The translations under genes were made by a program, and so were the position numbers. A stretch of DNA of 64,000 nucleotides from Pseudaminobacter soli (ex Zhang et al. 2022) (GTDB taxonomy: Bacteria > Pseudomonadota > Alphaproteobacteria > Rhizobiales > Rhizobiaceae), in the NCBI RefSeq assembly GCF_014595955.1, contig NZ_JABVCF010000001.1:496001-560000 (forward strand). Reading direction: 5' to 3'. The notes under the pieces are model-generated. The model searched no databases and was not told the origin of the DNA. It saw only the letters and a program-made list of their open reading frames with translations. Below, one piece after another: positions 1-64,000 of the stretch (positions within the stretch are counted from its first letter, which is position 1; each line of letters starts with the position of its first letter).

Positions 1-28
1 TAGTGCGAGAGACACCCGCGAGACCGCC

Positions 29-319
29 ATGACCGAACAGCACGCCTCTGAAATCCTCAAGGTTCGCATCCGCGGCCGTGTCCAGGGCGTAGGCTTCCGC
101 TTCTGGACGCGCGATGAAGCGCAGTCGCTCGGGATCTCGGGATGGGTGCGCAATGAGCCGGACGGGTCGGTTACCGCGCTCCTCGCTGGCGATCCGGCTA
201 CCGTCCGCGCCATGCTTGAGCGGCTCCACCAAGGTCCCCCGGGGAGCCGTGTCGTTGATGTCGTCGTCGAAGAGGCCGAGCTAGAGGAGTTCGGCGGCAG
301 TTTCGAGATCGTACGCTGA
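29..319 (+). CDS. acyP: Acylphosphatase
   Basis: This 96-residue protein is probably a cytosolic acylphosphatase, which hydrolyses carboxyl-phosphate bonds such as acetyl phosphate or 1,3-bisphosphoglycerate. It has the family signature near the N-terminus, RGRVQGVGFRFWTR (about residues 15-28), holding the phosphate-binding loop and its Arg, followed by GISGWVRNEPDGSV (about 35-48), which contains the catalytic Asn. Length is typical for the family. The ATG start leaves 12 residues before the first strand. It stands alone upstream of a divergently unrelated PfpI gene on the same strand; the 96-bp gap to that gene argues against tight coupling. I see no operator. Confidence 0.93.
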   Translation: MTEQHASEILKVRIRGRVQGVGFRFWTRDEAQSLGISGWVRNEPDGSVTALLAGDPATVRAMLERLHQGPPGSRVVDVVVEEAELEEFGGSFEIVR

Positions 320-415
320 ACTGGCGTGCTAAATGGCCGCAGCAGCGCTTACGGAACCCCTCTTCGCTCCTACAATTGAGCTGTCGACCCGGTTTTCCAA
401 GGACGGAGAAACAGC

Positions 416-982
416 ATGGCACAAGAACTATCCGGAAAACAAATCGCCATTCTCGCCACCAACGGCTTCGAGCAATCTGAGTTGGAAGTACCTCTTAAAA
501 AACTGAGAGAGGCGGGCGCAAAGGTCGATGTCGTCTCATTGCAGGGTGGTGAGATCAAAGGTTGGGAGATGAAGGACTGGGGTCATCCTGTTCCGGTCGA
601 CAAGACGCTGGATGAGGTCAGCCCCAACGACTACGACGCGCTGGTATTGCCGGGCGGCCAGATCAACCCTGACCTGCTAAGGGTCGAGCCCAAGGCGCTG
701 CAGTTCATCATGAGCTTCTGGAAGGCCAACAAGGTGGTCGGCGCGATCTGTCACGCGCCCTGGCTCCTGATCGAGACCGGCATCGTCAAGGGCCGCCGCG
801 TCACCTCCTACCATTCCATCAAGACCGATGTGATCAATGCCGGCGGCCGGTGGGAAGACAGCACGGTCGTTGTCGACCAGGGCCTGGTGACGAGCCGCAA
901 CCCTGGCGACCTCGAGGCATTCAGCGCGAAGCTGATCGAGGAAATCCGCGAGGGCGTACACGAACACCGTACCGCTGCCTAA
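416..982 (+). CDS. DJ-1/PfpI family (type 1 glutamine amidotransferase-like) protein
   Basis: A 188-residue single-domain DJ-1/PfpI protein. Family members act as intracellular proteases, deglycases or stress chaperones; the exact activity cannot be read from sequence. The nucleophile elbow is visible as AICHAPWLLIE (Cys about residue 115), preceded by the LVLPGGQINPD loop (about 77-87) and an early glutamate in GFEQSELEVP. The pattern matches the general-stress YhbO/PfpI branch more than eukaryotic DJ-1. The start is preceded by a GGACGG-like ribosome site. It is monocistronic: the next gene lies about 210 bp away, and that gap shows nothing recognisable. Confidence 0.9.
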   Translation: MAQELSGKQIAILATNGFEQSELEVPLKKLREAGAKVDVVSLQGGEIKGWEMKDWGHPVPVDKTLDEVSPNDYDALVLPGGQINPDLLRVEPKALQFIMSFWKANKVVGAICHAPWLLIETGIVKGRRVTSYHSIKTDVINAGGRWEDSTVVVDQGLVTSRNPGDLEAFSAKLIEEIREGVHEHRTAA

Positions 983-1192
983 CCAAGCCAGGGCCGCCTC
1001 GGAACCTTGCGGGAGGCCCCCAAAACCGACACGACGGCTTCAGATAGCACCGCGGATATGACCTCGCCCCTTTGCTAAGCGGTTGCGGCGGCTCGTCCCA
1101 AAAACGTGATCAAATAGAATCGTCATCTCTCCTGTCTCTAGGATTATGCTGCACTAGCTGGACTTAATGTCCCCAGACGACAGGAGCATGCC

Positions 1193-1642
1193 ATGAAGCA
1201 TCTGAACCCTGACGAGCTGCTATCGACTGCCGAACTTTTCCCGAGCCTTGAGACTGCGCCCAAGCTGACCCCTGCCCAGCGCATGGATCGTTGGGCGAAG
1301 GTTCTGGACGAGTATGACGGCCCGATCTGCGCGCTTCGCCGGCTGGAATATTTGAGAGGCGACCAGCTTCGCGAATATCGTGGCACGAACACCCCGCTGA
1401 CGGTCGCCTTCAACGACCCGATCCTGCGTGCCGATGGCCTGCGCGGCGACAGCTTGGGCGAGGCGATGGATTTCTTCGCCCTGTCAGATCAAGACGCCCA
1501 TCACCTGCTGTGCGACTGCCATTACCATGGCACGATGACGGCCTCCGGGCTTGCATCGCGGATCCGCCAGCATATGCGGCGCCAGGAACGCTGGGAGGGC
1601 TGGACCAGGGTCGCCCGCAGGGTGTTCGGCTGGGCGCGTTGA
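1193..1642 (+). CDS. Conserved hypothetical protein
   Basis: This 149-residue protein matches no family I recognise. It is soluble, with no signal peptide or membrane segment. The first half is mixed helical (PKLTPAQRMDRWAKVLDEYD). A central stretch reads DAHHLLCDCHYHG (about residues 102-114), clustering two Cys and several His, which could bind metal. The C-terminus is basic and Trp-rich (RRQERWEGWTRVARRVFGWAR). The ATG follows a CAGGAG ribosome site at good spacing, and codon usage is like the neighbours, so it is very probably expressed. It converges on the GH25 lipoprotein gene. No function is proposed. Confidence 0.7.
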   Translation: MKHLNPDELLSTAELFPSLETAPKLTPAQRMDRWAKVLDEYDGPICALRRLEYLRGDQLREYRGTNTPLTVAFNDPILRADGLRGDSLGEAMDFFALSDQDAHHLLCDCHYHGTMTASGLASRIRQHMRRQERWEGWTRVARRVFGWAR

Positions 1643-1688
1643 GCGTCCGGATCGGCGCCCAAGGTTGGTGGCGTTTTGAACGAATTGG

Positions 1689-1714
1689 CGGAAGGCGTCT
1701 TACTGCGCCTTCCG
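1689..1714. terminator. Hairpin between convergent genes, possible terminator
   Basis: A 9-bp perfect stem (CGGAAGGCG / CGCCTTCCG) with an 8-nt loop lies between two convergent genes. Neither side has a clear T-run, so rho-independent activity is uncertain. Confidence 0.35.
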
Positions 1715-1776
1715 GTGATAGGTGCGGTCTCCTGCCCGCCGCACTCTATAGTACGCCCGAGTACTGATGAATTGCC

Positions 1777-2790
1777 TCAGTTGGCGGCGACCGCGGTCTG
1801 GCCGCCAATCCAGGTGCGCCACTGCTTCTCGGTACCATAGAAGACATTGAGGTCAATCTTGCCTTTCACGCCATGTGAGAGGCCGGATCCAGAATATTGC
1901 CAGAGAACCCAGTTCCGGCCCGGATAGACCTTGCTCGGATGCTGTGCGACGGCCCGCAGCCAGAACGGATGGTTGAGGAAGTGGCCCTCCAGATTGTCTT
2001 TGTAGAAGTCCGGGGCCGTGTAGATGATCGGCCGCTGTCCGTAATGGGCCTCGAGCTTGTCCAGGAAGACCCGCATCTTCTCGCGCACTCTCGCAGGAGA
2101 GAGCTTGAACCTGCAATTTGACTCGCCGTTGTATTCTACGTCGATGACCGGCGGCAGCGCACCCTCCACCCTGGGGACGTTGCGGATGAACCAGTCGGCC
2201 TGCTCCCCGGCTGTCCGGCACCAATAAAAGAAGTGATAGGCACCGCGCTTCAAGCCCGCCTCGTGCGCGCCGCGCCAGTTCTTCTTGAACATCGGGTCGA
2301 GATGATCGCCCCCGTCTGTCGCCTTGATGTAGGCGAAGTTCGCTCCCTGGCTGCGCAGCGTCACCCAGTCGATATCGCCCTGCCAACGCGACACGTCGAC
2401 CCCGTGAACGGGATAGTTCTGCGGCTTGTATTTGCCGAAATTGATCGGCTTGGCGTCTCGGAAGCGGTGACGCTGAACAGGACCGACCTTCGGCGGAACA
2501 GCTCGCGCCGCTGGACGAGGAGCGGGAATGATCGTATCCGGCCGAGTCGTTGCCGCCAACGCAAGGGCGTTAATGCCTTCAGGAGGTCTTGGAGCGGCAA
2601 CCGCCACCTGCTCGGTCGCAGTCTCTTCCAGCACTGCGGCGACCGTATCGCCCGACGGCACGGGCGCGCTCGGCCTTACCGAACTCGTCGTCTCGCCTGA
2701 CGGCTTGGCGATCTGCAGCACGTCCATGGATTTAGACATGCACCCGGCCAGCAAGAGGCAGGCGAGAAGAGCAAGGCTTTGCGACCGCAT
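1777..2790 (-). CDS. Glycoside hydrolase family 25 lysozyme-like lipoprotein
   Basis: A 337-residue predicted outer-surface or periplasmic muramidase that would cleave peptidoglycan. I chose the inner ATG because the protein then opens with a lipoprotein signal, MRSQSLALLACLLLAGC, with the lipobox Cys at 17; an upstream start would add seven residues. A Pro/Ala-rich linker follows to about 130. The GH25 domain begins at HGVDVSRWQGDIDW, with the family's first acidic residue, then FAYIKATDGG, KRGAYHFFYW and PPVIDVEYNG, where the catalytic acidic pair sits. It ends near WVLWQYSGSG. It is divergent from the aldolase gene and convergent with the unknown protein before it. Confidence 0.9.
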   Translation of the reverse strand: MRSQSLALLACLLLAGCMSKSMDVLQIAKPSGETTSSVRPSAPVPSGDTVAAVLEETATEQVAVAAPRPPEGINALALAATTRPDTIIPAPRPAARAVPPKVGPVQRHRFRDAKPINFGKYKPQNYPVHGVDVSRWQGDIDWVTLRSQGANFAYIKATDGGDHLDPMFKKNWRGAHEAGLKRGAYHFFYWCRTAGEQADWFIRNVPRVEGALPPVIDVEYNGESNCRFKLSPARVREKMRVFLDKLEAHYGQRPIIYTAPDFYKDNLEGHFLNHPFWLRAVAQHPSKVYPGRNWVLWQYSGSGLSHGVKGKIDLNVFYGTEKQWRTWIGGQTAVAAN

Positions 2791-3105
2791 GAATACCTGT
2801 ACGCGAGACAAAACAGACCGGTGGCCGCCAGAGCGCGGGGCGACAGAGCTTTGCGGGGAAATTCCAAATAAAGTTTTAATCGAAGGCCGGTGATCGATCG
2901 ATCATCGGCAGTTGCACGGCTGCGGCCGATTGCCGTCGTCTCCGGGGCATGCGACCAGCCTTGGTCGGTTCAAACGATTGAGTATGGACGTTCCCAGGTT
3001 TGGGCGGCTTGAGGCTTTGAAATGCATGGAAAGTGGGCTTGCCCAGGCGTATTTTTCCACTAAGCGTCGGACTTCAGCTTCCGCAATGAGTGAGGAGAGA
3101 ACCTG
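2791..3105. other. Divergent intergenic region (315 bp) before the aldolase gene
   Basis: The gap separates the start of the GH25 gene from the aldolase start and must hold both promoters. I see only the aldolase ribosome site GAGGAGAG just before position 3106. I find no clear -35/-10 pair, operator or RNA gene. Confidence 0.5.
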
Positions 3106-4170
3106 ATGGCCCGCATCACCCTTCGTCAGCTGCTGGATCATGCCGCCGAGCATGGCTACGGCGTCCCGGCCTTCAACATCAACAACATGGAGCAAGCGCT
3201 GGCGATCATGGAAGCGGCGGATGCCGCCAAGGCTCCGGTGATCCTGCAGGCGTCCCGAGGTGCGCGCGCCTACGCCAACGACATCATGTTGAAGCACATG
3301 ATGGACGCGCTGACAGAAATCTATCCGCACATCCCGATCTGCGTTCATCTCGACCACGGCAATGAACCGGGCACCTGCATGACCGCGATCCAGTCCGGCT
3401 TCACCTCCGTGATGATGGACGGTTCGCTGAAGGAGGACGGCAAGTCACCTGCCGACTGGGAGTATAATGTCGGCGTGACCAGGAAGGTCTCAGAGATGGC
3501 GCATCTCGGCGGCATCTCTGTGGAGGGCGAGTTGGGCGTCCTCGGCTCGCTCGAAACCGGCATGGGCGACCAGGAGGACGGCCACGGCGCCGAGGGCAAG
3601 CTCAGCCACGACCAGTTGCTCACCAATCCGGACGAGGCAGTCAAGTTCGTGGCCGAGACCAAGGTCGACGCGCTCGCCATCGCGATGGGCACCTCGCACG
3701 GCGCCTACAAGTTCTCACGCAAGCCGGACGGCAAGGTGCTGGCCATGAACGTCATCGAGGAGATCCACCGCAAGCTGCCCAACACGCATCTGGTGATGCA
3801 CGGCTCGTCCTCGGTGCCGGAGGAACTGCAGGAGATCATCAACCGCTACGGCGGCAAGATGAAGCCGACCTGGGGCGTGCCCGTCGAGGAGATCCAGCGC
3901 GGCATCAAACACGGTGTGCGCAAGATCAACATCGACACCGACAACCGCATGGCGCTTACCGGCGCCGTCCGCAAGGTGCTCACCGAGGATCCGAGCGAGT
4001 TCGACCCGCGCAAATTCCTTAAGCCGGCTATGGCGGCGATGACCAAGCTGTGCAAGCAGCGCTTCGAGGAGTTTGGCACCGCCGGCCACGCGGAACGCAT
4101 CCGGTCGATCCCGCTTTCCGAAATGGCCAAGCGCTACAAGTCTGGAAGCCTCGATCCGAAGTTCGGCTAG
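3106..4170 (+). CDS. fba: Class II fructose-bisphosphate aldolase (Calvin-cycle subtype)
   Basis: A 354-residue zinc-dependent aldolase that interconverts fructose-1,6-bisphosphate with dihydroxyacetone phosphate and glyceraldehyde-3-phosphate in glycolysis and gluconeogenesis. Visible marks are [12 protein letters not shown] near the start, the zinc-ligand region [14 protein letters not shown] (about residues 80-93), [23 protein letters not shown], and the substrate loops [10 protein letters not shown] and [12 protein letters not shown]. Length and the long insert after GVLGS fit the CbbA-like subtype. A strong GAGGAGAG ribosome site precedes the ATG. It is monocistronic, ending in a 14-bp hairpin, and converges on tatC. 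In related genomes serS usually follows tatC, so the aldolase marks a break in that order. Confidence 0.95.
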
Positions 4171-4183
4171 TCAGCCTGAGTGA

Positions 4184-4223
4184 CTATCTCCGCGCGCCTA
4201 CAACAAGCGCGCGGAGATAGGTT
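4184..4223 (+). terminator. Probable terminator after the aldolase gene
   Basis: A perfect 14-bp stem (CTATCTCCGCGCGC / GCGCGCGGAGATAG) with a 9-nt loop lies 13 bp after the aldolase stop and is followed by GTTTC. The stem is very stable but the T-run is short. It may serve the convergent tatC transcript as well. Confidence 0.65.
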
Positions 4224-4299
4224 TCAACGATTGTCTGAGACGTCGGACGTATGGAATTGGAAGGCTGGCCGTCAGCCCGGCCCAGCTTGCGAGCCGCCC

Positions 4300-5133
4300 C
4301 TACTCCGCGGGGCTTGAACTCGCAGTTTCCTCGTCCGGCAGCTTCTCCGCCTCACGCTTCTTCTCAATCATTCGGGCCGACCAGATCGAAATCTCGTAGA
4401 GAAGGATCGTGGGCAGAGCCAGGCCGATCTGGCTGACCGGATCGGGCGGGGTGAGAACGGCCGCGACGATGAAGGCGATCACGATCGCCCACTTGCGCTT
4501 TTCCTTCAGCCCCTGTGAGGACAGGAGCCCGACGCGCGCCAGCAAAGTCGTGATGACCGGCAACTGGAACACCAGCCCGAAAGAGAAGATCAGCGTCATG
4601 ATGAGGCTGAGATATTCCGAGACCTTCGGCAGGAGCGAGATCTCGATGTCCGTGCCTGGCCCGACCTGCTGCATCGACAGGAAGAACCACATCACCATCG
4701 GCGTGAAGAAGAAATAGACCAGCGCTCCGCCCATGATGAACAGGATCGGCGATGCGATAAGGAACGGCAGGAAGGCGGCGCGCTCGTCCCGATAAAGGCC
4801 GGGGGCGACGAACTTGTAGATCTGCGCCGCGATCAGCGGGAACGCGATCACCAGGCCGCCGAACATGGCGAGCTTGATCTGGGTGAAGAAGAACTCCTGC
4901 GGAGCGGTGTAGATGAGTTCCACCTGCTGATTGGCGAGCCCGGCCCAGCGAACCGCCCATTTGAACGGAATCACCAACAGATTGAAGAGCTGCTTGGCGA
5001 AGAAGAAACAAACCAGGAAGGCGATGAAGAAGCCGCCGATCGCCCAGATCAGGCGTCGGCGCAGCTCGATCAAATGCTCGATGAGCGGAGCCGAGGAGGC
5101 CTCGATCTCGGTTTCGTCTCGCTTGGCGTTCAC
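4300..5133 (-). CDS. tatC: Sec-independent protein translocase TatC
   Basis: A 277-residue inner-membrane protein that recognises twin-arginine signal peptides and forms the Tat receptor with TatB. It has six hydrophobic segments. The N-terminus reads LIEHLIELRRRLIWAIGG, the conserved cytosolic patch that binds the RR motif. Conserved loops PFKWAVRW, APQEFFFTQIKLAMFGG and LTPPDPVSQIGLALP are all present. The cytosolic tail of about 30 residues is charged. It overlaps the tatB stop by four bases (ATGA), so the two are translationally coupled. At least one client is encoded here: the DUF1513 protein at 24054 has an RR signal. Confidence 0.97.
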   Translation of the reverse strand: MNAKRDETEIEASSAPLIEHLIELRRRLIWAIGGFFIAFLVCFFFAKQLFNLLVIPFKWAVRWAGLANQQVELIYTAPQEFFFTQIKLAMFGGLVIAFPLIAAQIYKFVAPGLYRDERAAFLPFLIASPILFIMGGALVYFFFTPMVMWFFLSMQQVGPGTDIEISLLPKVSEYLSLIMTLIFSFGLVFQLPVITTLLARVGLLSSQGLKEKRKWAIVIAFIVAAVLTPPDPVSQIGLALPTILLYEISIWSARMIEKKREAEKLPDEETASSSPAE

Positions 5134-5885
5134 GTCGATTTCCCTGGCGAGGCGCCGTTGTCGGCACCCGTTCCGTTCATATTGGCGGAATCGGCTTCAG
5201 ATGCCGGGGCGCTCTTCGGTGAAGACTTCCGCCGGGGCGTTGCGGAGGAAGCTGGCTTGGCCGTCTTGGTGCCTGCGGGTTTGGCCGCCTTCGCGCCTGC
5301 CGGTTCCGCTGGCTTGGCCGCCGCCGACTTGCGGGTCCTCGGAGCCTTCACCGGTGCAGGGTTAGGCGTAGCCGGAGCACCGGCCTTTGCAGGCTCCGGC
5401 GACGGCGCAGGCGTTGCTACCGTCTGCGCCGGAGTAGCCTGAGAGGCGGTAAGCCCCTGAGACGGCGGCTCCGGCATCTTATCCGGACCGTTCACGCCCG
5501 GCATCTCGGTCGCCCCGTTCTTAAGCGGCTCGGCTGGCTGAGCGGTTGTTGCAGCCGGATCAGCAGGAGCGGCCGACTTGGTCGGGTTCAGCGATTGTAG
5601 ACCGGCCCTGACGTCGGCGGCAGCCTTCTCGAATGGATTGAGCTGCTGCTTGATCTGATTGGCCGGGTTCAAGTCGCGCAGCGTGTCGACCGACTTCTTG
5701 ACCTCGTCCAACTCGGCCTCCTTGAGGGCCTCGTTGAACTGCTTCTGGAAGTCGCCCGCCATCGTGCGCATCTTTGCAGTCATCTTGCCGAAGGTGCGCA
5801 GCATCTTCGGCAAATCCTTTGGCCCCACGACCACGATCATAACGACCGCGATCACGAGCATTTCCGTCCAGCCGACGTCCAACAT
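5130..5885 (-). CDS. tatB: Sec-independent protein translocase TatB
   Basis: A 251-residue Tat component. It has the family N-terminus MLDVGWTEMLVIAVVMIVVVG, a short membrane helix, then the amphipathic helix with PKDLPKMLRTFGKMTAKM. The long tail is rich in Pro, Ala and Lys (about residues 100-251) and is low-complexity, as in other rhizobial TatB proteins, which are much longer than the E. coli protein. It lies between tatA and tatC in the same operon and overlaps tatC by four bases. Confidence 0.95.
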   Translation of the reverse strand: MLDVGWTEMLVIAVVMIVVVGPKDLPKMLRTFGKMTAKMRTMAGDFQKQFNEALKEAELDEVKKSVDTLRDLNPANQIKQQLNPFEKAAADVRAGLQSLNPTKSAAPADPAATTAQPAEPLKNGATEMPGVNGPDKMPEPPSQGLTASQATPAQTVATPAPSPEPAKAGAPATPNPAPVKAPRTRKSAAAKPAEPAGAKAAKPAGTKTAKPASSATPRRKSSPKSAPASEADSANMNGTGADNGASPGKST

Positions 5886-5919
5886 GGCTATCTAATCCGG
5901 CTTGGCCGAAGGAACCGGC

Positions 5920-6153
5920 TCAGCCTTTGCTGACCTTCTCCCGGGGCGTGGCCACGGTTTCATCGGCGCGATGCTCAAGCGTCTTGCCGTCTGCATTCGC
6001 CTCTTCGGCGGAGTCGTCTTCCGACATGCCCTTCTTGAAGCTCTTGATACCCTTGGCCATGTCACCCATCAGCTCGGGGATCTTGCCGCGACCGAACAGC
6101 AGCAGCACGACCACCAGAACGATGAGCCAGTGCCATATAGAAAAGGAACCCAT
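5920..6153 (-). CDS. tatA: Sec-independent protein translocase TatA
   Basis: A 77-residue pore-forming Tat subunit. Single N-terminal membrane helix [20 protein letters not shown], then the hinge and amphipathic helix [19 protein letters not shown] with the conserved FG(R)GKIPEL motif, and a charged tail. Typical length. First gene of tatABC; the gap to tatB is 34 bp. Confidence 0.96.
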
Positions 6154-6188
6154 TGGTGAACTCTCTAGAAACTCTTCCCGGAACTGAT

Positions 6189-7292
6189 CTATGCGCTTTT
6201 GCGCGCCGATTCAAACAGAAGTACGTCGCTGTCCCGAAGAGAAAGCCATATATCTCGCGCACGTGATGACAAAACGCCGCAGCGCACGCGCGCTCGGACC
6301 GGAAAATCGGCCCCGGCGACGGCCAGTTCGAGCAGTTCAACCACGCCCAGATAGCGCCGGGAGATGACACGCGCCTCGATATCTCCCTCGGTTTCGCTGA
6401 AATTGAAGCCCGTCGTGCGAACTGCAACGGTTGCCTGTGCGCCGTCGGCAAGCTCTCTTGCGCCGATTTTCCCGAGCGGGGTGTCGACCGCTCCGCTTTC
6501 GACCTTGCCTTCGAAAACGTTGAGCTCCGAAAAGAAGCCGGCGACGAAGAGATCGGCCGGTCTCAGATAGAGGTCTTCCCCCCTCCCCGTCTGGATCAGC
6601 CTGCCGTCCTTCAGAAGCGCGATCCGGTCGCCCATGCGCATCGCCTCCTCGGCATCGTGGGTGACCACGATCGCGGTGGCGCGGCTTTCGCGCAGGATCG
6701 CCAGCGTTTCGGCGCGCACCGAATCCTTCAGCCGCGAATCCAGTCCCGAGAACGGCTCGTCCATCAGAAGCACCGCCGGCCGCGGCGCGAGCGCCCTGGC
6801 CAGTGCCACGCGCTGCTGCTCGCCGCCTGAAAGCACATGCGGATAGGACGAGGCATAGGCCTCGAGCCCGACCCGCGACAGCGCGTTCATGGCCTCCTTG
6901 CGCCCCTCTTCGCCGGAGAGGGCGGTCAGCCCGAACCGCACATTGTCGAGGATGGTCATGTGCGGGAACAGCGCGAAATCCTGGAAGACCAGCCCGATCG
7001 AGCGCTTCTCTGGCGGCAGGAACACCGACGGCCCGGCGATCTCGCGTTCGTTGAGCAGCACGCGGCCGGCGCTCTGCGGCTCGATACCGGCGGCGATCCT
7101 CAGCAGCGTCGTCTTGCCCGAACCGGATGGGCCGAGCAGGCAGAGCACCTCCCCCGCCTCGGCGGCCAGCGACACCCCTTGCAGCGTGTCGGACGCGGGC
7201 GCAAAGGAGTGCCAGATGTTCTCGAATTCCAGCCGGGCGGCGAATGTGACGCCTGCCGTCCTGCGGTTCGCCCTGATTTTTTCCGTCGGCAA
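6189..7292 (-). CDS. ABC transporter ATP-binding protein, Fbp/Pot-like, without visible permease
   Basis: A 367-residue ATPase of an import-type ABC transporter. It shows Walker [12 protein letters not shown] (about residue 55), the Q-loop in [12 protein letters not shown], the signature [15 protein letters not shown], Walker [11 protein letters not shown], the H-loop [10 protein letters not shown], and a C-terminal TOBE-like regulatory domain from about 275. This architecture matches ATPases for iron(III), polyamine, sulfate or molybdate uptake; the substrate cannot be assigned. The only usable start I see is TTG at 7292, with a GGGAAGG site upstream. No permease or binding protein lies nearby. 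It sits between scpB and tatA, where related genomes usually have nothing. Confidence 0.85.
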
Positions 7293-7377
7293 TTCGCCCG
7301 ATACCTTCCCGCGTCTCGACTAGCAGCGGCGGTGCGGCGCTAAGGAGACAACGTCGCCCGGCCGCAAACGCATCCGG

Positions 7378-8103
7378 TCAATCATCCGTAGCGCGGGGTG
7401 TCAACAGGCCCAGTTCCTCGAGATCGATGTCGGTCAGCGGATCCTCGTCGGCGGTAAGTTCATCGGTGTCGGCGGGCGGCATCGGAACGGAGAAGTTGGA
7501 CGGCATGCGCTGCGCCAGCAGTCCGGCGCCCTTGAGCTCTTCGATACCCGGCAGATCGCGGATCTCCTCCAGGCCAAAATGGTCGAGGAAGCGGTCGGTG
7601 GTGCCGTAGGTCACCGGGCGGCCAGGTGTGCGGCGCCGGCCGCGCATTCGCACCCACTCGGTCTCCAGCAGCGTATCGAGCGTCCCCTTGGAGGTCTCGA
7701 CGCCGCGGATGTCCTCGATCTCTGCCCGGGTGACGGGCTGGTGATAGGCGATGATCGCCAGCACCTCCAGGGCGGCGCGCGACAGTTTCTTCTGCTGGAC
7801 GGCGTCGCGGGTCATGACGAAGGCGAGGTCCGGCGCGGTTCGAAATGCCCAACCAGGCCCGACCCGGACGAGGTTCACGCCCCGGCGTGAATAGATTTGC
7901 TGCAGTTCCGCCATCACTGGCTCGATCGGAGCGCCCGCGGGCAGGCGTTGTTCAAGCTGGGCTTCGCTCACCGGCTCGGCGCTGGCGAAGACGATCGCCT
8001 CAGCCATGCGGACCGCCTCGGCGAGATGCACCCGCTCGGCCGTACTCCCGGGCACGGCATCGGCTGAAAAGGGAATAACCTTCGCCTTTGACCCTTCGCT
8101 CAT
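7378..8103 (-). CDS. scpB: Segregation and condensation protein B
   Basis: A 241-residue kleisin-associated winged-helix protein that works with ScpA and SMC in chromosome condensation. Winged-helix modules are visible in LAEAVRMAEAIVFASAEPVSEAQL and LEVLAIIAYHQPVTRAEIEDIRGV, the latter being the ScpB hallmark (about 115-140), followed by GRRRTPGRPVTYGTTDRFLDHFGL. The acidic tail is low-complexity. Its ATG overlaps the scpA stop by four bases. Confidence 0.95.
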   Translation of the reverse strand: MSEGSKAKVIPFSADAVPGSTAERVHLAEAVRMAEAIVFASAEPVSEAQLEQRLPAGAPIEPVMAELQQIYSRRGVNLVRVGPGWAFRTAPDLAFVMTRDAVQQKKLSRAALEVLAIIAYHQPVTRAEIEDIRGVETSKGTLDTLLETEWVRMRGRRRTPGRPVTYGTTDRFLDHFGLEEIRDLPGIEELKGAGLLAQRMPSNFSVPMPPADTDELTADEDPLTDIDLEELGLLTPRATDD

Positions 8104-8933
8104 TTCGCCGCTTCCGTCGACCGTTGGCCCTGCCGTCCCCTCAGATAGATCGGGGCGAAAGCTCCCGTCTGCTGCACCTCCAGCATGCCCTCGCGCACGA
8201 GTTCCAAAGTCGCGGCAAAGGAACTGGCGAGCGCCGTCTTGCGCTCCTCCGGACCGGCAAGATACTTCGCCAGGAACCGGTCCAGGGCGGTCCAGTCAGT
8301 CGTCGGCCCGATCAGACGCGCCAGGATCTCCCGCGCTTCCTTGAGCGACCACACGCCGCGCTTGGCGATCCGGACATTGGTGATCGCCCGCCGCTGCCGC
8401 TGGATGGCGTAGGCGGTGAGCAGGTCGTAAAGGCTCGCGCTATACCTGTTGCGCTTCTCAACGATCACCAGTTCCGGAGCGCCGCGAGCAAATACGTCTC
8501 GTCCGAGCCGATTGCGGTTGACCAGGCGAGCCGACGCGTCGCGCATGGCCTCCAGGCGTTTCAGGCGGAACTGCAGCACGGCGGCCATTTCCTCGCCGCT
8601 TTCGCCCTCGTCGCGCGCCTGCTTGGGGATGAGCAGGCGCGACTTCAGATAGGCCAGCCAGGCGGCCATCACGAGATAGTCGGCGGCAAGCTCAAGCCGC
8701 AGCCTCCGAGCGTGCTCGATGAACTCCAGGTACTGCTCGACGAGCGCCAGGATCGAGATTCGTGCGAGATCGACCTTCTGGTTGCGCGCCAAGTGTAAGA
8801 GCAGGTCGAGCGGACCTTCGAAGCCGTCGACATCGACCACCAACTCGGGATCGCTGGTGGCGCGTTCTTCCGCCTGGTCCGCCCAAAGGCGGTCCATCGG
8901 GATGGGTTTCGCGGCCTTCTCTGCTTCGGCCAA
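8100..8933 (-). CDS. scpA: Segregation and condensation protein A (kleisin)
   Basis: A 277-residue kleisin that bridges SMC heads. The N-terminal SMC-binding part contains VDGFEGPLDLLLHLARNQKVDLARISI (key part FEGPLDLLLHLAR, about residue 38), then an all-helical body and the C-terminal winged-helix region. The start shown is TTG, supported by an AAAGG site seven bases upstream; an in-frame ATG at 8897 would shorten it by 12 residues. It follows nagZ closely (17 bp) and overlaps scpB, giving a nagZ-scpA-scpB transcription unit. Confidence 0.93.
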   Translation of the reverse strand: MAEAEKAAKPIPMDRLWADQAEERATSDPELVVDVDGFEGPLDLLLHLARNQKVDLARISILALVEQYLEFIEHARRLRLELAADYLVMAAWLAYLKSRLLIPKQARDEGESGEEMAAVLQFRLKRLEAMRDASARLVNRNRLGRDVFARGAPELVIVEKRNRYSASLYDLLTAYAIQRQRRAITNVRIAKRGVWSLKEAREILARLIGPTTDWTALDRFLAKYLAGPEERKTALASSFAATLELVREGMLEVQQTGAFAPIYLRGRQGQRSTEAAK

Positions 8934-8950
8934 TTCAAACCTTTCGTAGT

Positions 8951-9970
8951 CTACGCCACCGCCTCGAAATAGCGCGAGAATTCCGCTCGGACCTCCGCTT
9001 CGTCCGAGCCGTCTCCCGCATGCGCCATGGACAGCGCGCGCTCGGCCCGCGCAAGCGACTTGCCGGTGAGCGGCAAGGTCTTCGAGGCGATGCCCGCCAT
9101 CTCTTCCATGACCCCGTTGCAGTGAAGAACGATGTCGACGCCGGCCGCAAGGATCGCGGCGGCCTTGGAGGGGAAATCCCCAGAAAGTGCCTTCATCGAG
9201 GTGTCGTCGCTGATGAGAAGGCCATCGAAGCCGATCTCGCCGCGGACGATCTCGCTGACTACTTTCCCGGAAGTAGTGGCAGGCGCAGCCGGGTCAATTG
9301 CAGCGAATATGATGTGGGCCGTCATTGCGGCCGGAAGGTCGGCCAGTTCCTTGAAGGGCGCGAAATCGTGCCGTCGCAATTCCTCGATCGGCGCGTCCAC
9401 GGTCGGCAGCGAATGATGCGTGTCGAGAAGCGCACGCCCATGGCCCGGCATATGCTTCATCACCGGAAGCACGCCGCCGGCAAATAAACCCTCGGCGGCG
9501 GCGCGTCCGAGCGCGGTAACCATATTCGGGTCCTTGCCGTAGGCACGGTTGCCGATCACATCGCTCGCCCCCTCGACCGGCACGTCCAGCACCGGCAGGC
9601 AGTCGGCATTGATGCCGAAGCGCTTCAGGTCGAAGGCATGCAGCCGCGAGAGCAGCCATGCCGCCCTGAGGCCCGCTTCCCGGTCCTCCTGATAGAGCGC
9701 GCCGATCGCGGCGGCGGGAGGATAGTTGGGCGCGATCGGCGGGCGCAAACGCTGCACCCGGCCACCCTCCTGATCGATGAACACCGGTGCGTCCGGACGG
9801 CCGACCGCGTCGCGCATCGAGGCGACGAGGTCCGCAATCTGGGCCGGCTCGCCGATGTTACGGGCGAACAGGATGAAGCCCCAGGGTCGTTCGTCCGCGT
9901 AGAACCGGATTTCGTCCTGACTGACGGACTTGCCGGCACAGCCGAGAATCATCGCCTTTGATTCGCTCAT
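8951..9970 (-). CDS. nagZ: Beta-N-acetylhexosaminidase (glycoside hydrolase family 3)
   Basis: A 339-residue cytosolic enzyme that removes N-acetylglucosamine from anhydromuropeptides in cell-wall recycling. Family marks: FIDQEGGRVQRLRPP (about residues 59-73), the KHMPGHGRALLDTHHSLP stretch with the catalytic His loop (about 165-182), and the nucleophile region LLISDDTSMKALSG (about 240-253). I chose ATG at 9970 because the extra ten codons upstream look non-conserved. It follows the terminator of the SPOR gene, so it probably has its own promoter, and leads into scpAB. Confidence 0.94.
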   Translation of the reverse strand: MSESKAMILGCAGKSVSQDEIRFYADERPWGFILFARNIGEPAQIADLVASMRDAVGRPDAPVFIDQEGGRVQRLRPPIAPNYPPAAAIGALYQEDREAGLRAAWLLSRLHAFDLKRFGINADCLPVLDVPVEGASDVIGNRAYGKDPNMVTALGRAAAEGLFAGGVLPVMKHMPGHGRALLDTHHSLPTVDAPIEELRRHDFAPFKELADLPAAMTAHIIFAAIDPAAPATTSGKVVSEIVRGEIGFDGLLISDDTSMKALSGDFPSKAAAILAAGVDIVLHCNGVMEEMAGIASKTLPLTGKSLARAERALSMAHAGDGSDEAEVRAEFSRYFEAVA

Positions 9971-10008
9971 GCCGTCTTCTACGCCTTCTGGGCCCTGCAA
10001 TGAACGAC

Positions 10009-10041
10009 AAAACCGGCGTGGCAGGTGCCCGCGCCGGTTTT
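10009..10041 (-). terminator. Rho-independent terminator after the SPOR gene
   Basis: A 10-bp stem (AAAACCGGCG / CGCCGGTTTT) with a 13-nt loop, ending in TTTT on the minus strand, lies between the SPOR stop and the nagZ start. It should separate argS-SPOR from nagZ-scpAB. Confidence 0.8.
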
Positions 10042-10073
10042 CGTGTTCGGAACCGCGGCCAGCGCGGCTCAGA

Positions 10074-13000
10074 TCATCGCGTGACGAAGCAATTGCCTCC
10101 GGCGGCCTTGTAGCTCTCGCAGAGCTTCACTGCGTCGTTGCGGCTTTCGGCCGGGACGCGGACCCGCCAGAAGGTGCCCTTGCCCGCAATCTCGGCCTTC
10201 ACGATGTTGGCCTGCTTGCCCTCCAGCACGCCGCCATAGCGCCGCAGCAGGTCCTGATAGGACGATTGCGCAGCGGCCTCCGTCGGCTGGGAAGCGATCT
10301 GCATGGACCACGACCCGCCGGCGGCTGCAGGCGCGAGACCCGCGACCTGCTGCGGCTTCACCTCGCCGACGATGTCGATAGGCTGATCGGAGGGACGGGC
10401 CGGCGCGATCGGTGCGCGATCGGGCGTGATCCCGATCGTGCCCTGGGCTTGTGGCATGGCCTCGGCCGGCTGGGCGGCCGCCGTCTGGTCGGCAGCGGCG
10501 GTTTCCGGCAACGATGCTGCACCAGCAGGTGCTGCCGTCATCCCGCTCTGGGCCTCGGCCGGCAGCGCGGCGGCGTCGCCGCTGGCAGACAGCGGGGCTG
10601 TAGCGGCCGGATCGACGATGCTCTCCGAAGCTGAGTCCGCGGCTTGATCGGCCGCCGGAGCGGGCTCCTCGCGCGGCACCAGCGTGCCGTCAGCCTTGAC
10701 GATCATGGTCCGGACCTTGCGAGGCGCAACGGCGGCGACTTCCATGGTCTCGTCCACGCCGGCGCCCGCGGCCTGCTCGACCCTGTCCTCGCTCTTGGCG
10801 GAGGGCGCCGCAGCAGCATCGGAGCCTGCCTCGTCAGCCAGCATCGCCTGGGCGCTCTCCAGATCCGCGTTGTCAACGCCGGGAAGATCGAACGGATCAT
10901 CCTGCGGCATCGGAATCTCGACCGGCTCCTCGGCGCTGGAGATGAGCTTCTCCTGGGTCGGCTCGGCGGCTGTCCCGGCGCCAGCCACCGTGTCATAGAC
11001 CTTGCTGTCCTGGTTCGGGATGCTGACGCCGCCGGGATTCTCCGGCTTGACCTTCACCGGCGACGGATCGGCCTTGACCAAGGCGACTTCGTCGCCGCCG
11101 GGCCCGGAGCCGAACGACATTGCCAAGGCGCCGATGCCGCCCAGCATGGCAACGCCGCCTACAACTGCCGCGATTATCATTCCGCGCCTGCGCGACGATC
11201 TTTCGCCGACGGGAGCATAGGCCGGCTCTGAAAAATCCTCCTCCTGGTCCGGATCGAAGGCAAATTCGACATCATTGGGTTCGGTCTGGTTTGCCGATTG
11301 CTGGCGCAGGTAGGTGGCCGCATCCGGCTTGCTCGCGTAGCCGACATCGTAGCCCTGAGGCTGTGCGGCCCCTGCCGCGAGGGCGGCTGCCGTCATAGCC
11401 GCACCCGCTGCCGAAGCCGCGTCGTCGCCATATGGATCGGCTTCCGCCTGCCCCTTCAAACGGATCTCTCGCGAAGCGTCCGCCTGCGGTGCCGCCGAGG
11501 CGATTTCTGCACCGCGGACATTCATGTCCTCGAGCAGGGACGAAAACTCGGCGTCCAGATCGTCGAATGGCGCTGCCGGAACCGGCTCGGGTTCAAAGGC
11601 TATCTCCGGCAGTTCCAGGTCGTCCGCCAGCGCTACCGCCTGCTCCGGCACGTCGATTGTTTCGATCTCCGGCACGTCCTCCCGGATGGCAGGCCTCGCC
11701 AGGGAACTCGCGAAGGACGGAGCGTGCTCCGGATACTGCGGCTCGCCGCGCGCATGCGCTGGAGAGTTGAAATGAGGGTTCTGCAGGCTCGCGGACAGAG
11801 CTGCGAGCGCGGCGTAGGGATCGTCCCTATGCGTGGGCTCCTCGGCCTGCTCGGCGACCGGGGTGGACTGCCTCTCGTCCACGCTCCCGTCTGCCGCGGC
11901 ACTCGTCAGAGCGGCTTCAAACGCATGGTCGTCGAAAGCAAACTCCAGATCAGGTTCCGGCGCTTCCTCAAAAGCGTGCGGCCCCGGAATGTCGTGATGA
12001 TACTGCGCAGCCTGCCGGTCTTCTTCTGAATACGCCGCGGAGGCGCGATGGTTATCGCTGGCTTCAGCAGCGCGCCATTCGTTATCGCCGGCGAGCGATC
12101 CACGCAGCGGCACGCGGACCCAATCGTCCTCGACATCGCTTTGAGGCGCAATTTCAGCGGCGCTTTCCTCGAACGACGGCTCCTCAGGGGCCTGCGGCTG
12201 GTCTTCGGCCGCTAAATCGTTGCCGAGAAGCGCATTCAACTCCTGCTCGAGACTGAGTTCCAGAGCCTCAGCCGGCGAGGGCTGATCAATCGGCGCGGAC
12301 GCGTTCCCGGCATGCACTTCTGCGGTCTCGGGCCAATGCTCGACCAAAGGCTGTATGACCGCTGCGGGGTAGGCTTCGTTGCTCGCCCCCCCCTCTTCGT
12401 GGGCAGCCTGTTCAAAGGAGGCGCTGGTCTCTTCCCAGGCTACCGGCGCCTGATGCCACTCGGGTGCGGCGACGACATGCGGCTCGGAATGATCCGTATC
12501 GTCGATAACCGCCCCGGCAATCTCCGAAGCCTCGCCGACTCCAGCCGCTTCTTCTTCCTGAATAGCATCCTGACCGGCCCACGGCTGAGGCTGTTCCCCA
12601 ATCCAGTCCTGATGCTGTTCGCCGGCCTGATATGCGACGTCATAGGCTGCCGCAATCTCGCCCTGCGGCAGTTCCAATTCGCCGGCTTCGAGGGAGACGT
12701 GATCCGGGGTGACCTCCTGGCTCCATTCCTCGCCGATCTGGTAACCGGCCTCAGCAGCAGCCTGAAATTCGACCTGGTGCGCATCCAGATCAGCGGCCTC
12801 GGGCCAGGTGCGATCTGTGACGCCCTCCTGGTTCCACTGTTCGGGGGCCTGATACTCGGCCGCATGCTCCGTCTGGGCCTCGCCCTGCGGCGCCTGCAAA
12901 TCCGCGGCTTCGGTCAAGGAGCGGCCAATGTCGCTATCCTCGTTCCACTGCTCGCCAGTCTGGTTCTCGGCCGCATACTCCGTCCGGGCCTCGCCCTGCG

Positions 13001-14573
13001 GTACTTCTTGTGCAGCTTCCGACCAAGAGCTGTCCTCTGCAACCTGTTCGACTTCGAACTCGGCCTCGACAAAAACGTTCAGTTGCTCTTCGAAAGCGGC
13101 AGCGAAATCGGACTCAATGGAGGCTTCCGGCTGCGCGGCCAGGGGCGCTACTTCGGGCTGCGCCCACGCAGTTTCCTCGGCCGCATATTCCGTCGGGGCC
13201 TCGGCCAGCGGCGACTCCGCATCGGCAGCTTCCGGCCAAGCGTGGTCTCCCGCGACCTGTTCGACCTCGGGTTCGGCTTCGACAGAAACGCTCAGTTGCT
13301 CATCGAAAGCGGCAGCGAAATCGGACTCAATGGAGGTTTCCGGCTGCACGGCCAGGGGCGCTGGCTCGGGCTGCGCCCACGCAGTTTCCTCGGCCGCATA
13401 CTCTGTCTGGGCTTCGGCCAGCGGCGACTCCGCATCACCAACTTCCGACCAAGCGCAGCCTTCCGCGACCTGCTCGATCTCGGGTTCCGCCTCGACAAGA
13501 GCGCTCAACTGCTCATCAAAAGCGGCAGCGAAATCGGACTCAATCTCAATGGAGGTTTCCGGCTGCGCGGCCAGCGGCGCTGCTTCGGGCTGCGCCCACG
13601 CAGTTTCCTCGGCCGCATATTCCGTCTGGGCTTGGGCCAGCGGCGACTCCGCATCACCAACTTCCGACCAAGCGCGGCCTTCCGCGACCTGCTCGATCTC
13701 GGGTTCCGCCTCGACAAGAGCGCTCAACTGCTCATCAAAAGCGGCAGCGAAATCGGACTCAATCTCAATGGAGGTTTCCGGCTGCGCGGCCAGCGGCGCT
13801 GCTTCGGGCTGCGCCCACGCAGTTTCCTCGGCCGCATATTCCGTCTGGGCCTCGGCCAGCGGCAACTCCGGATCAGCAGCTTCCGACCAGGCGCGATCTT
13901 CCGCGATCTGTTCGCCTTCCGACTCACCCTCGGCCACAACGTCCAGTTGCTCATCGAAAGCGAAATCAAGGGACGGGTCCGCCTGCGCGAAATGAGGCGC
14001 TAGTTCGGACTGCGCCCATGCACCTTCCTCGGGCGCAGCGCTGGCCTGGTCCGGGAATCCGTCGTGCTGGAAGGTCTCGTCGATGCCGATCTCTTTATCC
14101 ACGCTGGATGTGTAAGCCTCGGCGGTCGCTGTATTCCCCTCTTCGGGGAAACCCTCGTGAGGATAGTCGAGGGTAAGTTCAGCGCTCTGTGCCGACAGGT
14201 CGCCCGCCGTTTCATCGGGCTGATACTGATCCGCGAGTTCCATTTCCGCGGCTGCGGGCTGCTCGATTGACTGAGCTTCGTGCGAAAGAGCCTCCGGCGC
14301 AGCGCTGAACTGCCAATCCACCTGCTCGGAAGCATGGAAAGTGTCGTCGGCCAGATCGCCCAAAAGTTCGCGCTCAAGATCAAGGCTCAGATCCGATTGC
14401 TCGAAGTGGGCAGGGTCCGGATCGGACTGTACCGCCGGCTTGACCTCCTTGACGGCCGCCGGCTTTGCGGGCTCGCGCGGATCGAAGCCCATTATCCTGG
14501 TCAGTTCCGCGAAGGGATCGTCGTCCGAAATTGCAGACTGGTCGGCGATCTTGCGGGATGCTTGCTCTGCCAT
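10074..14573 (-). CDS. Giant SPOR-domain protein with tandem acidic repeats
   Basis: A 1,499-residue protein. The last 75 or so residues form a SPOR domain (GGSWSMQIASQPTE to AAGGNCFVTR), which binds denuded glycan strands at the division septum. One membrane helix, MIIAAVVGGVAMLGGIGAL, lies near residue 1,130 after an RRR stop-transfer motif, so about 1,120 residues are cytosolic. That long part is Ala/Glu/Gln-rich and acidic, with repeated units of 71-73 residues roughly between 200 and 510, built around FAAAFDEQLS, EYAAEETAWAQPE and AAQPETSIESD. I chose ATG at 14573. The place between argS and nagZ is conserved in rhizobia; the length is large for the family. Role in division is inferred from the SPOR domain. 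Confidence 0.88.
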   Translation of the reverse strand: MAEQASRKIADQSAISDDDPFAELTRIMGFDPREPAKPAAVKEVKPAVQSDPDPAHFEQSDLSLDLERELLGDLADDTFHASEQVDWQFSAAPEALSHEAQSIEQPAAAEMELADQYQPDETAGDLSAQSAELTLDYPHEGFPEEGNTATAEAYTSSVDKEIGIDETFQHDGFPDQASAAPEEGAWAQSELAPHFAQADPSLDFAFDEQLDVVAEGESEGEQIAEDRAWSEAADPELPLAEAQTEYAAEETAWAQPEAAPLAAQPETSIEIESDFAAAFDEQLSALVEAEPEIEQVAEGRAWSEVGDAESPLAQAQTEYAAEETAWAQPEAAPLAAQPETSIEIESDFAAAFDEQLSALVEAEPEIEQVAEGCAWSEVGDAESPLAEAQTEYAAEETAWAQPEPAPLAVQPETSIESDFAAAFDEQLSVSVEAEPEVEQVAGDHAWPEAADAESPLAEAPTEYAAEETAWAQPEVAPLAAQPEASIESDFAAAFEEQLNVFVEAEFEVEQVAEDSSWSEAAQEVPQGEARTEYAAENQTGEQWNEDSDIGRSLTEAADLQAPQGEAQTEHAAEYQAPEQWNQEGVTDRTWPEAADLDAHQVEFQAAAEAGYQIGEEWSQEVTPDHVSLEAGELELPQGEIAAAYDVAYQAGEQHQDWIGEQPQPWAGQDAIQEEEAAGVGEASEIAGAVIDDTDHSEPHVVAAPEWHQAPVAWEETSASFEQAAHEEGGASNEAYPAAVIQPLVEHWPETAEVHAGNASAPIDQPSPAEALELSLEQELNALLGNDLAAEDQPQAPEEPSFEESAAEIAPQSDVEDDWVRVPLRGSLAGDNEWRAAEASDNHRASAAYSEEDRQAAQYHHDIPGPHAFEEAPEPDLEFAFDDHAFEAALTSAAADGSVDERQSTPVAEQAEEPTHRDDPYAALAALSASLQNPHFNSPAHARGEPQYPEHAPSFASSLARPAIREDVPEIETIDVPEQAVALADDLELPEIAFEPEPVPAAPFDDLDAEFSSLLEDMNVRGAEIASAAPQADASREIRLKGQAEADPYGDDAASAAGAAMTAAALAAGAAQPQGYDVGYASKPDAATYLRQQSANQTEPNDVEFAFDPDQEEDFSEPAYAPVGERSSRRRGMIIAAVVGGVAMLGGIGALAMSFGSGPGGDEVALVKADPSPVKVKPENPGGVSIPNQDSKVYDTVAGAGTAAEPTQEKLISSAEEPVEIPMPQDDPFDLPGVDNADLESAQAMLADEAGSDAAAAPSAKSEDRVEQAAGAGVDETMEVAAVAPRKVRTMIVKADGTLVPREEPAPAADQAADSASESIVDPAATAPLSASGDAAALPAEAQSGMTAAPAGAASLPETAAADQTAAAQPAEAMPQAQGTIGITPDRAPIAPARPSDQPIDIVGEVKPQQVAGLAPAAAGGSWSMQIASQPTEAAAQSSYQDLLRRYGGVLEGKQANIVKAEIAGKGTFWRVRVPAESRNDAVKLCESYKAAGGNCFVTR
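13050..13965 (-). repeat. In-frame tandem repeats of 213-219 bp inside the SPOR gene
   Basis: About four and a half copies of a 71- or 73-codon unit run head to tail. The unit reads FAAAFDEQLS, then acidic residues, then EYAAEETAWAQPE and AAQPETSIESD. Positions 13458-13631 and 13677-13850 are identical over 174 bp at a 219-bp offset. Outer copies are more diverged, and a decayed series continues toward the C-terminal side. Confidence 0.9.
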
Positions 14574-14672
14574 GCTTGGTACCGAATCTCGACACAAAAG
14601 GACGCGTAAGCGTCAGGCGTGGCCGCGCCGTACCAGCGTAATGTGGGCAAAAGGTGACCCGGTCACCCTCGG

Positions 14673-16430
14673 CTATCGCATCTCGCTTGGCGCTTCGGCC
14701 CCGATCAGCCCAAGTCCGGACGTGATCACGTCCAATACCGCTTGGACCAGTCCGAGCCTGGCATAGCTCAATTGTGGGTCGGTAACCTTAACAAAGCGTA
14801 AGTCGGGGTTGTCTGTCCCCCGATTCCACTGCGCATGGAACAGGCTGGCAAGATCATAAAGGTAGAACGCCAGTCTGTGAGGCTCGAGCGACTGCGCCGC
14901 CTGTTCGATGAGACGGGGGTATTCTGCGAGCTTGCGGATCAGCGCAATCTCGCTTTCCTCGGTGAGCAGTTGCGCATCTGCGCAGAGTTCCTCACGCGCG
15001 TTCGGCACGCTCCCAAACTGCTCGTTCGCCTGCCGGAAGACCGAATGGCAACGCGCGGAAGCGTACTGGACGTAGAAGACCGGATTGTCCTTCGACTGCT
15101 CAGTGACCTTGGCGAAGTCGAAGTCCAAGGGAGCGTCGTTCTTGCGGTAGAGCATCATGAAACGGATCGGATCGCGACCGACCTCTTCCACGACTTCGCG
15201 CAGCGTGATGAAATCGCCGGAGCGCTTCGACATCCGCACCGGCTCGCCTTGGCGGTAGAGCTTCACCAACTGGCAGAGGAGCACGGTGAGCTTGAGCTTG
15301 TCGCCACCCAACGCCCGCGCCAGCGCCTCCATGCGCTTGACATAGCCGCCATGGTCGGCGCCGAGCACGAAGATCGTGTGATTGAAGCCGCGCCTAATCT
15401 TGTCCTTCAGATAGGCGACGTCGGCGGCGAAATAGGTGAACTGCCCGTCCGACTTCACCAAGGGCCGGTCGATGTCGTCTCCGACCGCCGTCGAGCGGAA
15501 CAGCGTCTGCTCGCGGTCCTCCCAGTCTTCCGGCTTCTCGCCCTTCGGCGGCGGCAGCTTGCCCTTGTAGATATGCCCTTCCATCGTCAGTTCGGCAATG
15601 ACGGCACGGATCGCCTGCTCGTTGTTGGCGTGCAGCGTGCGTTCCGAGAAGAACACTTCGTGGTGGACGTTGAGCAGCGCAAGATCCTCGCGGATCATGG
15701 CCATCATGGCGTGGATCGCGCGGTCCTTGACGATCTCCATCGCCTCCTCATCCGGCATCTTCAGGAGGCCGTCGCCATATTCCACCGCCAACTGCCGGCC
15801 GAGGGGAACCAGGTAATCGCCCGGATAGAGACCGGGCGGAATTTCGCCGATGTTCTCGCCCAGCGCTTCGCGGTAGCGCAGCATCACCGAGCGGGCGAGC
15901 ACGTCGATCTGCGCGCCGGCGTCGTTGATCAGGTATTCCTTGGTCACGTCATGCCCGGTGAAGGCGAGCAGGTTGGCGAGGGTGTCGCCCACCACCGCGC
16001 CACGGCAATGGCCGACATGCATCGGTCCCGTCGGGTTGGCCGAGACGTATTCGACGTTGACCTTGGCACCGCGCCCCATGTCGGAGCGTCCGAAATCCAC
16101 ACCGAGCCTCACGAGGTCCCGCAGATATCCGTGCCAGTAGGAGTTCCTGAGGCGAAGATTGACGAAGCCGGGACCGGCGACGGTGGCCTCCTCGACGTCC
16201 GGATCGGCCTTCAGCGCAGCGGCGATCCGTTCGGCGAGCGCGCGCGGGTTCTGGCCGGCAGTCTTGGAAAGCACGAGGGCGGCATTGGTGGCCAGATCAC
16301 CGTGGCTGGGGTCGCGCGGCGGCTCTACGGCCATGCGCCCGAAATCCAGAGCACCGCCGTCCGACGATTTCAGATCGAGGCCTTCCACGGCTTTCCTGAT
16401 CCGCTCGTTGAAGTCGGCGAAAACGTTCAT
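14673..16430 (-). CDS. argS: Arginyl-tRNA synthetase
   Basis: A 585-residue class I synthetase that charges tRNA-Arg. The HIGH-type signature is [20 protein letters not shown] (about residues 120-139), and the KMSKS counterpart is [16 protein letters not shown], a common ArgS variant. The C-terminal anticodon-binding domain contains the DALR-type region near [22 protein letters not shown] at 16430 gives the standard N-terminus [15 protein letters not shown]; an upstream start would add 12 unsupported residues. It lies between dgt and the SPOR gene with short gaps. Confidence 0.97.
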
Positions 16431-16490
16431 TCTGGAATTCCTGGGAGGTTGCGGCACGCGGATCATCCAGCAGCCGGAATGGTGCTTGCC

Positions 16491-17711
16491 CTAGCGCAAT
16501 TCAGGCGTCTGGTCAAACAGACGGGAATACTCCTTGATGGCGTAGGTGTCGGTCATCCCGGCGAGGAAATCCGCTACGTGACGGGCCTTGATCCGCGGCT
16601 CGGCGCGGTCCAACCCCTCGCGCCATCCTTCGGGCATCTCGCGCGGGTCGGCGTAGTAGGCATCAAACAGTTCCCGCACGATCCTGTCCGCCTCGGCGCG
16701 CACCCTCATGACCTCGGAATGCCGATAGATGTGGCTAAACAGGAAGGCCTTCAGTTCCTTCTCCTCTGCCGCCATATCGTCGGAGAAGGTGACGATCGTA
16801 AGCCCTGCCGCCCGCACATCCTCGACGCTCTGCGGCCGGACGGCATCGAGGTTGGCATGCGCCGCCACGATGACGTCCTCGACCATCCGCGTGATCTGCC
16901 TGCGCATCAGTTCGTGACCGGTCCGCACCGGATCGAGACGCGGATAGAGGGCCCCCACCTCCGCCAGCAGCCGCCCCGGAAGCGAGACTTCGCCCAGCAT
17001 GTCGAGCGTGAGCAGTCCGGCCCTCAGCCCATCATCGATGTCATGCGTGTTGTAGGCGATGTCGTCGGCGATCGCCGCACATTGAGCCTCGGGGCTCGCA
17101 TGGCGGTCGAGCTCGAGGTCGTGCAGTTCGCTGTAGTCTATGATCGAGCGCGGCACGGGACCCTTCAGCCCCTCCCCGTCCGGTCCTGTCAGCGGGCCGT
17201 TGTGCTTGACCAGTCCTTCCAGAGTCTCCCAGCTTAGGTTCAGGCCGTCGAACTCGGCGTAACGGCGCTCAAGCCGCGTGACCACCCGCAGCGACTGGGC
17301 ATTGTGGTCGAAGCCGCCCCAGCCCGCCATCTTCTCGTTGAGCGCATCCTCGCCGGTATGGCCGAACGGCGTGTGGCCGAAATCGTGCACCAGCGCCAAC
17401 GCCTCCGCCAGATCCTCGTCCAGCCGCAAGGCTCGGGCGAGCGCGCGGGCAATCTGCGCCACCTCGATCGTATGGGTGAGGCGCGTGCGAAAATGGTCGC
17501 CTTCATGTGCCACGAACACCTGGGTCTTGTGTTTCAGGCGGCGGAAGGCGGTGGAATGGATGATGCGGTCGCGGTCGCGCTGGAAAGGAGTGCGCGTCGG
17601 GCTCTCGCTTTCGGCGAACAGCCGCCCGCGGCTTTTCGCCGGATCGCTCGCCCAGGGGGCGCGAGGGCGATAGCCAAAACCGATCTGGCCTAGTTCAGGT
17701 GCCTCGCTCAT
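16491..17711 (-). CDS. dgt: Deoxyguanosinetriphosphate triphosphohydrolase-like protein
   Basis: A 406-residue HD-domain dNTP triphosphohydrolase that hydrolyses dNTPs to nucleosides and triphosphate, helping balance nucleotide pools. Metal-binding marks are [18 protein letters not shown] (first His), [19 protein letters not shown] (HD pair, about residues 115-133) and [17 protein letters not shown] (last Asp). The start at 17711 is an ATG giving [16 protein letters not shown]; longer readings would run into the divergent Fe-S gene. It heads the leftward dgt-argS group. Confidence 0.95.
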
Positions 17712-17769
17712 GGTGTCGCCGCAGGTTGACTCCCAGGAGTCCGCTTCATAGCTATTGGAGAGAAATCCA

Positions 17770-18132
17770 ATGCAAGGCAAGCCCATGAACGCGGATGCCA
17801 AGTCTGCAATCAAGGTAGAGATGACCGACGCCGCGGCCAAGCGCATTGCGGCGATTCTGGCCAGGGAACCGAGCAAGGCGGCCTTGCGCGTTTCCGTCGA
17901 AGGCGGCGGCTGTTCAGGATTCTCCTACAAGTTCGATCTCGTGGACAGCCGCAACGACGATGACGTCGCGATCGAGAAGGGTGACGCCACCGTTCTCATC
18001 GACGATCTTTCCATGATCTACATGGCGGGGTCGGTGATCGACTTCGTCGACGATCTGATGGGGCAGTCCTTCCAGGTCAGGAATCCCAACGCCGTCGCCT
18101 CCTGCGGCTGCGGCACCAGTTTTTCCATCTGA
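17770..18132 (+). CDS. erpA: A-type iron-sulfur cluster carrier (ErpA/IscA family)
   Basis: A 120-residue A-type carrier that passes Fe-S clusters to apo-proteins. The three conserved cysteines are visible: [13 protein letters not shown], then near the C-terminus [10 protein letters not shown] (CxC). I chose ATG at 17770 because a GGAGAG site ends seven bases upstream; a TTG at 17755 and an ATG at 17785 are alternatives. It diverges from dgt across 58 bp. A second A-type carrier occurs at 58184, so two paralogues lie in this window. Which one matches ErpA by function is inference. Confidence 0.88.
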
Positions 18133-18184
18133 ACGAACTGCTGCAGGCCGCCTCTCCGGTTCAACCTGCGGCTTGGGGGCACGC

Positions 18185-18967
18185 GTGAAGATCGCAACCT
18201 GGAACATCAACGGCGTCAAGGCGCGTATCGGCAATCTGCTCACCTGGCTCAAGGAGAGCGCGCCGGACATCGTGTGCCTGCAGGAGATCAAGTCGGTCGA
18301 CGACCAGTTCCCGCGCGCCGAGATCGAGAGCCTCGGCTACAATGTCGAGACGCACGGCCAGAAGGGATTTAACGGCGTAGCTCTGCTGTCAAAGCTCAAG
18401 TTCGACGAGGTCAACTGCCGCTTGCCCGGCGACTCCGACGACGAGCAGGCCCGTTTCATCGAAGGCGTGTTCTCGACCGAGAAAGGCGCACTGCGCGTCG
18501 TCTCGCTTTATCTGCCGAACGGCAACCCGATCGGCGGCGAGAGATTCGCCTACAAGCTCAGATGGATGGAGCGGTTCGAGAAGTGGGCGAAGGAGCGCCT
18601 CGCCCTGGAAGATCCAATGGTGCTCGCCGGCGACTACAACGTCATCCCCGAGCCCACCGACGCACGCTTTCCCGAAAACTGGGTGAATGACGCGCTCTTC
18701 CAGCCCGAGAGCCGACGCGCATTCAGGCAGATCGTCAACTTGGGCTTCACCGAGGCCACGCGTGCCGTGACCGATTCCACCGACGTCTTCACCTTCTGGG
18801 ACTATCAGGCCGGGGCCTGGCAGAAGAACAACGGCATCCGCATCGATTTCCAACTGCTTTCTCCGGAAGCGGCTAACCTGCTCGTGTCCTCATCGGTCGA
18901 GAAGCACGTGCGCACCTGGGAGAAGCCGTCGGACCACGTACCGGTCGTGACCGAACTGGCGATCTAA
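18185..18967 (+). CDS. xth: Exodeoxyribonuclease III
   Basis: A 260-residue Mg-dependent exonuclease/AP endonuclease for base-excision repair. Marks are KIATWNINGVKARI (metal-binding Asn), IVCLQEIKSVDDQFP (catalytic Glu), VLAGDYNVIPEPTDA (Asp and Asn) and KPSDHVPVVTELAI (terminal Asp-His). The start is GTG at 18185 with a GGGG site about six bases upstream; a TTG at 18173 is an alternative that adds four residues. It lies 52 bp after the Fe-S carrier on the same strand. Confidence 0.95.
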   Translation: MKIATWNINGVKARIGNLLTWLKESAPDIVCLQEIKSVDDQFPRAEIESLGYNVETHGQKGFNGVALLSKLKFDEVNCRLPGDSDDEQARFIEGVFSTEKGALRVVSLYLPNGNPIGGERFAYKLRWMERFEKWAKERLALEDPMVLAGDYNVIPEPTDARFPENWVNDALFQPESRRAFRQIVNLGFTEATRAVTDSTDVFTFWDYQAGAWQKNNGIRIDFQLLSPEAANLLVSSSVEKHVRTWEKPSDHVPVVTELAI

Positions 18968-18987
18968 AGTTCGAAGCCTCAGGTGCG

Positions 18988-19265
18988 TCCTTCGAGGCTC
19001 GCCCGCTTTAGTTTCATCTTTCTATTCAAAGCCTTGCGGGCTCGCACCTCAGGATGAGGAACGTGGGGTGCCCATCACCCTTACCCTCCCCCGCACGCGG
19101 GCAGAGGGTAGGTCGCCAGCGTTGCACCCGGCCTGCTTCTCCCTATGACGGGGAGAAGGTCCTGGCAAAGGGACGAGGGGCAGCGCCAACATTCCTCATC
19201 CTGAGGTGCGGGCCCGCAGGGCGTAAAAATGAAGCATTGACCCCCGGCGGGCGAGCCTCGAAGGA
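18988..19265. repeat. Nested inverted-repeat intergenic element
   Basis: Outer arms TCCTTCGAGGCTCGCCCGC (18988-19006) and its exact complement (19247-19265) enclose inner arms at 19036-19061 and 19192-19217, complementary at 25 of 26 positions. The core has smaller palindromes, one CCCGCACGCGGG-like and one CTTCTCCCTATGACGGGGAGAAGG-like. It fills nearly all of the 317-bp gap between xth and the exoR-like gene. The structure resembles rhizobial mosaic intergenic elements (RIME-like). No coding potential is convincing. Confidence 0.8.
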
Positions 19266-19284
19266 CCCACAAGGCGCCAAGCCG

Positions 19285-20109
19285 CTACTGCGTGCCAGCG
19301 GTGCTACCCTTAAGGTAGTCCTCGGCCAGGGCAATGGCAGTTCGACGGTCCGTCTCGGCAGCCAGCGCAAACGCTTCTTCCTGCATGCCGCGGATCCAGA
19401 CCTTGTCCGAGGGCGAGGCGCGCTCGAGAGCCGCCGTCATCATCGCAAGGCCGCGCACGACCTTGCCGCTTTCAAAGAGCAGGTTCCCGAGGGTGGCCTG
19501 CGCTCCCGCATGGCCCTTCTCGGCTGCGAGCTGCAGCCATCGTCCGGCTTGACGGATGCTCTTCTTCACGCCTTCGCCGTTCAGGAACATCTTGCCCATC
19601 TCATACTGGGCGCTCGGGTTGCGATAGGTGGCAGCAGCCCGCATGTAGTATTGCTGCGCGGCCGCGGGATTGGCGCTCACCGGACTGCCGGGAATGCCGC
19701 TCTTCCAGTAGCTGCCTAGTGCCACCAGCGCATCCGACATGTAGCTTTCCTCGGGGCTGCCTGGCTCAACGTCCTGATCGACGATCTCGCTGAAGAACTT
19801 GAAGGCCTCGTAGTCGTTGCGATCGACCCCATCGCCCTCGGCATACATGCGCGCCAGCTTCCAGGTCGCGCCGAGTTGTCCGTTCTCGGCCGCATAGCGA
19901 TAGGCTTCAACGGCCTGGTCCTTGTGCCCGCTCTTGTAGGCACTGAAGCCGAACTGGAACACAGCCCAAGGGTTGGACTTTTGCTTCACCTCGCCCTTGT
20001 CGTCGAAGATATTCTGGTCGAAAGCTCGCGACGGGACTGTGGCCAGCAGGGAGGCTGCAAGCAGCACCCCCACGATTTTCAACTTCGAAACGACCGCTGC
20101 ACTCCGCAT
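19285..20109 (-). CDS. exoR: ExoR-like periplasmic Sel1-repeat protein
   Basis: A 274-residue exported protein resembling ExoR, the periplasmic repressor of the ExoS-ChvI two-component system that controls exopolysaccharide and motility in rhizobia. A signal peptide (about residues 1-29, ending SRAF) is followed by FQFGFSAYKSGHKDQAVEAYRYA, the opening that ExoR shares, then Sel1-type repeats: LGATWKLARMYAEGDGV, PSAQYEMGKMFLNGEGV and AGAQATLGNLLFESG. Near the end DRRTAIALAEDYL also matches. Length is close to the 268 of Sinorhizobium ExoR. I chose ATG at 20109, one base after the stop of a doubtful upstream reading frame. Assignment rests on remembered family sequence. Confidence 0.8.
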   Translation of the reverse strand: MRSAAVVSKLKIVGVLLAASLLATVPSRAFDQNIFDDKGEVKQKSNPWAVFQFGFSAYKSGHKDQAVEAYRYAAENGQLGATWKLARMYAEGDGVDRNDYEAFKFFSEIVDQDVEPGSPEESYMSDALVALGSYWKSGIPGSPVSANPAAAQQYYMRAAATYRNPSAQYEMGKMFLNGEGVKKSIRQAGRWLQLAAEKGHAGAQATLGNLLFESGKVVRGLAMMTAALERASPSDKVWIRGMQEEAFALAAETDRRTAIALAEDYLKGSTAGTQ

Positions 20110-20110
20110 T

Positions 20111-20593
20111 TCAGCCTGCACTCCCGACGACGCTCTGCGCAGCAGACTTGGCGTTCGTCGCCGACGTGATTATCCAACGCGCGCGGCGCGAATTTGATCG
20201 CACCGTGGCAAAAACTGTGTACGCGCTCGCCGAGAGGGACGTTCGAGGAAGGGGCAATCCACCTTCGTCGCGCAGGACGAGCAGACGCCCCAGCGCGCCG
20301 ATCGGCGATGTGCGGTCCCCGGAGAGCACGTGTCGATTGCCTGAGACACGTTTGCGGCCGAAGCGAGCATCGCTGTGGTCGCCACAGCGGAACGCTTGTT
20401 CGATCTGCGAAGATTGCCAGTCCATTTCGACCAAAGTGGGGCACCCTGGGACGGCCTGCGGGGCCAGCGAGAGCCCGGAGAAGCCGAATTCTGCCCTGAC
20501 ATATACCCGGCCCACCTTGACACCGTCGGAGTCGGAATTAGCGCCGGAGGCGCCAACACTCTCAAACGACGTCTTGACCGATGAACCGCGCAT
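20111..20593 (-). CDS. Doubtful 160-residue reading frame upstream of the exoR-like gene
   Basis: The frame opens with an ATG that follows an excellent AAGGAAGG ribosome site, and ends TGA one base before the ATG of the exoR-like gene, so coupling is possible. The protein has no recognisable domain; the middle (GRVYVRAEFGFSGLSLAPQAVPGC) looks protein-like, but the last third is basic and shadow-like. Overlapping frames on the plus strand are equally open. I list it as possible only. Confidence 0.22.
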   Translation of the reverse strand: MRGSSVKTSFESVGASGANSDSDGVKVGRVYVRAEFGFSGLSLAPQAVPGCPTLVEMDWQSSQIEQAFRCGDHSDARFGRKRVSGNRHVLSGDRTSPIGALGRLLVLRDEGGLPLPRTSLSASAYTVFATVRSNSRRARWIITSATNAKSAAQSVVGSAG

Positions 20594-20797
20594 TTCCTTC
20601 CTTACCGCCCTTCAGCGGCTGATCTTCTTCAGCTCTGCCAGGGCCAATCGGGTGCTCCGGTTTTATGGCGGGAAAGCGGCAGATTTGACGCACATACTCC
20701 TAGCTGAAAGCTGATTGAGAATCTGTTGCGGAATAGCCACAAGTTGCATGGGTCCGGTGAGGACTTGCCGAATACATTCGGTGATTCGGGGGCCCAA
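20594..20797. other. Intergenic stretch before the HU terminator
   Basis: With the doubtful frame next to it, about 750 bp between the exoR-like gene and HU lack a confident gene. Here I see no RNA gene, repeat or clear operator. It probably holds the promoter for the exoR-like gene. Confidence 0.4.
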
Positions 20798-20824
20798 AAT
20801 AAAACCCCGCCTTGTGGGCGGGGT
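20798..20824 (-). terminator. Rho-independent terminator of hupB
   Basis: A perfect 9-bp stem (AACCCCGCC / GGCGGGGTT), five-base loop, then TTATTTT on the minus strand, 40 bp after the HU stop. A textbook terminator. Confidence 0.92.
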
Positions 20825-20863
20825 TCTTCGAAGCCTGTGGACAGGCTCTCGGATAGGATGGGA

Positions 20864-21136
20864 CTAGTTGACGGCGTCCTTCAGTCCCTTGCCGGCCGTG
20901 AACTTCGGCACGGTGCGCGCCGGAATCTTGACCTCCGCGCCCGTCTGCGGATTGCGGCCGGTGGAGGCGGCACGCTTTGAGACGCTGAAGTTGCCGAAGC
21001 CGACGAGGCGGACGTCGCCCCCATTCTTGAGCTCGCTGGTGATAACCGAGAAGACTGCCTCGACAGCAGCCTGGGCCTTGTTCTTCTCGATACCGGCCTG
21101 CTCGGCGACGGCGGATACAAGTTCATTCTTGTTCAT
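20864..21136 (-). CDS. hupB: DNA-binding protein HU-beta
   Basis: A 90-residue nucleoid protein that bends DNA as a dimer. It has the HU pattern MNKNELVSAVAEQAG, then VRLVGFGNFSVSKRAASTGRNPQTG, whose arm carries the minor-groove contact RNPQTG, and a typical C-terminus KFTAGKGLKDAVN. The start is ATG at 21136, with GGAAGGA eight bases before it; a TTG one codon upstream is not needed. It lies downstream of lon in the conserved lon-hupB order, but each has its own terminator. Confidence 0.97.
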   Translation of the reverse strand: MNKNELVSAVAEQAGIEKNKAQAAVEAVFSVITSELKNGGDVRLVGFGNFSVSKRAASTGRNPQTGAEVKIPARTVPKFTAGKGLKDAVN

Positions 21137-21273
21137 CAATCAATCCTTCCCTGAGACATCCGGCGCCAGCAACAAAGCGGCCGGACACGGACTCTTTGGA
21201 ACTCTAACTTCCCTCACGCGGGATCGCCGCCCTCAGCCGGCAAAAACCCCGGAGTTCCGCCGTTTCCCACATG

Positions 21274-21299
21274 AAAAAGCCGGGCGCAAGGCCCGGCTT
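21274..21299 (-). terminator. Rho-independent terminator of lon
   Basis: A 9-bp stem (AAGCCGGGC / GCCCGGCTT) with a five-base loop and a TTTTTC tail on the minus strand, about 28 bp after the lon stop. Confidence 0.9.
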
Positions 21300-21326
21300 A
21301 CAGATAGTGAGGCTTAAACCCCCGAA

Positions 21327-23738
21327 TTAATGGGCAAGTGCCTTTCCGGCATCGTCCACGGCCTCGGCCGGAACCGGGGTTGCCGCCTCCGACCACTGGA
21401 TCGGCTCCGGCATCCTGACCAGCGCATGCTGCAGGACTTCACCCACCCGGCTGACCGGGACGATCTCGAGCCCGCTCTTCACGTTGTCCGGGATGTCGGC
21501 CAAATCCTTGGCGTTCTCTTCCGGGATCAGCACCTTCTTGATGCCGCCCCTGAGCGCCGCAAGCAGCTTCTCCTTGAGCCCGCCGATCGGCAGGACGCGG
21601 CCGCGCAAGGTGACCTCACCCGTCATGGCGATGTCGGCCCGGACCGGGATGCCCGTCAGCACCGACACGATGGCGGTGGCCATGGCGATGCCGGCGGACG
21701 GCCCGTCCTTCGGCGTGGCACCCTCGGGCACGTGCACGTGGATGTCGCGCTTATCGAAGAGCGGCGGCTCGATGCCGAAATCGATGGCCCGGGAGCGGAC
21801 ATAGGATGCCGCGGCCGAGATCGACTCCTTCATCACGTCCTTCAGGTTGCCGGTGACCGTCATCTTGCCCTTGCCGGGCATCATGACGCCTTCGATCGTC
21901 AGCAGTTCGCCGCCGACCTCGGTCCAGGCCAAGCCCGTGACCACACCGACCTGATCGTCCGTCTCAGCCGAGCCGAAGCGGAAGCGCGGCACGCCGAGGT
22001 AGTCGGACAGGTTCTTGGGCGTGACCCTCACAGACTTCTTCTTGGTCTTGATGATCTCGGTCACCGCCTTGCGCCCGAGCTTCATCAGCTCGCGCTCGAG
22101 GCTACGGACGCCTGCTTCCCGCGTATAGGTCTGGATGATCGCGCGAATCGCATCCTCGGAGACAGAGAACTCCTTCGGCTGCAGCGCGTGGTCACGCACC
22201 ACCTTGGGCATCAGGTGCCGCTTTGCGATCTCGACCTTCTCGTCCTCCGTGTAGCCGGCGATACGGATGATCTCCATGCGGTCCATGAGCGGCGCAGGGA
22301 TGTTCAGCGTGTTCGCAGTCGTCACGAACATCACGCTCGACAGGTCGTATTCGACCTCGAGGTAATGGTCCATGAAGGACGCGTTCTGCTCCGGATCGAG
22401 CACCTCCAGAAGGGCCGAAGAGGGATCGCCGCGGAAGTCCTGGCCCATCTTGTCGATTTCGTCGAGCAGGAAGAGCGGGTTGGACTTCTTCGCCTTCTTC
22501 ATCGACTGGATGACCTTGCCGGGCATCGAGCCGATATAGGTGCGGCGGTGGCCACGGATCTCGGCCTCGTCGCGGACGCCGCCGAGCGCCATGCGCACGA
22601 ACTCGCGGCCGGTCGCCTTGGCGATCGACTTGCCAAGCGAGGTCTTGCCGACGCCGGGCGGTCCGACGAGGCACAGGATCGGGCCCTTCAGCTTCTTCTG
22701 ACGGCTCTGGACGGCGAGGTACTCGACGATGCGGTCCTTGACCTTGTCGAGGCCGAAGTGATCGGCATCGAGCACTTCCTGCGCGAAGCTCAGATCCTGC
22801 TTTACCTTGGAGTTCTTGCCCCACGGGATCGACAGCAGCCAGTCGAGATAGTTGCGCACCACCGTCGACTCCGCCGACATCGGCGACATCGAACGCAGCT
22901 TCTTCAACTCGGCCTCCGCCTTCTCGCGGGCCTCCTTGGAGAGCTTCGTCTTCTTGATGCGCGCCTCGATCTCGGCGACCTCGTCGCGGCCGTCCTCGCC
23001 CTCGCCGAGTTCCTTCTGGATCGCCTTCATCTGCTCGTTGAGGTAGTACTCGCGCTGGGTCTTCTCCATCTGGCGCTTGACGCGCGAGCGGATGCGCTTC
23101 TCCACCTGCAGGACGGAGATCTCGGCCTCCATGAAGCCCATCGCCTTCTCGAGACGATCCTTGACGGAAAGCGTCGCCAGCATCTCCTGCTTCTCGGGGA
23201 TCTTGATCGCAAGATGCGAGGCAACCGTGTCGGCGAGCTTGGAGAAATCGTCGATCTGGCTGGCTGCACCAACCACCTCGGGCGAGATCTTCTTGTTCAG
23301 CTTCACGTAATTTTCGAAGTCGGCGACGACGGAGCGCGCAAGCGCCTCGAGTTCGACCTCTTCTTCCACCGGTTCGGCAAGCACGCTGGCCCGCGCCTCG
23401 TGGAACTCTGAGCGCTCGGTGAAGCTCTCGATCTGCGCGCGCGCGGTACCTTCGACCAAAACCTTCACGGTTCCGTCGGGAAGCTTCAAAAGCTGCAGCA
23501 CATTGGCAAGCGTGCCGACCTTGTAGATCGCGTCCGCGTCCGGATCATCATCCGCGGCATTCATCTGGGTCGCGAGCAGGATCTGCTTCTCCGCGCCCAT
23601 GACGTCTTCCAGCGCCTTGATTGATTTCTCGCGCCCGACGAACAGCGGCACGATCATGTGGGGGAAAACCACGATGTCGCGCAGCGGCAGAACCGCGTAG
23701 CTGCCATTGTCGGGGATGCGGGGTAATCTGGCCATCAT
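21327..23738 (-). CDS. lon: ATP-dependent protease Lon
   Basis: An 803-residue cytosolic AAA+ serine protease that degrades misfolded and regulatory proteins. The N-terminal substrate domain opens [23 protein letters not shown]. The AAA module has Walker [15 protein letters not shown] (about residue 355) and Walker [14 protein letters not shown]. The proteolytic domain has the Ser-Lys dyad: [20 protein letters not shown] (Ser about 680), then the Lys in [16 protein letters not shown]. The start is one of two adjacent ATGs at 23738, after AAAGAAAGG; a longer frame is not needed. It lies upstream of hupB. A DUF1513 gene and an acetyltransferase gene interrupt the usual clpX-lon order. Confidence 0.97.
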
Positions 23739-24053
23739 TGAACCTTTCTTTCGCAGCCGCGTAAGCCAACTGCGAATCCCATTGTAACGGGCACTGCCCA
23801 TTCCGCCTATTGCCGAATGGTGCGGCGATTGCGAGCACGGAAGGGGAGCCCCGATCTGCGTCTTAGGTGGCGTCCCGAAGGCTAAAGATCAAGGGCAAGC
23901 CACGGAACCCCCGGCATAAATCGGAGGATTGTTTCGACTTGATCGCTGGCTGATATTCCGCAAGATTGTGAGCGGATTGCGGCACTTAAGAGTTGAAGTA
24001 AATGAAGCTTTTTGCATGCGGCGCAGCTTGGCCTGCGGCCGGGGAGCTTAGCC
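23739..24053. other. Divergent intergenic region (315 bp) between lon and the DUF1513 gene
   Basis: It must hold promoters for both genes. I see the GGGGAG ribosome site at 24041 for the right-hand gene. I find no convincing heat-shock promoter, operator or RNA gene. Confidence 0.45.
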
Positions 24054-25364
24054 GTGAAAGTTGATCGCCGCAGCCTCCTGGCGGGAGGCGCACTGCTTGG
24101 ACTGGCCGCAGCGGCCCCCTCCCCGGCGTCAGCCCAGCCGAAGCAGACGAGTAAGACAAACCCTGCGAAGTTGAAGCATGTGGCGGTCTACGTGCCCGGC
24201 TATATGCCGGAATATGCCTATGCCAACGGCAAGCCGCTCGACGCCAATCGCCGTTTCACCCGCGCCATCAAGGACAAGGACGCGATCAAGCGGATGATCA
24301 CGCGCGTCGGCATGGACGGATCGATCAGACAGACGCTGCTCCCCGTGAATGCTCACGACGTCGAGGTCGCGCCGGATCGCTCGATCGGCGTGCTCTGCGG
24401 TTTCGAAGGCGGCGAGCATTGCTCCTTCGATCCCGACACCCTGGAAATGGCGGCAATCGCGCCCTCCTTCCGCGAGGGTTGGCGGGGCGGCGGCCATGCC
24501 GTCTATCTCGACGGCGGCAAAACCCTTGTGGTGTCGGAGCGTTCGCCGAAGCAGCAGGCAAACGGCAAGCTCGAGCATCTTTTCGGCCGCCTCACGATCC
24601 GCGACCCTGAAAGCCTCAGGATCCGCGAGAGCTATTCGACCCACGGCGTCGACCCTCACGACATCCGCCTCACCGAGGACGGAAAGTACATCGTCGCCGC
24701 GAACTACGGCTCCGTGATCTCGCCTAAGACAGGTGAGCATACGGTTCCGCGCACCGTGGCCGAGGCTTCCATCACCGTTATCGAGTTGTCCACCGGCAAA
24801 CTGGTGGACAAGCGCAAGACACCCACAGGGCGCACCGAGATCAGGCATCTGGCCGCCGGCGCCATCGACCGGATCTTCGCGATCCAGTCGACCTATGGAA
24901 GCGACCGGGAGCAAGCCAACCAGCTTCGCGGCGACGCTGCCGCCTACGATGCCGACCTGACCAGCGAACCGGGCCTGAACTACATCGGCGCGGCGACCCT
25001 GAAATACGACGCCCGCACAAGGAAGCTGTCGAAGATGGGAGACAGGCACGCCACCGCCTTGATGCGGCACGGCCTCTCGATCCGCTACGATTCGCGCCAC
25101 GATCAGGTGCTCGCCAGCTACCCGAGTTCGCATCACCTGATGATCTTCGACGGAGCCACCGGCGCTGTCGTCGAGCGGATCGACACGCGCACCATGGGCC
25201 TACGCTATCCCTGTGGCATCACGCTGCTGCCGGACGGCGAGCACTATGCCGTGACCGGCTATTGGGAGAGCATGTTCGTGTTCGAGCGCGGCACGCACCG
25301 CCTGGTGCGGGAGCTCTGCCAGTATCCGATGTTCTTCGGACACAGCCACATCACCTCGGCATAA
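24054..25364 (+). CDS. DUF1513 family protein with Tat signal
   Basis: A 436-residue exported protein of the DUF1513 (COG3490) family, function unknown. The GTG start at 24054 is chosen because GGGGAG lies seven bases upstream and because it gives a clean twin-arginine signal: MKVDRRSLLAGGALLGLAAA, cleaved near SPASAQ (about 28). The body looks like a beta-propeller, with repeated strands such as HDVEVAPDRSIGVLCGF, GGGHAVYLDGGKTLVVSER, DPHDIRLTEDGKYIVAANYG and CGITLLPDGEHYAVTGYW. In other bacteria this family is found with iron-uptake genes; none lie nearby here. It probably uses the TatABC system at 4300-6153. Confidence 0.82.
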   Translation: MKVDRRSLLAGGALLGLAAAAPSPASAQPKQTSKTNPAKLKHVAVYVPGYMPEYAYANGKPLDANRRFTRAIKDKDAIKRMITRVGMDGSIRQTLLPVNAHDVEVAPDRSIGVLCGFEGGEHCSFDPDTLEMAAIAPSFREGWRGGGHAVYLDGGKTLVVSERSPKQQANGKLEHLFGRLTIRDPESLRIRESYSTHGVDPHDIRLTEDGKYIVAANYGSVISPKTGEHTVPRTVAEASITVIELSTGKLVDKRKTPTGRTEIRHLAAGAIDRIFAIQSTYGSDREQANQLRGDAAAYDADLTSEPGLNYIGAATLKYDARTRKLSKMGDRHATALMRHGLSIRYDSRHDQVLASYPSSHHLMIFDGATGAVVERIDTRTMGLRYPCGITLLPDGEHYAVTGYWESMFVFERGTHRLVRELCQYPMFFGHSHITSA

Positions 25365-25410
25365 TGATACATGCGGACGGGCCGGCGTGGGCTCGCCCGC
25401 GGCGGCCGCA

Positions 25411-26139
25411 CTACCAGGATATTCCGCGGTCCAGCACCGTGAGGCCGCCGCCCTTTGTGAGGAGCACCGTCCTTTTCGGGATGGGCTCAGCCTCGCCCCT
25501 TGCGACGAGGCGCTCCACGTCGTCCAAGGCCTTGTGCGGGTTGTTGAACCGCACCCCCAGAAGGCTGTCGGCGGTATAATTCCACCACCGCACCCGCTTC
25601 ATCCGTTCGATGAGCTCAGGTTCGAAACGATAGCGCAGTATTCTGGCGGGAACGCCCGCGACGATGGCATAGGGAGGGACGTCTTTTGTGACCACTGCGC
25701 CTGCGCCGATGATCGCGCCATTCCCGATGGTCACGCCCCGCAGCACAACCGCCTTGGCTCCAATCCAGACATCATGGCCGACCTTGATCGGAGAAGGCTG
25801 CCTGGGACGGAGTGCATAGACGTGATCGCGCTTCTTGGACCAGCGGGTCGACACCGAGGCGGCGCCATACTGGAAAGGATGTGTCGACAGCCAGTCGGTC
25901 GGGTGCTCGCCGCCCCCAAGCGTTACGCCTTCGGCGATCGAACAATAGCGCCCGATCGAACTGACGCCAGAAAGCGTCGTGTTCAGCCGCGCATAGCTGT
26001 AGGCGCCCACCACTCCCTTCATGGAAATCTCGCCATCCAGGTTCACCGGCGGCTCGCATTCGACCTGGCCGGAAAGGATCGCCCGGGCGCCGAACTGCAC
26101 CCCGTTCTCAAGGCATTGTTTTCTGAAGGCCTTGTCCAT
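25411..26139 (-). CDS. CatB-related O-acetyltransferase (left-handed beta-helix)
   Basis: A 242-residue acyltransferase of the CatB/Vat xenobiotic acetyltransferase family, which uses acetyl-CoA. Hexapeptide turns start at [39 protein letters not shown]; the His in [15 protein letters not shown] is the catalytic His loop. A second coil reads [19 protein letters not shown] and [31 protein letters not shown]. The C-terminal tail adds about 45 residues. The acceptor is unknown: sugars of surface polysaccharides or small molecules are possible, and drug resistance is not supported. It lies convergent with the DUF1513 gene, downstream of clpX. Confidence 0.85.
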
Positions 26140-26188
26140 TCACTGGTTCCGATGAATACGCGACTGCCCCGTTCAGCCGCTAAGACAT

Positions 26189-26216
26189 GAAAACGGCGCC
26201 CGGAGGCGCCGTAAAA
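26189..26216 (-). terminator. Rho-independent terminator of clpX
   Basis: A perfect 8-bp stem (ACGGCGCC / GGCGCCGT), four-base loop and TTTTC tail on the minus strand, 21 bp after the clpX stop. Confidence 0.88.
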
Positions 26217-26236
26217 GATGGTCAGCGTTCACACGC

Positions 26237-27508
<1,272 letters not shown>

Positions 27509-27751
27509 GTCGTTCAAGTCCTTTCAGAACCGCGTCCCGGCTGAGCTGCCAGGCTGCGGCCTCTAGTAATAGCGGTGCGAACGCCCCAATGCCAGCAGCA
27601 AGCCGCAGCAGCAATCCGCAGTCAATCCGGATGCAAGTCCGCGCTTCGCCGATACCCCACCCGAAGCTAAGCCGTCGAAACTCAACATAGGCTTAACGTA
27701 GGAGGGACCAACCTCCGAGGGAACAGCAAAATGTGTCCGAATTGCCGCAAG

Positions 27752-27773
27752 CCCGAGAGAAAATGATCTCGGG
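27752..27773 (-). terminator. Weak hairpin after clpP
   Basis: A 7-bp stem (CCCGAGA / TCTCGGG) with an 8-nt loop lies after the clpP stop on the minus strand. No T-run follows, so it may only attenuate. The rest of the 292-bp gap shows nothing else I recognise. Confidence 0.4.
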
Positions 27774-27800
27774 TCCTGCGGGTTCCGGTCGACCCCTACA

Positions 27801-28433
27801 TTATCCCTGGAGCGGGCTTTCAATGGCCTCGCGGGTGGAGATCACCTTGTCGATCAGGCCGAACTCGCGCGCCTCTTCGGAGGTCATGAAGTGGTCGCGG
27901 TCGAGCGTCCGCTCGATCGTCTCGTAATCGCGGCCCGTATGCTTCACATACACCTCGTTGAGGCGTCGCTTCAGCTTGATGATGTCCTGGGCATGGCGCT
28001 CGATGTCGGACGCCTGGCCCTGGAAGCCGCCAGAGGGCTGGTGAACCATAATCCGGGCGTTCGGAGTGGCGAAACGCATGTCCTGGTGGCCGGCGGTCAG
28101 CAGCAGCGAGCCCATCGAGGCCGCCTGACCGATGCACAGCGTCGACACCGCCGGCTTGATGAACTGCATGGTGTCGTAGATCGCCATGCCGGAGGTCACC
28201 ACGCCGCCCGGCGAGTTGATGTAGAGGGAGATCTCCTTCTTCGGGTTCTCGGCCTCGAGGAACAGCAGTTGGGCGCATACGAGGGTGGCCATGCCGTCCT
28301 CGACCGGACCGGTGATGAAGATGATGCGCTCCTTGAGCAGGCGCGAGAAGATGTCGTAGGCGCGCTCGCCGCGATTGGTCTGCTCGACCACCATCGGCAC
28401 GAGGTTCATGTAGGTTTCGACCGGATCCTTCAT
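27801..28433 (-). CDS. clpP: ATP-dependent Clp protease proteolytic subunit
   Basis: A 210-residue serine protease forming the Clp barrel. The catalytic triad is visible: Ser106 in [14 protein letters not shown], His131 in [11 protein letters not shown], and the later Asp. The oxyanion strand [18 protein letters not shown] is present. The start is ATG at 28433, giving [18 protein letters not shown], which is typical; the frame extends upstream but that part is not conserved. Adjacent to clpX on the same strand. Confidence 0.97.
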
Positions 28434-28641
28434 GTCAGTCCCTTGTCTGGCGGAAATCTCCGCCGGGCCGGCGGAATCGGGGTTTCTATCGTCCCCCCGT
28501 AAATAGGATGGCCGCTCTGCCTTCTGCAAGGTCGCTTACTGCAATCGCGGCGGCCCGCGTTGACCAGCCCAGCAATCGTCCTAGCCCGCCGCGGCTCGGG
28601 AAGGCCGGCTGGAAGCGGATCAAGATCCGCCGTCACTGCGG

Positions 28642-28974
28642 CTAGGCGGACTGTCCGGCCGAGCGCAAGGCCGCCTCATAGGCCTTTCGCGTCCAGCGAG
28701 CCAGTTCATCGGAATCGTCCAACGCGCTCTCGGGCACGGTCCAGTACGGCATCTCGACCGTCTTGCCGCTGCGCCTGTGGGGATAGGTGAACTGCCGCGC
28801 GCCCGCCTCTGCGAACTCGGGCGCGCTGATCGCGTCCGCCTTGAGCATGAGTTCGCCGCGCAGGACGATCGCTACGATCAAACCATCGTGATAGATGCCC
28901 TTTCCGCTGAACATCCGGCAGGTCGTGACCGGTCCGAGGCCGGAGAAGATGTCTGCGATAAGCTCGTCATCCAT
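28642..28974 (-). CDS. TfoX/Sxy N-terminal domain protein
   Basis: A 110-residue protein with the TfoX N-terminal domain: RMFSGKGIYHDGLIVAIVLRGELMLKAD, then FTYPHRRSGKTVEMPYWTVPE. In gamma-proteobacteria the domain belongs to the competence regulator Sxy; in rhizobia stand-alone versions are common and their role is unknown. It diverges from the GFA-family gene, sharing an 85-bp gap. Confidence 0.85.
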   Translation of the reverse strand: MDDELIADIFSGLGPVTTCRMFSGKGIYHDGLIVAIVLRGELMLKADAISAPEFAEAGARQFTYPHRRSGKTVEMPYWTVPESALDDSDELARWTRKAYEAALRSAGQSA

Positions 28975-29059
28975 GCGCGATCATGGCCCCGCCGCAGGGA
29001 CTTGTCATCAGCGAACCGGCGCGCGAACCTGGGTCAGCAGCCAACACTGGAGACAAGCC

Positions 29060-29557
29060 TTGCCACTTCTTCTCAAAGGCTCCTGCAGTTGCCGCGCCGT
29101 CCGGTTCGAAGTGGAGAGCCACACCCCGGTTCCGTTCATGCTGTGCTACTGCTCGATCTGCCGCAAACAGCAGGGCGGCGGCGGGTATGCGATCAATCTC
29201 GGCGCGACATCGGCGACCCTGAAGTTCGACGGCGAAAGCCATCTGGGGCTTTACCGCGCCGAGATACAGGATGACGAGCGGCCGGTTTGCGAGGTCTCGA
29301 CCGGAGAGCGGCGGTTCTGCAAGGAATGCGGCTCGGCGCTCTGGCTATACGATCCCACCTGGCCAGAGCTTGTGCACCCCTTCGCCTCGGCCATTGATTC
29401 GGAACTGCCGAAGGCGCCGAGCCAAGTCCACATCATGCTGAAATACAAGCCGAACTGGGTGGAACCGGACATCAGGCCCGGTGACGTCAGCTTCGAGCTC
29501 TATCCCGAAGACTCGATCGCCGACTGGCACAAGAAGCACGGGCTCTGGGTGGACTGA
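29060..29557 (+). CDS. GFA family (glutathione-dependent formaldehyde-activating-like) zinc protein
   Basis: A 165-residue Zn-binding protein of the Mss4-like GFA fold. The Cys ligands are GSCSCRAVRF (Cys 9, 11), CYCSICRKQQGG (29, 31, 34) and RRFCKECGSALW. The start shown is TTG, chosen because GGAGAC lies just upstream and the GFA core begins immediately (LPLLLKGSCSC); a longer in-frame reading back to 28895 would overlap the divergent TfoX gene and adds no conserved sequence. Some members act on S-hydroxymethylglutathione, but the specific reaction is unproven here. Confidence 0.85.
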   Translation: MPLLLKGSCSCRAVRFEVESHTPVPFMLCYCSICRKQQGGGGYAINLGATSATLKFDGESHLGLYRAEIQDDERPVCEVSTGERRFCKECGSALWLYDPTWPELVHPFASAIDSELPKAPSQVHIMLKYKPNWVEPDIRPGDVSFELYPEDSIADWHKKHGLWVD

Positions 29558-29627
29558 GACCCGCTAGCGCCAGCAACTATCGCCCATCCACCCGATCAGC
29601 CGAGCCCGGGCGGTTTCGGCTGGTCGC

Positions 29628-30452
29628 CTACTTGCAGGAGGCAGCCGGCTTGTCGAAGACGGCGAGATCGACCAGCTTGCCCTTCATGGAAAAATCGCCG
29701 TAGTCCATCACGAGGTCGCGCGTCAGTCCGTTCTCGTGCAGCTTGAAGGCGATCCGGTACTCGGGAACCTCCTCGCCACCTTCGTTGCTGTCGTCGAAAT
29801 AGGCAATGTCTACCGGCCAGTACTTGTCCGTGGCGAGTTCGTGCAGAGCCGGCAATTCCGGGTCACTCGGAGATGCGGAGCTCTTCTTGCCGACGACGAC
29901 TGTCGTCATCATCACCTTGTCAGCATTTTCCGAGCCATCGAAGATATCCGTCTCGTAGAAGGATTGGCCTTTGTTCGCCTTGTCGATCAGTTCGCGGAGG
30001 TGCTCGGTGGGGAAGCGGCTGGGGCGCAGTTCAAGGCTGTTCTTCTCGGGCTTCTCGATCTCCACCTTGACCTTGTCGGGCTCGCGCGTAGCCGTTCCCT
30101 TCAGTTCCTTTTCCAGCGCCTGGTCGGTGTAGGACTTGGTCACGAAAGAGAAAGTCTTCCCCTCGCCGTCCTCGAACGTGGTCGTCTGCTGGTCGTTCAT
30201 GCGCGAGCTCTCGCCGGTATCGATCTGCGTGACGAACCGGAAATTCACCGTGTACCCTTCGCACGGAGAACCGTTGAACTCGTAAACCATACGGCCGCGC
30301 AGCCCGGTGATGCCGGAGCGGTCCGACGCCTTGTCCAGCGCCAGGTCGTACACCGCCCGGTGGGCAATGAGCGGGACGGCTTCAGAGGCGGTCGCCGCCC
30401 CGAGTAGCGGCAGGCCGACAAGAGCGAAGATGATGGACCGCGACACGCGCAT
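29628..30452 (-). CDS. eipB: EipB family cell-envelope integrity protein (DUF1849)
   Basis: A 274-residue periplasmic protein of the EipB family, needed for envelope integrity in Brucella. A signal peptide covers about residues 1-24. The mature start is PLIAHRAVYDLALD, the family hallmark, with RGRMVYEFNGSPCEGYTVNFRF. Only two Cys remain in the mature protein: Cys64 (GSPCEGY) and Cys273 (ASCK), matching the conserved EipB disulfide. It is a beta-spiral fold by family knowledge. ATG at 30452 is chosen; the longer reading lacks a signal. It is convergent with the GFA gene and divergent from ridA. Confidence 0.9.
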   Translation of the reverse strand: MRVSRSIIFALVGLPLLGAATASEAVPLIAHRAVYDLALDKASDRSGITGLRGRMVYEFNGSPCEGYTVNFRFVTQIDTGESSRMNDQQTTTFEDGEGKTFSFVTKSYTDQALEKELKGTATREPDKVKVEIEKPEKNSLELRPSRFPTEHLRELIDKANKGQSFYETDIFDGSENADKVMMTTVVVGKKSSASPSDPELPALHELATDKYWPVDIAYFDDSNEGGEEVPEYRIAFKLHENGLTRDLVMDYGDFSMKGKLVDLAVFDKPAASCK

Positions 30453-30577
30453 GGGGAACTCCGATAGGCATTGGAGGGGCGTTGGCGGTATTGTCTCAAA
30501 AAAGTCGTGGCGGAATCCAGGCAAAAATTGCAGGTTCGGCCGAAGGCAGTTCGCAACTGCGAAAAGAGGGAATGGAA

Positions 30578-31042
30578 ATGAGCGACACAATCGACGGTCG
30601 GCTAGAGAAGCTCGGCATCACAATTCCGCAGGCGGCAGCCCCAGCCGCCAACTACGTTCCCTTCATGCGCAGCGGCAATCTGCTGTTCACCGCCGGCCAG
30701 CTGCCCCTGCGGGAAGGCAAGCTGATCGCCACCGGCCTTCTGGGCAGAGATCTTGATGTAGCAGGTGGCAGCGAGGCGGCAAGGCAGTGCGCGATCAACA
30801 TCCTGGCACAGGCGAAGGCGGCGCTGGGCTCACTCGAGGCCATCAAGCGTGTGGTGAAGATCACCGTCTTCGTCGCCTCGGCTCCGGATTTCGTCGAGCA
30901 GCACCTGGTTGCCAACGGCGCCTCCGACCTTCTCGTGGCAGTTCTGGGAGACGCAGGCACGCATGCGCGATCGGCGGTCGGCATGGCCTCCCTGCCGCTC
31001 AATGCGCCGGTCGAGGTCGAAGCCATCATCGAAGTCGGTTGA
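30578..31042 (+). CDS. RidA family protein
   Basis: A 154-residue RidA/YjgF/UK114 protein. Canonical RidA hydrolyses reactive enamines or imines from PLP enzymes; many paralogues have unknown substrates. Marks are FMRSGNLLFTAGQLPLREGK and AALGSLEAIKRVVKITVFVAS. The C-terminal Arg-containing loop typical of active RidA is AHARSAVGMASLPLNAPVEVEAI (core RSAVGMASLP), so the catalytic Arg appears kept. I chose the second of two near ATGs because GAGGG is seven bases upstream. It heads ridA-GDPD-GNAT on the plus strand. Confidence 0.88.
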   Translation: MSDTIDGRLEKLGITIPQAAAPAANYVPFMRSGNLLFTAGQLPLREGKLIATGLLGRDLDVAGGSEAARQCAINILAQAKAALGSLEAIKRVVKITVFVASAPDFVEQHLVANGASDLLVAVLGDAGTHARSAVGMASLPLNAPVEVEAIIEVG

Positions 31043-31056
31043 GGCTGACTCCCGCC

Positions 31057-31785
31057 ATGACGCATCTATCCTGGCTCAGCAAGCGCCCGATCGCGCACCG
31101 GGGCTTCCACGACCTCAACCAGAAGGTCTGGGAGAACACCCTCTCGGCCTTCGGCCGCGCAGTCGAGCGCGGCTATGCGATCGAATGTGACGTTCACCTC
31201 ACAAGCGACGGCGACGCCATCGTCTTCCACGATCATCATCTGAGACGCCTCACCGGGCAGGACGGCACCGTCTGGCAGCGTACCGCCGCCGAGATGAAGG
31301 CGCTGAAGGTCGGCGGGACCGACGACCATCCGCCGACGCTTGCCGAGACGCTGCGCTTCGTCGCCGGGAGGGTCCCGGTCGTCATCGAACTGAAGGGCAC
31401 CCCAGGCCACGACGAAGGCCTGGTCGCCAGGGTCGGCGACCTGCTCCGCAGCTACTCGGGCAAGGCTGCGATCATGTCCTTCGACCACTGGCTGATCCGC
31501 GATTTTTCGCGACATGCGCCGGGCGTGCCCGCCGGCCTTACGGCCGAGGGCCAAAGCGTCTCTCAGATCGAAGCCCACTTCTCCATGCTCGCGAACAATC
31601 TCTCCTTCGTATCCTACGCTGTGGACCATCTGCCGAACCCGTTCGTCAGCTTCGTCCGGGCGCAGTTGGACATGCCGGTCATCACATGGACGGTGCGCGA
31701 TGATCCCATGATGGAGCGGACTTTCGCCCATGCCGACCAGATGACTTTCGAAGGCTTCGAGCCAGAGGGGCAAGCCATTGCGTGA
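31057..31785 (+). CDS. Glycerophosphodiester phosphodiesterase
   Basis: A 242-residue GDPD-family enzyme that releases sn-glycerol-3-phosphate from phospholipid head-group esters. The active-site HRG appears as PIAHRGFHDLNQ, with the metal ligands in WENTLSAF and AIECDVHLTSDGDAIVFHD, and the conserved VVIELKG. It has no signal peptide, so a cytosolic enzyme is expected. Its GTGA stop overlaps the next gene's start by four bases. Confidence 0.92.
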   Translation: MTHLSWLSKRPIAHRGFHDLNQKVWENTLSAFGRAVERGYAIECDVHLTSDGDAIVFHDHHLRRLTGQDGTVWQRTAAEMKALKVGGTDDHPPTLAETLRFVAGRVPVVIELKGTPGHDEGLVARVGDLLRSYSGKAAIMSFDHWLIRDFSRHAPGVPAGLTAEGQSVSQIEAHFSMLANNLSFVSYAVDHLPNPFVSFVRAQLDMPVITWTVRDDPMMERTFAHADQMTFEGFEPEGQAIA

Positions 31786-33059
31786 GATTGCCCTTGCTGC
31801 GCCGCTTTCGCAGTGCACATATGAATGCGATGACGGAGCGCGGCGAGACGGGATCAGGGGCGGGACAAACGGCGCAGGCGATCCGCATGGTCGGATCGAT
31901 GCGGGATTTCACCAGGGCGGCGTGGGATAGCCTCGTCGGAACCTCCCGAGCCGGTTTAGGATCCGCCTATAACCCGTTTCTTTCCTACGATTTCCTGCTG
32001 AGCATTGAGGAGTCCGGCTGTGCTACCGCCCGCACCGGCTGGCGCGGCACCCATCTGCGCCTGGAAGACGGTGACGGCAACCTCCTCGGCGCGATTCCCT
32101 GTTACCTGAAATCGCACAGCCAGGGCGAATACGTCTTCGATCATGGCTGGGCGGATGCCTTCGAGCGGGTGGGCGGCGATTACTATCCCAAGCTGCAGGT
32201 TTCGGTGCCGTTCACCCCGGTCACCGGCCCCCGCTTGCTGGTGCGCCGGGATCTAGGTGACGACGCCGCGGTTCGCGGGACGCTCGCCGCGGGCCTTAGG
32301 GCAGTCACCGAGAGGATGAATGTCTCGTCGGCGCACGTCACCTTCGTCGGCGACGACGACCTGCACGCCCTCGCGCAAGCAGGCTATCTCCACAGGACCG
32401 ACCAGCAGTTCCACTTCTTCAACGAAGGCTACGGCAGCTACGACGATTTCCTGGCTACCCTCGCGTCCCGCAAGCGCAAGGCGCTGAAGAAGGAGCGCAA
32501 GGAAGCGCTGGCGGCCGGAATCACCATCGACTGGCTGACCGGCAGCGACATCACCGAAAGCGCCTGGGACGATTTCTTCGCCTTCTACATGGACACGGGC
32601 GGCCGCAAATGGGGCCGGCCCTATCTCAACCGGAAGTTCTTCTCATTGATAGGAGAGCGGATGGCCAGCGACATCCTGCTGGTCATGGCCAAGCGAAACG
32701 GCCGCTACATAGCTGGAGCGATCAACTTCATCGGCTCGGACCGGCTCTACGGGCGCAACTGGGGCTGCATCGAGGACCATCCCTTCCTGCACTTCGAGGT
32801 CTGCTATCACCAGGCAATCGATTTCACGATTGCGAGGGGCCTGCAGGTGGTCGAGGCCGGAGCGCAGGGCGAGCATAAGCTGGCGCGCGGCTACCGGCCC
32901 GTCACCACCCATTCGGCGCACTATATCGCCCATGCGGGGCTGCGGCGCGCGGTCGACGACTATCTCCGCCGGGAACGCTTCGAGGTGGGACGCATCTCGG
33001 ACTATTTCGAGGAGCATACGCCGTTCAGAAAGGATATGCCCGACCACGACCCGTCATGA
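31782..33059 (+). CDS. GNAT family N-acetyltransferase (FemAB-like, COG3146)
   Basis: A 425-residue protein of the COG3146/DUF482 group, a double-GNAT fold related to peptidoglycan-modifying FemAB enzymes. Marks are NPFLSYDFLLSIEESGCA near the start, then QFHFFNEGYGSYDDFLATLASRKRKALKKER and the C-terminal DRLYGRNWGC with FHFEVCYHQAIDFTIARGL. Its GTG start overlaps the GDPD stop (GTGA); ATG at 31821 is an alternative with no clear ribosome site. Substrate unknown. Forms ridA-GDPD-GNAT with a possible tiny gene after it. Confidence 0.85.
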   Translation: MRLPLLRRFRSAHMNAMTERGETGSGAGQTAQAIRMVGSMRDFTRAAWDSLVGTSRAGLGSAYNPFLSYDFLLSIEESGCATARTGWRGTHLRLEDGDGNLLGAIPCYLKSHSQGEYVFDHGWADAFERVGGDYYPKLQVSVPFTPVTGPRLLVRRDLGDDAAVRGTLAAGLRAVTERMNVSSAHVTFVGDDDLHALAQAGYLHRTDQQFHFFNEGYGSYDDFLATLASRKRKALKKERKEALAAGITIDWLTGSDITESAWDDFFAFYMDTGGRKWGRPYLNRKFFSLIGERMASDILLVMAKRNGRYIAGAINFIGSDRLYGRNWGCIEDHPFLHFEVCYHQAIDFTIARGLQVVEAGAQGEHKLARGYRPVTTHSAHYIAHAGLRRAVDDYLRRERFEVGRISDYFEEHTPFRKDMPDHDPS

Positions 33060-33208
33060 AAACGTCAATGCAGGACGGGCCTCGGCTCCTCACGGCCGCG
33101 CTGGACAGGCAACGACTGTTCGCGCGCCTTGATCATTTCCTCGAGGATCAGCGCCAGGATCAGAAGGCGAAGAGGTATGGGCTCAGGCTTTCGCATGGTG
33201 CCCCATAA
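33056..33208 (+). CDS. Possible 50-residue small protein
   Basis: The ATG overlaps the GNAT stop by four bases (ATGA), the classic coupling arrangement. The peptide is highly charged and probably helical (LDRQRLFARLDHFLEDQRQDQK), with no known domain. A coupled start supports it but its short length means chance is possible. Confidence 0.35.
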   Translation: MKTSMQDGPRLLTAALDRQRLFARLDHFLEDQRQDQKAKRYGLRLSHGAP

Positions 33209-33243
33209 CTTATGTTAAAGGGTTTTGTTCCCGGCTGACCGGT

Positions 33244-33579
33244 TCAGTGTGCAACCGTCTTCGAAAACAGGTTGATCACCAGCACACCTGCCAGGATCAG
33301 TGCGATTCCCAGCAGCGCAGGCAGGTCCAGAGCCTGTTTGAAAAAGGTCCAACCGATGGCCGTGATGAGGATAATTCCTGCGCCGCTCCACACTGCGTAG
33401 ACAACGCCGACCGGCATCGTGCGCAAGGGCAGCGACAGGAAATAGAATGCAAGCACATACAAGCCCATGGATGCCAAGGTCGGCCATAGCCGTGTGAAGC
33501 CTTGCGTCTCCTTCAGCGCGCTTGTCGCGGCCACTTCGAAGCCGATGGCGATCAAAAGGTACAAATAGTTCGACTGCAT
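33244..33579 (-). CDS. SMR family multidrug efflux transporter
   Basis: A 111-residue four-helix membrane protein of the small multidrug resistance family, a proton-coupled exporter of cationic compounds or guanidinium. The essential membrane Glu is in LYLLIAIGFEVAATSALK (residue about 14). The second and third helices show YVLAFYFLSLPLRTMPVGVVYAVWSG, with the conserved loop, and the last helix is LLGIALILAGVLVINL. Drug versus guanidinium specificity cannot be decided. It diverges from the HIT gene. Confidence 0.92.
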   Translation of the reverse strand: MQSNYLYLLIAIGFEVAATSALKETQGFTRLWPTLASMGLYVLAFYFLSLPLRTMPVGVVYAVWSGAGIILITAIGWTFFKQALDLPALLGIALILAGVLVINLFSKTVAH

Positions 33580-33653
33580 GCGGTTCGCCGCTCTCGTGGG
33601 TTGACCCGGGCGGCTCGCCGCCGAATATGTCGGGCATCATAGGGAAGATGCTC

Positions 33654-34094
33654 ATGACCAAACTCGCCTACGATGACAACAACGTCTTCGCCAAAATCCT
33701 CCGGGGCGAGATACCGTCCCACAAGCTATATGAGGACCAAGACACCTACGCGTTCATGGACGTCATGCCGCGCGGCGAAGGCCATTGCCTCGTCATCCCG
33801 AAGAAGCCGTCGCGCACCATCCTGGACGTCGAGCCCGAGAGCCTTTCGGCCGTAATGAAGACGGTGCAGAAGTTGGCCAGGGCAGTGGTGCCGGCATTTG
33901 GGGCGGACGGGGTGACGATACAGCAGTTCAACGAGCCTGCTGGCGGCCAGGTCGTCTTCCACCTGCATTTCCACGTACTGCCGCGCTTCGATGGCGTGGC
34001 GCTGAAGCCTCACACCGGTCAGATGGAAAAGCCAGAGGTTCTGGCTGCGAATGCCGAAAGGATAAGAACTGCCCTCGCCCAACTCGGTGCGTAA
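33654..34094 (+). CDS. HIT family (histidine triad) nucleotide hydrolase
   Basis: A 146-residue HIT-domain protein, typically a nucleoside phosphoramidase or dinucleoside polyphosphate hydrolase. The triad HxHxH appears as VVFHLHFHVLPRFDG (about 100-114). The N-terminal part is NVFAKILRGEIPSHKLYEDQDTYAFMD, as in Hint-like proteins. The ATG at 33654 is chosen because AGGGAAG lies seven bases upstream; an ATG at 33648 and a longer frame are less likely. Confidence 0.93.
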   Translation: MTKLAYDDNNVFAKILRGEIPSHKLYEDQDTYAFMDVMPRGEGHCLVIPKKPSRTILDVEPESLSAVMKTVQKLARAVVPAFGADGVTIQQFNEPAGGQVVFHLHFHVLPRFDGVALKPHTGQMEKPEVLAANAERIRTALAQLGA

Positions 34095-34115
34095 AGGTCG
34101 GCGCACCAGGAAATC

Positions 34116-34460
34116 TTAGACCAGCATCATACCGATCGCGAGCATCGCTTCCGCGACGGCTATGCCAAGCAGCATGTGGCCTCCAGCGAGGAAGGTACCG
34201 AAGCCGGCAGCGGCGGCAGCCAGCCTCAGCCCGAGTGGCAACTCGGCCAGCGTGCCGCTCGGGAATACGATGAGGTTACCGATGACTGCGGCGACCAGCG
34301 CGGTCGCGATGCAGCGGACTAGGACGAGCGCTTCGGATTTCTCGGGGATGCGTTCGCCAAACGCTACGCCGAGGAAGCGCCACGAATCCGTCGCTATCGC
34401 TCCGGCGACGAAGATGAAGAGGAAGTGCCACCACCAGCCCTCGAACGCGTGAAACGTCAT
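34116..34460 (-). CDS. azlD: AzlD domain small membrane subunit
   Basis: A 114-residue membrane protein, partner of AzlC in branched-chain amino acid (and analogue) export. It has four hydrophobic helices, with LVRCIATALVAAVIGNLI and the C-terminal GGHMLLGIAVAEAMLAIG. Its ATG overlaps the azlC stop by four bases. Substrate inferred from family. Confidence 0.85.
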   Translation of the reverse strand: MTFHAFEGWWWHFLFIFVAGAIATDSWRFLGVAFGERIPEKSEALVLVRCIATALVAAVIGNLIVFPSGTLAELPLGLRLAAAAAGFGTFLAGGHMLLGIAVAEAMLAIGMMLV

Positions 34461-35248
34461 CAGGCCGCCTGCCGCTGGCGCGCTTTATGGAAGAGGTGGA
34501 ACAGGAAGGCGCCAAACCCTCCCGAAAGACCCGCAGCGAGGAGGTCGAATTGCGGAACGACAACATGGAATGCCGGCCCGAGCCCGACGCCGAGCACCAT
34601 GGCCACCTTACCGGCCCGCTCCCGCGCCGAGCCCCAGAGGGAGATCAGGAAATAGATCGGCGTCAGAAACAGCAGGCCTGCCATGATCGACGGCGGGAGA
34701 CGCTCGACAAGCACATAGACCATGCCGGTCAGCAGCGTGTTGACGATCACGAGCGTAGGGCCAAGGCCAGCGTAGTAGGCGGTCCGCATGTCGAGCGGTA
34801 CCTTTCGGATCCGCTCCATCGCAATGACCCAGGAGGTCACGGCGACGCAGTGTGAAAGCAGGTAGAGAACCCATTTGCGGGTCTGTTTCGCCCGAAGCTC
34901 CGGGATGAGGGAGACCACCATGGGCATCAGGCGCACCGATGAGAGCGCCACCGCGAAGGCCGCGCCCCACAGCGTGGCGCCCGATGCGACGGCGCCGACG
35001 AGCACCACATTGGCCGGCAGCGCCCACACGAAGCCAATCATGAACATCGTTTCTGCGAGCGAGAAGCCGAACTCCTTGGCGAGCCCGGCGAAGCCGACAT
35101 GCGCGCTGGCAAGGATCAGGGCAGGAAGCGAAAACGCGGCGCGCAGTCCTCGAAAATACCAGGTGCGGGTTCTCGCAATTGAGCGAATCTGATCGGCCAT
35201 CACGGCGGCGATAGCACGCTCCGCCAGATCGCGCGACCGTGAAGCCAT
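34460..35248 (-). CDS. azlC: AzlC family branched-chain amino acid exporter subunit
   Basis: A 262-residue membrane protein of the AzlC family, forming an exporter with AzlD. The family pattern FSLPALILASAHVGFAGLAKEFGF is present, followed by several helices and the SSVRLMPMVVSLIPELR loop typical of AzlC. Start uncertain: ATG at 35248 is shown, ATG at 35200 (MADQIRSIARTR) is also plausible, and a further upstream ATG at 35308 exists. None has a strong ribosome site. A cytosolic-looking basic N-terminus precedes the first helix. Confidence 0.82.
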   Translation of the reverse strand: MASRSRDLAERAIAAVMADQIRSIARTRTWYFRGLRAAFSLPALILASAHVGFAGLAKEFGFSLAETMFMIGFVWALPANVVLVGAVASGATLWGAAFAVALSSVRLMPMVVSLIPELRAKQTRKWVLYLLSHCVAVTSWVIAMERIRKVPLDMRTAYYAGLGPTLVIVNTLLTGMVYVLVERLPPSIMAGLLFLTPIYFLISLWGSARERAGKVAMVLGVGLGPAFHVVVPQFDLLAAGLSGGFGAFLFHLFHKARQRQAA

Positions 35249-35342
35249 GAGGCAGACGAGGCGTATTCCAGAAGCGGCGGGCAGAGCATGAGCCCCGCCG
35301 CGACTCAACTTCTCGTGTACCTTGCCCCCGTCGTTCCTTGTG

Positions 35343-36140
35343 TCAGCCGTTGGCGGCGCCCACGGCCCGCTTCGCCATCACCACGACGAGATTGGCGCGA
35401 TAGGCGGCCGAAGCGTGGAGGTCGCTCATCAGCCCGTCGCTCGGGACGGTGACCCCCTGCAGCGCCGAGGCATCGAAGTTGGAGGCAAGTGCCGCTTCGA
35501 TCTCTGGGGAGCGGAAGACGCCGTTCTCGCCTGCGCCGGTCACCGCGACACGCACGCCATCCTGATCCTGGGCGACAAACACGCCGGCCATGGCATAGCG
35601 CGAGGCTGGGTTCGGGAACTTCGAATAGCCCGATTTCGACGGCGCCTGGAAGGTCACCGCCGTTACGATCTCGCCTTCGTCCAGCGCCGTCTCGAACAAC
35701 CCGGTGAAGAAATCCTCAGCCGGAATCTCGCGGCGGTCCGTGACGATGGTGGCGTTGAGCGCCAGCATCGCGGCCGGATAGTCGGCGGCCGGATCATTGT
35801 TGGCGATCGAGCCGCCTAGAGTGCCCATGTGGCGCACATGCGGGTCGCCGATGTGTGCGGCCAGGCTGCAAATCGCCGGGCAGATCGCCTTGAGGGCCGC
35901 GTTGCCCGCCACCTCGGCATGGGTTGTCCCCGCACCGATCCGAACGCTGTTGCCGGAGACGCTGACACCCTTGAGCTCGGCGATGTGCGAGAGGTCGATC
36001 ACGTCGGACGGTGCAGCCAGCCGCACCTTCATGGCCGGGATGAGGGTCATGCCTCCGGAGAGGTATCTTGCTTCGCCCTTCTTGGCGAGCGACGCCGCGT
36101 CGGCGAGGGACGATGCGCGATGGTAGTTGACTGAATACAT
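35343..36140 (-). CDS. Molybdenum hydroxylase FAD-binding medium subunit (CoxM-like)
   Basis: A 265-residue FAD subunit of a CO-dehydrogenase-type molybdenum hydroxylase. FAD loops are LSGGMTLIPAMKVRLAAP (about 28-45) and HMGTLGGSIANNDPAADYPA (about 108-127), the standard pair for the family. It carries electrons from the iron-sulfur subunit onward. It follows the large subunit; the 138-bp gap between them holds an inverted repeat. Third gene of a small-large-medium order on the minus strand. Gene names are avoided because the substrate is not shown. Confidence 0.9.
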   Translation of the reverse strand: MYSVNYHRASSLADAASLAKKGEARYLSGGMTLIPAMKVRLAAPSDVIDLSHIAELKGVSVSGNSVRIGAGTTHAEVAGNAALKAICPAICSLAAHIGDPHVRHMGTLGGSIANNDPAADYPAAMLALNATIVTDRREIPAEDFFTGLFETALDEGEIVTAVTFQAPSKSGYSKFPNPASRYAMAGVFVAQDQDGVRVAVTGAGENGVFRSPEIEAALASNFDASALQGVTVPSDGLMSDLHASAAYRANLVVVMAKRAVGAANG

Positions 36141-36160
36141 TATGGAACCTCCCTACGGGA

Positions 36161-36252
36161 GTGAATGGTCAAGGGTGAAGGTGAATGGCATCGAACGGGA
36201 GGCGCGAACCGGCTGTGTGGTCGGCGCACTCCCTTCAAACCTGACCATTCAC
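36161..36252. repeat. Inverted repeat between the large and medium hydroxylase genes
   Basis: Arms GTGAATGGTCA (36161-36171) and its complement TGACCATTCAC (36242-36252) enclose 70 bp, within a run of GTGAATGG-like direct repeats and their complements. It could fold into a hairpin and reduce downstream medium-subunit expression, but no T-run follows. Confidence 0.6.
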
Positions 36253-36278
36253 CATTCCCCATTCACCATCCACCTCTC

Positions 36279-38633
36279 TCAATGCTTCGTCGCAGCGTGC
36301 AACGCGGCCCACACCTTCTCCGGCGTGGCCGGCATGGTGAGGTCGTTGCTGCCGATCGCGTCAGTGATGGCGTTCATGACCGCCGGCGGCGAGCCGATCG
36401 CGCCGGCCTCGCCGCAGCCCTTGATGCCGAGCGGGTTGCCCGGGCAAGGCGTGTTCGAGGTCGACACCTTGAACGACGGCACGTCGCTGGCGCGCGGCAT
36501 AGTGTAGTCCATGTAGGAAGCGGTCACGAGTTGCCCGCTCTCGCGGTCATACACCGCGCCTTCGAGCATCGCCTGGCCGATACCCTGCGCGACGCCGCCA
36601 TGCACCTGGCCCTCGACGATCATCGGATTGATGATGTTGCCGAAGTCGTCGGCCGCGACGAACTGGATGATCTCCGTCGTCCCGGTGTCCGGATCGACCT
36701 CGACCTCGCATATGTAGCAGCCGGCGGGGAAGGTAAAGTTGCTCGGATCGTAGAAAGCCGTTTCCTTGAGGCCCGGCTCCATGCCCGCCGGCAGATTGTG
36801 GGCCGTGTAGGCCGCGAGGGCGAGTTGGAACCACGGAACATTCTTGTCGGTGCCGGCGACCTTCAGCGCGCCGTTCTCAATGACGATGTCTCCCTCGTCG
36901 GCCTCCATCAGATGCGCCGCGATCTTCTTCGCCTTGGCCTCTACCTTGTCCAGCGCCTTGAAGACCGCTGACATGCCGACCGCACCCGAGCGTGAGCCGT
37001 ATGTGCCCATGCCCATCTGCACCTTGTCGGTGTCGCCGTGCACGATCGAGACCTGCTCGATCGGTATGCCGAGGCGGCCCGCAACGAGCTGGGCGAAGGT
37101 GGTCTCATGGCCCTGGCCGTGGCTGTGCGAGCCGGTGAGCACCTCGATGGTGCCGACGGCATTCACGCGCACTTCAGCCGATTCCCAAAGGCCGACGCCG
37201 GCCCCGAGCGAGCCGACTGCCGCCGACGGCGCGATGCCGCACGCTTCGATATAGGCGCTCATACCGATGCCGCGCAGCTTTCCACGCTGCTTGGCCTCGT
37301 CCCGACGGGCCGGGAAGCCTGCGTAGTCCGCCGCCTGCATGGCAGCGTCCAGCGAGGTCGCGTAGTCGCCCGCATCGTAGCACATGATCACCGGCGTCTG
37401 GTGCGGGAACTCGGTGATGAAGTTCTGCCGCCTCAGTTCGGCCGGAGAGACGCCGAGTTCGCGCGCAGCAGTCTCCATCGTCCGCTCAAGAAGGTAGGTC
37501 GCTTCCGGGCGCCCTGCCCCGCGATATGCGTCGACCGGCGAGGTGTTGGTATAGACGGCGCGGACATTCGCGTGGATTGCCGGGATGTTGTACTGGCCGG
37601 ACAGCAGCGTCGCGTAGAGATAGGTCGGAACCGACGACGAGAACAGCGACATGTAGGCGCCGAAATTGGCGATCGTGTCGACCTTCAGCCCGGTGATACG
37701 GTTGTCGGCATCGAAGGCCATCTTGACCTCCGTCACATGGTCGCGGCCATGCGCGTCGGTCATGAAGCTTTCGGTACGGTCCGCCACCCATTTCACCGGA
37801 ACGCCGGTCTTCTTCGACGCCCACAGGCAAACGATCTCCTCCGGATAGATGAAGATCTTCGAGCCGAATCCGCCGCCGACATCGGGCGCGATCACCCGCA
37901 GCTTGTTCTCCGGAGCGACGTTGTAGAAGGCGCTCATCACCAGCCGCGCGACATGCGGGTTCTGCGAGGTGGTCCAGCAGGTGTAGTGGTCTTCGGCCTT
38001 GTCGTAGTAGCCTAGCGCGGCGCGCGGCTCCATCGCGTTGGGGACGAGCCGGTTGTTGACGATGTGCATCGTCGTGACATGGGCGGCGGAGGCGATTGCC
38101 GCGTCCGTTGGAGCGGCGTCGCCCAGTTCCCAGTCGAAGATAAGGTTTCCTTCGGCCTCGGGATGGAGCTGCGGCGCGCCGGGCTTCAGCGCATCCACCG
38201 CTTGTGTCACGGCGTCGCGAACGTCGTAGCTCACTTCGACGGCCTCCGCCGCGTCGCGCGCTTGCCCCTTGGTGTCCGCGATCACGATTGCGACTGCATC
38301 GCCCACGTAGCGGACCCGGTCGACTGCAAGGGGCGACCATGCGCCCATCTTCATCGGCGAGCCGTCCTTCGAATGGATCATCCACCCGCATATGATGTTG
38401 CCGATGCCGTCGGCCTTCAGCTCGCGGCCGGTGAGCACCCCGACCACGCCCGGCATTTCCAGGGCCTTGGATACGTCTATGCTCGTGATGGCCGCATGCG
38501 CGTGCGGGCTTCGTACGAACACCGCCTGTCGCATGCCGGGCAGCACCATGTCCTCAACATAGCGGCCTGCCCCGGTAATGAACCGCTTGTCCTCTTTGCG
38601 CGCTACGCGTGCGCCAATTCCTTCGACACCCAT
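36279..38633 (-). CDS. Molybdopterin-binding large subunit, form-II CoxL-like
   Basis: A 784-residue xanthine-dehydrogenase-family large subunit holding the molybdenum centre. The active-site loop reads [16 protein letters not shown] (about residue 367): this is the form-II AYRGAGR motif, not the AYRCSFR motif with Cys that marks proven form-I CO dehydrogenase. The catalytic Glu region is [16 protein letters not shown] near residue 740. FGSKIF and [10 protein letters not shown] cofactor loops are present. The substrate is therefore uncertain: CO, or more likely an aldehyde or N-heterocycle. No coxD/coxF or XdhC maturation genes are visible here. Confidence 0.92.
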
Positions 38634-38747
38634 CGTCTCCTCCTCCCGAAGTGGACGAACTGAAGTTCGTGGCAGCGTTTACGGGCGGCTGTCGCCTGCC
38701 CTTCTCCTCAGATGCTGCCGGCCACGCTCCTCAGTCCTGCCGTGTTC

Positions 38748-39239
38748 TTACGCCGCCACTTGCGCCGTGCCTTTCAGCATGACCTGAGAGGCTGCCAGGA
38801 TCGCCTTGACTATGTTGTGGTATCCCGTGCAGCGGCAGATGTTGCCTTCAAGCTCGGCCCGCACCGTAGCCTCGTCGAGGCCCTCGGGATGGCGGTTCAC
38901 CATGTCCACGGCGGCCATGATCATCCCGGGAGTGCAGAAGCCGCACTGCAGCCCGTGGTTCTCCTTGAATGCCGCCTGCATCGGATGCAGTTCGGCGCCA
39001 TTGGCGAGGCCCTCGATGGTGACCACTGTGGACCCGGACGCCTGCGCGGCAAGCATGGTGCAAGACTTCACCGCCTTGCCATCGACATGCACCACGCAAG
39101 CGCCGCACTGCGAGGTGTCGCAGCCCACATGGGTTCCGGTGAGCCCGAGATGTTCGCGTAGGTAATGAACAAGAAGGGTTCGGTCCTCGACCGTGCCGGT
39201 GACCCTCCGCCCGTTAACCGTCAGAGAAACGTCTGACAT
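38748..39239 (-). CDS. 2Fe-2S small subunit of the molybdenum hydroxylase (CoxS-like)
   Basis: A 163-residue iron-sulfur subunit with two [2Fe-2S] clusters. The ferredoxin-type cluster is [18 protein letters not shown] with a later Cys in AVKSCTML. The helical-domain cluster uses [15 protein letters not shown] and [16 protein letters not shown]. Start at ATG 39239 gives [15 protein letters not shown]. First gene of the S-L-M order; the 114-bp gap to the large subunit shows no terminator. Confidence 0.93.
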
Positions 39240-39501
39240 GCTGCCTGCCTCCCTCAGTCGTGCTGTTGCGGGCCAGCGGGGTCCCGCCCTTCTCAAGTTC
39301 TCCTCCAGCCTGGGCGCTTCGTGGGCGCCCTCGGCTGCTCAGTTTCGAGAATGCAGCCTGTCCTTGCGGAACGTATATTCGACTAAAGGATAGGCGATGC
39401 ACGCCTGCAGCATTGCAAAACCGGGCCGCCCGGGCAAGAATGGTAATGCGTATCGGCGCGTGCAGCTCAAGAATAACGGCGCCGTGTGAAGGGCTACGAG
39501 G

Positions 39502-40674
39502 TTGGTGCGAGTCTGCTCGAAGACCACCTATAGCTGCGGCCTGACGGTCATGAGCACCGATCAGCCCGATGCCGACGCTTTTGCCATGGACGTAGCGGAG
39601 GAAGCCGAGCAGATGGATGCCGGCTTTGTCCTGTTCTTCTTCTCCCAGGCGCTGATATCAGCGGCCGATCTTGCCGCCGCGGTCACGCGTCATTCGCCTC
39701 GACTGCACCATGCCGGGTGTTCCACGGCTGGGGAAATCACGCCCTTCGGGATTGAGGAAGGGCAGACGCTGGCAATCCTGTTCCCATCCCGGAGCTTCAC
39801 GGTGGCGGGACGGATGATCCGTGGACTCTCAATAACCGGAATGGACGCGATCGCTGCCGATGTCGGCGTGCTGCGGCGGACCCTGGCCGCAAGGACGGGC
39901 CGCTCGTCCGAGACCGAGACTTTCGCGATCTGTCTGATCGACGGCATGTCATTCGCTGAAGAGACGGTGACCTCCGCAATACACTGGGGACTGGACGACA
40001 TCCCCCTGGTCGGCGGGTCGGCCGGGGACGACCTGAAGTTCGAGACGACGACCCTGTTCTATGATGGCATTGTCGACAATGACGCCGCGGTTGTCCTGCT
40101 CGTGTCGACCGACGTTCCGTTCCAGGTGTTCAAGACGGAGAATTTCGTCGCGACCGACGAGAAGCTCGTCGTCACCGCCTCGGATCCGGACCGCCGTATC
40201 GTCCGCGAATTCAATGCCGTGAGCGCGGCGGAAGAATTCGCATTCGCCATCGGCGTCGTGCCGGACGCGTTGACGCCGCTGAGCTTTGCCTCCCACCCGG
40301 TCGTGGTCAGGGTCGGCGGCGAGTATTACTGCCGCTCCATCCAGAAGCTCAATGCAGACAGGTCCCTCTCCTTCTTCTGCGCCATCGACGATGGTGTGGT
40401 CCTTTCCATCGCCCAGCCCACCGAGTTGGTGGAAACGACGCGCTCTGCATTCGAGGATATCGGCAGACGGATAGGCCGAGTCGATGTGATCCTTGGTTTC
40501 GACTGCGTCTTGCGCAGGCTCGACGCCCGCAATCGGCAGGTGCTGCGCGATCTCTCCGAACTTTACCGGGCGAACAATCTGATCGGCTTCGGCACCTATG
40601 GGGAGCAGTATCGAACCATGCACCTCAACCAGACGCTGACCGGTATCGCATTCGGCTGCCGAGAGGCCGCATAG
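39502..40674 (+). CDS. FIST-domain sensory protein (NosP-like candidate)
   Basis: A 390-residue protein with FIST N- and C-terminal domains, a sensory fold. Marks are VLFFFSQALISAADLAAAV, HHAGCSTAGEITPFG (the FIST signature, about residue 75), DIPLVGGSAGDDLKFETT and the C-terminal LDARNRQVLRDLSELY with NLIGFGTYGEQY. NosP, a haem nitric-oxide sensor that acts on a partner kinase, belongs to this family, but haem binding cannot be read here. The start is uncertain: TTG at 39502 (shown) or ATG at 39550. It lies 15 bp before the hybrid kinase, so the two are one operon. It diverges from the hydroxylase genes. Confidence 0.88.
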   Translation: MVRVCSKTTYSCGLTVMSTDQPDADAFAMDVAEEAEQMDAGFVLFFFSQALISAADLAAAVTRHSPRLHHAGCSTAGEITPFGIEEGQTLAILFPSRSFTVAGRMIRGLSITGMDAIAADVGVLRRTLAARTGRSSETETFAICLIDGMSFAEETVTSAIHWGLDDIPLVGGSAGDDLKFETTTLFYDGIVDNDAAVVLLVSTDVPFQVFKTENFVATDEKLVVTASDPDRRIVREFNAVSAAEEFAFAIGVVPDALTPLSFASHPVVVRVGGEYYCRSIQKLNADRSLSFFCAIDDGVVLSIAQPTELVETTRSAFEDIGRRIGRVDVILGFDCVLRRLDARNRQVLRDLSELYRANNLIGFGTYGEQYRTMHLNQTLTGIAFGCREAA

Positions 40675-40689
40675 CGGCAAGTTTCCAAG

Positions 40690-42021
40690 ATGCCTGTTCG
40701 CGACATCACCGACATCGAACGCCTGCGGAAGATCAACGCCGCCCTGATCTCGCGGGTCGAGCGCTCGATGGATCAGCAGGCCAATGCATTCTCCCTGTTC
40801 CAGACTGCGATCAACCTCGAAGGCCAGGTGAGAAGCCGCACCGAGGAACTCCGCTCGACGCTCCGCCGGCTGGAGGAATCCAATGTCGACCTGCTGGCCG
40901 CCAAAGAACAGGCTGAACTGGCGAACCAGTCGAAGACGCGGTTCCTTGCAGCCGCGAGCCACGACGTGCTGCAGCCGCTCAACGCCGCGCACCTATCGAT
41001 ATCCGCGCTCGCGGATCTGCAGACCACGGAGGAGGGTCGAAGGCTGATCGGCCAGGTCGAGCGCTCGCTTACGACGATCAGCCACCTGCTTCTGACCCTC
41101 CTCGACATCTCCAAGCTCGATGCCGGCGTGGTCCGCCCTGACATATCAGACGTCGCGCTCGATCCGCTGCTGTCGTCGATCAAGTCCGACTTCGAACCGA
41201 TCGCAGAGCAGAAAGGGCTTAAGTTCCAATTCCGCACCAGCCATGCCGTGGTGCGCTCTGATGAGACGATGCTACGGCGCATCGTCCAGAACATCGTCTC
41301 AAATGCGGTCCGTTACACGAGCTCCGGTGGCGTCCTTGTCGGAGCGCGGAAGCGCGGGACGACCATCCGCATCGACGTGGTGGACACCGGCTGCGGCATC
41401 CCAGCCGACCAGTACGAGGCCATCTTCGACGAATTCCACCGCTGCTCCGCAACACCCGAGCACGACGTCTCTGGCGCGGGCCTGGGCCTTGGGCTCTCGA
41501 TCGTGCGCCGCATGGCTGATGCGCTGGGTCATCGCATCGGCTTCACATCCGTCACCGGACGCGGAACCGTCTTTCGGCTGGAGATGCCGCTAGCCACGGG
41601 CCCCGTCGCCGTCCGGCCGAAGGTCGTACAGCCGCCGCGTGGCTACGGGCTCTTCGGCACCCGGGTGCTGCTCATCGAAGACGATCGGCGTGTGATCGAG
41701 GCGACCACGTCCCTGCTTTCGAGTTGGCGATGCGAGGTCAAGCAGGCTGGCTCGCTGAGCGAGGCGATCCGCTGTCTGCGCGATACCGGTTGGATACCGG
41801 ACGTGCTTATTGCCGACCAGCATCTGGAAGGCGGCGATCTCGGAAGCCAGACGATCATCGAGGTTCGAGCCTATCTCGGTCGGGCGGTGCCGGCCTTGAT
41901 CGTCACCGCCGACCACTCGCCCGCTTTGTCCTATTCGGCCCGCGCCTCCGGCATCGAACTGATGCGCAAGCCGGTCAAGCCGGCGGAACTGAGGGCGCTG
42001 CTGGCGCATCTGCTTGCGTGA
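40690..42021 (+). CDS. Hybrid sensor histidine kinase with receiver domain (NahK-like)
   Basis: A 443-residue cytosolic hybrid kinase. An N-terminal coiled coil (about 1-80) leads to the phospho-accepting His91 in FLAAASHDVLQPLNAA, a DHp signature typical of NahK/ErcS-type kinases. The ATPase domain shows the N-box IVQNIVSNAVRYTS, G1 DVVDTGCGIP and G2 GAGLGLGLSIVRRM. A C-terminal receiver (about 320-443) has IEDDRR, the phospho-Asp in VLIADQHLEGGD and the Lys in MRKPVKPAEL. It has no membrane segment and no PAS domain, so input probably comes from the co-transcribed FIST protein. It converges on the response-regulator gene across a long inverted repeat. Confidence 0.9.
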   Translation: MPVRDITDIERLRKINAALISRVERSMDQQANAFSLFQTAINLEGQVRSRTEELRSTLRRLEESNVDLLAAKEQAELANQSKTRFLAAASHDVLQPLNAAHLSISALADLQTTEEGRRLIGQVERSLTTISHLLLTLLDISKLDAGVVRPDISDVALDPLLSSIKSDFEPIAEQKGLKFQFRTSHAVVRSDETMLRRIVQNIVSNAVRYTSSGGVLVGARKRGTTIRIDVVDTGCGIPADQYEAIFDEFHRCSATPEHDVSGAGLGLGLSIVRRMADALGHRIGFTSVTGRGTVFRLEMPLATGPVAVRPKVVQPPRGYGLFGTRVLLIEDDRRVIEATTSLLSSWRCEVKQAGSLSEAIRCLRDTGWIPDVLIADQHLEGGDLGSQTIIEVRAYLGRAVPALIVTADHSPALSYSARASGIELMRKPVKPAELRALLAHLLA

Positions 42022-42028
42022 GGAAGTC

Positions 42029-42134
42029 GGCAGTAGGCAGTGGGCAATCGGCAGTCGGGAAGGTCTAGGCGGTATCTCCGTCGCGCGGCCTGCCATAACA
42101 ACACCCGACTGCCAATTGCCTATTGCCGACTGCC
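42029..42134. repeat. 31-bp inverted repeat between kinase and regulator genes
   Basis: Arms at 42029-42059 and 42104-42134, each a GGCAGT/GGCAAT-rich 31-mer, are complementary at 27 of 31 positions with a 44-base spacer. It lies exactly between the convergent kinase and response-regulator stops. It could act as a two-way terminator or be a mobile or recombining repeat. The following TTT is only on the plus strand. Confidence 0.75.
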
Positions 42135-42139
42135 GCCTT

Positions 42140-42817
42140 TCAAAACTGCTCCCGAAACAGTTCCGTCCCGTCGAGCTTCGAGACCTCGATCACCGCCTGG
42201 GTGCGGCTGTAGACGTTGAGCTTGCGCAGGATTTCCGAGACGTGCGCCTTGACGGTGGTTTCGCCGACCTGCAGCTCATAGGCGATCTGCTTGTTGAGGA
42301 GGCCTTGGCGAAGCATCTGCAATACGCGCAGTTGCTGTGGCGTGAGCGTCGACAGCCGCCGCACCATTTCCGCGCGATCTGCGCCCTCCCCCTCCGGCGG
42401 GCGGCCGCTGTAGTTTTCTGGAACATAGATGGCGCCCTCCATCACCGAACGGATGGCGGCGGCCAAGGCGTCCTTGCGGGCAGACTTAGGGATGAAACCG
42501 GCGGCCCCGTACGACAGCGCCTCCGAGATTATCTTCGGCTCCTCATGGGCGGACACCACAACCACCGGCAGGCGCGGATGGCGCGTCCGCAACTGCAGCA
42601 GCCCCTCAAAACCGTGCACGTCCGGCATGCTGAGATCGAGAAGGGCAAGATCAAAGCTCAACGGTCCGGCGAGAATGCCTAGTGCCTCGGCGATCGTCTT
42701 GGCCTCGGCCGTATCCACGCCGGGATAAGCGACCCGCAGCGCACTGTGCAGCGCCTCGCGAAACAGCGGATGGTCGTCAATGATCAGAAAGCGCGCAACG
42801 TCGCTGCCGTGGTTCAT
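42140..42817 (-). CDS. LuxR-type response regulator
   Basis: A 225-residue NarL/LuxR-family regulator. The receiver has the acidic pair in FLIIDDHPLFREAL, phospho-Asp61 in LALLDLSMPDVHG, Thr/Ser in VVVSAHEE and Lys in GFIPKSARKDAL. The LuxR helix-turn-helix reads LTPQQLRVLQMLRQGLLNKQIAYELQVGETTVKAHVSEILRKLNV (recognition part ETTVKAHVSEILRKL). It resembles the ErdR/AgmR group linked to alcohol-oxidation control in Pseudomonas. It is convergent with the kinase and probably its partner; that pairing is inferred from position. Confidence 0.9.
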   Translation of the reverse strand: MNHGSDVARFLIIDDHPLFREALHSALRVAYPGVDTAEAKTIAEALGILAGPLSFDLALLDLSMPDVHGFEGLLQLRTRHPRLPVVVVSAHEEPKIISEALSYGAAGFIPKSARKDALAAAIRSVMEGAIYVPENYSGRPPEGEGADRAEMVRRLSTLTPQQLRVLQMLRQGLLNKQIAYELQVGETTVKAHVSEILRKLNVYSRTQAVIEVSKLDGTELFREQF

Positions 42818-43001
42818 GAGGAGGGCCTCCTACCCGCGTCCTCCCTGTTCCCCCGCCCAAAGCTTCCCGAATTTCCGTTCCGACTTCAAGCCTTGTCCTC
42901 GCCAGTAGAACATCGGGCCGCGGAATGAAGGCTCGTGGCACTCCGCTTTCTCCCGACCGCCTACTGCCGAGGGCACAGGAGGGCGCGACGAAACACGTCG
43001 C

Positions 43002-43490
43002 TCAGGCCTCCCGCTGTCGCCTGCGCTCGTAGAGCATGACCAGCGTGTCAGCGACCATCGCGGTCTTCACTTCACCCTCTACCTCCATGATGTTGCGCGC
43101 CTTCAAAAGGTACTGGCCGGGTCCCTTGTCTTCCATCGAAAGCAGCGTCGTGCGGATCCGTACCCGCGCCCCGGACATCACGGGGGACATGAAGCGTACC
43201 TGGTCGAGGCCGTAGTTGAAGGCGGCCTGCGTGTTCTCCGGCAGGATGTTCATCTCCTGGATCAGCGATCCGATCAGCGAAAGCGTCAGGTAGCCGTGGG
43301 CAATGGTAGACCTGAATGGGCTGCGTCGTCTCGCCTGCTCGGGATCGACATGGATCCACTGCCTATCACCGGTGCATTCGGCGAACTGGTCGATGCGGTG
43401 CTGGTCGACGGTGGTCCAGTCGGAAACGCCCAATTCCTGCCCGACCAGCCCACGGAGTTCCTCGAAGGTCGGCGGCACTTCCCGCGGCAT
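43002..43490 (-). CDS. MaoC family dehydratase
   Basis: A 162-residue hot-dog-fold enoyl-CoA hydratase/dehydratase of the MaoC type. The catalytic pair is in the pattern FAECTGDRQWIHVDPEQAR (Asp and His about residues 38-46), followed by the conserved STIAHGYLTLSLIG. Such enzymes hydrate enoyl-CoA, for example in polyhydroxyalkanoate or fatty-acid metabolism. Start is ATG at 43490 after a GGGGAAA site. It diverges from rirA, so its promoter overlaps that control region. Confidence 0.9.
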   Translation of the reverse strand: MPREVPPTFEELRGLVGQELGVSDWTTVDQHRIDQFAECTGDRQWIHVDPEQARRRSPFRSTIAHGYLTLSLIGSLIQEMNILPENTQAAFNYGLDQVRFMSPVMSGARVRIRTTLLSMEDKGPGQYLLKARNIMEVEGEVKTAMVADTLVMLYERRRQREA

Positions 43491-43641
43491 CCGTTTCCCC
43501 CAATCGAGCGATTCACTGCATGCGGAACCCACAATAGAAGGCCGCACGCCTACTGCAATCCGCCCGCGAACTCGAAGCGGCTGTCGCCGGGTGCGACATT
43601 GTCAGTGCAGACTCTCGGGCGTCTGTTATGCGATGACCCAG

Positions 43642-43662
43642 TATGGAATTGTTCCAAACAAT
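43642..43662. promoter_or_regulatory. Overlapping palindromes, candidate Irr and auto-regulatory box
   Basis: Two palindromes overlap 40-60 bp upstream of rirA: TGGAATTGTTCCA (43644-43656, TGGAA-N3-TTCCA) and ATTGTTCCAAACAAT (43648-43662, perfect with a 3-nt centre). The first, with its flanks, resembles the Irr ICE box TTTAGAA-N3-TTCTAAA at 11 of 14 positions. Irr control of rirA has been predicted in rhizobia; binding here is unproven. Confidence 0.5.
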
Positions 43663-43701
43663 GGGCCATATTGGGCGAGCCATGCGGCAGAAGGAACCCT
43701 C

Positions 43702-44175
43702 ATGCGTCTGACACGCCAGACCAACTATGCGATGCGCATACTCATGTATTGCGCGGCCAATGAAGGTCGCCTCAGCCGCATCCCCGAGATCGCGCAAGCC
43801 TACTCCGTCTCGGAACTGTTCCTGTTCAAGATCCTGCAGCCGCTCGTCGAGAACGGCCTCATCCAGACGGTCCGCGGCAGGAATGGCGGCGTGAGGCTGG
43901 GACGGCCCGCTGACCAGATCAACCTATTCGATGTGGTCCGCGTGACCGAGGAGAACTTCGCCATGGCGGAGTGCTTCGAGAACGATGCCGCCGACTGCCC
44001 GCTGATCGACAGTTGCGGCCTCAATCAGGCGCTGCGCGAGGCGCTGAATGCGTTCTTCGCGGTCCTGCAGCGCTACACGATCGAGGATCTGGTGAAATCC
44101 AGGGACAACATGCGTTCGCTGCTGGGGCTCGAGACGCTCGCGGCGGCGAATCCGGCAGTGGAACTGCCGAATTAG
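43702..44175 (+). CDS. rirA: Iron-responsive Rrf2-family regulator RirA
   Basis: A 157-residue Fe-S repressor, the main iron-sensing regulator of rhizobia. The N-terminal winged helix is MRLTRQTNYAMRILMYCAANEG, with the recognition region VSELFLFKILQPL and wing TVRGRNGGVRLGRP. The three [4Fe-4S] cysteines sit at the classic positions: Cys91, Cys99 and Cys105 in AECFENDAADCPLIDSCG. I chose ATG at 43702 with AAGGA seven bases upstream. It represses iron-uptake genes when iron is plentiful, through TGA-N9-TCA operators such as the one at 44539. It faces hemP across 100 bp. Confidence 0.95.
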   Translation: MRLTRQTNYAMRILMYCAANEGRLSRIPEIAQAYSVSELFLFKILQPLVENGLIQTVRGRNGGVRLGRPADQINLFDVVRVTEENFAMAECFENDAADCPLIDSCGLNQALREALNAFFAVLQRYTIEDLVKSRDNMRSLLGLETLAAANPAVELPN

Positions 44176-44277
44176 GCTGCAGCCCGGAAACTCAGCCAGG
44201 TCCACACCGCTCGAGCTGCGCACCGAGATCACAAGGCTGCCCGCCCGGCAGCGTGCCCCGAGACCTCTAATAGGCGC

Positions 44278-44490
44278 TCACTTGTTCAGGATGAGCTTGC
44301 CCTGGCGGGTGATCTTCAGCCGGTAGAGCGAGCCGGCGTGATCGATCCCGATCTCGTGTTCACCCTGGAAAAGCGACTGGCTGCTGACCGTCCTCACGGC
44401 GCCGCGATAGCTCTCCTGCGGCTCTTTTCTCAATTCCAGGGTGACGAGCTTGGACCGGCGCAGAAAACTGTTCGGGCTATGCGTGTTCAT
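44278..44490 (-). CDS. hemP: Hemin uptake protein HemP/HmuP
   Basis: A 70-residue HemP protein, an accessory regulator of haem-uptake gene expression in rhizobia. The family C-terminus is intact: VSSQSLFQGEHEIGIDHAG, then YRLKITRQGKLILNK. I chose ATG at 44490 because a GGAGGAGAG site lies ahead; a longer in-frame reading would extend across the operator. A RirA-type operator lies 50 bp upstream. It is alone here: the haem receptor and transporter genes are not adjacent. Confidence 0.93.
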   Translation of the reverse strand: MNTHSPNSFLRRSKLVTLELRKEPQESYRGAVRTVSSQSLFQGEHEIGIDHAGSLYRLKITRQGKLILNK

Positions 44491-44533
44491 GACGTCGCTC
44501 TCCTCCGCCGGAGCCTCAACTGTGGGCAGCAAT

Positions 44534-44558
44534 AAACATGACTATTTTTATCATGTTT
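44534..44558. promoter_or_regulatory. Iron-responsive operator (RirA box) upstream of hemP
   Basis: A palindrome AAACATGA-N9-TCATGTTT with an AT-rich centre. Its core, 44539-44553, is TGA-N9-TCA on both strands, the iron-responsive operator consensus of rhizobia. It lies about 45-70 bp before the hemP start and just after the putA stop, so it should serve hemP. Confidence 0.85.
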
Positions 44559-44579
44559 TATGCCAACTGCAATAGGCCC

Positions 44580-47500
44580 TCAATCCGCTCCGGCCAGAAG
44601 ACTGGCATTGCCACCGGCGGCCGTCGTGTCGACGCAGATGGAACGTTCATGCGCATAGGCCACCGGATTGATCGCCTCCGTGATCACGGGCGCGATCGGG
44701 CCGGCCTGGCCTGACAGCACCCTCCGAATCGATGACGCCGTTTCCGCGGAACCGCAGAAGGCCACGGCATCGATGCCCGGCGTTGCCAGATCGTCCGGCT
44801 CGATCACGCCGTCGACCACCCTGATGGGCAGGTCCTTGCTGGTCAGGGGCTGCAACGCAGTGCGCGCTCCCGGCGCGACTCCCAGCACCGCGTTTCCTGC
44901 TGCCAGCGCCTGCACCACCTGCGCCAGCAGAGTGTCGGCATCCGGGCCCAGACAAAGCACGTTGCCCCGCGGGCGCAGTACCAGCGTGTTCGCCTCTCCG
45001 GTCGGGCCCGGCAGGTCCAGCGGACCGAAATCGAGTCCAGCCGCGGCTGCGATCGCCTCGGCAGCCCTGCCCCGCAGGAGTTTTCTGAGGACCGGCACGC
45101 GGTCCGGCCGCGCCGCCCACTCTGCCGTGTTCACCCCGCGGAGCGCCTGATCTAGTTCGGCGGCGCTGGCCTTTCGTACCGTAACTCCGATACCCGAGAC
45201 GGTTTCGCCAAGCCCACCCGAAGCCCGCCGGAAGCGGCGGAGATAGTGCGGTCCGCCCGCCTTCGGTCCGGTGCCGGACAAGCCTTCCCCGCCGAATGGC
45301 TGCGCGCCGACCACCGCGCCGATCTGGTTGCGGTTGACATAGATATTGCCCGCCCGAATGCGGTCGACGATGTGCTGGACACGCGCCTCGATGCGGGTGT
45401 GCAGCCCGAAGGTCAGGCCGTAGCCCCTGGCGTTGATCGCCGAGATCACGTCATCGATGTCATCCGCCTCGAAGGTCGCGACGTGGAGAACGGGGCCAAA
45501 AACTTCCTTCTCCACGTCCTCGATGCCAGACACGCCGAAAATGTGCGGCGCGACGAAGCGACCTTCGCCGGGCGTGTCCAGTTTCGCGATCAGCCTTCCC
45601 TCGCTCTCGAGGCGCCTGCAATAACCGGAGATCGATCCGCGCGCCTCGTAGTCGATAACCGGCCCGACATCAGTCTCGATAGACCACGGGTCACCGACGA
45701 CCAGCGTCTTCAGCGCGCCGGTGAGCATCTCCAGCACCTTCGGCGCGACATCCTTTTGTACGTAGAGGATGCGCAAGGCCGAGCAGCGCTGGCCGGCGCT
45801 CTGGAACGCCGACGCAAGGATGTCGCGCACCGCCTGCTCCGGCAGCGCCGTGGAATCGACGATCATCGCGTTGAGCCCGCCGGTCTCAGCGACCAGCATG
45901 GCATCCGGCGCGCCGCTCCTGGCAAGTTGGCGCTCGATCTGGCGCGCGACTTCGGTCGAACCGGTGAAGCAGACGCCCGCAATGCGCGAATCGGCGGTAA
46001 GCGGCGCGCCGACGGACGGGCCGTCGCCCGGCACCAGTTGGAGGATCTCCTGCGGGATACCGGCCTGGTGCAGGAGGCTAACCGCCTTCGCAGCGATTAG
46101 CGGCGTCTGCTCGGCCGGCTTTGCGATCACCGCACTGCCGGTCACCAGCGCCGCGGCGACCTGGCCGGTGAAGATGGCGAGCGGAAAATTCCAGGGCGAG
46201 ATGCAGGCGATCACGCCGCGAGCTTCGGTCCCGCCTTCCACCCTCGCGGCCTCGGCAGCATAGTAGCGCAAGAAATCAACCGCCTCGCGAACCTCAGCCA
46301 CACCGTCGGCCAGCGTCTTGCCGGCCTCGCGGGTGCAGAGCGCAAAGAACTCGACGGCGTTCTCCTCGTAGAGATCGGCCGCGCGGCGCAGGATCGCCGC
46401 CCGATCCGCCACCGGCCGGCGCGCCCATTCGGCCTGCGCTTCAGATGCAATCCCAACAGCGTTACGGACGATATCGATCGTGGCTTCGACGACCGTGCCC
46501 ACTGTTTCCTCCGGACGAGCGGGATTCACAACCGCGCGGGGGATTGTCGTCCGTGCGGGAGCGCCGAACGTGGGCGTTGCCGACCACCGGTCCTCGCCGG
46601 CAAACGCTGCCCTGCCTTCCTCGATCGCAGCCAGCGTGTCCGGGTCTGTAATATCCCAGCCCTGCGCGTTCTTCCGCGTCGGGCCGAAGATGCCGGCCGG
46701 TTTCGGGATGGCCGGATTGCTGGCCGTCGCCTGCGATTCCACGACCGCCAGCGGGTCCCGGGCGATCTCTTCGGTCGGAACCGAGGCGTCCGTCACCTGG
46801 TGCACGAAGGAGGAGTTCGCGCCATTCTCCAGGAGCCGCCGCACCAGATAGGCGAGCAGGTCGGAGTGCGCCCCGACCGGCGCGTAGATGCGGCAGCGCG
46901 TGAGTTCTCGGGATCGCACCGCCTCGTGCAGGGTCTCGCCCATACCGTGCAGGCGCTGGAACTCGAAGGTGTTGCGATCCCCCGCCATGTTCAGGATGGC
47001 GGCCACCGTATGCGCATTGTGGGTGGCGAACTGCGGGTAGATGCGATCCGTGAGGTCCAGAAGCTTTCGTGCGCAGGCGAGATAGGAGACGTCGGTGTTC
47101 GGCTTGCGGGTGAAGACCGGATAGCCCGAAAGCCCCATCACCTGCGCGCGCTTGATCTCGGTGTCCCAGTAGGCGCCCTTCACAAGCCGGACCATGATGC
47201 GTCGGTCGAGGCGCTGCCCCAGCGCGTGCAGCCAGTCGATGACGAAGGGCGCACGGGGGCCGTAGGCCTGGACGACGACGCCGAAACCGTCCCACCCCTT
47301 GAGCTTAGGGTCAGCGAGCACCCGGTCGATCACATCCAGCGAAAGGTCGAGCCGGTCCGCCTCCTCGGCATCGATGTTGAGGCCCATGCGCGCTTCGCGT
47401 GCCGCCAGCGCCAACGACAGCAGCCGTTCGCTCATCACCGGCAGCATCGTCTCGCGCTGCGCCATCTCGTATCGCGGGTGGATCGCCGACAGTTTCACCG

Positions 47501-48218
47501 AGATTCCTGGATTCTCGCGGATATCCGAACTGCGCGTATGCTGCCGCAGCGCGGCGATGGCGTCGGCATAGGCTTTCAGGTAGCGCAGTGCGTCGGCCTC
47601 GGTGCGAGCCGCCTCGCCCAGCATGTCGTAGGAATAGAGATAGCCTCTCGCGGTCATCTCGGAGCCGCGCCGCACCGCCTCCTCGATGGTGCGACCGAGC
47701 ACGAACTGCTCGCCCATCTCGCGCATCGCCGCCGCCACCGCCCGACGTATGACCGGCTCGCCCAGGCGCCGTACCATCGCCCGCAGCGTGCCGGCGATAC
47801 CGCCCTCGCCCTCTTCCAGGACGCGGCCGGTCAGCATCAGCGCCCAGGTCGAGGCGTTGACGAAGATCGAGCTCGAGCTACCCGAATGGGCCGACCAGTC
47901 GTGCGGCGCGATCTTGTCCTGGATGAGTTCGTCGACCGTCTGCGCGTCCGGCACGCGCAACAGCGCCTCGGCAAGGCACATGAGTGCCACGCCTTCCTTG
48001 GTCGATAGGCCGTAGGCCGAGAGAAACACCTCCATCAGCCGCGGATCGGAAGAGGCGCGCACCGCCCGCACGAGGTCCGCCGCGCGGGCGCAAATGGCCG
48101 TCCGCTCTTCTGCGGTGAGCTGCGCCATTCCGACCAGCCGCGAAAGCGCCTCGCCTTCGTCCGGCAGGTAGTTCTCGCGGATTCTCCGACGAAGTTCGTC
48201 CAGGGCGGGTTTGGTCAT
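44580..48218 (-). CDS. putA: Bifunctional proline dehydrogenase / delta-1-pyrroline-5-carboxylate dehydrogenase
   Basis: A 1,212-residue enzyme that oxidises proline to glutamate. The FAD-dependent proline dehydrogenase domain covers roughly residues 80-480 (VKLSAIHPRYEMAQ, GFGVVVQAYGPRA, VRLVKGAYWDTE, ATHNAHTVAA). The aldehyde dehydrogenase part runs from about 530 to 990, with CISPWNFPLAIFTG, the general-base Glu in VAETGGLNAMIVD, and catalytic Cys812 in FQSAGQRCSALR. A C-terminal domain of about 200 residues follows. It lacks the N-terminal ribbon-helix-helix of E. coli PutA, so it does not self-repress; the divergent Lrp-type gene fills that role. ATG at 48218. Confidence 0.97.
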   Translation of the reverse strand: MTKPALDELRRRIRENYLPDEGEALSRLVGMAQLTAEERTAICARAADLVRAVRASSDPRLMEVFLSAYGLSTKEGVALMCLAEALLRVPDAQTVDELIQDKIAPHDWSAHSGSSSSIFVNASTWALMLTGRVLEEGEGGIAGTLRAMVRRLGEPVIRRAVAAAMREMGEQFVLGRTIEEAVRRGSEMTARGYLYSYDMLGEAARTEADALRYLKAYADAIAALRQHTRSSDIRENPGISVKLSAIHPRYEMAQRETMLPVMSERLLSLALAAREARMGLNIDAEEADRLDLSLDVIDRVLADPKLKGWDGFGVVVQAYGPRAPFVIDWLHALGQRLDRRIMVRLVKGAYWDTEIKRAQVMGLSGYPVFTRKPNTDVSYLACARKLLDLTDRIYPQFATHNAHTVAAILNMAGDRNTFEFQRLHGMGETLHEAVRSRELTRCRIYAPVGAHSDLLAYLVRRLLENGANSSFVHQVTDASVPTEEIARDPLAVVESQATASNPAIPKPAGIFGPTRKNAQGWDITDPDTLAAIEEGRAAFAGEDRWSATPTFGAPARTTIPRAVVNPARPEETVGTVVEATIDIVRNAVGIASEAQAEWARRPVADRAAILRRAADLYEENAVEFFALCTREAGKTLADGVAEVREAVDFLRYYAAEAARVEGGTEARGVIACISPWNFPLAIFTGQVAAALVTGSAVIAKPAEQTPLIAAKAVSLLHQAGIPQEILQLVPGDGPSVGAPLTADSRIAGVCFTGSTEVARQIERQLARSGAPDAMLVAETGGLNAMIVDSTALPEQAVRDILASAFQSAGQRCSALRILYVQKDVAPKVLEMLTGALKTLVVGDPWSIETDVGPVIDYEARGSISGYCRRLESEGRLIAKLDTPGEGRFVAPHIFGVSGIEDVEKEVFGPVLHVATFEADDIDDVISAINARGYGLTFGLHTRIEARVQHIVDRIRAGNIYVNRNQIGAVVGAQPFGGEGLSGTGPKAGGPHYLRRFRRASGGLGETVSGIGVTVRKASAAELDQALRGVNTAEWAARPDRVPVLRKLLRGRAAEAIAAAAGLDFGPLDLPGPTGEANTLVLRPRGNVLCLGPDADTLLAQVVQALAAGNAVLGVAPGARTALQPLTSKDLPIRVVDGVIEPDDLATPGIDAVAFCGSAETASSIRRVLSGQAGPIAPVITEAINPVAYAHERSICVDTTAAGGNASLLAGAD

Positions 48219-48360
48219 GTCGATCCAGCAGGAGAGATAGCGGCACAGAGGCTTGAAGGCTATCACGCCGGCCACTTCCGAGCGGACCAAAGTTCTGGCC
48301 GCGACAGCCCGATCGGGCTATGAAGAACCCAAACGGATAGAGCTACGGACCATCTTTCTT

Positions 48361-48813
48361 ATGCCGGCAGACCAATTGGACCGGATCGACCGGAACATCC
48401 TCGCCGAACTCGCGCGCGACGGCAGGCTCTCGGCAAGCGAACTCGCCGCACGGGTCGGCCTGTCCAAGACGCCGGTGCAGGCGCGCGTACGGCGACTGGA
48501 GAAGGACGGCTTCATCCGCGGCTATTCCGCCGTCATCGATCGCGAGCGCATGGGGGAAGGCCACGTCGCCTTCGTGCAGGTCAAGCTGTCGGACACCCGC
48601 TCGCCTGCGCTGGCCGAGTTCAACCGCGCTGTGCAGGGGGTGCCGGAGATCGAGCAGTGCCACATGATAGCGGCCTCGTTCGACTATCTCCTAAAAGTCC
48701 GCACTAAGGACATCGCCGCCTACCGCCGCGTGCTGGGCGAGAGGATCTCAGCGCTCCCGCACGTGGCGCAGACCTCCACCTTCGTCGCTATGGAGACAGT
48801 GAAGGACCGCTAG
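48361..48813 (+). CDS. putR: Lrp/AsnC family regulator of proline use
   Basis: A 150-residue feast/famine regulator, divergent from putA across 142 bp. The helix-turn-helix is LDRIDRNILAELARDGRLSASELAARVGLSKTPVQARVRRLEKDGFIRGY (recognition part SKTPVQARVRRLE). The RAM ligand domain reads HVAFVQVKLSDT, CHMIAASFDYLLKVRTKDI. PutR-type regulators activate putA in the presence of proline in Agrobacterium and Rhodobacter; the same role is inferred from the arrangement. ATG at 48361 gives the usual N-terminus MPADQLDRID. Confidence 0.9.
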   Translation: MPADQLDRIDRNILAELARDGRLSASELAARVGLSKTPVQARVRRLEKDGFIRGYSAVIDRERMGEGHVAFVQVKLSDTRSPALAEFNRAVQGVPEIEQCHMIAASFDYLLKVRTKDIAAYRRVLGERISALPHVAQTSTFVAMETVKDR

Positions 48814-48957
48814 CAACAATATTCGGCAGCTTCGGGCGATTATCGAACATTACCGATTGTGCAACCGCACGCTATCGCGATCTTGGAACAGAACGATCGG
48901 AGGCCGCGTTGGACCTCTGAAGTCACGCATGCATTAGAGTGCAGCAGGTTCCCAGCG

Positions 48958-49806
48958 ATGAGGCAAAGCATTCGACTGTCGGGTGGCACGGAGTTGTCCT
49001 TCATCACCGCAGGGGCTGTTTCAAATCCATCCGTACTTCTTCTGCACGGCTTCCCGAGTTCCGCGCGAACATTTCGGGAAGTCATTCCCGTCCTGTCGAA
49101 GACGGCAAGGGTGATTGCGCCAGACCTGCCAGGTTTTGGAGAATCGAATGTCCTTCCGTCTCCTTCGTTCGACACTTTCGGAGAGGCGGTTTCCGAATTG
49201 CTGGAACATCTGTCCGTCGGACCGCGCTACCTATACCTTCACGATTTCGGCGCGCCGGTAGGTCTCCATCTCGCCATGAAGGAGCCGAGACAGGTTCTGG
49301 GTCTGATAATCCAGAACGCCAATGCACACCAAACGGGAATGGGTCCGCAATGGGCGGCGACAAAAGCTTACTGGGCTGATCCGACTCTGGAAAACGAAGC
49401 GGAGGCCACTGCTCATCTAACCTTCGAGGGCACACGCGACCAGTATATCGCGAATGTCCCAGACGAGGTGGCCGCCCGAATACCGGCCAGAAGCTGGGAG
49501 GAGGACTGGCGGGTAATGCAGCTTCCTGGCCGTATGGAAACGCAGCGCGCGCTCATCGCCAACTACGGCAATTTCGTCGCCCGATTCGACGCGGTCGCCG
49601 ACTATCTCGCGCGATGGCAGCCTTCCGCCCTGATGATCTGGGGTCGGCATGACGCGTTTTTCGATCTCGCCGAGACCCTTTCGTGGATGCAGGGCCTGCC
49701 CAGGATGGAATCCCACATTCTCGATGGCGGGCACTTCCTGCTCGAAACCCATGCCGCGGAAGCCGCGAAACTCATGGTCGATTTCATCGAGCGGAACAAG
49801 AAATAG
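48958..49806 (+). CDS. Alpha/beta hydrolase with aspartate nucleophile (epoxide hydrolase / dehalogenase type)
   Basis: A 282-residue alpha/beta hydrolase. The oxyanion region is VLLLHGFPSSARTFREVIPVL. The nucleophile elbow is YLYLHDFGAPVGLHLAM, where an Asp (HDFG) stands in place of Ser, as in epoxide hydrolases, haloalkane and fluoroacetate dehalogenases. The acid is in LMIWGRHDAFFD and the His in DGGHFLLETHA. So an Asp-based hydrolase is well supported, but which ester or halide it acts on is unknown. The upstream frame runs from 48859; ATG at 48958 begins the fold. The surrounding 1.4 kb looks somewhat richer in A/T than its neighbours. Confidence 0.88.
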   Translation: MRQSIRLSGGTELSFITAGAVSNPSVLLLHGFPSSARTFREVIPVLSKTARVIAPDLPGFGESNVLPSPSFDTFGEAVSELLEHLSVGPRYLYLHDFGAPVGLHLAMKEPRQVLGLIIQNANAHQTGMGPQWAATKAYWADPTLENEAEATAHLTFEGTRDQYIANVPDEVAARIPARSWEEDWRVMQLPGRMETQRALIANYGNFVARFDAVADYLARWQPSALMIWGRHDAFFDLAETLSWMQGLPRMESHILDGGHFLLETHAAEAAKLMVDFIERNKK

Positions 49807-49979
49807 GACGTCTTTGATACCGCAAGCGAGTGTCTGCGAGAACGAAAGTAGAGAGGCTGGATTTTCTGGACCGGAACGGGATAGACGATCACTTGGCTTG
49901 CCATCTCCCGAATGCGGCCTACAAATGTGCGTAGATCGTCTGAATACGGCCTTAGCCATCAGAGAGTTCAGGAGATTTC

Positions 49980-50333
49980 ATGGCGAAACATCGAATCTAT
50001 ACAACCAGCTTCGCGAGCGTTTATCCGCTTTTAGTTGCGAAGGCAGAGAAGAAGGGTCGCACCAAGGCGGAGGTCGATCAGGTCATCACCTGGCTGACAG
50101 GCTACGGTCCTAAGGAGCTACACACCCAACTGGAAAACAAGACTGACTTCGAAACCTTCTTCGCGGAGGCTCCTGGTCTCAATCCCTCGCGAGCCTTGAT
50201 CAAGGGCATGGTCTGCGGTGTCCGGGTAGAGGACATCGAGGAGCCGACGATGCGGGAAATCCGCTACCTCGATAAGCTGATCGACGAACTCGCGAAGGGA
50301 AAGGCGATGGATAAAATTCTGCGAAAGGATTGA
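49980..50333 (+). CDS. DUF2200 family protein
   Basis: A 117-residue protein of the DUF2200 family, function unknown. It reads [42 protein letters not shown] at the start (hallmark [20 protein letters not shown]), with [44 protein letters not shown] later. Helical and charged, no signal. An AGGAG site lies before the ATG. It follows the hydrolase by 173 bp. Confidence 0.9.
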
Positions 50334-50387
50334 TCTACTCCGTCGATCCCTGACGCTATCACCCGCAGTTCTCCTTTAAGGATCCTA

Positions 50388-51599
50388 CTACTGGGCGAGC
50401 GTCTTCAGAAACGCCACCAGCGCTGTCTTTTCCCTCTCCGAAAGCTTGAGCCGGACAAGCTCGCTGTGCCCGTCCGGCGACTGCGGTGCCGCGGCGTAAT
50501 GTTCAACCACCTCCACCAACGACTTGAACTGGCCGGCATGCATGTAGGGCGGCCGTGAGGCGGCGCCGCGAAGCGACGGCGTCTTGAAGGCTCGTTTGAG
50601 CTCCGGCCCTTCCTTGACCATGAAGCGAAGCTCGCCGCAGGCGCTCTCGTCCCCGTCGCGGAAGCGTCCAGCGCAGTTGAAGGGATCGGCCAGCACTTGC
50701 GCCACCGCCGTCTCGCGGCCGAGGTCGAGCGGCTTGCCGTCAGCCTGCGGCACCCCGGTGTTGTGAAAATGGTCGTCGGTGAAGCGCGGCCCGGTGTGAC
50801 AGGTCGAGCACCGCGCCTTGCCGACGAAGAGCCGCAGCCCGAGGATTTCGTCCTCCGACAGGGCAGCGTCCTTCTCAGGCTGCCGGCCGGCGGCAAGCGC
50901 GTCGGCGAAACGGTCGAAGCGGGTCGGCTTGTGCACCAGCGTGCGCTCGAAGGCAGCGATCGCCTTGCCCATATTGGCGAAGACGAGATCAACGGCCGCT
51001 CGTTGGTCGTCGGACATGGCCATCCAGGCAGCCCGCTCGGCTTCGGCACCGAACGGCCCGGCCGACGCGGGCACGGCGGAGAGGTCCGGCAGCGGCCCAA
51101 AAATGTTCTCGTAGCGGTCCTTGAACTCGCGCGCGATCAGTTGGGCATAGGCAGTGCGGGTGCCGGCATGCTCGTTCTGGTCCTCGAGCGGTCCGAGCGC
51201 CTGGGCCCAGAGACTGTCGCGGCGTCCGTCCCAGAAGAACCACGGGCTGTAGGCGACGCCCGCTAGCGGCATGGTACGCCGCTTCGTTTCACCGACTCCC
51301 TTGCCAAACGGCCGGTCGTCCTGGAACTGGCGGTCGCTGATGTGGCAGGTCGAGCAGGCGACATTGCCATCACGCGAAAGCCGCTGCTCGAAGAACAGCG
51401 TCGCGCCGAAGGCCGCCGGCCCGGACTGATCGGCATACTTGTTGGTCGGATCGGCCGGTAGCGGCTGCAGTTCAGAGAGTCGAAACTGGCCGATCAACTG
51501 CTTCTCCTCATCGGAGAGCTGCTCGCCCGAACAGCCGGCCAGGAACAGCGAAATGCCGACGGCCAGCACCTTGAAAGACATCTTCAGCACGGCGGACAT
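50388..51599 (-). CDS. Dihaem cytochrome c peroxidase family lipoprotein (MauG/MbnH-like)
   Basis: A 403-residue dihaem protein. A lipoprotein signal ends LFLAGCSGEQ (Cys23), so it should be anchored in a membrane facing the periplasm. Two haem c sites are NVACSTCHISDRQFQDD and KARCSTCHTGPRFTDDHF. The MauG/MbnH-type sequences SLWAQALGPLEDQNE and HNTGVPQ are present, as is the C-terminal KTPSLRGAASRPPYMHAGQF. Family members reduce hydrogen peroxide or oxidise amino-acid side chains of partner proteins. ATG at 51599 or 51581. It sits five bases after the FixH-like gene and may act on or with it. Confidence 0.9.
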   Translation of the reverse strand: MSAVLKMSFKVLAVGISLFLAGCSGEQLSDEEKQLIGQFRLSELQPLPADPTNKYADQSGPAAFGATLFFEQRLSRDGNVACSTCHISDRQFQDDRPFGKGVGETKRRTMPLAGVAYSPWFFWDGRRDSLWAQALGPLEDQNEHAGTRTAYAQLIAREFKDRYENIFGPLPDLSAVPASAGPFGAEAERAAWMAMSDDQRAAVDLVFANMGKAIAAFERTLVHKPTRFDRFADALAAGRQPEKDAALSEDEILGLRLFVGKARCSTCHTGPRFTDDHFHNTGVPQADGKPLDLGRETAVAQVLADPFNCAGRFRDGDESACGELRFMVKEGPELKRAFKTPSLRGAASRPPYMHAGQFKSLVEVVEHYAAAPQSPDGHSELVRLKLSEREKTALVAFLKTLAQ

Positions 51600-51603
51600 G
51601 ATC

Positions 51604-52038
51604 TTACAGCACAACGTTGAACACCACTGCGTCCTTGCCGGCAGCAGATCCGATGGTCAGCTTCAGTTCCCACCAGCCGCTCATGTTGAACCGCAGGCCC
51701 TCGATGCGGTAGCGGCCATCGCCGAGATACCCGCCCGCCTGCGGCGCCGTGGGCAGGCCGTGGCCATGCTGAGGCATTCCGCCGTCGATCGCTATCGCCG
51801 CATCCTCGACCGGACTTCCGTCCGGACGCTGGACCGTCGCGATCCAGACATGCAGCTTTGATCGCTGAACCGGCTCCGCTTCCGGCGCGAGGGTCACCAC
51901 GTAAAGCCCGTTCTCGCTGGTCTTGGAGCGCGCAAGATCGAGGTCATCCGGCGGCGCCATCATGCGCATGGCGGCGAATGCCGCGATGACGAGCACAACG
52001 ACAATCGCGGCACCAGCCGCTGCGATTCGCTTCTTCAT
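51604..52038 (-). CDS. FixH-like (YtkA domain) membrane-anchored protein
   Basis: A 144-residue protein with an N-terminal membrane anchor (about 5-30) and a periplasmic YtkA/FixH-like beta domain (KLHVWIATVQRPDGSPVEDAAIAID, GGMPQHGHGLPT, FNMSGWWELKLTI). His residues in MPQHGHG could bind metal, a common trait of copper-linked relatives. ATG at 52038 follows an AGGGTCAAGG site. It is directly coupled to the dihaem gene. Role unknown; a periplasmic redox or copper function is inferred. Confidence 0.8.
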   Translation of the reverse strand: MKKRIAAAGAAIVVVLVIAAFAAMRMMAPPDDLDLARSKTSENGLYVVTLAPEAEPVQRSKLHVWIATVQRPDGSPVEDAAIAIDGGMPQHGHGLPTAPQAGGYLGDGRYRIEGLRFNMSGWWELKLTIGSAAGKDAVVFNVVL

Positions 52039-52162
52039 TGCCTTGACCCTCATCCGGACCCGCGAGCTACGGTTTCCAGCAACTGGAAGGTCAAGAGGCT
52101 TTTTGCATTTGGCGCGGCTCCGGCCGGCGATGTAGAGAGGGCCGCAAACAGGAGGGACGGGT

Positions 52163-53083
52163 ATGAGGGGAATTGCTTCGGTCGGCGAGTGTATGCTGGA
52201 ACTCTCGGGCCAGAGCGGCGAGACGTGGCGGCTGGGCTATGCCGGCGACACCTTCAATACGATGTGGACCATGCGCGCCCTCACGCAGGCGGCCGTCGCG
52301 ACCGACTATGTCTCGGCTTTCGGCGACGACCCTTTTTCACACCAGCAGATAGCCTTCTTCCAGGAGCACGGCATCGGCATCGCATCGAGCCCGATCATCC
52401 CCGGTGCGCGGCCGGGCCTCTACGCCATTACCCTGACAGGGGCCGAGCGCTCCTTCGCCTACTGGCGCTCCGACGCCGCCGCCCGCCAGCTCGCTCGCGA
52501 TCCCGCGGCGCTCGCAAGGAGCCTGGACGGCCGGCAACTCGTCTATTTCTCCGGTATCACACTGGCCATCCTCGAGGCCTCAGCGCGGACTGTCCTTTTG
52601 AACGCTCTCAGCGAATCGCGCAGAAGCGGCACACGAATTGCCTTCGACCCGAACTACCGCCCACGCCTTTGGCAGGACACCGACGAGGCGCGCCTATGGG
52701 TGACTTCCGCACTCGGCGTCGCCGATGTGGCACTTCCTACCTTTCCGGACGAAGCGGCGTTGTTCGGCGACCGCACGCCAGAGGAGACCGCCGAGCGCAT
52801 GGTGCGGGCCGGCGTCGCGGAAGTCGCGGTGAAGAATGGCGAAGAACCTGCGCTGATCGCCTCCCGCGGCGGCCACCACACCTCCCCGGCCGTCCGGGTC
52901 GCCGCGCCCGTCGACACCACCGGCGCCGGCGACAGCTTCAACGGCGCCTATCTCGTGGCGCGGCTGCAGGGCGACGAACCGCATGAAGCGGCGGCCAAGG
53001 CGCATCGGGTGGCCGCAGCGGTCATCCAAGTGCGCGGTGCGCTGGCGCCGTTCGAGACGCTCCGTTCGGCCTTCGGAGAGTGA
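52163..53083 (+). CDS. kdgK: 2-dehydro-3-deoxygluconate kinase-like PfkB kinase
   Basis: A 306-residue ribokinase-family sugar kinase. The N-terminal signature is GECMLELSG with GYAGDTFNTMWTMRAL, as in KDG kinases of the Entner-Doudoroff side path, and the C-terminal PfkB signature is PVDTTGAGDSFNGAYLVARL (catalytic Asp in GAGD). FDPNYRPRLW is typical of KdgK. Ribosome site GGAGGG before the ATG. Neighbours GalM and GabD also act on sugars or small acids but lie on the other strand. Confidence 0.87.
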   Translation: MRGIASVGECMLELSGQSGETWRLGYAGDTFNTMWTMRALTQAAVATDYVSAFGDDPFSHQQIAFFQEHGIGIASSPIIPGARPGLYAITLTGAERSFAYWRSDAAARQLARDPAALARSLDGRQLVYFSGITLAILEASARTVLLNALSESRRSGTRIAFDPNYRPRLWQDTDEARLWVTSALGVADVALPTFPDEAALFGDRTPEETAERMVRAGVAEVAVKNGEEPALIASRGGHHTSPAVRVAAPVDTTGAGDSFNGAYLVARLQGDEPHEAAAKAHRVAAAVIQVRGALAPFETLRSAFGE

Positions 53084-53086
53084 CCC

Positions 53087-54106
53087 TCATCCGCGGTGGA
53101 ACCGAAACTCCGTGATGTGACGGTAGACCTCGTCGGGCCGAAGCAGCGCCTGCGGGAAATACGGCCGGTGCGGTGAATCGGGCCAGGTCTGCGCCTCCAG
53201 GCAGAAGCCGGAGAACGGCCCGTAGCTCCGCCCCTCGATCCCGCGAAGGCCCTCTTCTATGTAGTGGCCCGCGTAGAACTGCAGCCCGGGCTCGGTGGTC
53301 CAGACCTCGAGTTCCACTCCCGATGCAGGCCCCTTCGCCCATGCTGCCTGCTTCAGCGCGTGCCTGGCGGACGAGAGACAGAAATTGTGGTCGTAGTGGA
53401 TCGGAGCCGCATCCGGCGCGGGACGGATCGTGCGGGCGGTGCGGAAGTCGAACTCCGTGCCGTCAACCGGCTGGACCAAACCCGTCGGGATTAACTCATC
53501 ATCGACCGGAAGATAGCCGTCGGCGGCGATCCTTAACTGGTGCGAAAGAGTGTCGCCGGACCCGCCGTCGTCCAGGTTGAAGTAGGCGTGATGCGCGAGA
53601 TTGCACAGGGTCGGTTGGTCGGTGGTCGCGTTCATTTCCACCGACAGGATGCCCGGGGCCCTCAGGCGATAGGTACAGTGCGCCTCCACCCTCCCCGGGA
53701 ACCCCATCTCTCCGTCGTGGTCGGTCAAGGACAGCGCGACGAAGTCTTCGCCATATCCCGAGATCGACCAGTTCCTACGGCCAAAACCATTCCGGCCGCC
53801 ATGCAGCCCGTGCAGGTCCGGCCGCTCGGGGTCGATCTGGTAGTCGACCCCAGCGATGGTGAAGCGGCCATCTCGGATGCGGTTGGCATGGCGACCGACC
53901 ACCGCGCCGAAATAGTTCGGGTGGTCGACATAGTCCTGGAAGCGATCGAAGCCGAGAGTGAGCGGCGCATCATGGCCGTCCAGCCGCAGGTCCTGCAGTA
54001 TCGCACCGCAGGACAGGATGCTGGCGGTCAGGCCACCCGCTTCGATGGTGATACGCCGGACCGGCTCACCCGCAGGTGTCGTGCCGAATACCTGGTCTCG
54101 CTCCAT
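53087..54106 (-). CDS. galM: Aldose 1-epimerase (mutarotase)
   Basis: A 339-residue galactose-mutarotase-fold enzyme that interconverts alpha and beta aldoses. Marks are GAVVGRHANRIRDGRF (substrate Arg), HGLHGGRNGFGRRNW, NLAHHAYFNLDD (active-site His) and the C-terminal GFCLEAQTWPDSPHRPYFP with the catalytic Glu. Length is typical. It converges on kdgK with only three bases between stops. Upstream gabD is on the same strand. Confidence 0.94.
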   Translation of the reverse strand: MERDQVFGTTPAGEPVRRITIEAGGLTASILSCGAILQDLRLDGHDAPLTLGFDRFQDYVDHPNYFGAVVGRHANRIRDGRFTIAGVDYQIDPERPDLHGLHGGRNGFGRRNWSISGYGEDFVALSLTDHDGEMGFPGRVEAHCTYRLRAPGILSVEMNATTDQPTLCNLAHHAYFNLDDGGSGDTLSHQLRIAADGYLPVDDELIPTGLVQPVDGTEFDFRTARTIRPAPDAAPIHYDHNFCLSSARHALKQAAWAKGPASGVELEVWTTEPGLQFYAGHYIEEGLRGIEGRSYGPFSGFCLEAQTWPDSPHRPYFPQALLRPDEVYRHITEFRFHRG

Positions 54107-54135
54107 GGGACGCTCTCACGCTTCCCCCTCGGCGA

Positions 54136-55593
54136 TCAGATCCCCAGACCGCCAATGCAGACGTACTTCGTGTCGAGATAGTCCTCGATGCCCTGATGTC
54201 CGCCCTCGCGGCCGATGCCGGACTCCTTGACGCCCCCGAATGGCGCCTCGACCGTGGTAATCAGCCCTTCGTTGACGCCGACCATGCCGTACTTCAGCCC
54301 CTCCATGACCCGGAAGGCGCGGGCGAGATTGCCGGTGTAGAAATAGCAGGCGAGCCCGAACTCGGTGTCGTTCGCCAGCCTGACCGCCTCTTCCTCGGTC
54401 TCGAACTTGAAGACTGGCGCGATCGGGCCAAAAATCTCTTCCTTCATGAACATCATGTCGGGCTTGGCGTCCGCGATGACGGTCGGCTCGAAGAAGGAGC
54501 CGCCGAGCGCATGACGCTTGCCGCCGGTGACCACGCGACCGCCCTTGGCGGTGGCGTCGCTCACGAACTCCTCGACCTTCTCAACCGCCTTGCCGTCGAT
54601 GAGCGGGCCCTGCTGGGTGCCGTCCTCAAGGCCCGGGCCGACCTTCAGTTTGCGGCTCGCTTCGGCCAGCTTCTCCACGAAAGCGTCATAGACGCCAGCC
54701 TGGACGAAGAAGCGGTTGGTGCACACGCAGGTCTGGCCGGAGTTGCGGTACTTGGCGACCATCGCGCCTTCGACTGCACGATCGACATCGGCGTCGTCGA
54801 AGACGAGGAACGGAGCGTTGCCGCCAAGTTCCATTGAAACCTTCTTCACGGTCGCGGCGGCCTTTGCCATCAGCATCTTGCCGACTTCGGTCGAGCCCGT
54901 GAAGGTGATCTTCTTGACCAGCGGATTGGCGCAAATTTCGTCGCCAATCTCGCCAGCCGAGCCTGTGACGATGTTGACCACGCCCTTCGGGAAGCCGACC
55001 TCTTCGCACAGCGCGCCCCAGGCAAGCCCCGAATACGGCGTCTGCGAAGCGGGCTTCACGACGGTCGTGCAGCCGGCGGCGAGCGCCGGCGCCAGCTTGC
55101 GCGACAGCATCGACGAAGGGAAGTTCCACGGCGTGATCGCCGCCACCACGCCCGTCGGCTCCTTGGTCACAAGGATTCGCCGGTCCGCCCAGGGCGAAGG
55201 AACGACGTCCCCATAAGCGCGACGGCCCTCTTCTGCGAACCACAGCACATAGGCTGCGGAGATTGCGATCTCGCCCTTGGCCTCCGTCAGCGACTTGCCC
55301 TGCTCCATGGTGAGCAGTTCGGCGAGCGACTGCTGGTTGTCCATGATCGCGTCGTGCAGCTTGCGCAGCAGCTTGTGCCGCTCGAGCACCGAGGTCTTCT
55401 TCCAGGAATGGAACGCGGTTTCGGCAGCCTCGATGGCGCGCCGGGTCTCAGCCTTTCCTGACTTCGGAACGGTGCCGATCTTCAGGCCCGTGGCCGGATT
55501 GGTCACGTCGATCGTGGCCCCGGAATCCGCCTTGACCCACTCGCCTCCGATAAAATTGGCTTCCCGCATGAACTGGCTGGTTTTCTGGAGCAT
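54136..55593 (-). CDS. gabD: NAD(P)-dependent succinate-semialdehyde dehydrogenase
   Basis: A 485-residue aldehyde dehydrogenase of the GabD type, turning succinate semialdehyde into succinate in GABA breakdown. The catalytic base is Glu255 (VSMELGGNAPFLVFDD) and the nucleophile is Cys289 (NSGQTCVCTNRFFVQ); two Cys near the site fit GabD. The cofactor loop is ITPWNFPSSMLSRKLAPALAAG and the end motif APFGGVKESGIGREGG. ATG at 55593 follows GGGAGAG. No gabT is next to it, so substrate is inferred from family. Confidence 0.93.
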   Translation of the reverse strand: MLQKTSQFMREANFIGGEWVKADSGATIDVTNPATGLKIGTVPKSGKAETRRAIEAAETAFHSWKKTSVLERHKLLRKLHDAIMDNQQSLAELLTMEQGKSLTEAKGEIAISAAYVLWFAEEGRRAYGDVVPSPWADRRILVTKEPTGVVAAITPWNFPSSMLSRKLAPALAAGCTTVVKPASQTPYSGLAWGALCEEVGFPKGVVNIVTGSAGEIGDEICANPLVKKITFTGSTEVGKMLMAKAAATVKKVSMELGGNAPFLVFDDADVDRAVEGAMVAKYRNSGQTCVCTNRFFVQAGVYDAFVEKLAEASRKLKVGPGLEDGTQQGPLIDGKAVEKVEEFVSDATAKGGRVVTGGKRHALGGSFFEPTVIADAKPDMMFMKEEIFGPIAPVFKFETEEEAVRLANDTEFGLACYFYTGNLARAFRVMEGLKYGMVGVNEGLITTVEAPFGGVKESGIGREGGHQGIEDYLDTKYVCIGGLGI

Positions 55594-55695
55594 TCTGCTC
55601 TCCCTCGGGCGCCTCGGGCGCACCTCTTTGATCCCACAAAGCGCCAAAGCGGCGCGCGGCCAGCAAGCATTGGCCGCATACAGGACGTATTAGAC

Positions 55696-55732
55696 CATGC
55701 GCCGCGGGACGATCAATCGCCCGCGGCGCATG
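55696..55732. terminator. 13-bp perfect hairpin between metY and gabD
   Basis: A perfect 13-bp stem CATGCGCCGCGGG / CCCGCGGCGCATG with an 11-nt loop lies about 60 bp after the metY stop on the minus strand. No T-run follows. It could end metY transcription in a rho-assisted way or be a protein site. Confidence 0.55.
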
Positions 55733-55791
55733 TGGACCATAGTCCAGTCGACGGGACGGCGGCTCAGGCCTCGATGAGCCGCCAGGTCGGA

Positions 55792-57075
55792 TCAAACCTT
55801 CGAGAGCGCCTGCTCCAGGTCGCCGATGATGTCCTCAATGTCCTCGATGCCGATGGAAAGGCGCACGACGTCTGGACCGGCGCCTGCCTTCGTCTTCTGC
55901 TCGTCCGAGAGTTGACGATGCGTCGTCGAAGCCGGGTGGATGACCAGCGACTTGGTGTCGCCGACATTGGCGAGATGCGAGAAGAGCTCCAGCGCTTCGA
56001 CGAACTTCACGCCCGCGTCGTAGCCGCCCTTCAGGCCGAAGGTGAACACCGCGCCGGCGCCTTTCGGCGAATATTTCTCCTGCAGCGCGTGATTGGGATC
56101 GTTCGCCAGACCGGGATAGGAGACCCAACTCACCTTCTCGTGCCTGGACAGGAATTCGGCGACAGCCTGGGCATTGTCGCAATGCCTCTGCATGCGCAGC
56201 GGCAGCGTCTCAAGGCCGGTGAGGATCAGGAAGGCGTTGAACGGCGAGATGGCAGGACCGAAGTCGCGCAGGCCGAGCACGCGCGCCGCAATCGCGAAGG
56301 CGAAATTGCCGAAGGTCTCGTGCAGCACCAGGCCGCCATATTCGGGGCGCGGCTCGGACAGCATCGGATAGTTGCCCGACTTCGACCAGTCGAAGGTGCC
56401 GCCGTCGACGATCACACCGCCGATCGAGTTGCCATGGCCGCCGATGAACTTGGTCAGAGAATGCACAACGATGTCGGCGCCATGCTCGATGGGCCGCACG
56501 AGGTAGGGGCTCGCCAGCGTGTTGTCGACGATGAGCGGGATACCGTGCTTGCGGGCGACGTTGCCGAGGGCTTCCAGGTCCACGAACTCGCCGTTGGGAT
56601 TCGCGAGGCTTTCAACGAAGATCGCGCGCGTGCGCTCGTCGATCTGGCTTTCGAAGCTCGCAACCTCGCGCGGTTCGGCCCAGCGCACCTGCCATCCGAA
56701 ATTCTGGAATGCGTGGCCGAACTGGTTGATCGATCCGCCATAGAGCCGGCGCGCGGCGACGAAGTTGTCGCCCGGGCGCATGATCGTGTGGAAAACCAGC
56801 ATCTGCGCGGCGTGGCCTGAAGCGACCGCCAGCGCGGCAGTGCCGCCCTCGAGCGCGGCGACGCGCTCCTCCAGGACCGCCTGGGTCGGGTTCATGATGC
56901 GGGTATAGATGTTGCCGAACGCCTTCAGACCGAACAGCGACGCGGCGTGGTCGGCGTCGTCAAAGACATAAGAGGTGGTCTGGTAGATCGGCGTCGCACG
57001 CGCGCCTGTCGCCGGATCCGGCTTGGCGCCGGCGTGAACGGCGAGTGTGTTGAAGCCTGGGCTGCGCTGAGACAT
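55792..57075 (-). CDS. metY: O-acetylhomoserine sulfhydrylase
   Basis: A 427-residue PLP enzyme of the Cys/Met metabolism family that makes homocysteine from O-acetylhomoserine and sulfide. Marks are [30 protein letters not shown] (core [10 protein letters not shown]), the cofactor loop [27 protein letters not shown] and the PLP Lys in [13 protein letters not shown] (about 207). The C-terminal [17 protein letters not shown] is typical. ATG at 57075 follows GGAGGAAAC. I looked for a SAM-II riboswitch in the upstream 146 bp and did not find one. Confidence 0.95.
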
Positions 57076-57221
57076 GTTTCCTCCAAAGAATCTTCTGATG
57101 TAAATCCGCGCATTCTTGACGGTACGCTGCGCCGAAAGCAAAGAACAACTTTTCCAACCGGTTAGGTCCGGGGAGCCGGCAGAGCCAATTTCACGGGCTA
57201 AGATGGAACGTTCTTCTCCAG

Positions 57222-57743
57222 CTATCTTACCCGCACGCCAAAGCTCTGGAAGCCCTGTCGCATTATGGGCTTCTTGGAGGACAGCACCCGGCTGTTCACG
57301 CCGTTCCAGCCAATCTCGCCAGAGAGCCTGCCGTACTCGATCTTCGGGCAGCGGTTCATGACCACTTTTACGCCGGCGGCCTCGGCCTTCGCAGCAGCGT
57401 CGTCGTTGCGCACCGTGAGCTGCATCCAGATCACTTTCGGCAGCGGCTTCAGCTTCAGCACCTCGTCCACGATCGGCGGCACGGCGCTGGAGGCGCGAAA
57501 GATGTCGACCATGTCGATCGGCTCCGGCACGTCCGAGAGCTTCGCATAGGTCATGCGGCCGAGGATTTCCTTGCCGGCTTGGCCGGGATTGATCGGGAAG
57601 ACGGTGAACCCCTTATCGATCAGGTATTTGGCGACGAAGTAGCTCGGCCGCACGTCGTTGGCCGAGGCACCGACTATCGCCACCGCCTTCACGGAGTTGA
57701 GGATCTCCGCGATGTATTCGTTGGTATAGGAGTCGTGGTTCAT
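57222..57743 (-). CDS. CoA-binding domain protein (YccU-like)
   Basis: A 173-residue stand-alone CoA-binding Rossmann protein, as in succinyl-CoA synthetase. Marks are AVAIVGASANDVRPSYFVAKYL, GFTVFPINPGQAGKEILG and KVIWMQLTVRNDDAAAKAEAAGVKVVMNRCPKIEY (core VWMQLTVRND-like; CPKIEY end). Function unknown. Its ATG overlaps the VOC gene stop by four bases. Confidence 0.88.
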   Translation of the reverse strand: MNHDSYTNEYIAEILNSVKAVAIVGASANDVRPSYFVAKYLIDKGFTVFPINPGQAGKEILGRMTYAKLSDVPEPIDMVDIFRASSAVPPIVDEVLKLKPLPKVIWMQLTVRNDDAAAKAEAAGVKVVMNRCPKIEYGRLSGEIGWNGVNSRVLSSKKPIMRQGFQSFGVRVR

Positions 57744-58165
57744 GCGGGCAGCGAGATACGCCCTTCCGCATCGAGGGGAAAGCCCGGATTGTGCGCGATC
57801 TCCCAGAGGTTGCCCTCCGTATCGGCGAAATAGCCGTACCAACCGCCCCAGAACGCGCGCTGCGCCGGCTTCACGATGCGGCCCCCGGCCTGCTCGGCTC
57901 GCTCCAGCATCTCGCCGACTTCGCTCTCCGAGCGGGTGTTGTAGGCGAGCGCGACGCCGGAAAAGCCGGGTTTGCTATCCTGTATGCCAGCGTCCTCCGC
58001 CAGTTTGGCGCGGGGCCAGAGCGCGAGCAGTAGGCCGCCCATCTGGAAGAAGGCCACATCGTCCGGCACCACCATCCCGGGCTCGAGGCCCATCGCCGTG
58101 TAGAACGCGATGGCCCGGTCCAGATCGATCACGCCTATGGTGATGATCGAAACGCGCGGCTCCAT
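57740..58165 (-). CDS. VOC family (glyoxalase/bleomycin resistance-like) protein
   Basis: A 141-residue single vicinal-oxygen-chelate protein with two beta-alpha-beta-beta-beta halves: ITIGVIDLDRAIAFYTAMGLEPG, VAFFQMGGLLLALW, then RAFWGGWYGYFADTEGNLWEIAHNPGF, whose last Glu is a metal ligand. Reaction not known. ATG at 58165, with GGAGG upstream; a GTG two codons earlier is possible. It is co-transcribed with the CoA-binding gene and follows the SufA-type gene by 18 bp. Confidence 0.88.
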   Translation of the reverse strand: MEPRVSIITIGVIDLDRAIAFYTAMGLEPGMVVPDDVAFFQMGGLLLALWPRAKLAEDAGIQDSKPGFSGVALAYNTRSESEVGEMLERAEQAGGRIVKPAQRAFWGGWYGYFADTEGNLWEIAHNPGFPLDAEGRISLPA

Positions 58166-58183
58166 GAGCACCCGCCTCCGCCG

Positions 58184-58570
58184 TCACACGCCCGCCGCAG
58201 CGCGGGCCTCGGCCAGAGCCTTCAAATCAGCAGGCTTCAGCTCAACCGACTCGCCGCAGCCACAGGCCGAGCTCTGGTTGGGGTTGCGGAAGGTAAAACC
58301 GGTACGCAGCGTCGTTGCTTCAAAATCCATTTCGGTCCCGAGCAGGAACAGCGCGGCCTCGGGCGCGACATAGACATGCGCGCCATCCTTCTCCACATGG
58401 TCGTCCTTCGGATTAGGCTCGGTGACGAGCTCGACCGTGTACTCCATGCCGGCGCAGCCGCCCTTCTTGATGCCGAGCCGGATGCCCCTAGCATTGTCGC
58501 GCGCCCCGACGATCTCGCGAACGCGGTCGGCGGCTCTATCGCTTAGTCTGATGACCTCGAAACGTCCCAT
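58184..58570 (-). CDS. sufA: SufA-type iron-sulfur assembly scaffold
   Basis: A 128-residue A-type carrier. Cysteines are GGCAGMEYTVEL and the C-terminal pair in SSACGCGES, so the cluster site is intact. The N-terminus is MGRFEVIRLSDRAADRVREI; longer in-frame reading upstream is unlikely. In rhizobia SufA usually follows sufS and a DUF59 gene in the suf operon; here no suf genes are adjacent. It is a paralogue of the carrier at 17770. It probably heads a unit with the VOC and CoA-binding genes. Confidence 0.85.
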   Translation of the reverse strand: MGRFEVIRLSDRAADRVREIVGARDNARGIRLGIKKGGCAGMEYTVELVTEPNPKDDHVEKDGAHVYVAPEAALFLLGTEMDFEATTLRTGFTFRNPNQSSACGCGESVELKPADLKALAEARAAAGV

Positions 58571-58764
58571 CTGTTGCTCCACTCGCGGCGGGTTCAAGGC
58601 CCGCGGAATGACGATGGCCCTAAAATGGTGAAGAATCACGTCGGGTGCAACTGTGAGGCTGATCGCACGAGGTCGGCTCGTTGCTCCCTCTGTTTCGGAT
58701 GCAGGGTCGGGAACCGTATGCCGCACTGGGGCTTTCCCCCAAGGAGAGCCTCAGGGAGGCAACC

Positions 58765-59097
58765 ATGAAAGCACTCTGCGTGACCACCCTCTTCTTCGCG
58801 CTGGCGGCGAGCGCGCCAGCATTCGCGCAAGCCGCGGATGCCGCGCGCCACCCTCAAGACTGCCTTGCCAGACCGGGGCAGAACCCGGGGACCCAGGCGG
58901 CACCGGAGGCAAAGGCAAATCAAGGGGAGCAGCAAAGCAGCGACAGCGAGACCCTGTCCAGCAAGCTCGACCCCTGCAACGGCGTGCTGCGTCCGCCGCC
59001 GGTTGGCGATCAAATGGCGACTCCCGCCCCGGACCAAGGCAAGACGCCCGTCATCCGTCCGGACGAAATCGAGCCGCAGACGGCAGTGCCGAAGTAG
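58765..59097 (+). CDS. Small secreted protein of unknown function
   Basis: A 110-residue protein with a clear signal peptide, MKALCVTTLFFALAASAPAFAQ, cleaved after AFA (about 21). The mature part is acidic and Pro/Gln-rich with two Cys (HPQDCLARPGQ and KLDPCNGVLRPP), which could pair in a disulfide. A strong AGGGAGGC site precedes the ATG. No domain is known to me. A GGAAC motif at 58710 is present but lacks a clear -10 partner. Confidence 0.75.
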   Translation: MKALCVTTLFFALAASAPAFAQAADAARHPQDCLARPGQNPGTQAAPEAKANQGEQQSSDSETLSSKLDPCNGVLRPPPVGDQMATPAPDQGKTPVIRPDEIEPQTAVPK

Positions 59098-59156
59098 TCG
59101 GGACCGCCTCGCTACAATCGCCCCCCGCCCTGCCCTGCCATACCGAAGGAAGCTAG

Positions 59157-59561
<405 letters not shown>

Positions 59562-59570
59562 ACAGCAGTC

Positions 59571-59738
59571 TCAGGTTCGTGGGCCGGGAGACTGTTCGCG
59601 ATAGAGCCGCTCGGTGGCGGCGCGCTGTGCATTGCGTTCGCTGCCGCGAAGCCGCCTGCGCGTGAGCAGCGCATAGGCCATCGCTGCGCCCAGCACGATC
59701 GGTCCGCCGGCAACCAGTACGATCCAAAGAATATCCAT
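59571..59738 (-). CDS. 55-residue single-pass membrane protein
   Basis: MDILWIVLVAGGPIVLGAAM begins a single membrane helix (about 3-26), then a basic cytosolic tail ending RAATERLYREQSPGPRT. A GGAGG site lies nine bases before the ATG. It is preceded by an EcfG-type promoter, so it is probably stress-induced. Very close relatives appear in other rhizobia as unknown proteins, from memory. Confidence 0.72.
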   Translation of the reverse strand: MDILWIVLVAGGPIVLGAAMAYALLTRRRLRGSERNAQRAATERLYREQSPGPRT

Positions 59739-59777
59739 TGAAGAGTGCCTCCGCCTTGCTTTCCTTGTCGCAGGGCG

Positions 59778-59802
59778 AACGGGAGCGGCTCGGATTGGTT
59801 CC
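59778..59802 (-). promoter_or_regulatory. EcfG (general stress sigma factor) promoter
   Basis: On the minus strand GGAAC (59802-59798) and CGTT (59781-59778) are exactly 16 bases apart, matching the alphaproteobacterial EcfG consensus GGAAC-N16/17-CGTT. It lies about 40 bp before the ATG of the 55-residue membrane protein. Confidence 0.75.
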
Positions 59803-59876
59803 GGCACTCCAGCGACCGAAAAACCGGAACCTTTCGAGCATGGCGCGATTGCCCTCAGACAAGAGTGGAGGCCGCA

Positions 59877-60083
59877 ATGAGCGACAACAAGCATGCGAAA
59901 ACCAGAACGCCCAGCGACAAGGACCTCAGGCAGGATCCCGGAATCGGTGCCTCCAAAGGCACGATCCGTGCCGGCGATCTCAAGATCGAGGACGGCGACA
60001 ACACGTTCCGCGGCGACGTCGAGAACGACACCACGACCGGTGGCGGCGTCGATCCGAACCAGCGCGGACGCACAAACAAATAG
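59877..60083 (+). CDS. Small hydrophilic protein of unknown function
   Basis: A 68-residue, Gly/Asp/Asn-rich protein (SDKDLRQDPGIGASKG, GDNTFRGDVENDTTTGG). It looks disordered, without Cys or membrane segment. A GGAGG site lies before the ATG. Upstream, GGAAC at 59826 could be the -35 of a divergent EcfG promoter but the -10 is poor. Probably co-transcribed with the next gene. Confidence 0.7.
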   Translation: MSDNKHAKTRTPSDKDLRQDPGIGASKGTIRAGDLKIEDGDNTFRGDVENDTTTGGGVDPNQRGRTNK

Positions 60084-60109
60084 AAGCCGAGAGACGAGCG
60101 GAGGCTGCC

Positions 60110-60424
60110 ATGGCCGGCCACAGGACTGAAGAGCACAGCAAGACCGCACGCCCGCACGGGAACGCGACGCATGATCAGCAGATCGCGATCATCGAAAAGC
60201 GGGTGAATACTAAGAATGCGGGCGACGATTTCGACGCCGAAGCGGATCTGAAGATGACCCCCGAGCAGCGGGAGGCCAGGCGTAAGGGCGCAAACCTCAG
60301 AGCCGACCAGCGTGATCTGGTCGACCCCGACGACCGCAACATGCTGCGCGGCGAAAGCCAGGAGAGCGAGCACCGCAAGCAACGTCAGGACGACGAGGAC
60401 AACCGGGAGAATCGCCAGCCCTGA
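60110..60424 (+). CDS. Small highly charged hypothetical protein
   Basis: A 104-residue protein, strongly hydrophilic (RADQRDLVDPDDRNML, HRKQRQDDEDNRENRQP), predicted mostly disordered. No Cys and no domain I know. It follows the 68-residue gene by 26 bp with a GGAGG-like site, so the two form a unit. Such proteins are common among general-stress genes of rhizobia; the role is unknown. Confidence 0.7.
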   Translation: MAGHRTEEHSKTARPHGNATHDQQIAIIEKRVNTKNAGDDFDAEADLKMTPEQREARRKGANLRADQRDLVDPDDRNMLRGESQESEHRKQRQDDEDNRENRQP

Positions 60425-60491
60425 TCCCGATGCGACCGGATTAGTCCTTTCCAGATCGACTAACTGACTTTGAGAAAGGGGGAGCCGAGGA

Positions 60492-61625
60492 TCACTTGGC
60501 TCCGCCTTCGCTCGCGAGGTAGGCAGCAACCGCGGCGATGTCCGCATCGGTGAGGCGATGCGCGGCATTCCACATCAGGTGGCTGAAGGGCGTCCCAGTA
60601 CGCTTGCGCTCCCGAAAGAGCCGCAGTTGCTCCTCGATGTAGTCGGCGCGCTGGCCAAACAGTCGCGGGTATTGCGGCCGCCGATCCTGGCCGTGGCAGC
60701 CAAGGCAGGCGGGGATGCTCCGGCTCGAGTCGCCCTGGACGGCGATCCGCTCCCCCTCTTCCATGTTGATCCTGGCCACTTCTCCCGAACCGCTGCGCGG
60801 TACTCGCGAAAGCCCGGGCAGGCCGGCATAGTGCCTTGCAAGCGAACCGACCACTTCATCACTCAATCCGTTGGCCGCCACCGACATGATGCCGCCCGGA
60901 CGGGTCCTCCGGACATAGGCGCGGAGACTTTCCAGCAGATATGCCTCCGACTGGCCGGCGATCACAGGAACCAGGGCGCTTCGGCCAAGGCCGTCCTTGC
61001 CGTGGCACCTCGAACAGTCGGCGATCCGGTCCTCGATCGAAACCATGAACTCCTTGGATTGACCAGGACCGTAGGCCAACTCACGATATTCCCCGGGGCC
61101 AAGGGAGGGCAGCCTGCGAAGGAAGGCGACCATGTCCCAGACCTCGTCGTCGCGATCCTGCGCCGGCCATGCGGGCATGCCCGTGAAGCGGACGCCATGC
61201 TTGACGATGCGGAAGAGCTGCGCGTCGGTCCAGGTGTCGACCACCGATGCGAGGTCTGGCGGATATGGCAGCATCCGCAGCATGGCCTGAGTGCGAGGCT
61301 CGCCCGGCGCCCCGTGGCAGACCGCGCAGGCGATGGCGAAATGGCCCGCGGCAGGCTGCACGCCGGCATCCGGAAGCGTGGCGGGCTCCGCCACCCCGAG
61401 TGCGTAGGTCCGGACCGAGGAGCGCATTGCGAAATGCAGGAACCAGTCGGTGATCTTCCAATGCCCGGTCGAGGCCGCGACATTGTACAGCCCCGACCAG
61501 GCGCCTAGGACGGCCAAGATCGGCAGCACGACGAAGAAGCCGACGACATGGCGCCAGCGGATCGTCACTGCGGGTCTCGCCGAGGAGCGGGCAAGCCACG
61601 CCTTGAACGCTGCGTACGCACTCAC
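60492..61625 (-). CDS. Membrane-anchored trihaem cytochrome c
   Basis: A 377-residue cytochrome with an N-terminal anchor helix (GFFVVLPILAVLGAW) and three CxxCH haem sites: CAVCHGAPGEP, CSRCHGKDGLG and CLGCHGQDRRP. The last two form a cytochrome c4-like pair. It probably feeds electrons to the oxidase next to it. GTG at 61625 overlaps the upstream gene's stop (GTGA); a GTG at 61634 is an alternative. Last gene of the minus-strand oxidase unit. Confidence 0.88.
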   Translation of the reverse strand: MSAYAAFKAWLARSSARPAVTIRWRHVVGFFVVLPILAVLGAWSGLYNVAASTGHWKITDWFLHFAMRSSVRTYALGVAEPATLPDAGVQPAAGHFAIACAVCHGAPGEPRTQAMLRMLPYPPDLASVVDTWTDAQLFRIVKHGVRFTGMPAWPAQDRDDEVWDMVAFLRRLPSLGPGEYRELAYGPGQSKEFMVSIEDRIADCSRCHGKDGLGRSALVPVIAGQSEAYLLESLRAYVRRTRPGGIMSVAANGLSDEVVGSLARHYAGLPGLSRVPRSGSGEVARINMEEGERIAVQGDSSRSIPACLGCHGQDRRPQYPRLFGQRADYIEEQLRLFRERKRTGTPFSHLMWNAAHRLTDADIAAVAAYLASEGGAK

Positions 61626-62002
61626 CTCAGGCACTCCGTCACGAACAGCGCCGGCATGGCCACATAGATCACCGCCACGAAGCTGAGGCCCGACAAAAGC
61701 AGCGTGGAAAACCCCTGGAGCAGGTTGCGGTCGAGCCGCGTGGGCTCATCGTGCGGCGGGGCGTAGGCGCCGAACCCCCACTGGCGCCAGGAAAGCCAAG
61801 CCGCCAGCAGGATGATGGCGAGCGCTGCAAACGTCGCGGCTCCTATGCCGATACGTACGACGCCGAAGCCGAATCCGAGTTCGTGCTGCTTCGCGCAATA
61901 GATAGCGGCGCCGACATAGCAGACCAGGAAATGCACCGCCCACACCACCGGTGCGGTGAAAAGCGTCCAAAAGGTCTCGATCTGCCGCGGGATCAGACTC
62001 AT
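61622..62002 (-). CDS. Small membrane protein of the oxidase cluster
   Basis: A 126-residue protein with three hydrophobic helices: WTLFTAPVVWAVHFLVCYVG, AATFAALAIILLAAWLSW and LLLSGLSFVAVIYVAMPALF. It lies between the oxidase fusion and the cytochrome gene, linked by a 7-bp gap and a four-base overlap. It is a family seen in oxidase clusters but without a known job; assembly or structural subunit is a guess. Confidence 0.72.
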   Translation of the reverse strand: MSLIPRQIETFWTLFTAPVVWAVHFLVCYVGAAIYCAKQHELGFGFGVVRIGIGAATFAALAIILLAAWLSWRQWGFGAYAPPHDEPTRLDRNLLQGFSTLLLSGLSFVAVIYVAMPALFVTECLR

Positions 62003-62009
62003 CGCCGCC

Positions 62010-64000
62010 TCACAGAACCTTCGGAAACAGGCCGATGACCAGAAGCGTCACGACCGCCGTGAGAACGAGGAAATGCCAGTAGAGTTCAACGTTGCGGATG
62101 TCGCCGTCATATTCGGCGGTCATGCGGCCGGCGAAGCTGCGGGCCAGGCAGTAGAGCTGCATCACGGCGCCGACGGCGGCATGGCAGAGCAGCCAGATCA
62201 CCAGGATCCAGACGATCGCCGCATAGACGTGGGCGGTGGGCTCCATCGTATGCGACCAGGGGCCGAGAAACGCGGCCAGCGAGCCGGCAATCGTCAGGAT
62301 GCATCCTGCAGCCAGAGATGCCCGCGCGAGGTCGGTGCGATTGCCCTGGTTCAGTGCACGCGCAGCGACCGTGGCGCCCCATGCCGCCGCGAAGAAGGCC
62401 AGCGACAACAGTGGCCAGAATGCGCCAGGGCCGGCCAGTCCGCCCGTGAAATCCCCATGAATCGTCCAGTAGAAGAAGTAACCGAAGACGAGGCTGGCGA
62501 ATGCAGTGCCGTCGCCGACCATGGTGATGAACATGGCCCACCAGCCCACCGAGTTCGGGCCCGACGCATAGATCGGAAGTGTGAGCCCCAGGCCGACATC
62601 CTTCTGCGGCTTCTCGGGAATTTCCGAGGTCCCGGTCCACAGCCAGTAGAGGATCGATGCAAAAGCCGCCACGCCGAAGACCAGAGCCGTCCACCACCAG
62701 TGGAAGGTGAGTGCGACGAAGACCATACCGAGGCTCGCTGCCGAAACGATCGTGACGTATGACGTTCCGCCGACTCGCAGCACCTGCAGCGGTCTTGCGT
62801 CCAGGACCGAGGTGACCAGCCCCTCCCGTTTGCCCTCCTCGGCGTCGGGGAGGTAGAAGTCTCCTTCGTTGATGCGGCGAACGAGATCCTTCTGGTCCCA
62901 AAGCGGATAGCGGCTCTCGACAATGGGAATCGAGCGCACGCCCCAGTTCTCCTCTGGCTCCGATATCCATTCGAGCGTTCCGGCATTCCAGGGATTGATC
63001 TCGCCTCCTGGCTGCCTGTGCTTGGGCCGCAGCACGTCGTAGACCACCACCAGCACGCTGGCGGCAAAGACGTAGGCGCCGATGGTGGAAACCAGGTTCA
63101 GCCAGTCCCATCCGATTCCGGCCGGATAGGTGAAGACCCGGCGCGGCATGCCGCGCAGGCCGGTGAGATGCATCGGGAAAAAGGCGACGTTGAAGCCTGC
63201 AAACATCAGCCAGAACGCAATCTTGCCCAGCCGGTTCGAAAGCCGCTTCGAGTCGATCAGCGGGTAATAGTAGTAGATGCCGGCCACGATCGGGAACAGC
63301 ATGCCGCCGATCAGCACGTAATGCAGGTGGGCGACGATGAAATAGCTGTCGTGTGCCTGCCAGTCGAACGGCGCCAGCGCCACCATCACGCCGGTGAGAC
63401 CGCCGATAACGAAGACGGCGATGCCACCGATGCCGAACAGCATCGGCACCGAGAAGATGACGCGGCCCGCCAGCATCGTCGCAATGAACACGAATATCTG
63501 GACGCCGGTCGGGATCGCCACTGCCTCCGAGGCGGCGGAGAAGAAGGCGAGCGAGATCTGCGGAAGGCCGGTGGCGAACATGTGGTGCACCCACAGGCCG
63601 AAGGAGATGAAGCCGGTCCCGACCGCGGCGAGCACTATCCAGGGATAGCCGACAATCGGCCGCTGCGCGAAGGTCGGCACGATCATCGCCATGAGTGCGA
63701 TTGCCGGCAGGAAGATGATGTAGACTTCCGGGTGTCCGAAGATCCAGAAGAGGTGCTGCCACAGGATCGGGTCGCCGCCACGGGAAGCATCGAAGAACGG
63801 CCAGTCGAACATCCGCTCCATCTCGAACAGGATGTCCCCGGCAATGAGCGGCGGGAAGGCGAACAGGATCATTCCGGCCACGACGAGCAGATACCAGGCG
63901 AAGAGCGGCATCAGGTTGATGCGCATGCCGGGCGCGCGACATTTCATGATGCCGACGATGATCTCGACTGCGGCGGCAATGGAGGCCACCTCGATGAAGG
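62010..64000 (-). CDS. ctaD: Cytochrome c oxidase subunit I-III fusion, 5' end outside the window
   Basis: The reading frame continues past the window's end, so about the first 190-200 residues are missing. The subunit I part has WIFGHPEVYIIFLPA, with the copper-B His and the cross-linked Tyr, VHHMFATGLP (copper-B His pair), and AHDSYFIVAHLHYVLIGG (haem His ligands). A hydrophilic linker follows at about 62800-63000. The C-terminal 200 residues, from NSVGWWAMFITMVGDGTAF to LYWHFLVLTAVVTLLV, form a subunit III domain (key VELYWHFLV). This fusion matches caa3-type CoxN/COX I-III enzymes. Confidence 0.92.
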   Translation of the reverse strand, partial: FIEVASIAAAVEIIVGIMKCRAPGMRINLMPLFAWYLLVVAGMILFAFPPLIAGDILFEMERMFDWPFFDASRGGDPILWQHLFWIFGHPEVYIIFLPAIALMAMIVPTFAQRPIVGYPWIVLAAVGTGFISFGLWVHHMFATGLPQISLAFFSAASEAVAIPTGVQIFVFIATMLAGRVIFSVPMLFGIGGIAVFVIGGLTGVMVALAPFDWQAHDSYFIVAHLHYVLIGGMLFPIVAGIYYYYPLIDSKRLSNRLGKIAFWLMFAGFNVAFFPMHLTGLRGMPRRVFTYPAGIGWDWLNLVSTIGAYVFAASVLVVVYDVLRPKHRQPGGEINPWNAGTLEWISEPEENWGVRSIPIVESRYPLWDQKDLVRRINEGDFYLPDAEEGKREGLVTSVLDARPLQVLRVGGTSYVTIVSAASLGMVFVALTFHWWWTALVFGVAAFASILYWLWTGTSEIPEKPQKDVGLGLTLPIYASGPNSVGWWAMFITMVGDGTAFASLVFGYFFYWTIHGDFTGGLAGPGAFWPLLSLAFFAAAWGATVAARALNQGNRTDLARASLAAGCILTIAGSLAAFLGPWSHTMEPTAHVYAAIVWILVIWLLCHAAVGAVMQLYCLARSFAGRMTAEYDGDIRNVELYWHFLVLTAVVTLLVIGLFPKVL

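Follow-up and report, generated by a model that had tools for sequence, protein, structure and literature searches.

A lineage-specific tandem array in the acidic tail of an RgsS-like SPOR protein of Pseudaminobacter soli

The RgsS-like gene and its neighbourhood

The window, that is the whole 64-kb stretch of Pseudaminobacter soli DNA that was analysed, carries between argS and nagZ a gene for a long protein that ends in a SPOR domain.

10074..14573, minus strand: rgsS-like gene, 1499 amino acids from the ATG at 14573, with the MA start that is conserved in 44 aligned homologues
11124..11180, minus strand: predicted transmembrane helix, residues 1140-1158 (hydropathy maximum)
10080..10319, minus strand: SPOR domain, residues 1427-1506 (Pfam PF05036, E 1.2e-08, 35.6 bits, cut-off 21)
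14673..16466, minus strand: argS, the gene upstream, which served for orthology and dS (NCBIfam TIGR00456)
8951..10000, minus strand: nagZ-type beta-N-acetylhexosaminidase gene, downstream neighbour (NCBIfam NF003740, Pfam PF00933)

The mechanically called open reading frame (complement 10074-14597) begins at a TTG and has 1507 residues, and residue numbers for this gene follow that numbering. SPOR is the sole Pfam family over its cut-off in the product, in agreement with the original prediction of a SPOR protein; a match to FRB_dom (Pfam, E 0.039) fell under the cut-off and was taken as chance. The NCBIfam model CellDivFtsNCaul (NF050813) returned E 5e-05, and membership of that family was rejected because the score was far under the cut-off (23.6 bits against 300). 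Also downstream of the gene are scpA and scpB, the former scoring under the NCBIfam cut-offs and over Pfam's. The order argS-gene-nagZ is kept in every one of the 71 named loci that reach 16 kb or more (the named loci being the best 80 of 126), and argS or nagZ is present in all 195 homologue loci.

RgsS of Sinorhizobium meliloti is an essential FtsN-like SPOR protein on which division and growth polarity depend; it is located at the growing pole and the septum and linked to RgsE and RgsA (PMC7327166, PMC7822825), and its depletion leads to short, partly branched filaments (PMC7327166). RgsE was enriched in an RgsS pulldown and weakly positive in two-hybrid assays, RgsA was strongly positive in two-hybrid assays with RgsS, and homologues of the E. 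coli FtsN division partners showed no enrichment in the pulldown as described in the available text (PMC7327166). The SPOR domain of RgsS is dispensable for propagation, the septal recruiter being given as unknown (PMC7822825), and the cytoplasmic part of about 600 residues has been suggested to carry a function of its own (PMC7327166). RgsS has been proposed as a growing-pole marker in unipolar growers, with the role of its long cytoplasmic part left open in the available text (PMC7327166, PMC7822825).

The window gene looks like an RgsS orthologue, as its long acidic tail, its one predicted helix and the spacing and placement of its SPOR cysteine pair fit RgsS. In both proteins the SPOR domain is C-terminal and holds two cysteines 10 apart, the second of them 4 residues before the C terminus: C931 and C941 in RgsS (PMC7822825), which has a length of 945 (PMC7327166), and C-ESYKAAGGN-C-FVTR in the window protein. 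Hydropathy points to one membrane helix in the window protein, with a long acidic tail, predicted to be cytoplasmic, on one side of it and the SPOR domain, predicted to be periplasmic, on the other. RgsS likewise has a single membrane helix preceded by a very long cytoplasmic part; the published length of that part in RgsS is about 600 residues (PMC7327166), against about 1130 predicted in the window protein. The FtsN-like protein CC2007 of Caulobacter and FtsN of E. coli are SPOR-type division proteins as well, but the cytoplasmic region of CC2007 has only about 30 residues (PMC7327166). Counted along the open reading frame, the tail before the predicted helix has 1139 residues in the window, where the homologue median is 744, and it is the longest among 196 homologues, the next having 958.

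The tandem array

The tail contains a tandem array of long units, all in frame.

13842..14060, minus strand: unit U0, a diverged copy, residues 180-252
13623..13841, minus strand: unit U1, 73 codons
13404..13622, minus strand: unit U2, 73 codons, 3 differences from U1
13191..13403, minus strand: unit U3, 71 codons
12981..13190, minus strand: unit U4, 70 codons
13458..13631, no strand assigned: 174-base exact repeat, copy one
13677..13850, no strand assigned: 174-base exact repeat, copy two
12789..13001, minus strand: distinct 37-codon duplication, 1.9 copies, adjoining U4
12966-13962: first description of the array by TRF, period 219, 4.6 copies, score 1312
12966-13967: second description of the array by TRF, period 432

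The five units, in the gene order U0, U1, U2, U3, U4, span 12981-14060 within complement 10074-14573. Autocorrelation over 12801-14200 peaks at a lag of 219 (0.546), followed by 213 (0.486). TRF, run over the whole window, reports no period above 24 apart from the two rows that describe this array. Exact 40-mers that are repeated in the 64-kb window number 142 and lie without exception inside 13151-13850, the longest repeat expected by chance being about 16 bases. U1 and U2 have all but 3 of their 219 bases in common (98.6% identity), with one synonymous and two non-synonymous changes. The original prediction of two adjacent 219-bp units with 174 identical bases in a row is exact, 13458-13631 matching 13677-13850 at 174 of 174 bases with the run of identity ending at those coordinates, and its view of the remaining copies as diverged agrees with the dS values given below. 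It had placed the array at 13050-13965, a range beyond which the units extend on both sides, and had listed units of 71 or 73 codons; the lengths do differ by whole codons, but the list lacked the 70-codon U4.

Part of this picture could reflect the assembly, since the copy number is that of a 51-contig draft genome, in which two units that share 174 identical bases might have been collapsed or expanded. That the copy number is wrong for this reason we consider quite improbable: U0, U3 and U4 are distinguishable both from U1/U2 and among themselves (dS 0.25-0.52), so that there are at least four distinct units and the doubt is confined to the count of U1/U2, and a similar array (3.0 copies of 80 residues) is present in homologue L127, whose record is titled complete genome.

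Age and origin of the array

By the Nei-Gojobori method, dS is 0.02 between U1 and U2 and 0.25-0.52 for the remaining unit pairs, with dN/dS between units of 0.32-0.61, that is below 1 on few sites. The window argS differs from those of three genus mates by dS values of 0.66, 0.65 and 0.84, and at the TRF threshold used here no array was detected in the corresponding gene of these three. As unit dS (0.02-0.52) is lower than argS dS (0.65-0.84) and the genus mates have no detected array, the array is lineage-specific and recently extended. By this rough dS clock it is younger than the split from the three genus mates, and the last duplication, that of U1/U2, is much younger than the origin of the array; either unequal exchange or gene conversion, the two mechanisms originally predicted, may have been at work. 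When an HMM of the window unit was run against the other tails, its best hit (E 0.043) fell short of significance.

In the available text of the two papers on RgsS (PMC7327166, PMC7822825) there is no mention of a 70-73-codon array or of tail blocks such as those mapped below, and no description of the repeats or of a block map was found in literature searched by title and abstract, a scope lying mostly outside subscription journals. Within RgsS, the window protein is new in having both the longest tail of the 196 examined and a lineage-specific array.

Conserved blocks and a variable spacer

The homologue sample comprised 199 loci, of which 195 are distinct (196 with the window), taken from regions of 117 of 150 other genomes, from G001 and G002, found in a genus search, and from 80 named loci, the best 80 of 126 and mostly from Mesorhizobium. 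Block measurements were made on the 190 uncut homologues, leaving out those in which the open reading frame meets the locus edge (L120, L069, L070, L094, L160 and L235); L120, a partial gene, was kept in the array count and left out of the tree, motif counts and profile tests. The block HMMs were run without the composition correction of HMMER, which hid M2 in the acidic window protein. In the window the blocks and the spacer are placed as follows.

14478..14531, minus strand: distal block NB, ISDDDPFAELTRIMGFDP, residues 23-40 (iterated HMM; in 181 of 190 uncut homologues)
14352..14393, minus strand: block M2, DLSLDLERELLGDL, residues 69-82 (present in 152 rows out of the 157 that contain both NB and M67)
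12261..14351, minus strand: acidic spacer M2-M3, 698 residues by the block HMM measure
12219..12260, minus strand: block M3, ELSLEQELNALLGN, residues 780-793 (HMM)
11526..11675, minus strand: block M67, 50 residues (975-1024), of near-constant length among homologues

M67 was found by iterated HMMs in 161 of the 190 uncut rows. All four blocks occur in order in 107 rows, the remaining 83 missing one or more by these HMMs, and the figures on length are drawn from those 107. There the spacer between M2 and M3 has a median length of 306 residues and a range of 29-698, the window being the maximum. It contributes 75% of the variance in tail length, followed by M3-M67 with 18%, the distance from M67 to the transmembrane helix (M67-TM) with 4%, NB-M2 with 1% and M67 itself with 0%; expressed per residue, the variance is 24.0 for M2-M3, 13.4 for M3-M67 and below 2 for the other segments. 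The M2-M3 share is 68% in the 106 rows without the window and 63% in the 92 array-free rows (M3-M67 there accounting for 29%), and thinning at 70% identity gives 89% with the window (26 rows) and 69% and 71% in the sets without it; earlier estimates had been 0.94 (regular expressions, 61 rows) and 0.71 (HMM). Two adjoining stretches of the tail thus vary, M2-M3 the most, and M67 and M67-TM barely do so.

At the distal end, the NB-M2 alignment has ten invariant columns in 44 sequences (the window and 43 others), which are invariant partly by selection of the sequences, the 44 having been picked from the 107 four-block rows. The original prediction that a gene whose ends are conserved has recently expanded in frame is borne out by these columns together with the comparison of unit and argS dS. 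It had further described the array as a cytosolic spacer: the array and the SPOR domain do lie on opposite sides of the one membrane helix that hydropathy predicts, and the spacer can now be given a more precise place, between the distal motif pair NB/M2 and the conserved blocks nearer the membrane.

The spacer is acidic at every length, with a net charge per residue of -0.247 +/- 0.038 and no significant trend of charge density with spacer length (Spearman 0.17, p 0.09, 106 rows). Copying of units by itself preserves the charge of an array.

Arrays among the homologues

Long-unit arrays, called where TRF gave a period of at least 75 bases and a score of at least 200, a threshold that older or shorter repeats escape, were found in 15 of the 196 homologues. 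Every one of the 24 array rows precedes the predicted membrane helix and so falls in the predicted cytoplasmic tail. Across the 80 named loci (best 80 of 126) there are 18 array rows in 276 kb of gene and none in 1.04 Mb of flanking DNA, rows that share ancestry and thus do not stand for 18 events. The period is divisible by 3 in 86 of the 87 TRF rows with a score of at least 100.

In a tree built from the C-terminal part, the array label needs 10 changes, 8 of them forced by well supported branches, a count that is inflated within Mesorhizobium; because the label overlooks some Mesorhizobium repeats, such as those of L125, only five separate places are claimed. Arrays sit at these five places at least, namely the window, L127, L161, L056 and Mesorhizobium. 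For the first four the nearest tree rows are free of arrays in each case, with the Mesorhizobium group standing apart, and judged by eye the units of the five places are dissimilar to one another. Repeat number is not fixed among relatives, as the comparison with the three genus mates had already indicated: unit number varies between Mesorhizobium species, 20 proteins of that genus having 0-3 copies of a short unit type and 1-2 of a long one, and the tree-close L125, L100 and L099 have short and long copies of 2+1, 1+2 and 2+2 respectively, L125 having two short units yet no TRF row. Concerted evolution was not apparent among the Mesorhizobium arrays: only 5 of 34 units had their nearest neighbour within their own protein, 3 of them in L129, a figure that label shuffles equalled in 10% of cases and that was counted on units found by a regular expression that overlooks some.

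Of the 24 array rows, 23 lie inside M2-M3, the exception being the second array of L161, in M3-M67. In array-free rows the median share of the tail taken up by M2-M3 is 38.5%, and by rough arithmetic, with five separate origins and L161 counted as confined, the chance of such confinement is about 1%.

One account of these patterns is neutral drift. M2-M3 would be the disordered tail segment under the weakest constraint, where slippage and unequal exchange alter the length in both directions and the cell is indifferent to the outcome, a scenario compatible with the block anatomy. In favour of drift, the window unit lacks a significant match in other tails, and M2-M3 already ranges from 29 to 409 residues in homologues that have no array. 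On the other side are a charge density of about -0.25 that is kept across the full range of lengths, the unit dN/dS below 1 and the retained lengths of M67 and M67-TM, although each of these fits a weak constraint on composition only. We would give drift an even chance of being correct.

Predicted structure and motif content

A single-sequence model of the five-unit array has a mean pLDDT of 45.4, with 248 of 360 residues below 50, which suggests that the array is mostly disordered; weak short helices recur across the modelled units. A fold search with this model returned a single match (E 3.7), in line with its disorder. The model of NB-M2, built from 44 sequences, has a mean pLDDT of 64 and shows short helices at both blocks in a loose chain, with ten-residue means at the blocks of 84 and 79. 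NB and M2 as modelled resemble docking motifs in a disordered tail, a resemblance that is no proof of binding.

A further explanation is that each unit carries a short acidic helical motif, so that additional units would provide more binding sites for a partner or for condensate formation, rather than extend the reach of the tail. The recurring helices of the array model would fit this. The pattern [DSNET][LIMFV][ED]x[EDQ][LIM] is enriched: the 195 tails contain it 799 times, a count that includes conserved single copies, where 50 shuffles gave 55 +/- 7. The M2 profile matches the units of L127 and the 39-42-residue units of Mesorhizobium, with shuffle fractions of 0.001 and 0.003, and fractions of 0.018 and 0.033-0.035 against windows from other tails. 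Against this, the four units of the window matched the M2 profile no better than shuffles (0.10-0.16), L056, L161 and the 76-residue unit of Mesorhizobium had no match to it beyond shuffles (0.055-0.22), and L077 was marginal (0.048). With a mixed M2+M3 profile, two of the four window units exceeded shuffles (0.003, 0.020), but they did not exceed windows from other tails (0.20-0.23). An LExEL-type motif resembling M2/M3 and multiplied in every array was accordingly rejected, as the profile test supports it only for L127 and the 39-42-residue units of Mesorhizobium.

As a general explanation we regard multivalency as rather unlikely. For the window it is less likely, given the lack of a significant M2-profile match in the units there, and it may apply to the short units of Mesorhizobium and to L127. 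That the arrays have no demonstrated common motif is in turn what neutral drift would lead one to expect.

Possible roles of the tail

The preferred reading would see in the tail a distal hook on an elastic, acidic and disordered tether that is lengthened by duplication of units. The tail of RgsS-like proteins would consist of conserved short blocks linked by disordered spacers, and NB and M2, at its free end, would probably dock on a cytoplasmic partner belonging to the machinery of division or of the growth pole, for which RgsA and RgsE/GPR are candidates with published links. NB-M2, being conserved and, measured along the chain, more distant from the membrane than any other tail segment, is the best docking candidate. 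M67 and its distance from the membrane are nearly fixed and M3-M67 is somewhat variable, with M2-M3 as the elastic tether whose length would shift by in-frame tandem duplication. In the window this stretch has roughly doubled, to about 698 residues, by way of the five-unit array, the last duplication being recent, and in some other lineages different units have extended it. Since every unit keeps the charge density, a longer tether would add reach and total negative charge and leave the chemistry unchanged. We see the odds on this hook-and-tether arrangement as balanced, and tolerated drift, which fits the comparative data equally well, is accorded equal weight. That spacer length tunes how the protein reaches the division site, as the original prediction proposed, may be a further effect.

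A bolder extension, which we put forward as doubtful, is that RgsS serves as an evolvable cytoplasmic ruler, a hook on a disordered tether of constant charge whose length is selected through the duplication and loss of units, so that it would adjust movement from septum to pole and repeat number would tune growth polarity in the Rhizobiales.

The comparison maps the cytoplasmic part of RgsS into two conserved distal blocks that are docking candidates, two more blocks nearer the membrane and one elastic acidic tether. This map defines deletions and length swaps, and because several lineages have lengthened the spacer, the effect of spacer length in an RgsS-like protein becomes testable, with natural length variants open to comparison.

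Other systems offer partial parallels. PopZ of Caulobacter is a polar alphaproteobacterial protein with an acidic disordered linker, and changes in the length of that linker alter its function; the linker is narrowly distributed in the Caulobacterales (93 +/- 1 amino acids) and longer ones have a lower charge fraction (PMC9512792), whereas here the length is broad and the charge density constant. The C-terminal linker of FtsZ in Alphaproteobacteria is also long and disordered and belongs to a division protein, and its truncation results in fewer foci; no tandem units are described for it in the available text (PMC13170164). PopZ and FtsZ being different proteins, the window tail was assigned to neither linker class. 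In periscope proteins, length depends on the number of near-identical tandem units and a functional part lies at the far end, but these are surface proteins with stalks of folded domains (PMC8201768), and the window protein would be an inner-membrane protein with a probably disordered cytoplasmic tether. Classification as a periscope protein was rejected, as the array lies before the predicted membrane helix, opposite the SPOR domain, and its model is mostly disordered (mean pLDDT 45). If length does matter in the RgsS-like tail, the array would be a cytoplasmic, disordered counterpart of the tuning by repeat number that is found in surface proteins.

Repeats in homologous tails

The predicted cytoplasmic tail of RgsS-like proteins, the part before the predicted membrane helix, appears to gain repeats readily, with units of several different lengths. 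In the homologue at locus L161, residues 429-533 of the ORF form an array of a 55-residue unit between the conserved blocks M3 and M67, nearer the membrane, and this was the sole long array (TRF period at least 75, score at least 200) detected outside the M2-M3 spacer among the homologues in which the blocks were measured; the same protein carries a second array inside M2-M3. One Mesorhizobium homologue (L129) has three units of 39 residues each at ORF residues 210-328, whose nearest relatives are one another and not the units of sister species, and this array looks recently homogenised or re-expanded. Across the tails of 195 homologues, the pattern [DSNET][LIMFV][ED]x[EDQ][LIM] matched 799 times, a total that takes in conserved single copies, against 55 times in shuffled tails (about 14-fold).

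Reading frames opposite the array

Three ORFs face the rgsS array on the opposite strand:

window 12312-14176, + strand, ORFs of 563, 355 and 388 aa

Just 6 of the 1507 codons counted over the rgsS ORF would give an in-register antisense stop, and the facing frames are probably incidental, a side effect of a GC-rich choice of codons that the repeats have propagated.

Short-unit repeats

Short-unit repeats, with NPGYG-type and SDLGHDE-type units among them, lie at other places in three further homologues (L046, residues 676-715; L075, residues 530-568; L084, residues 534-589).
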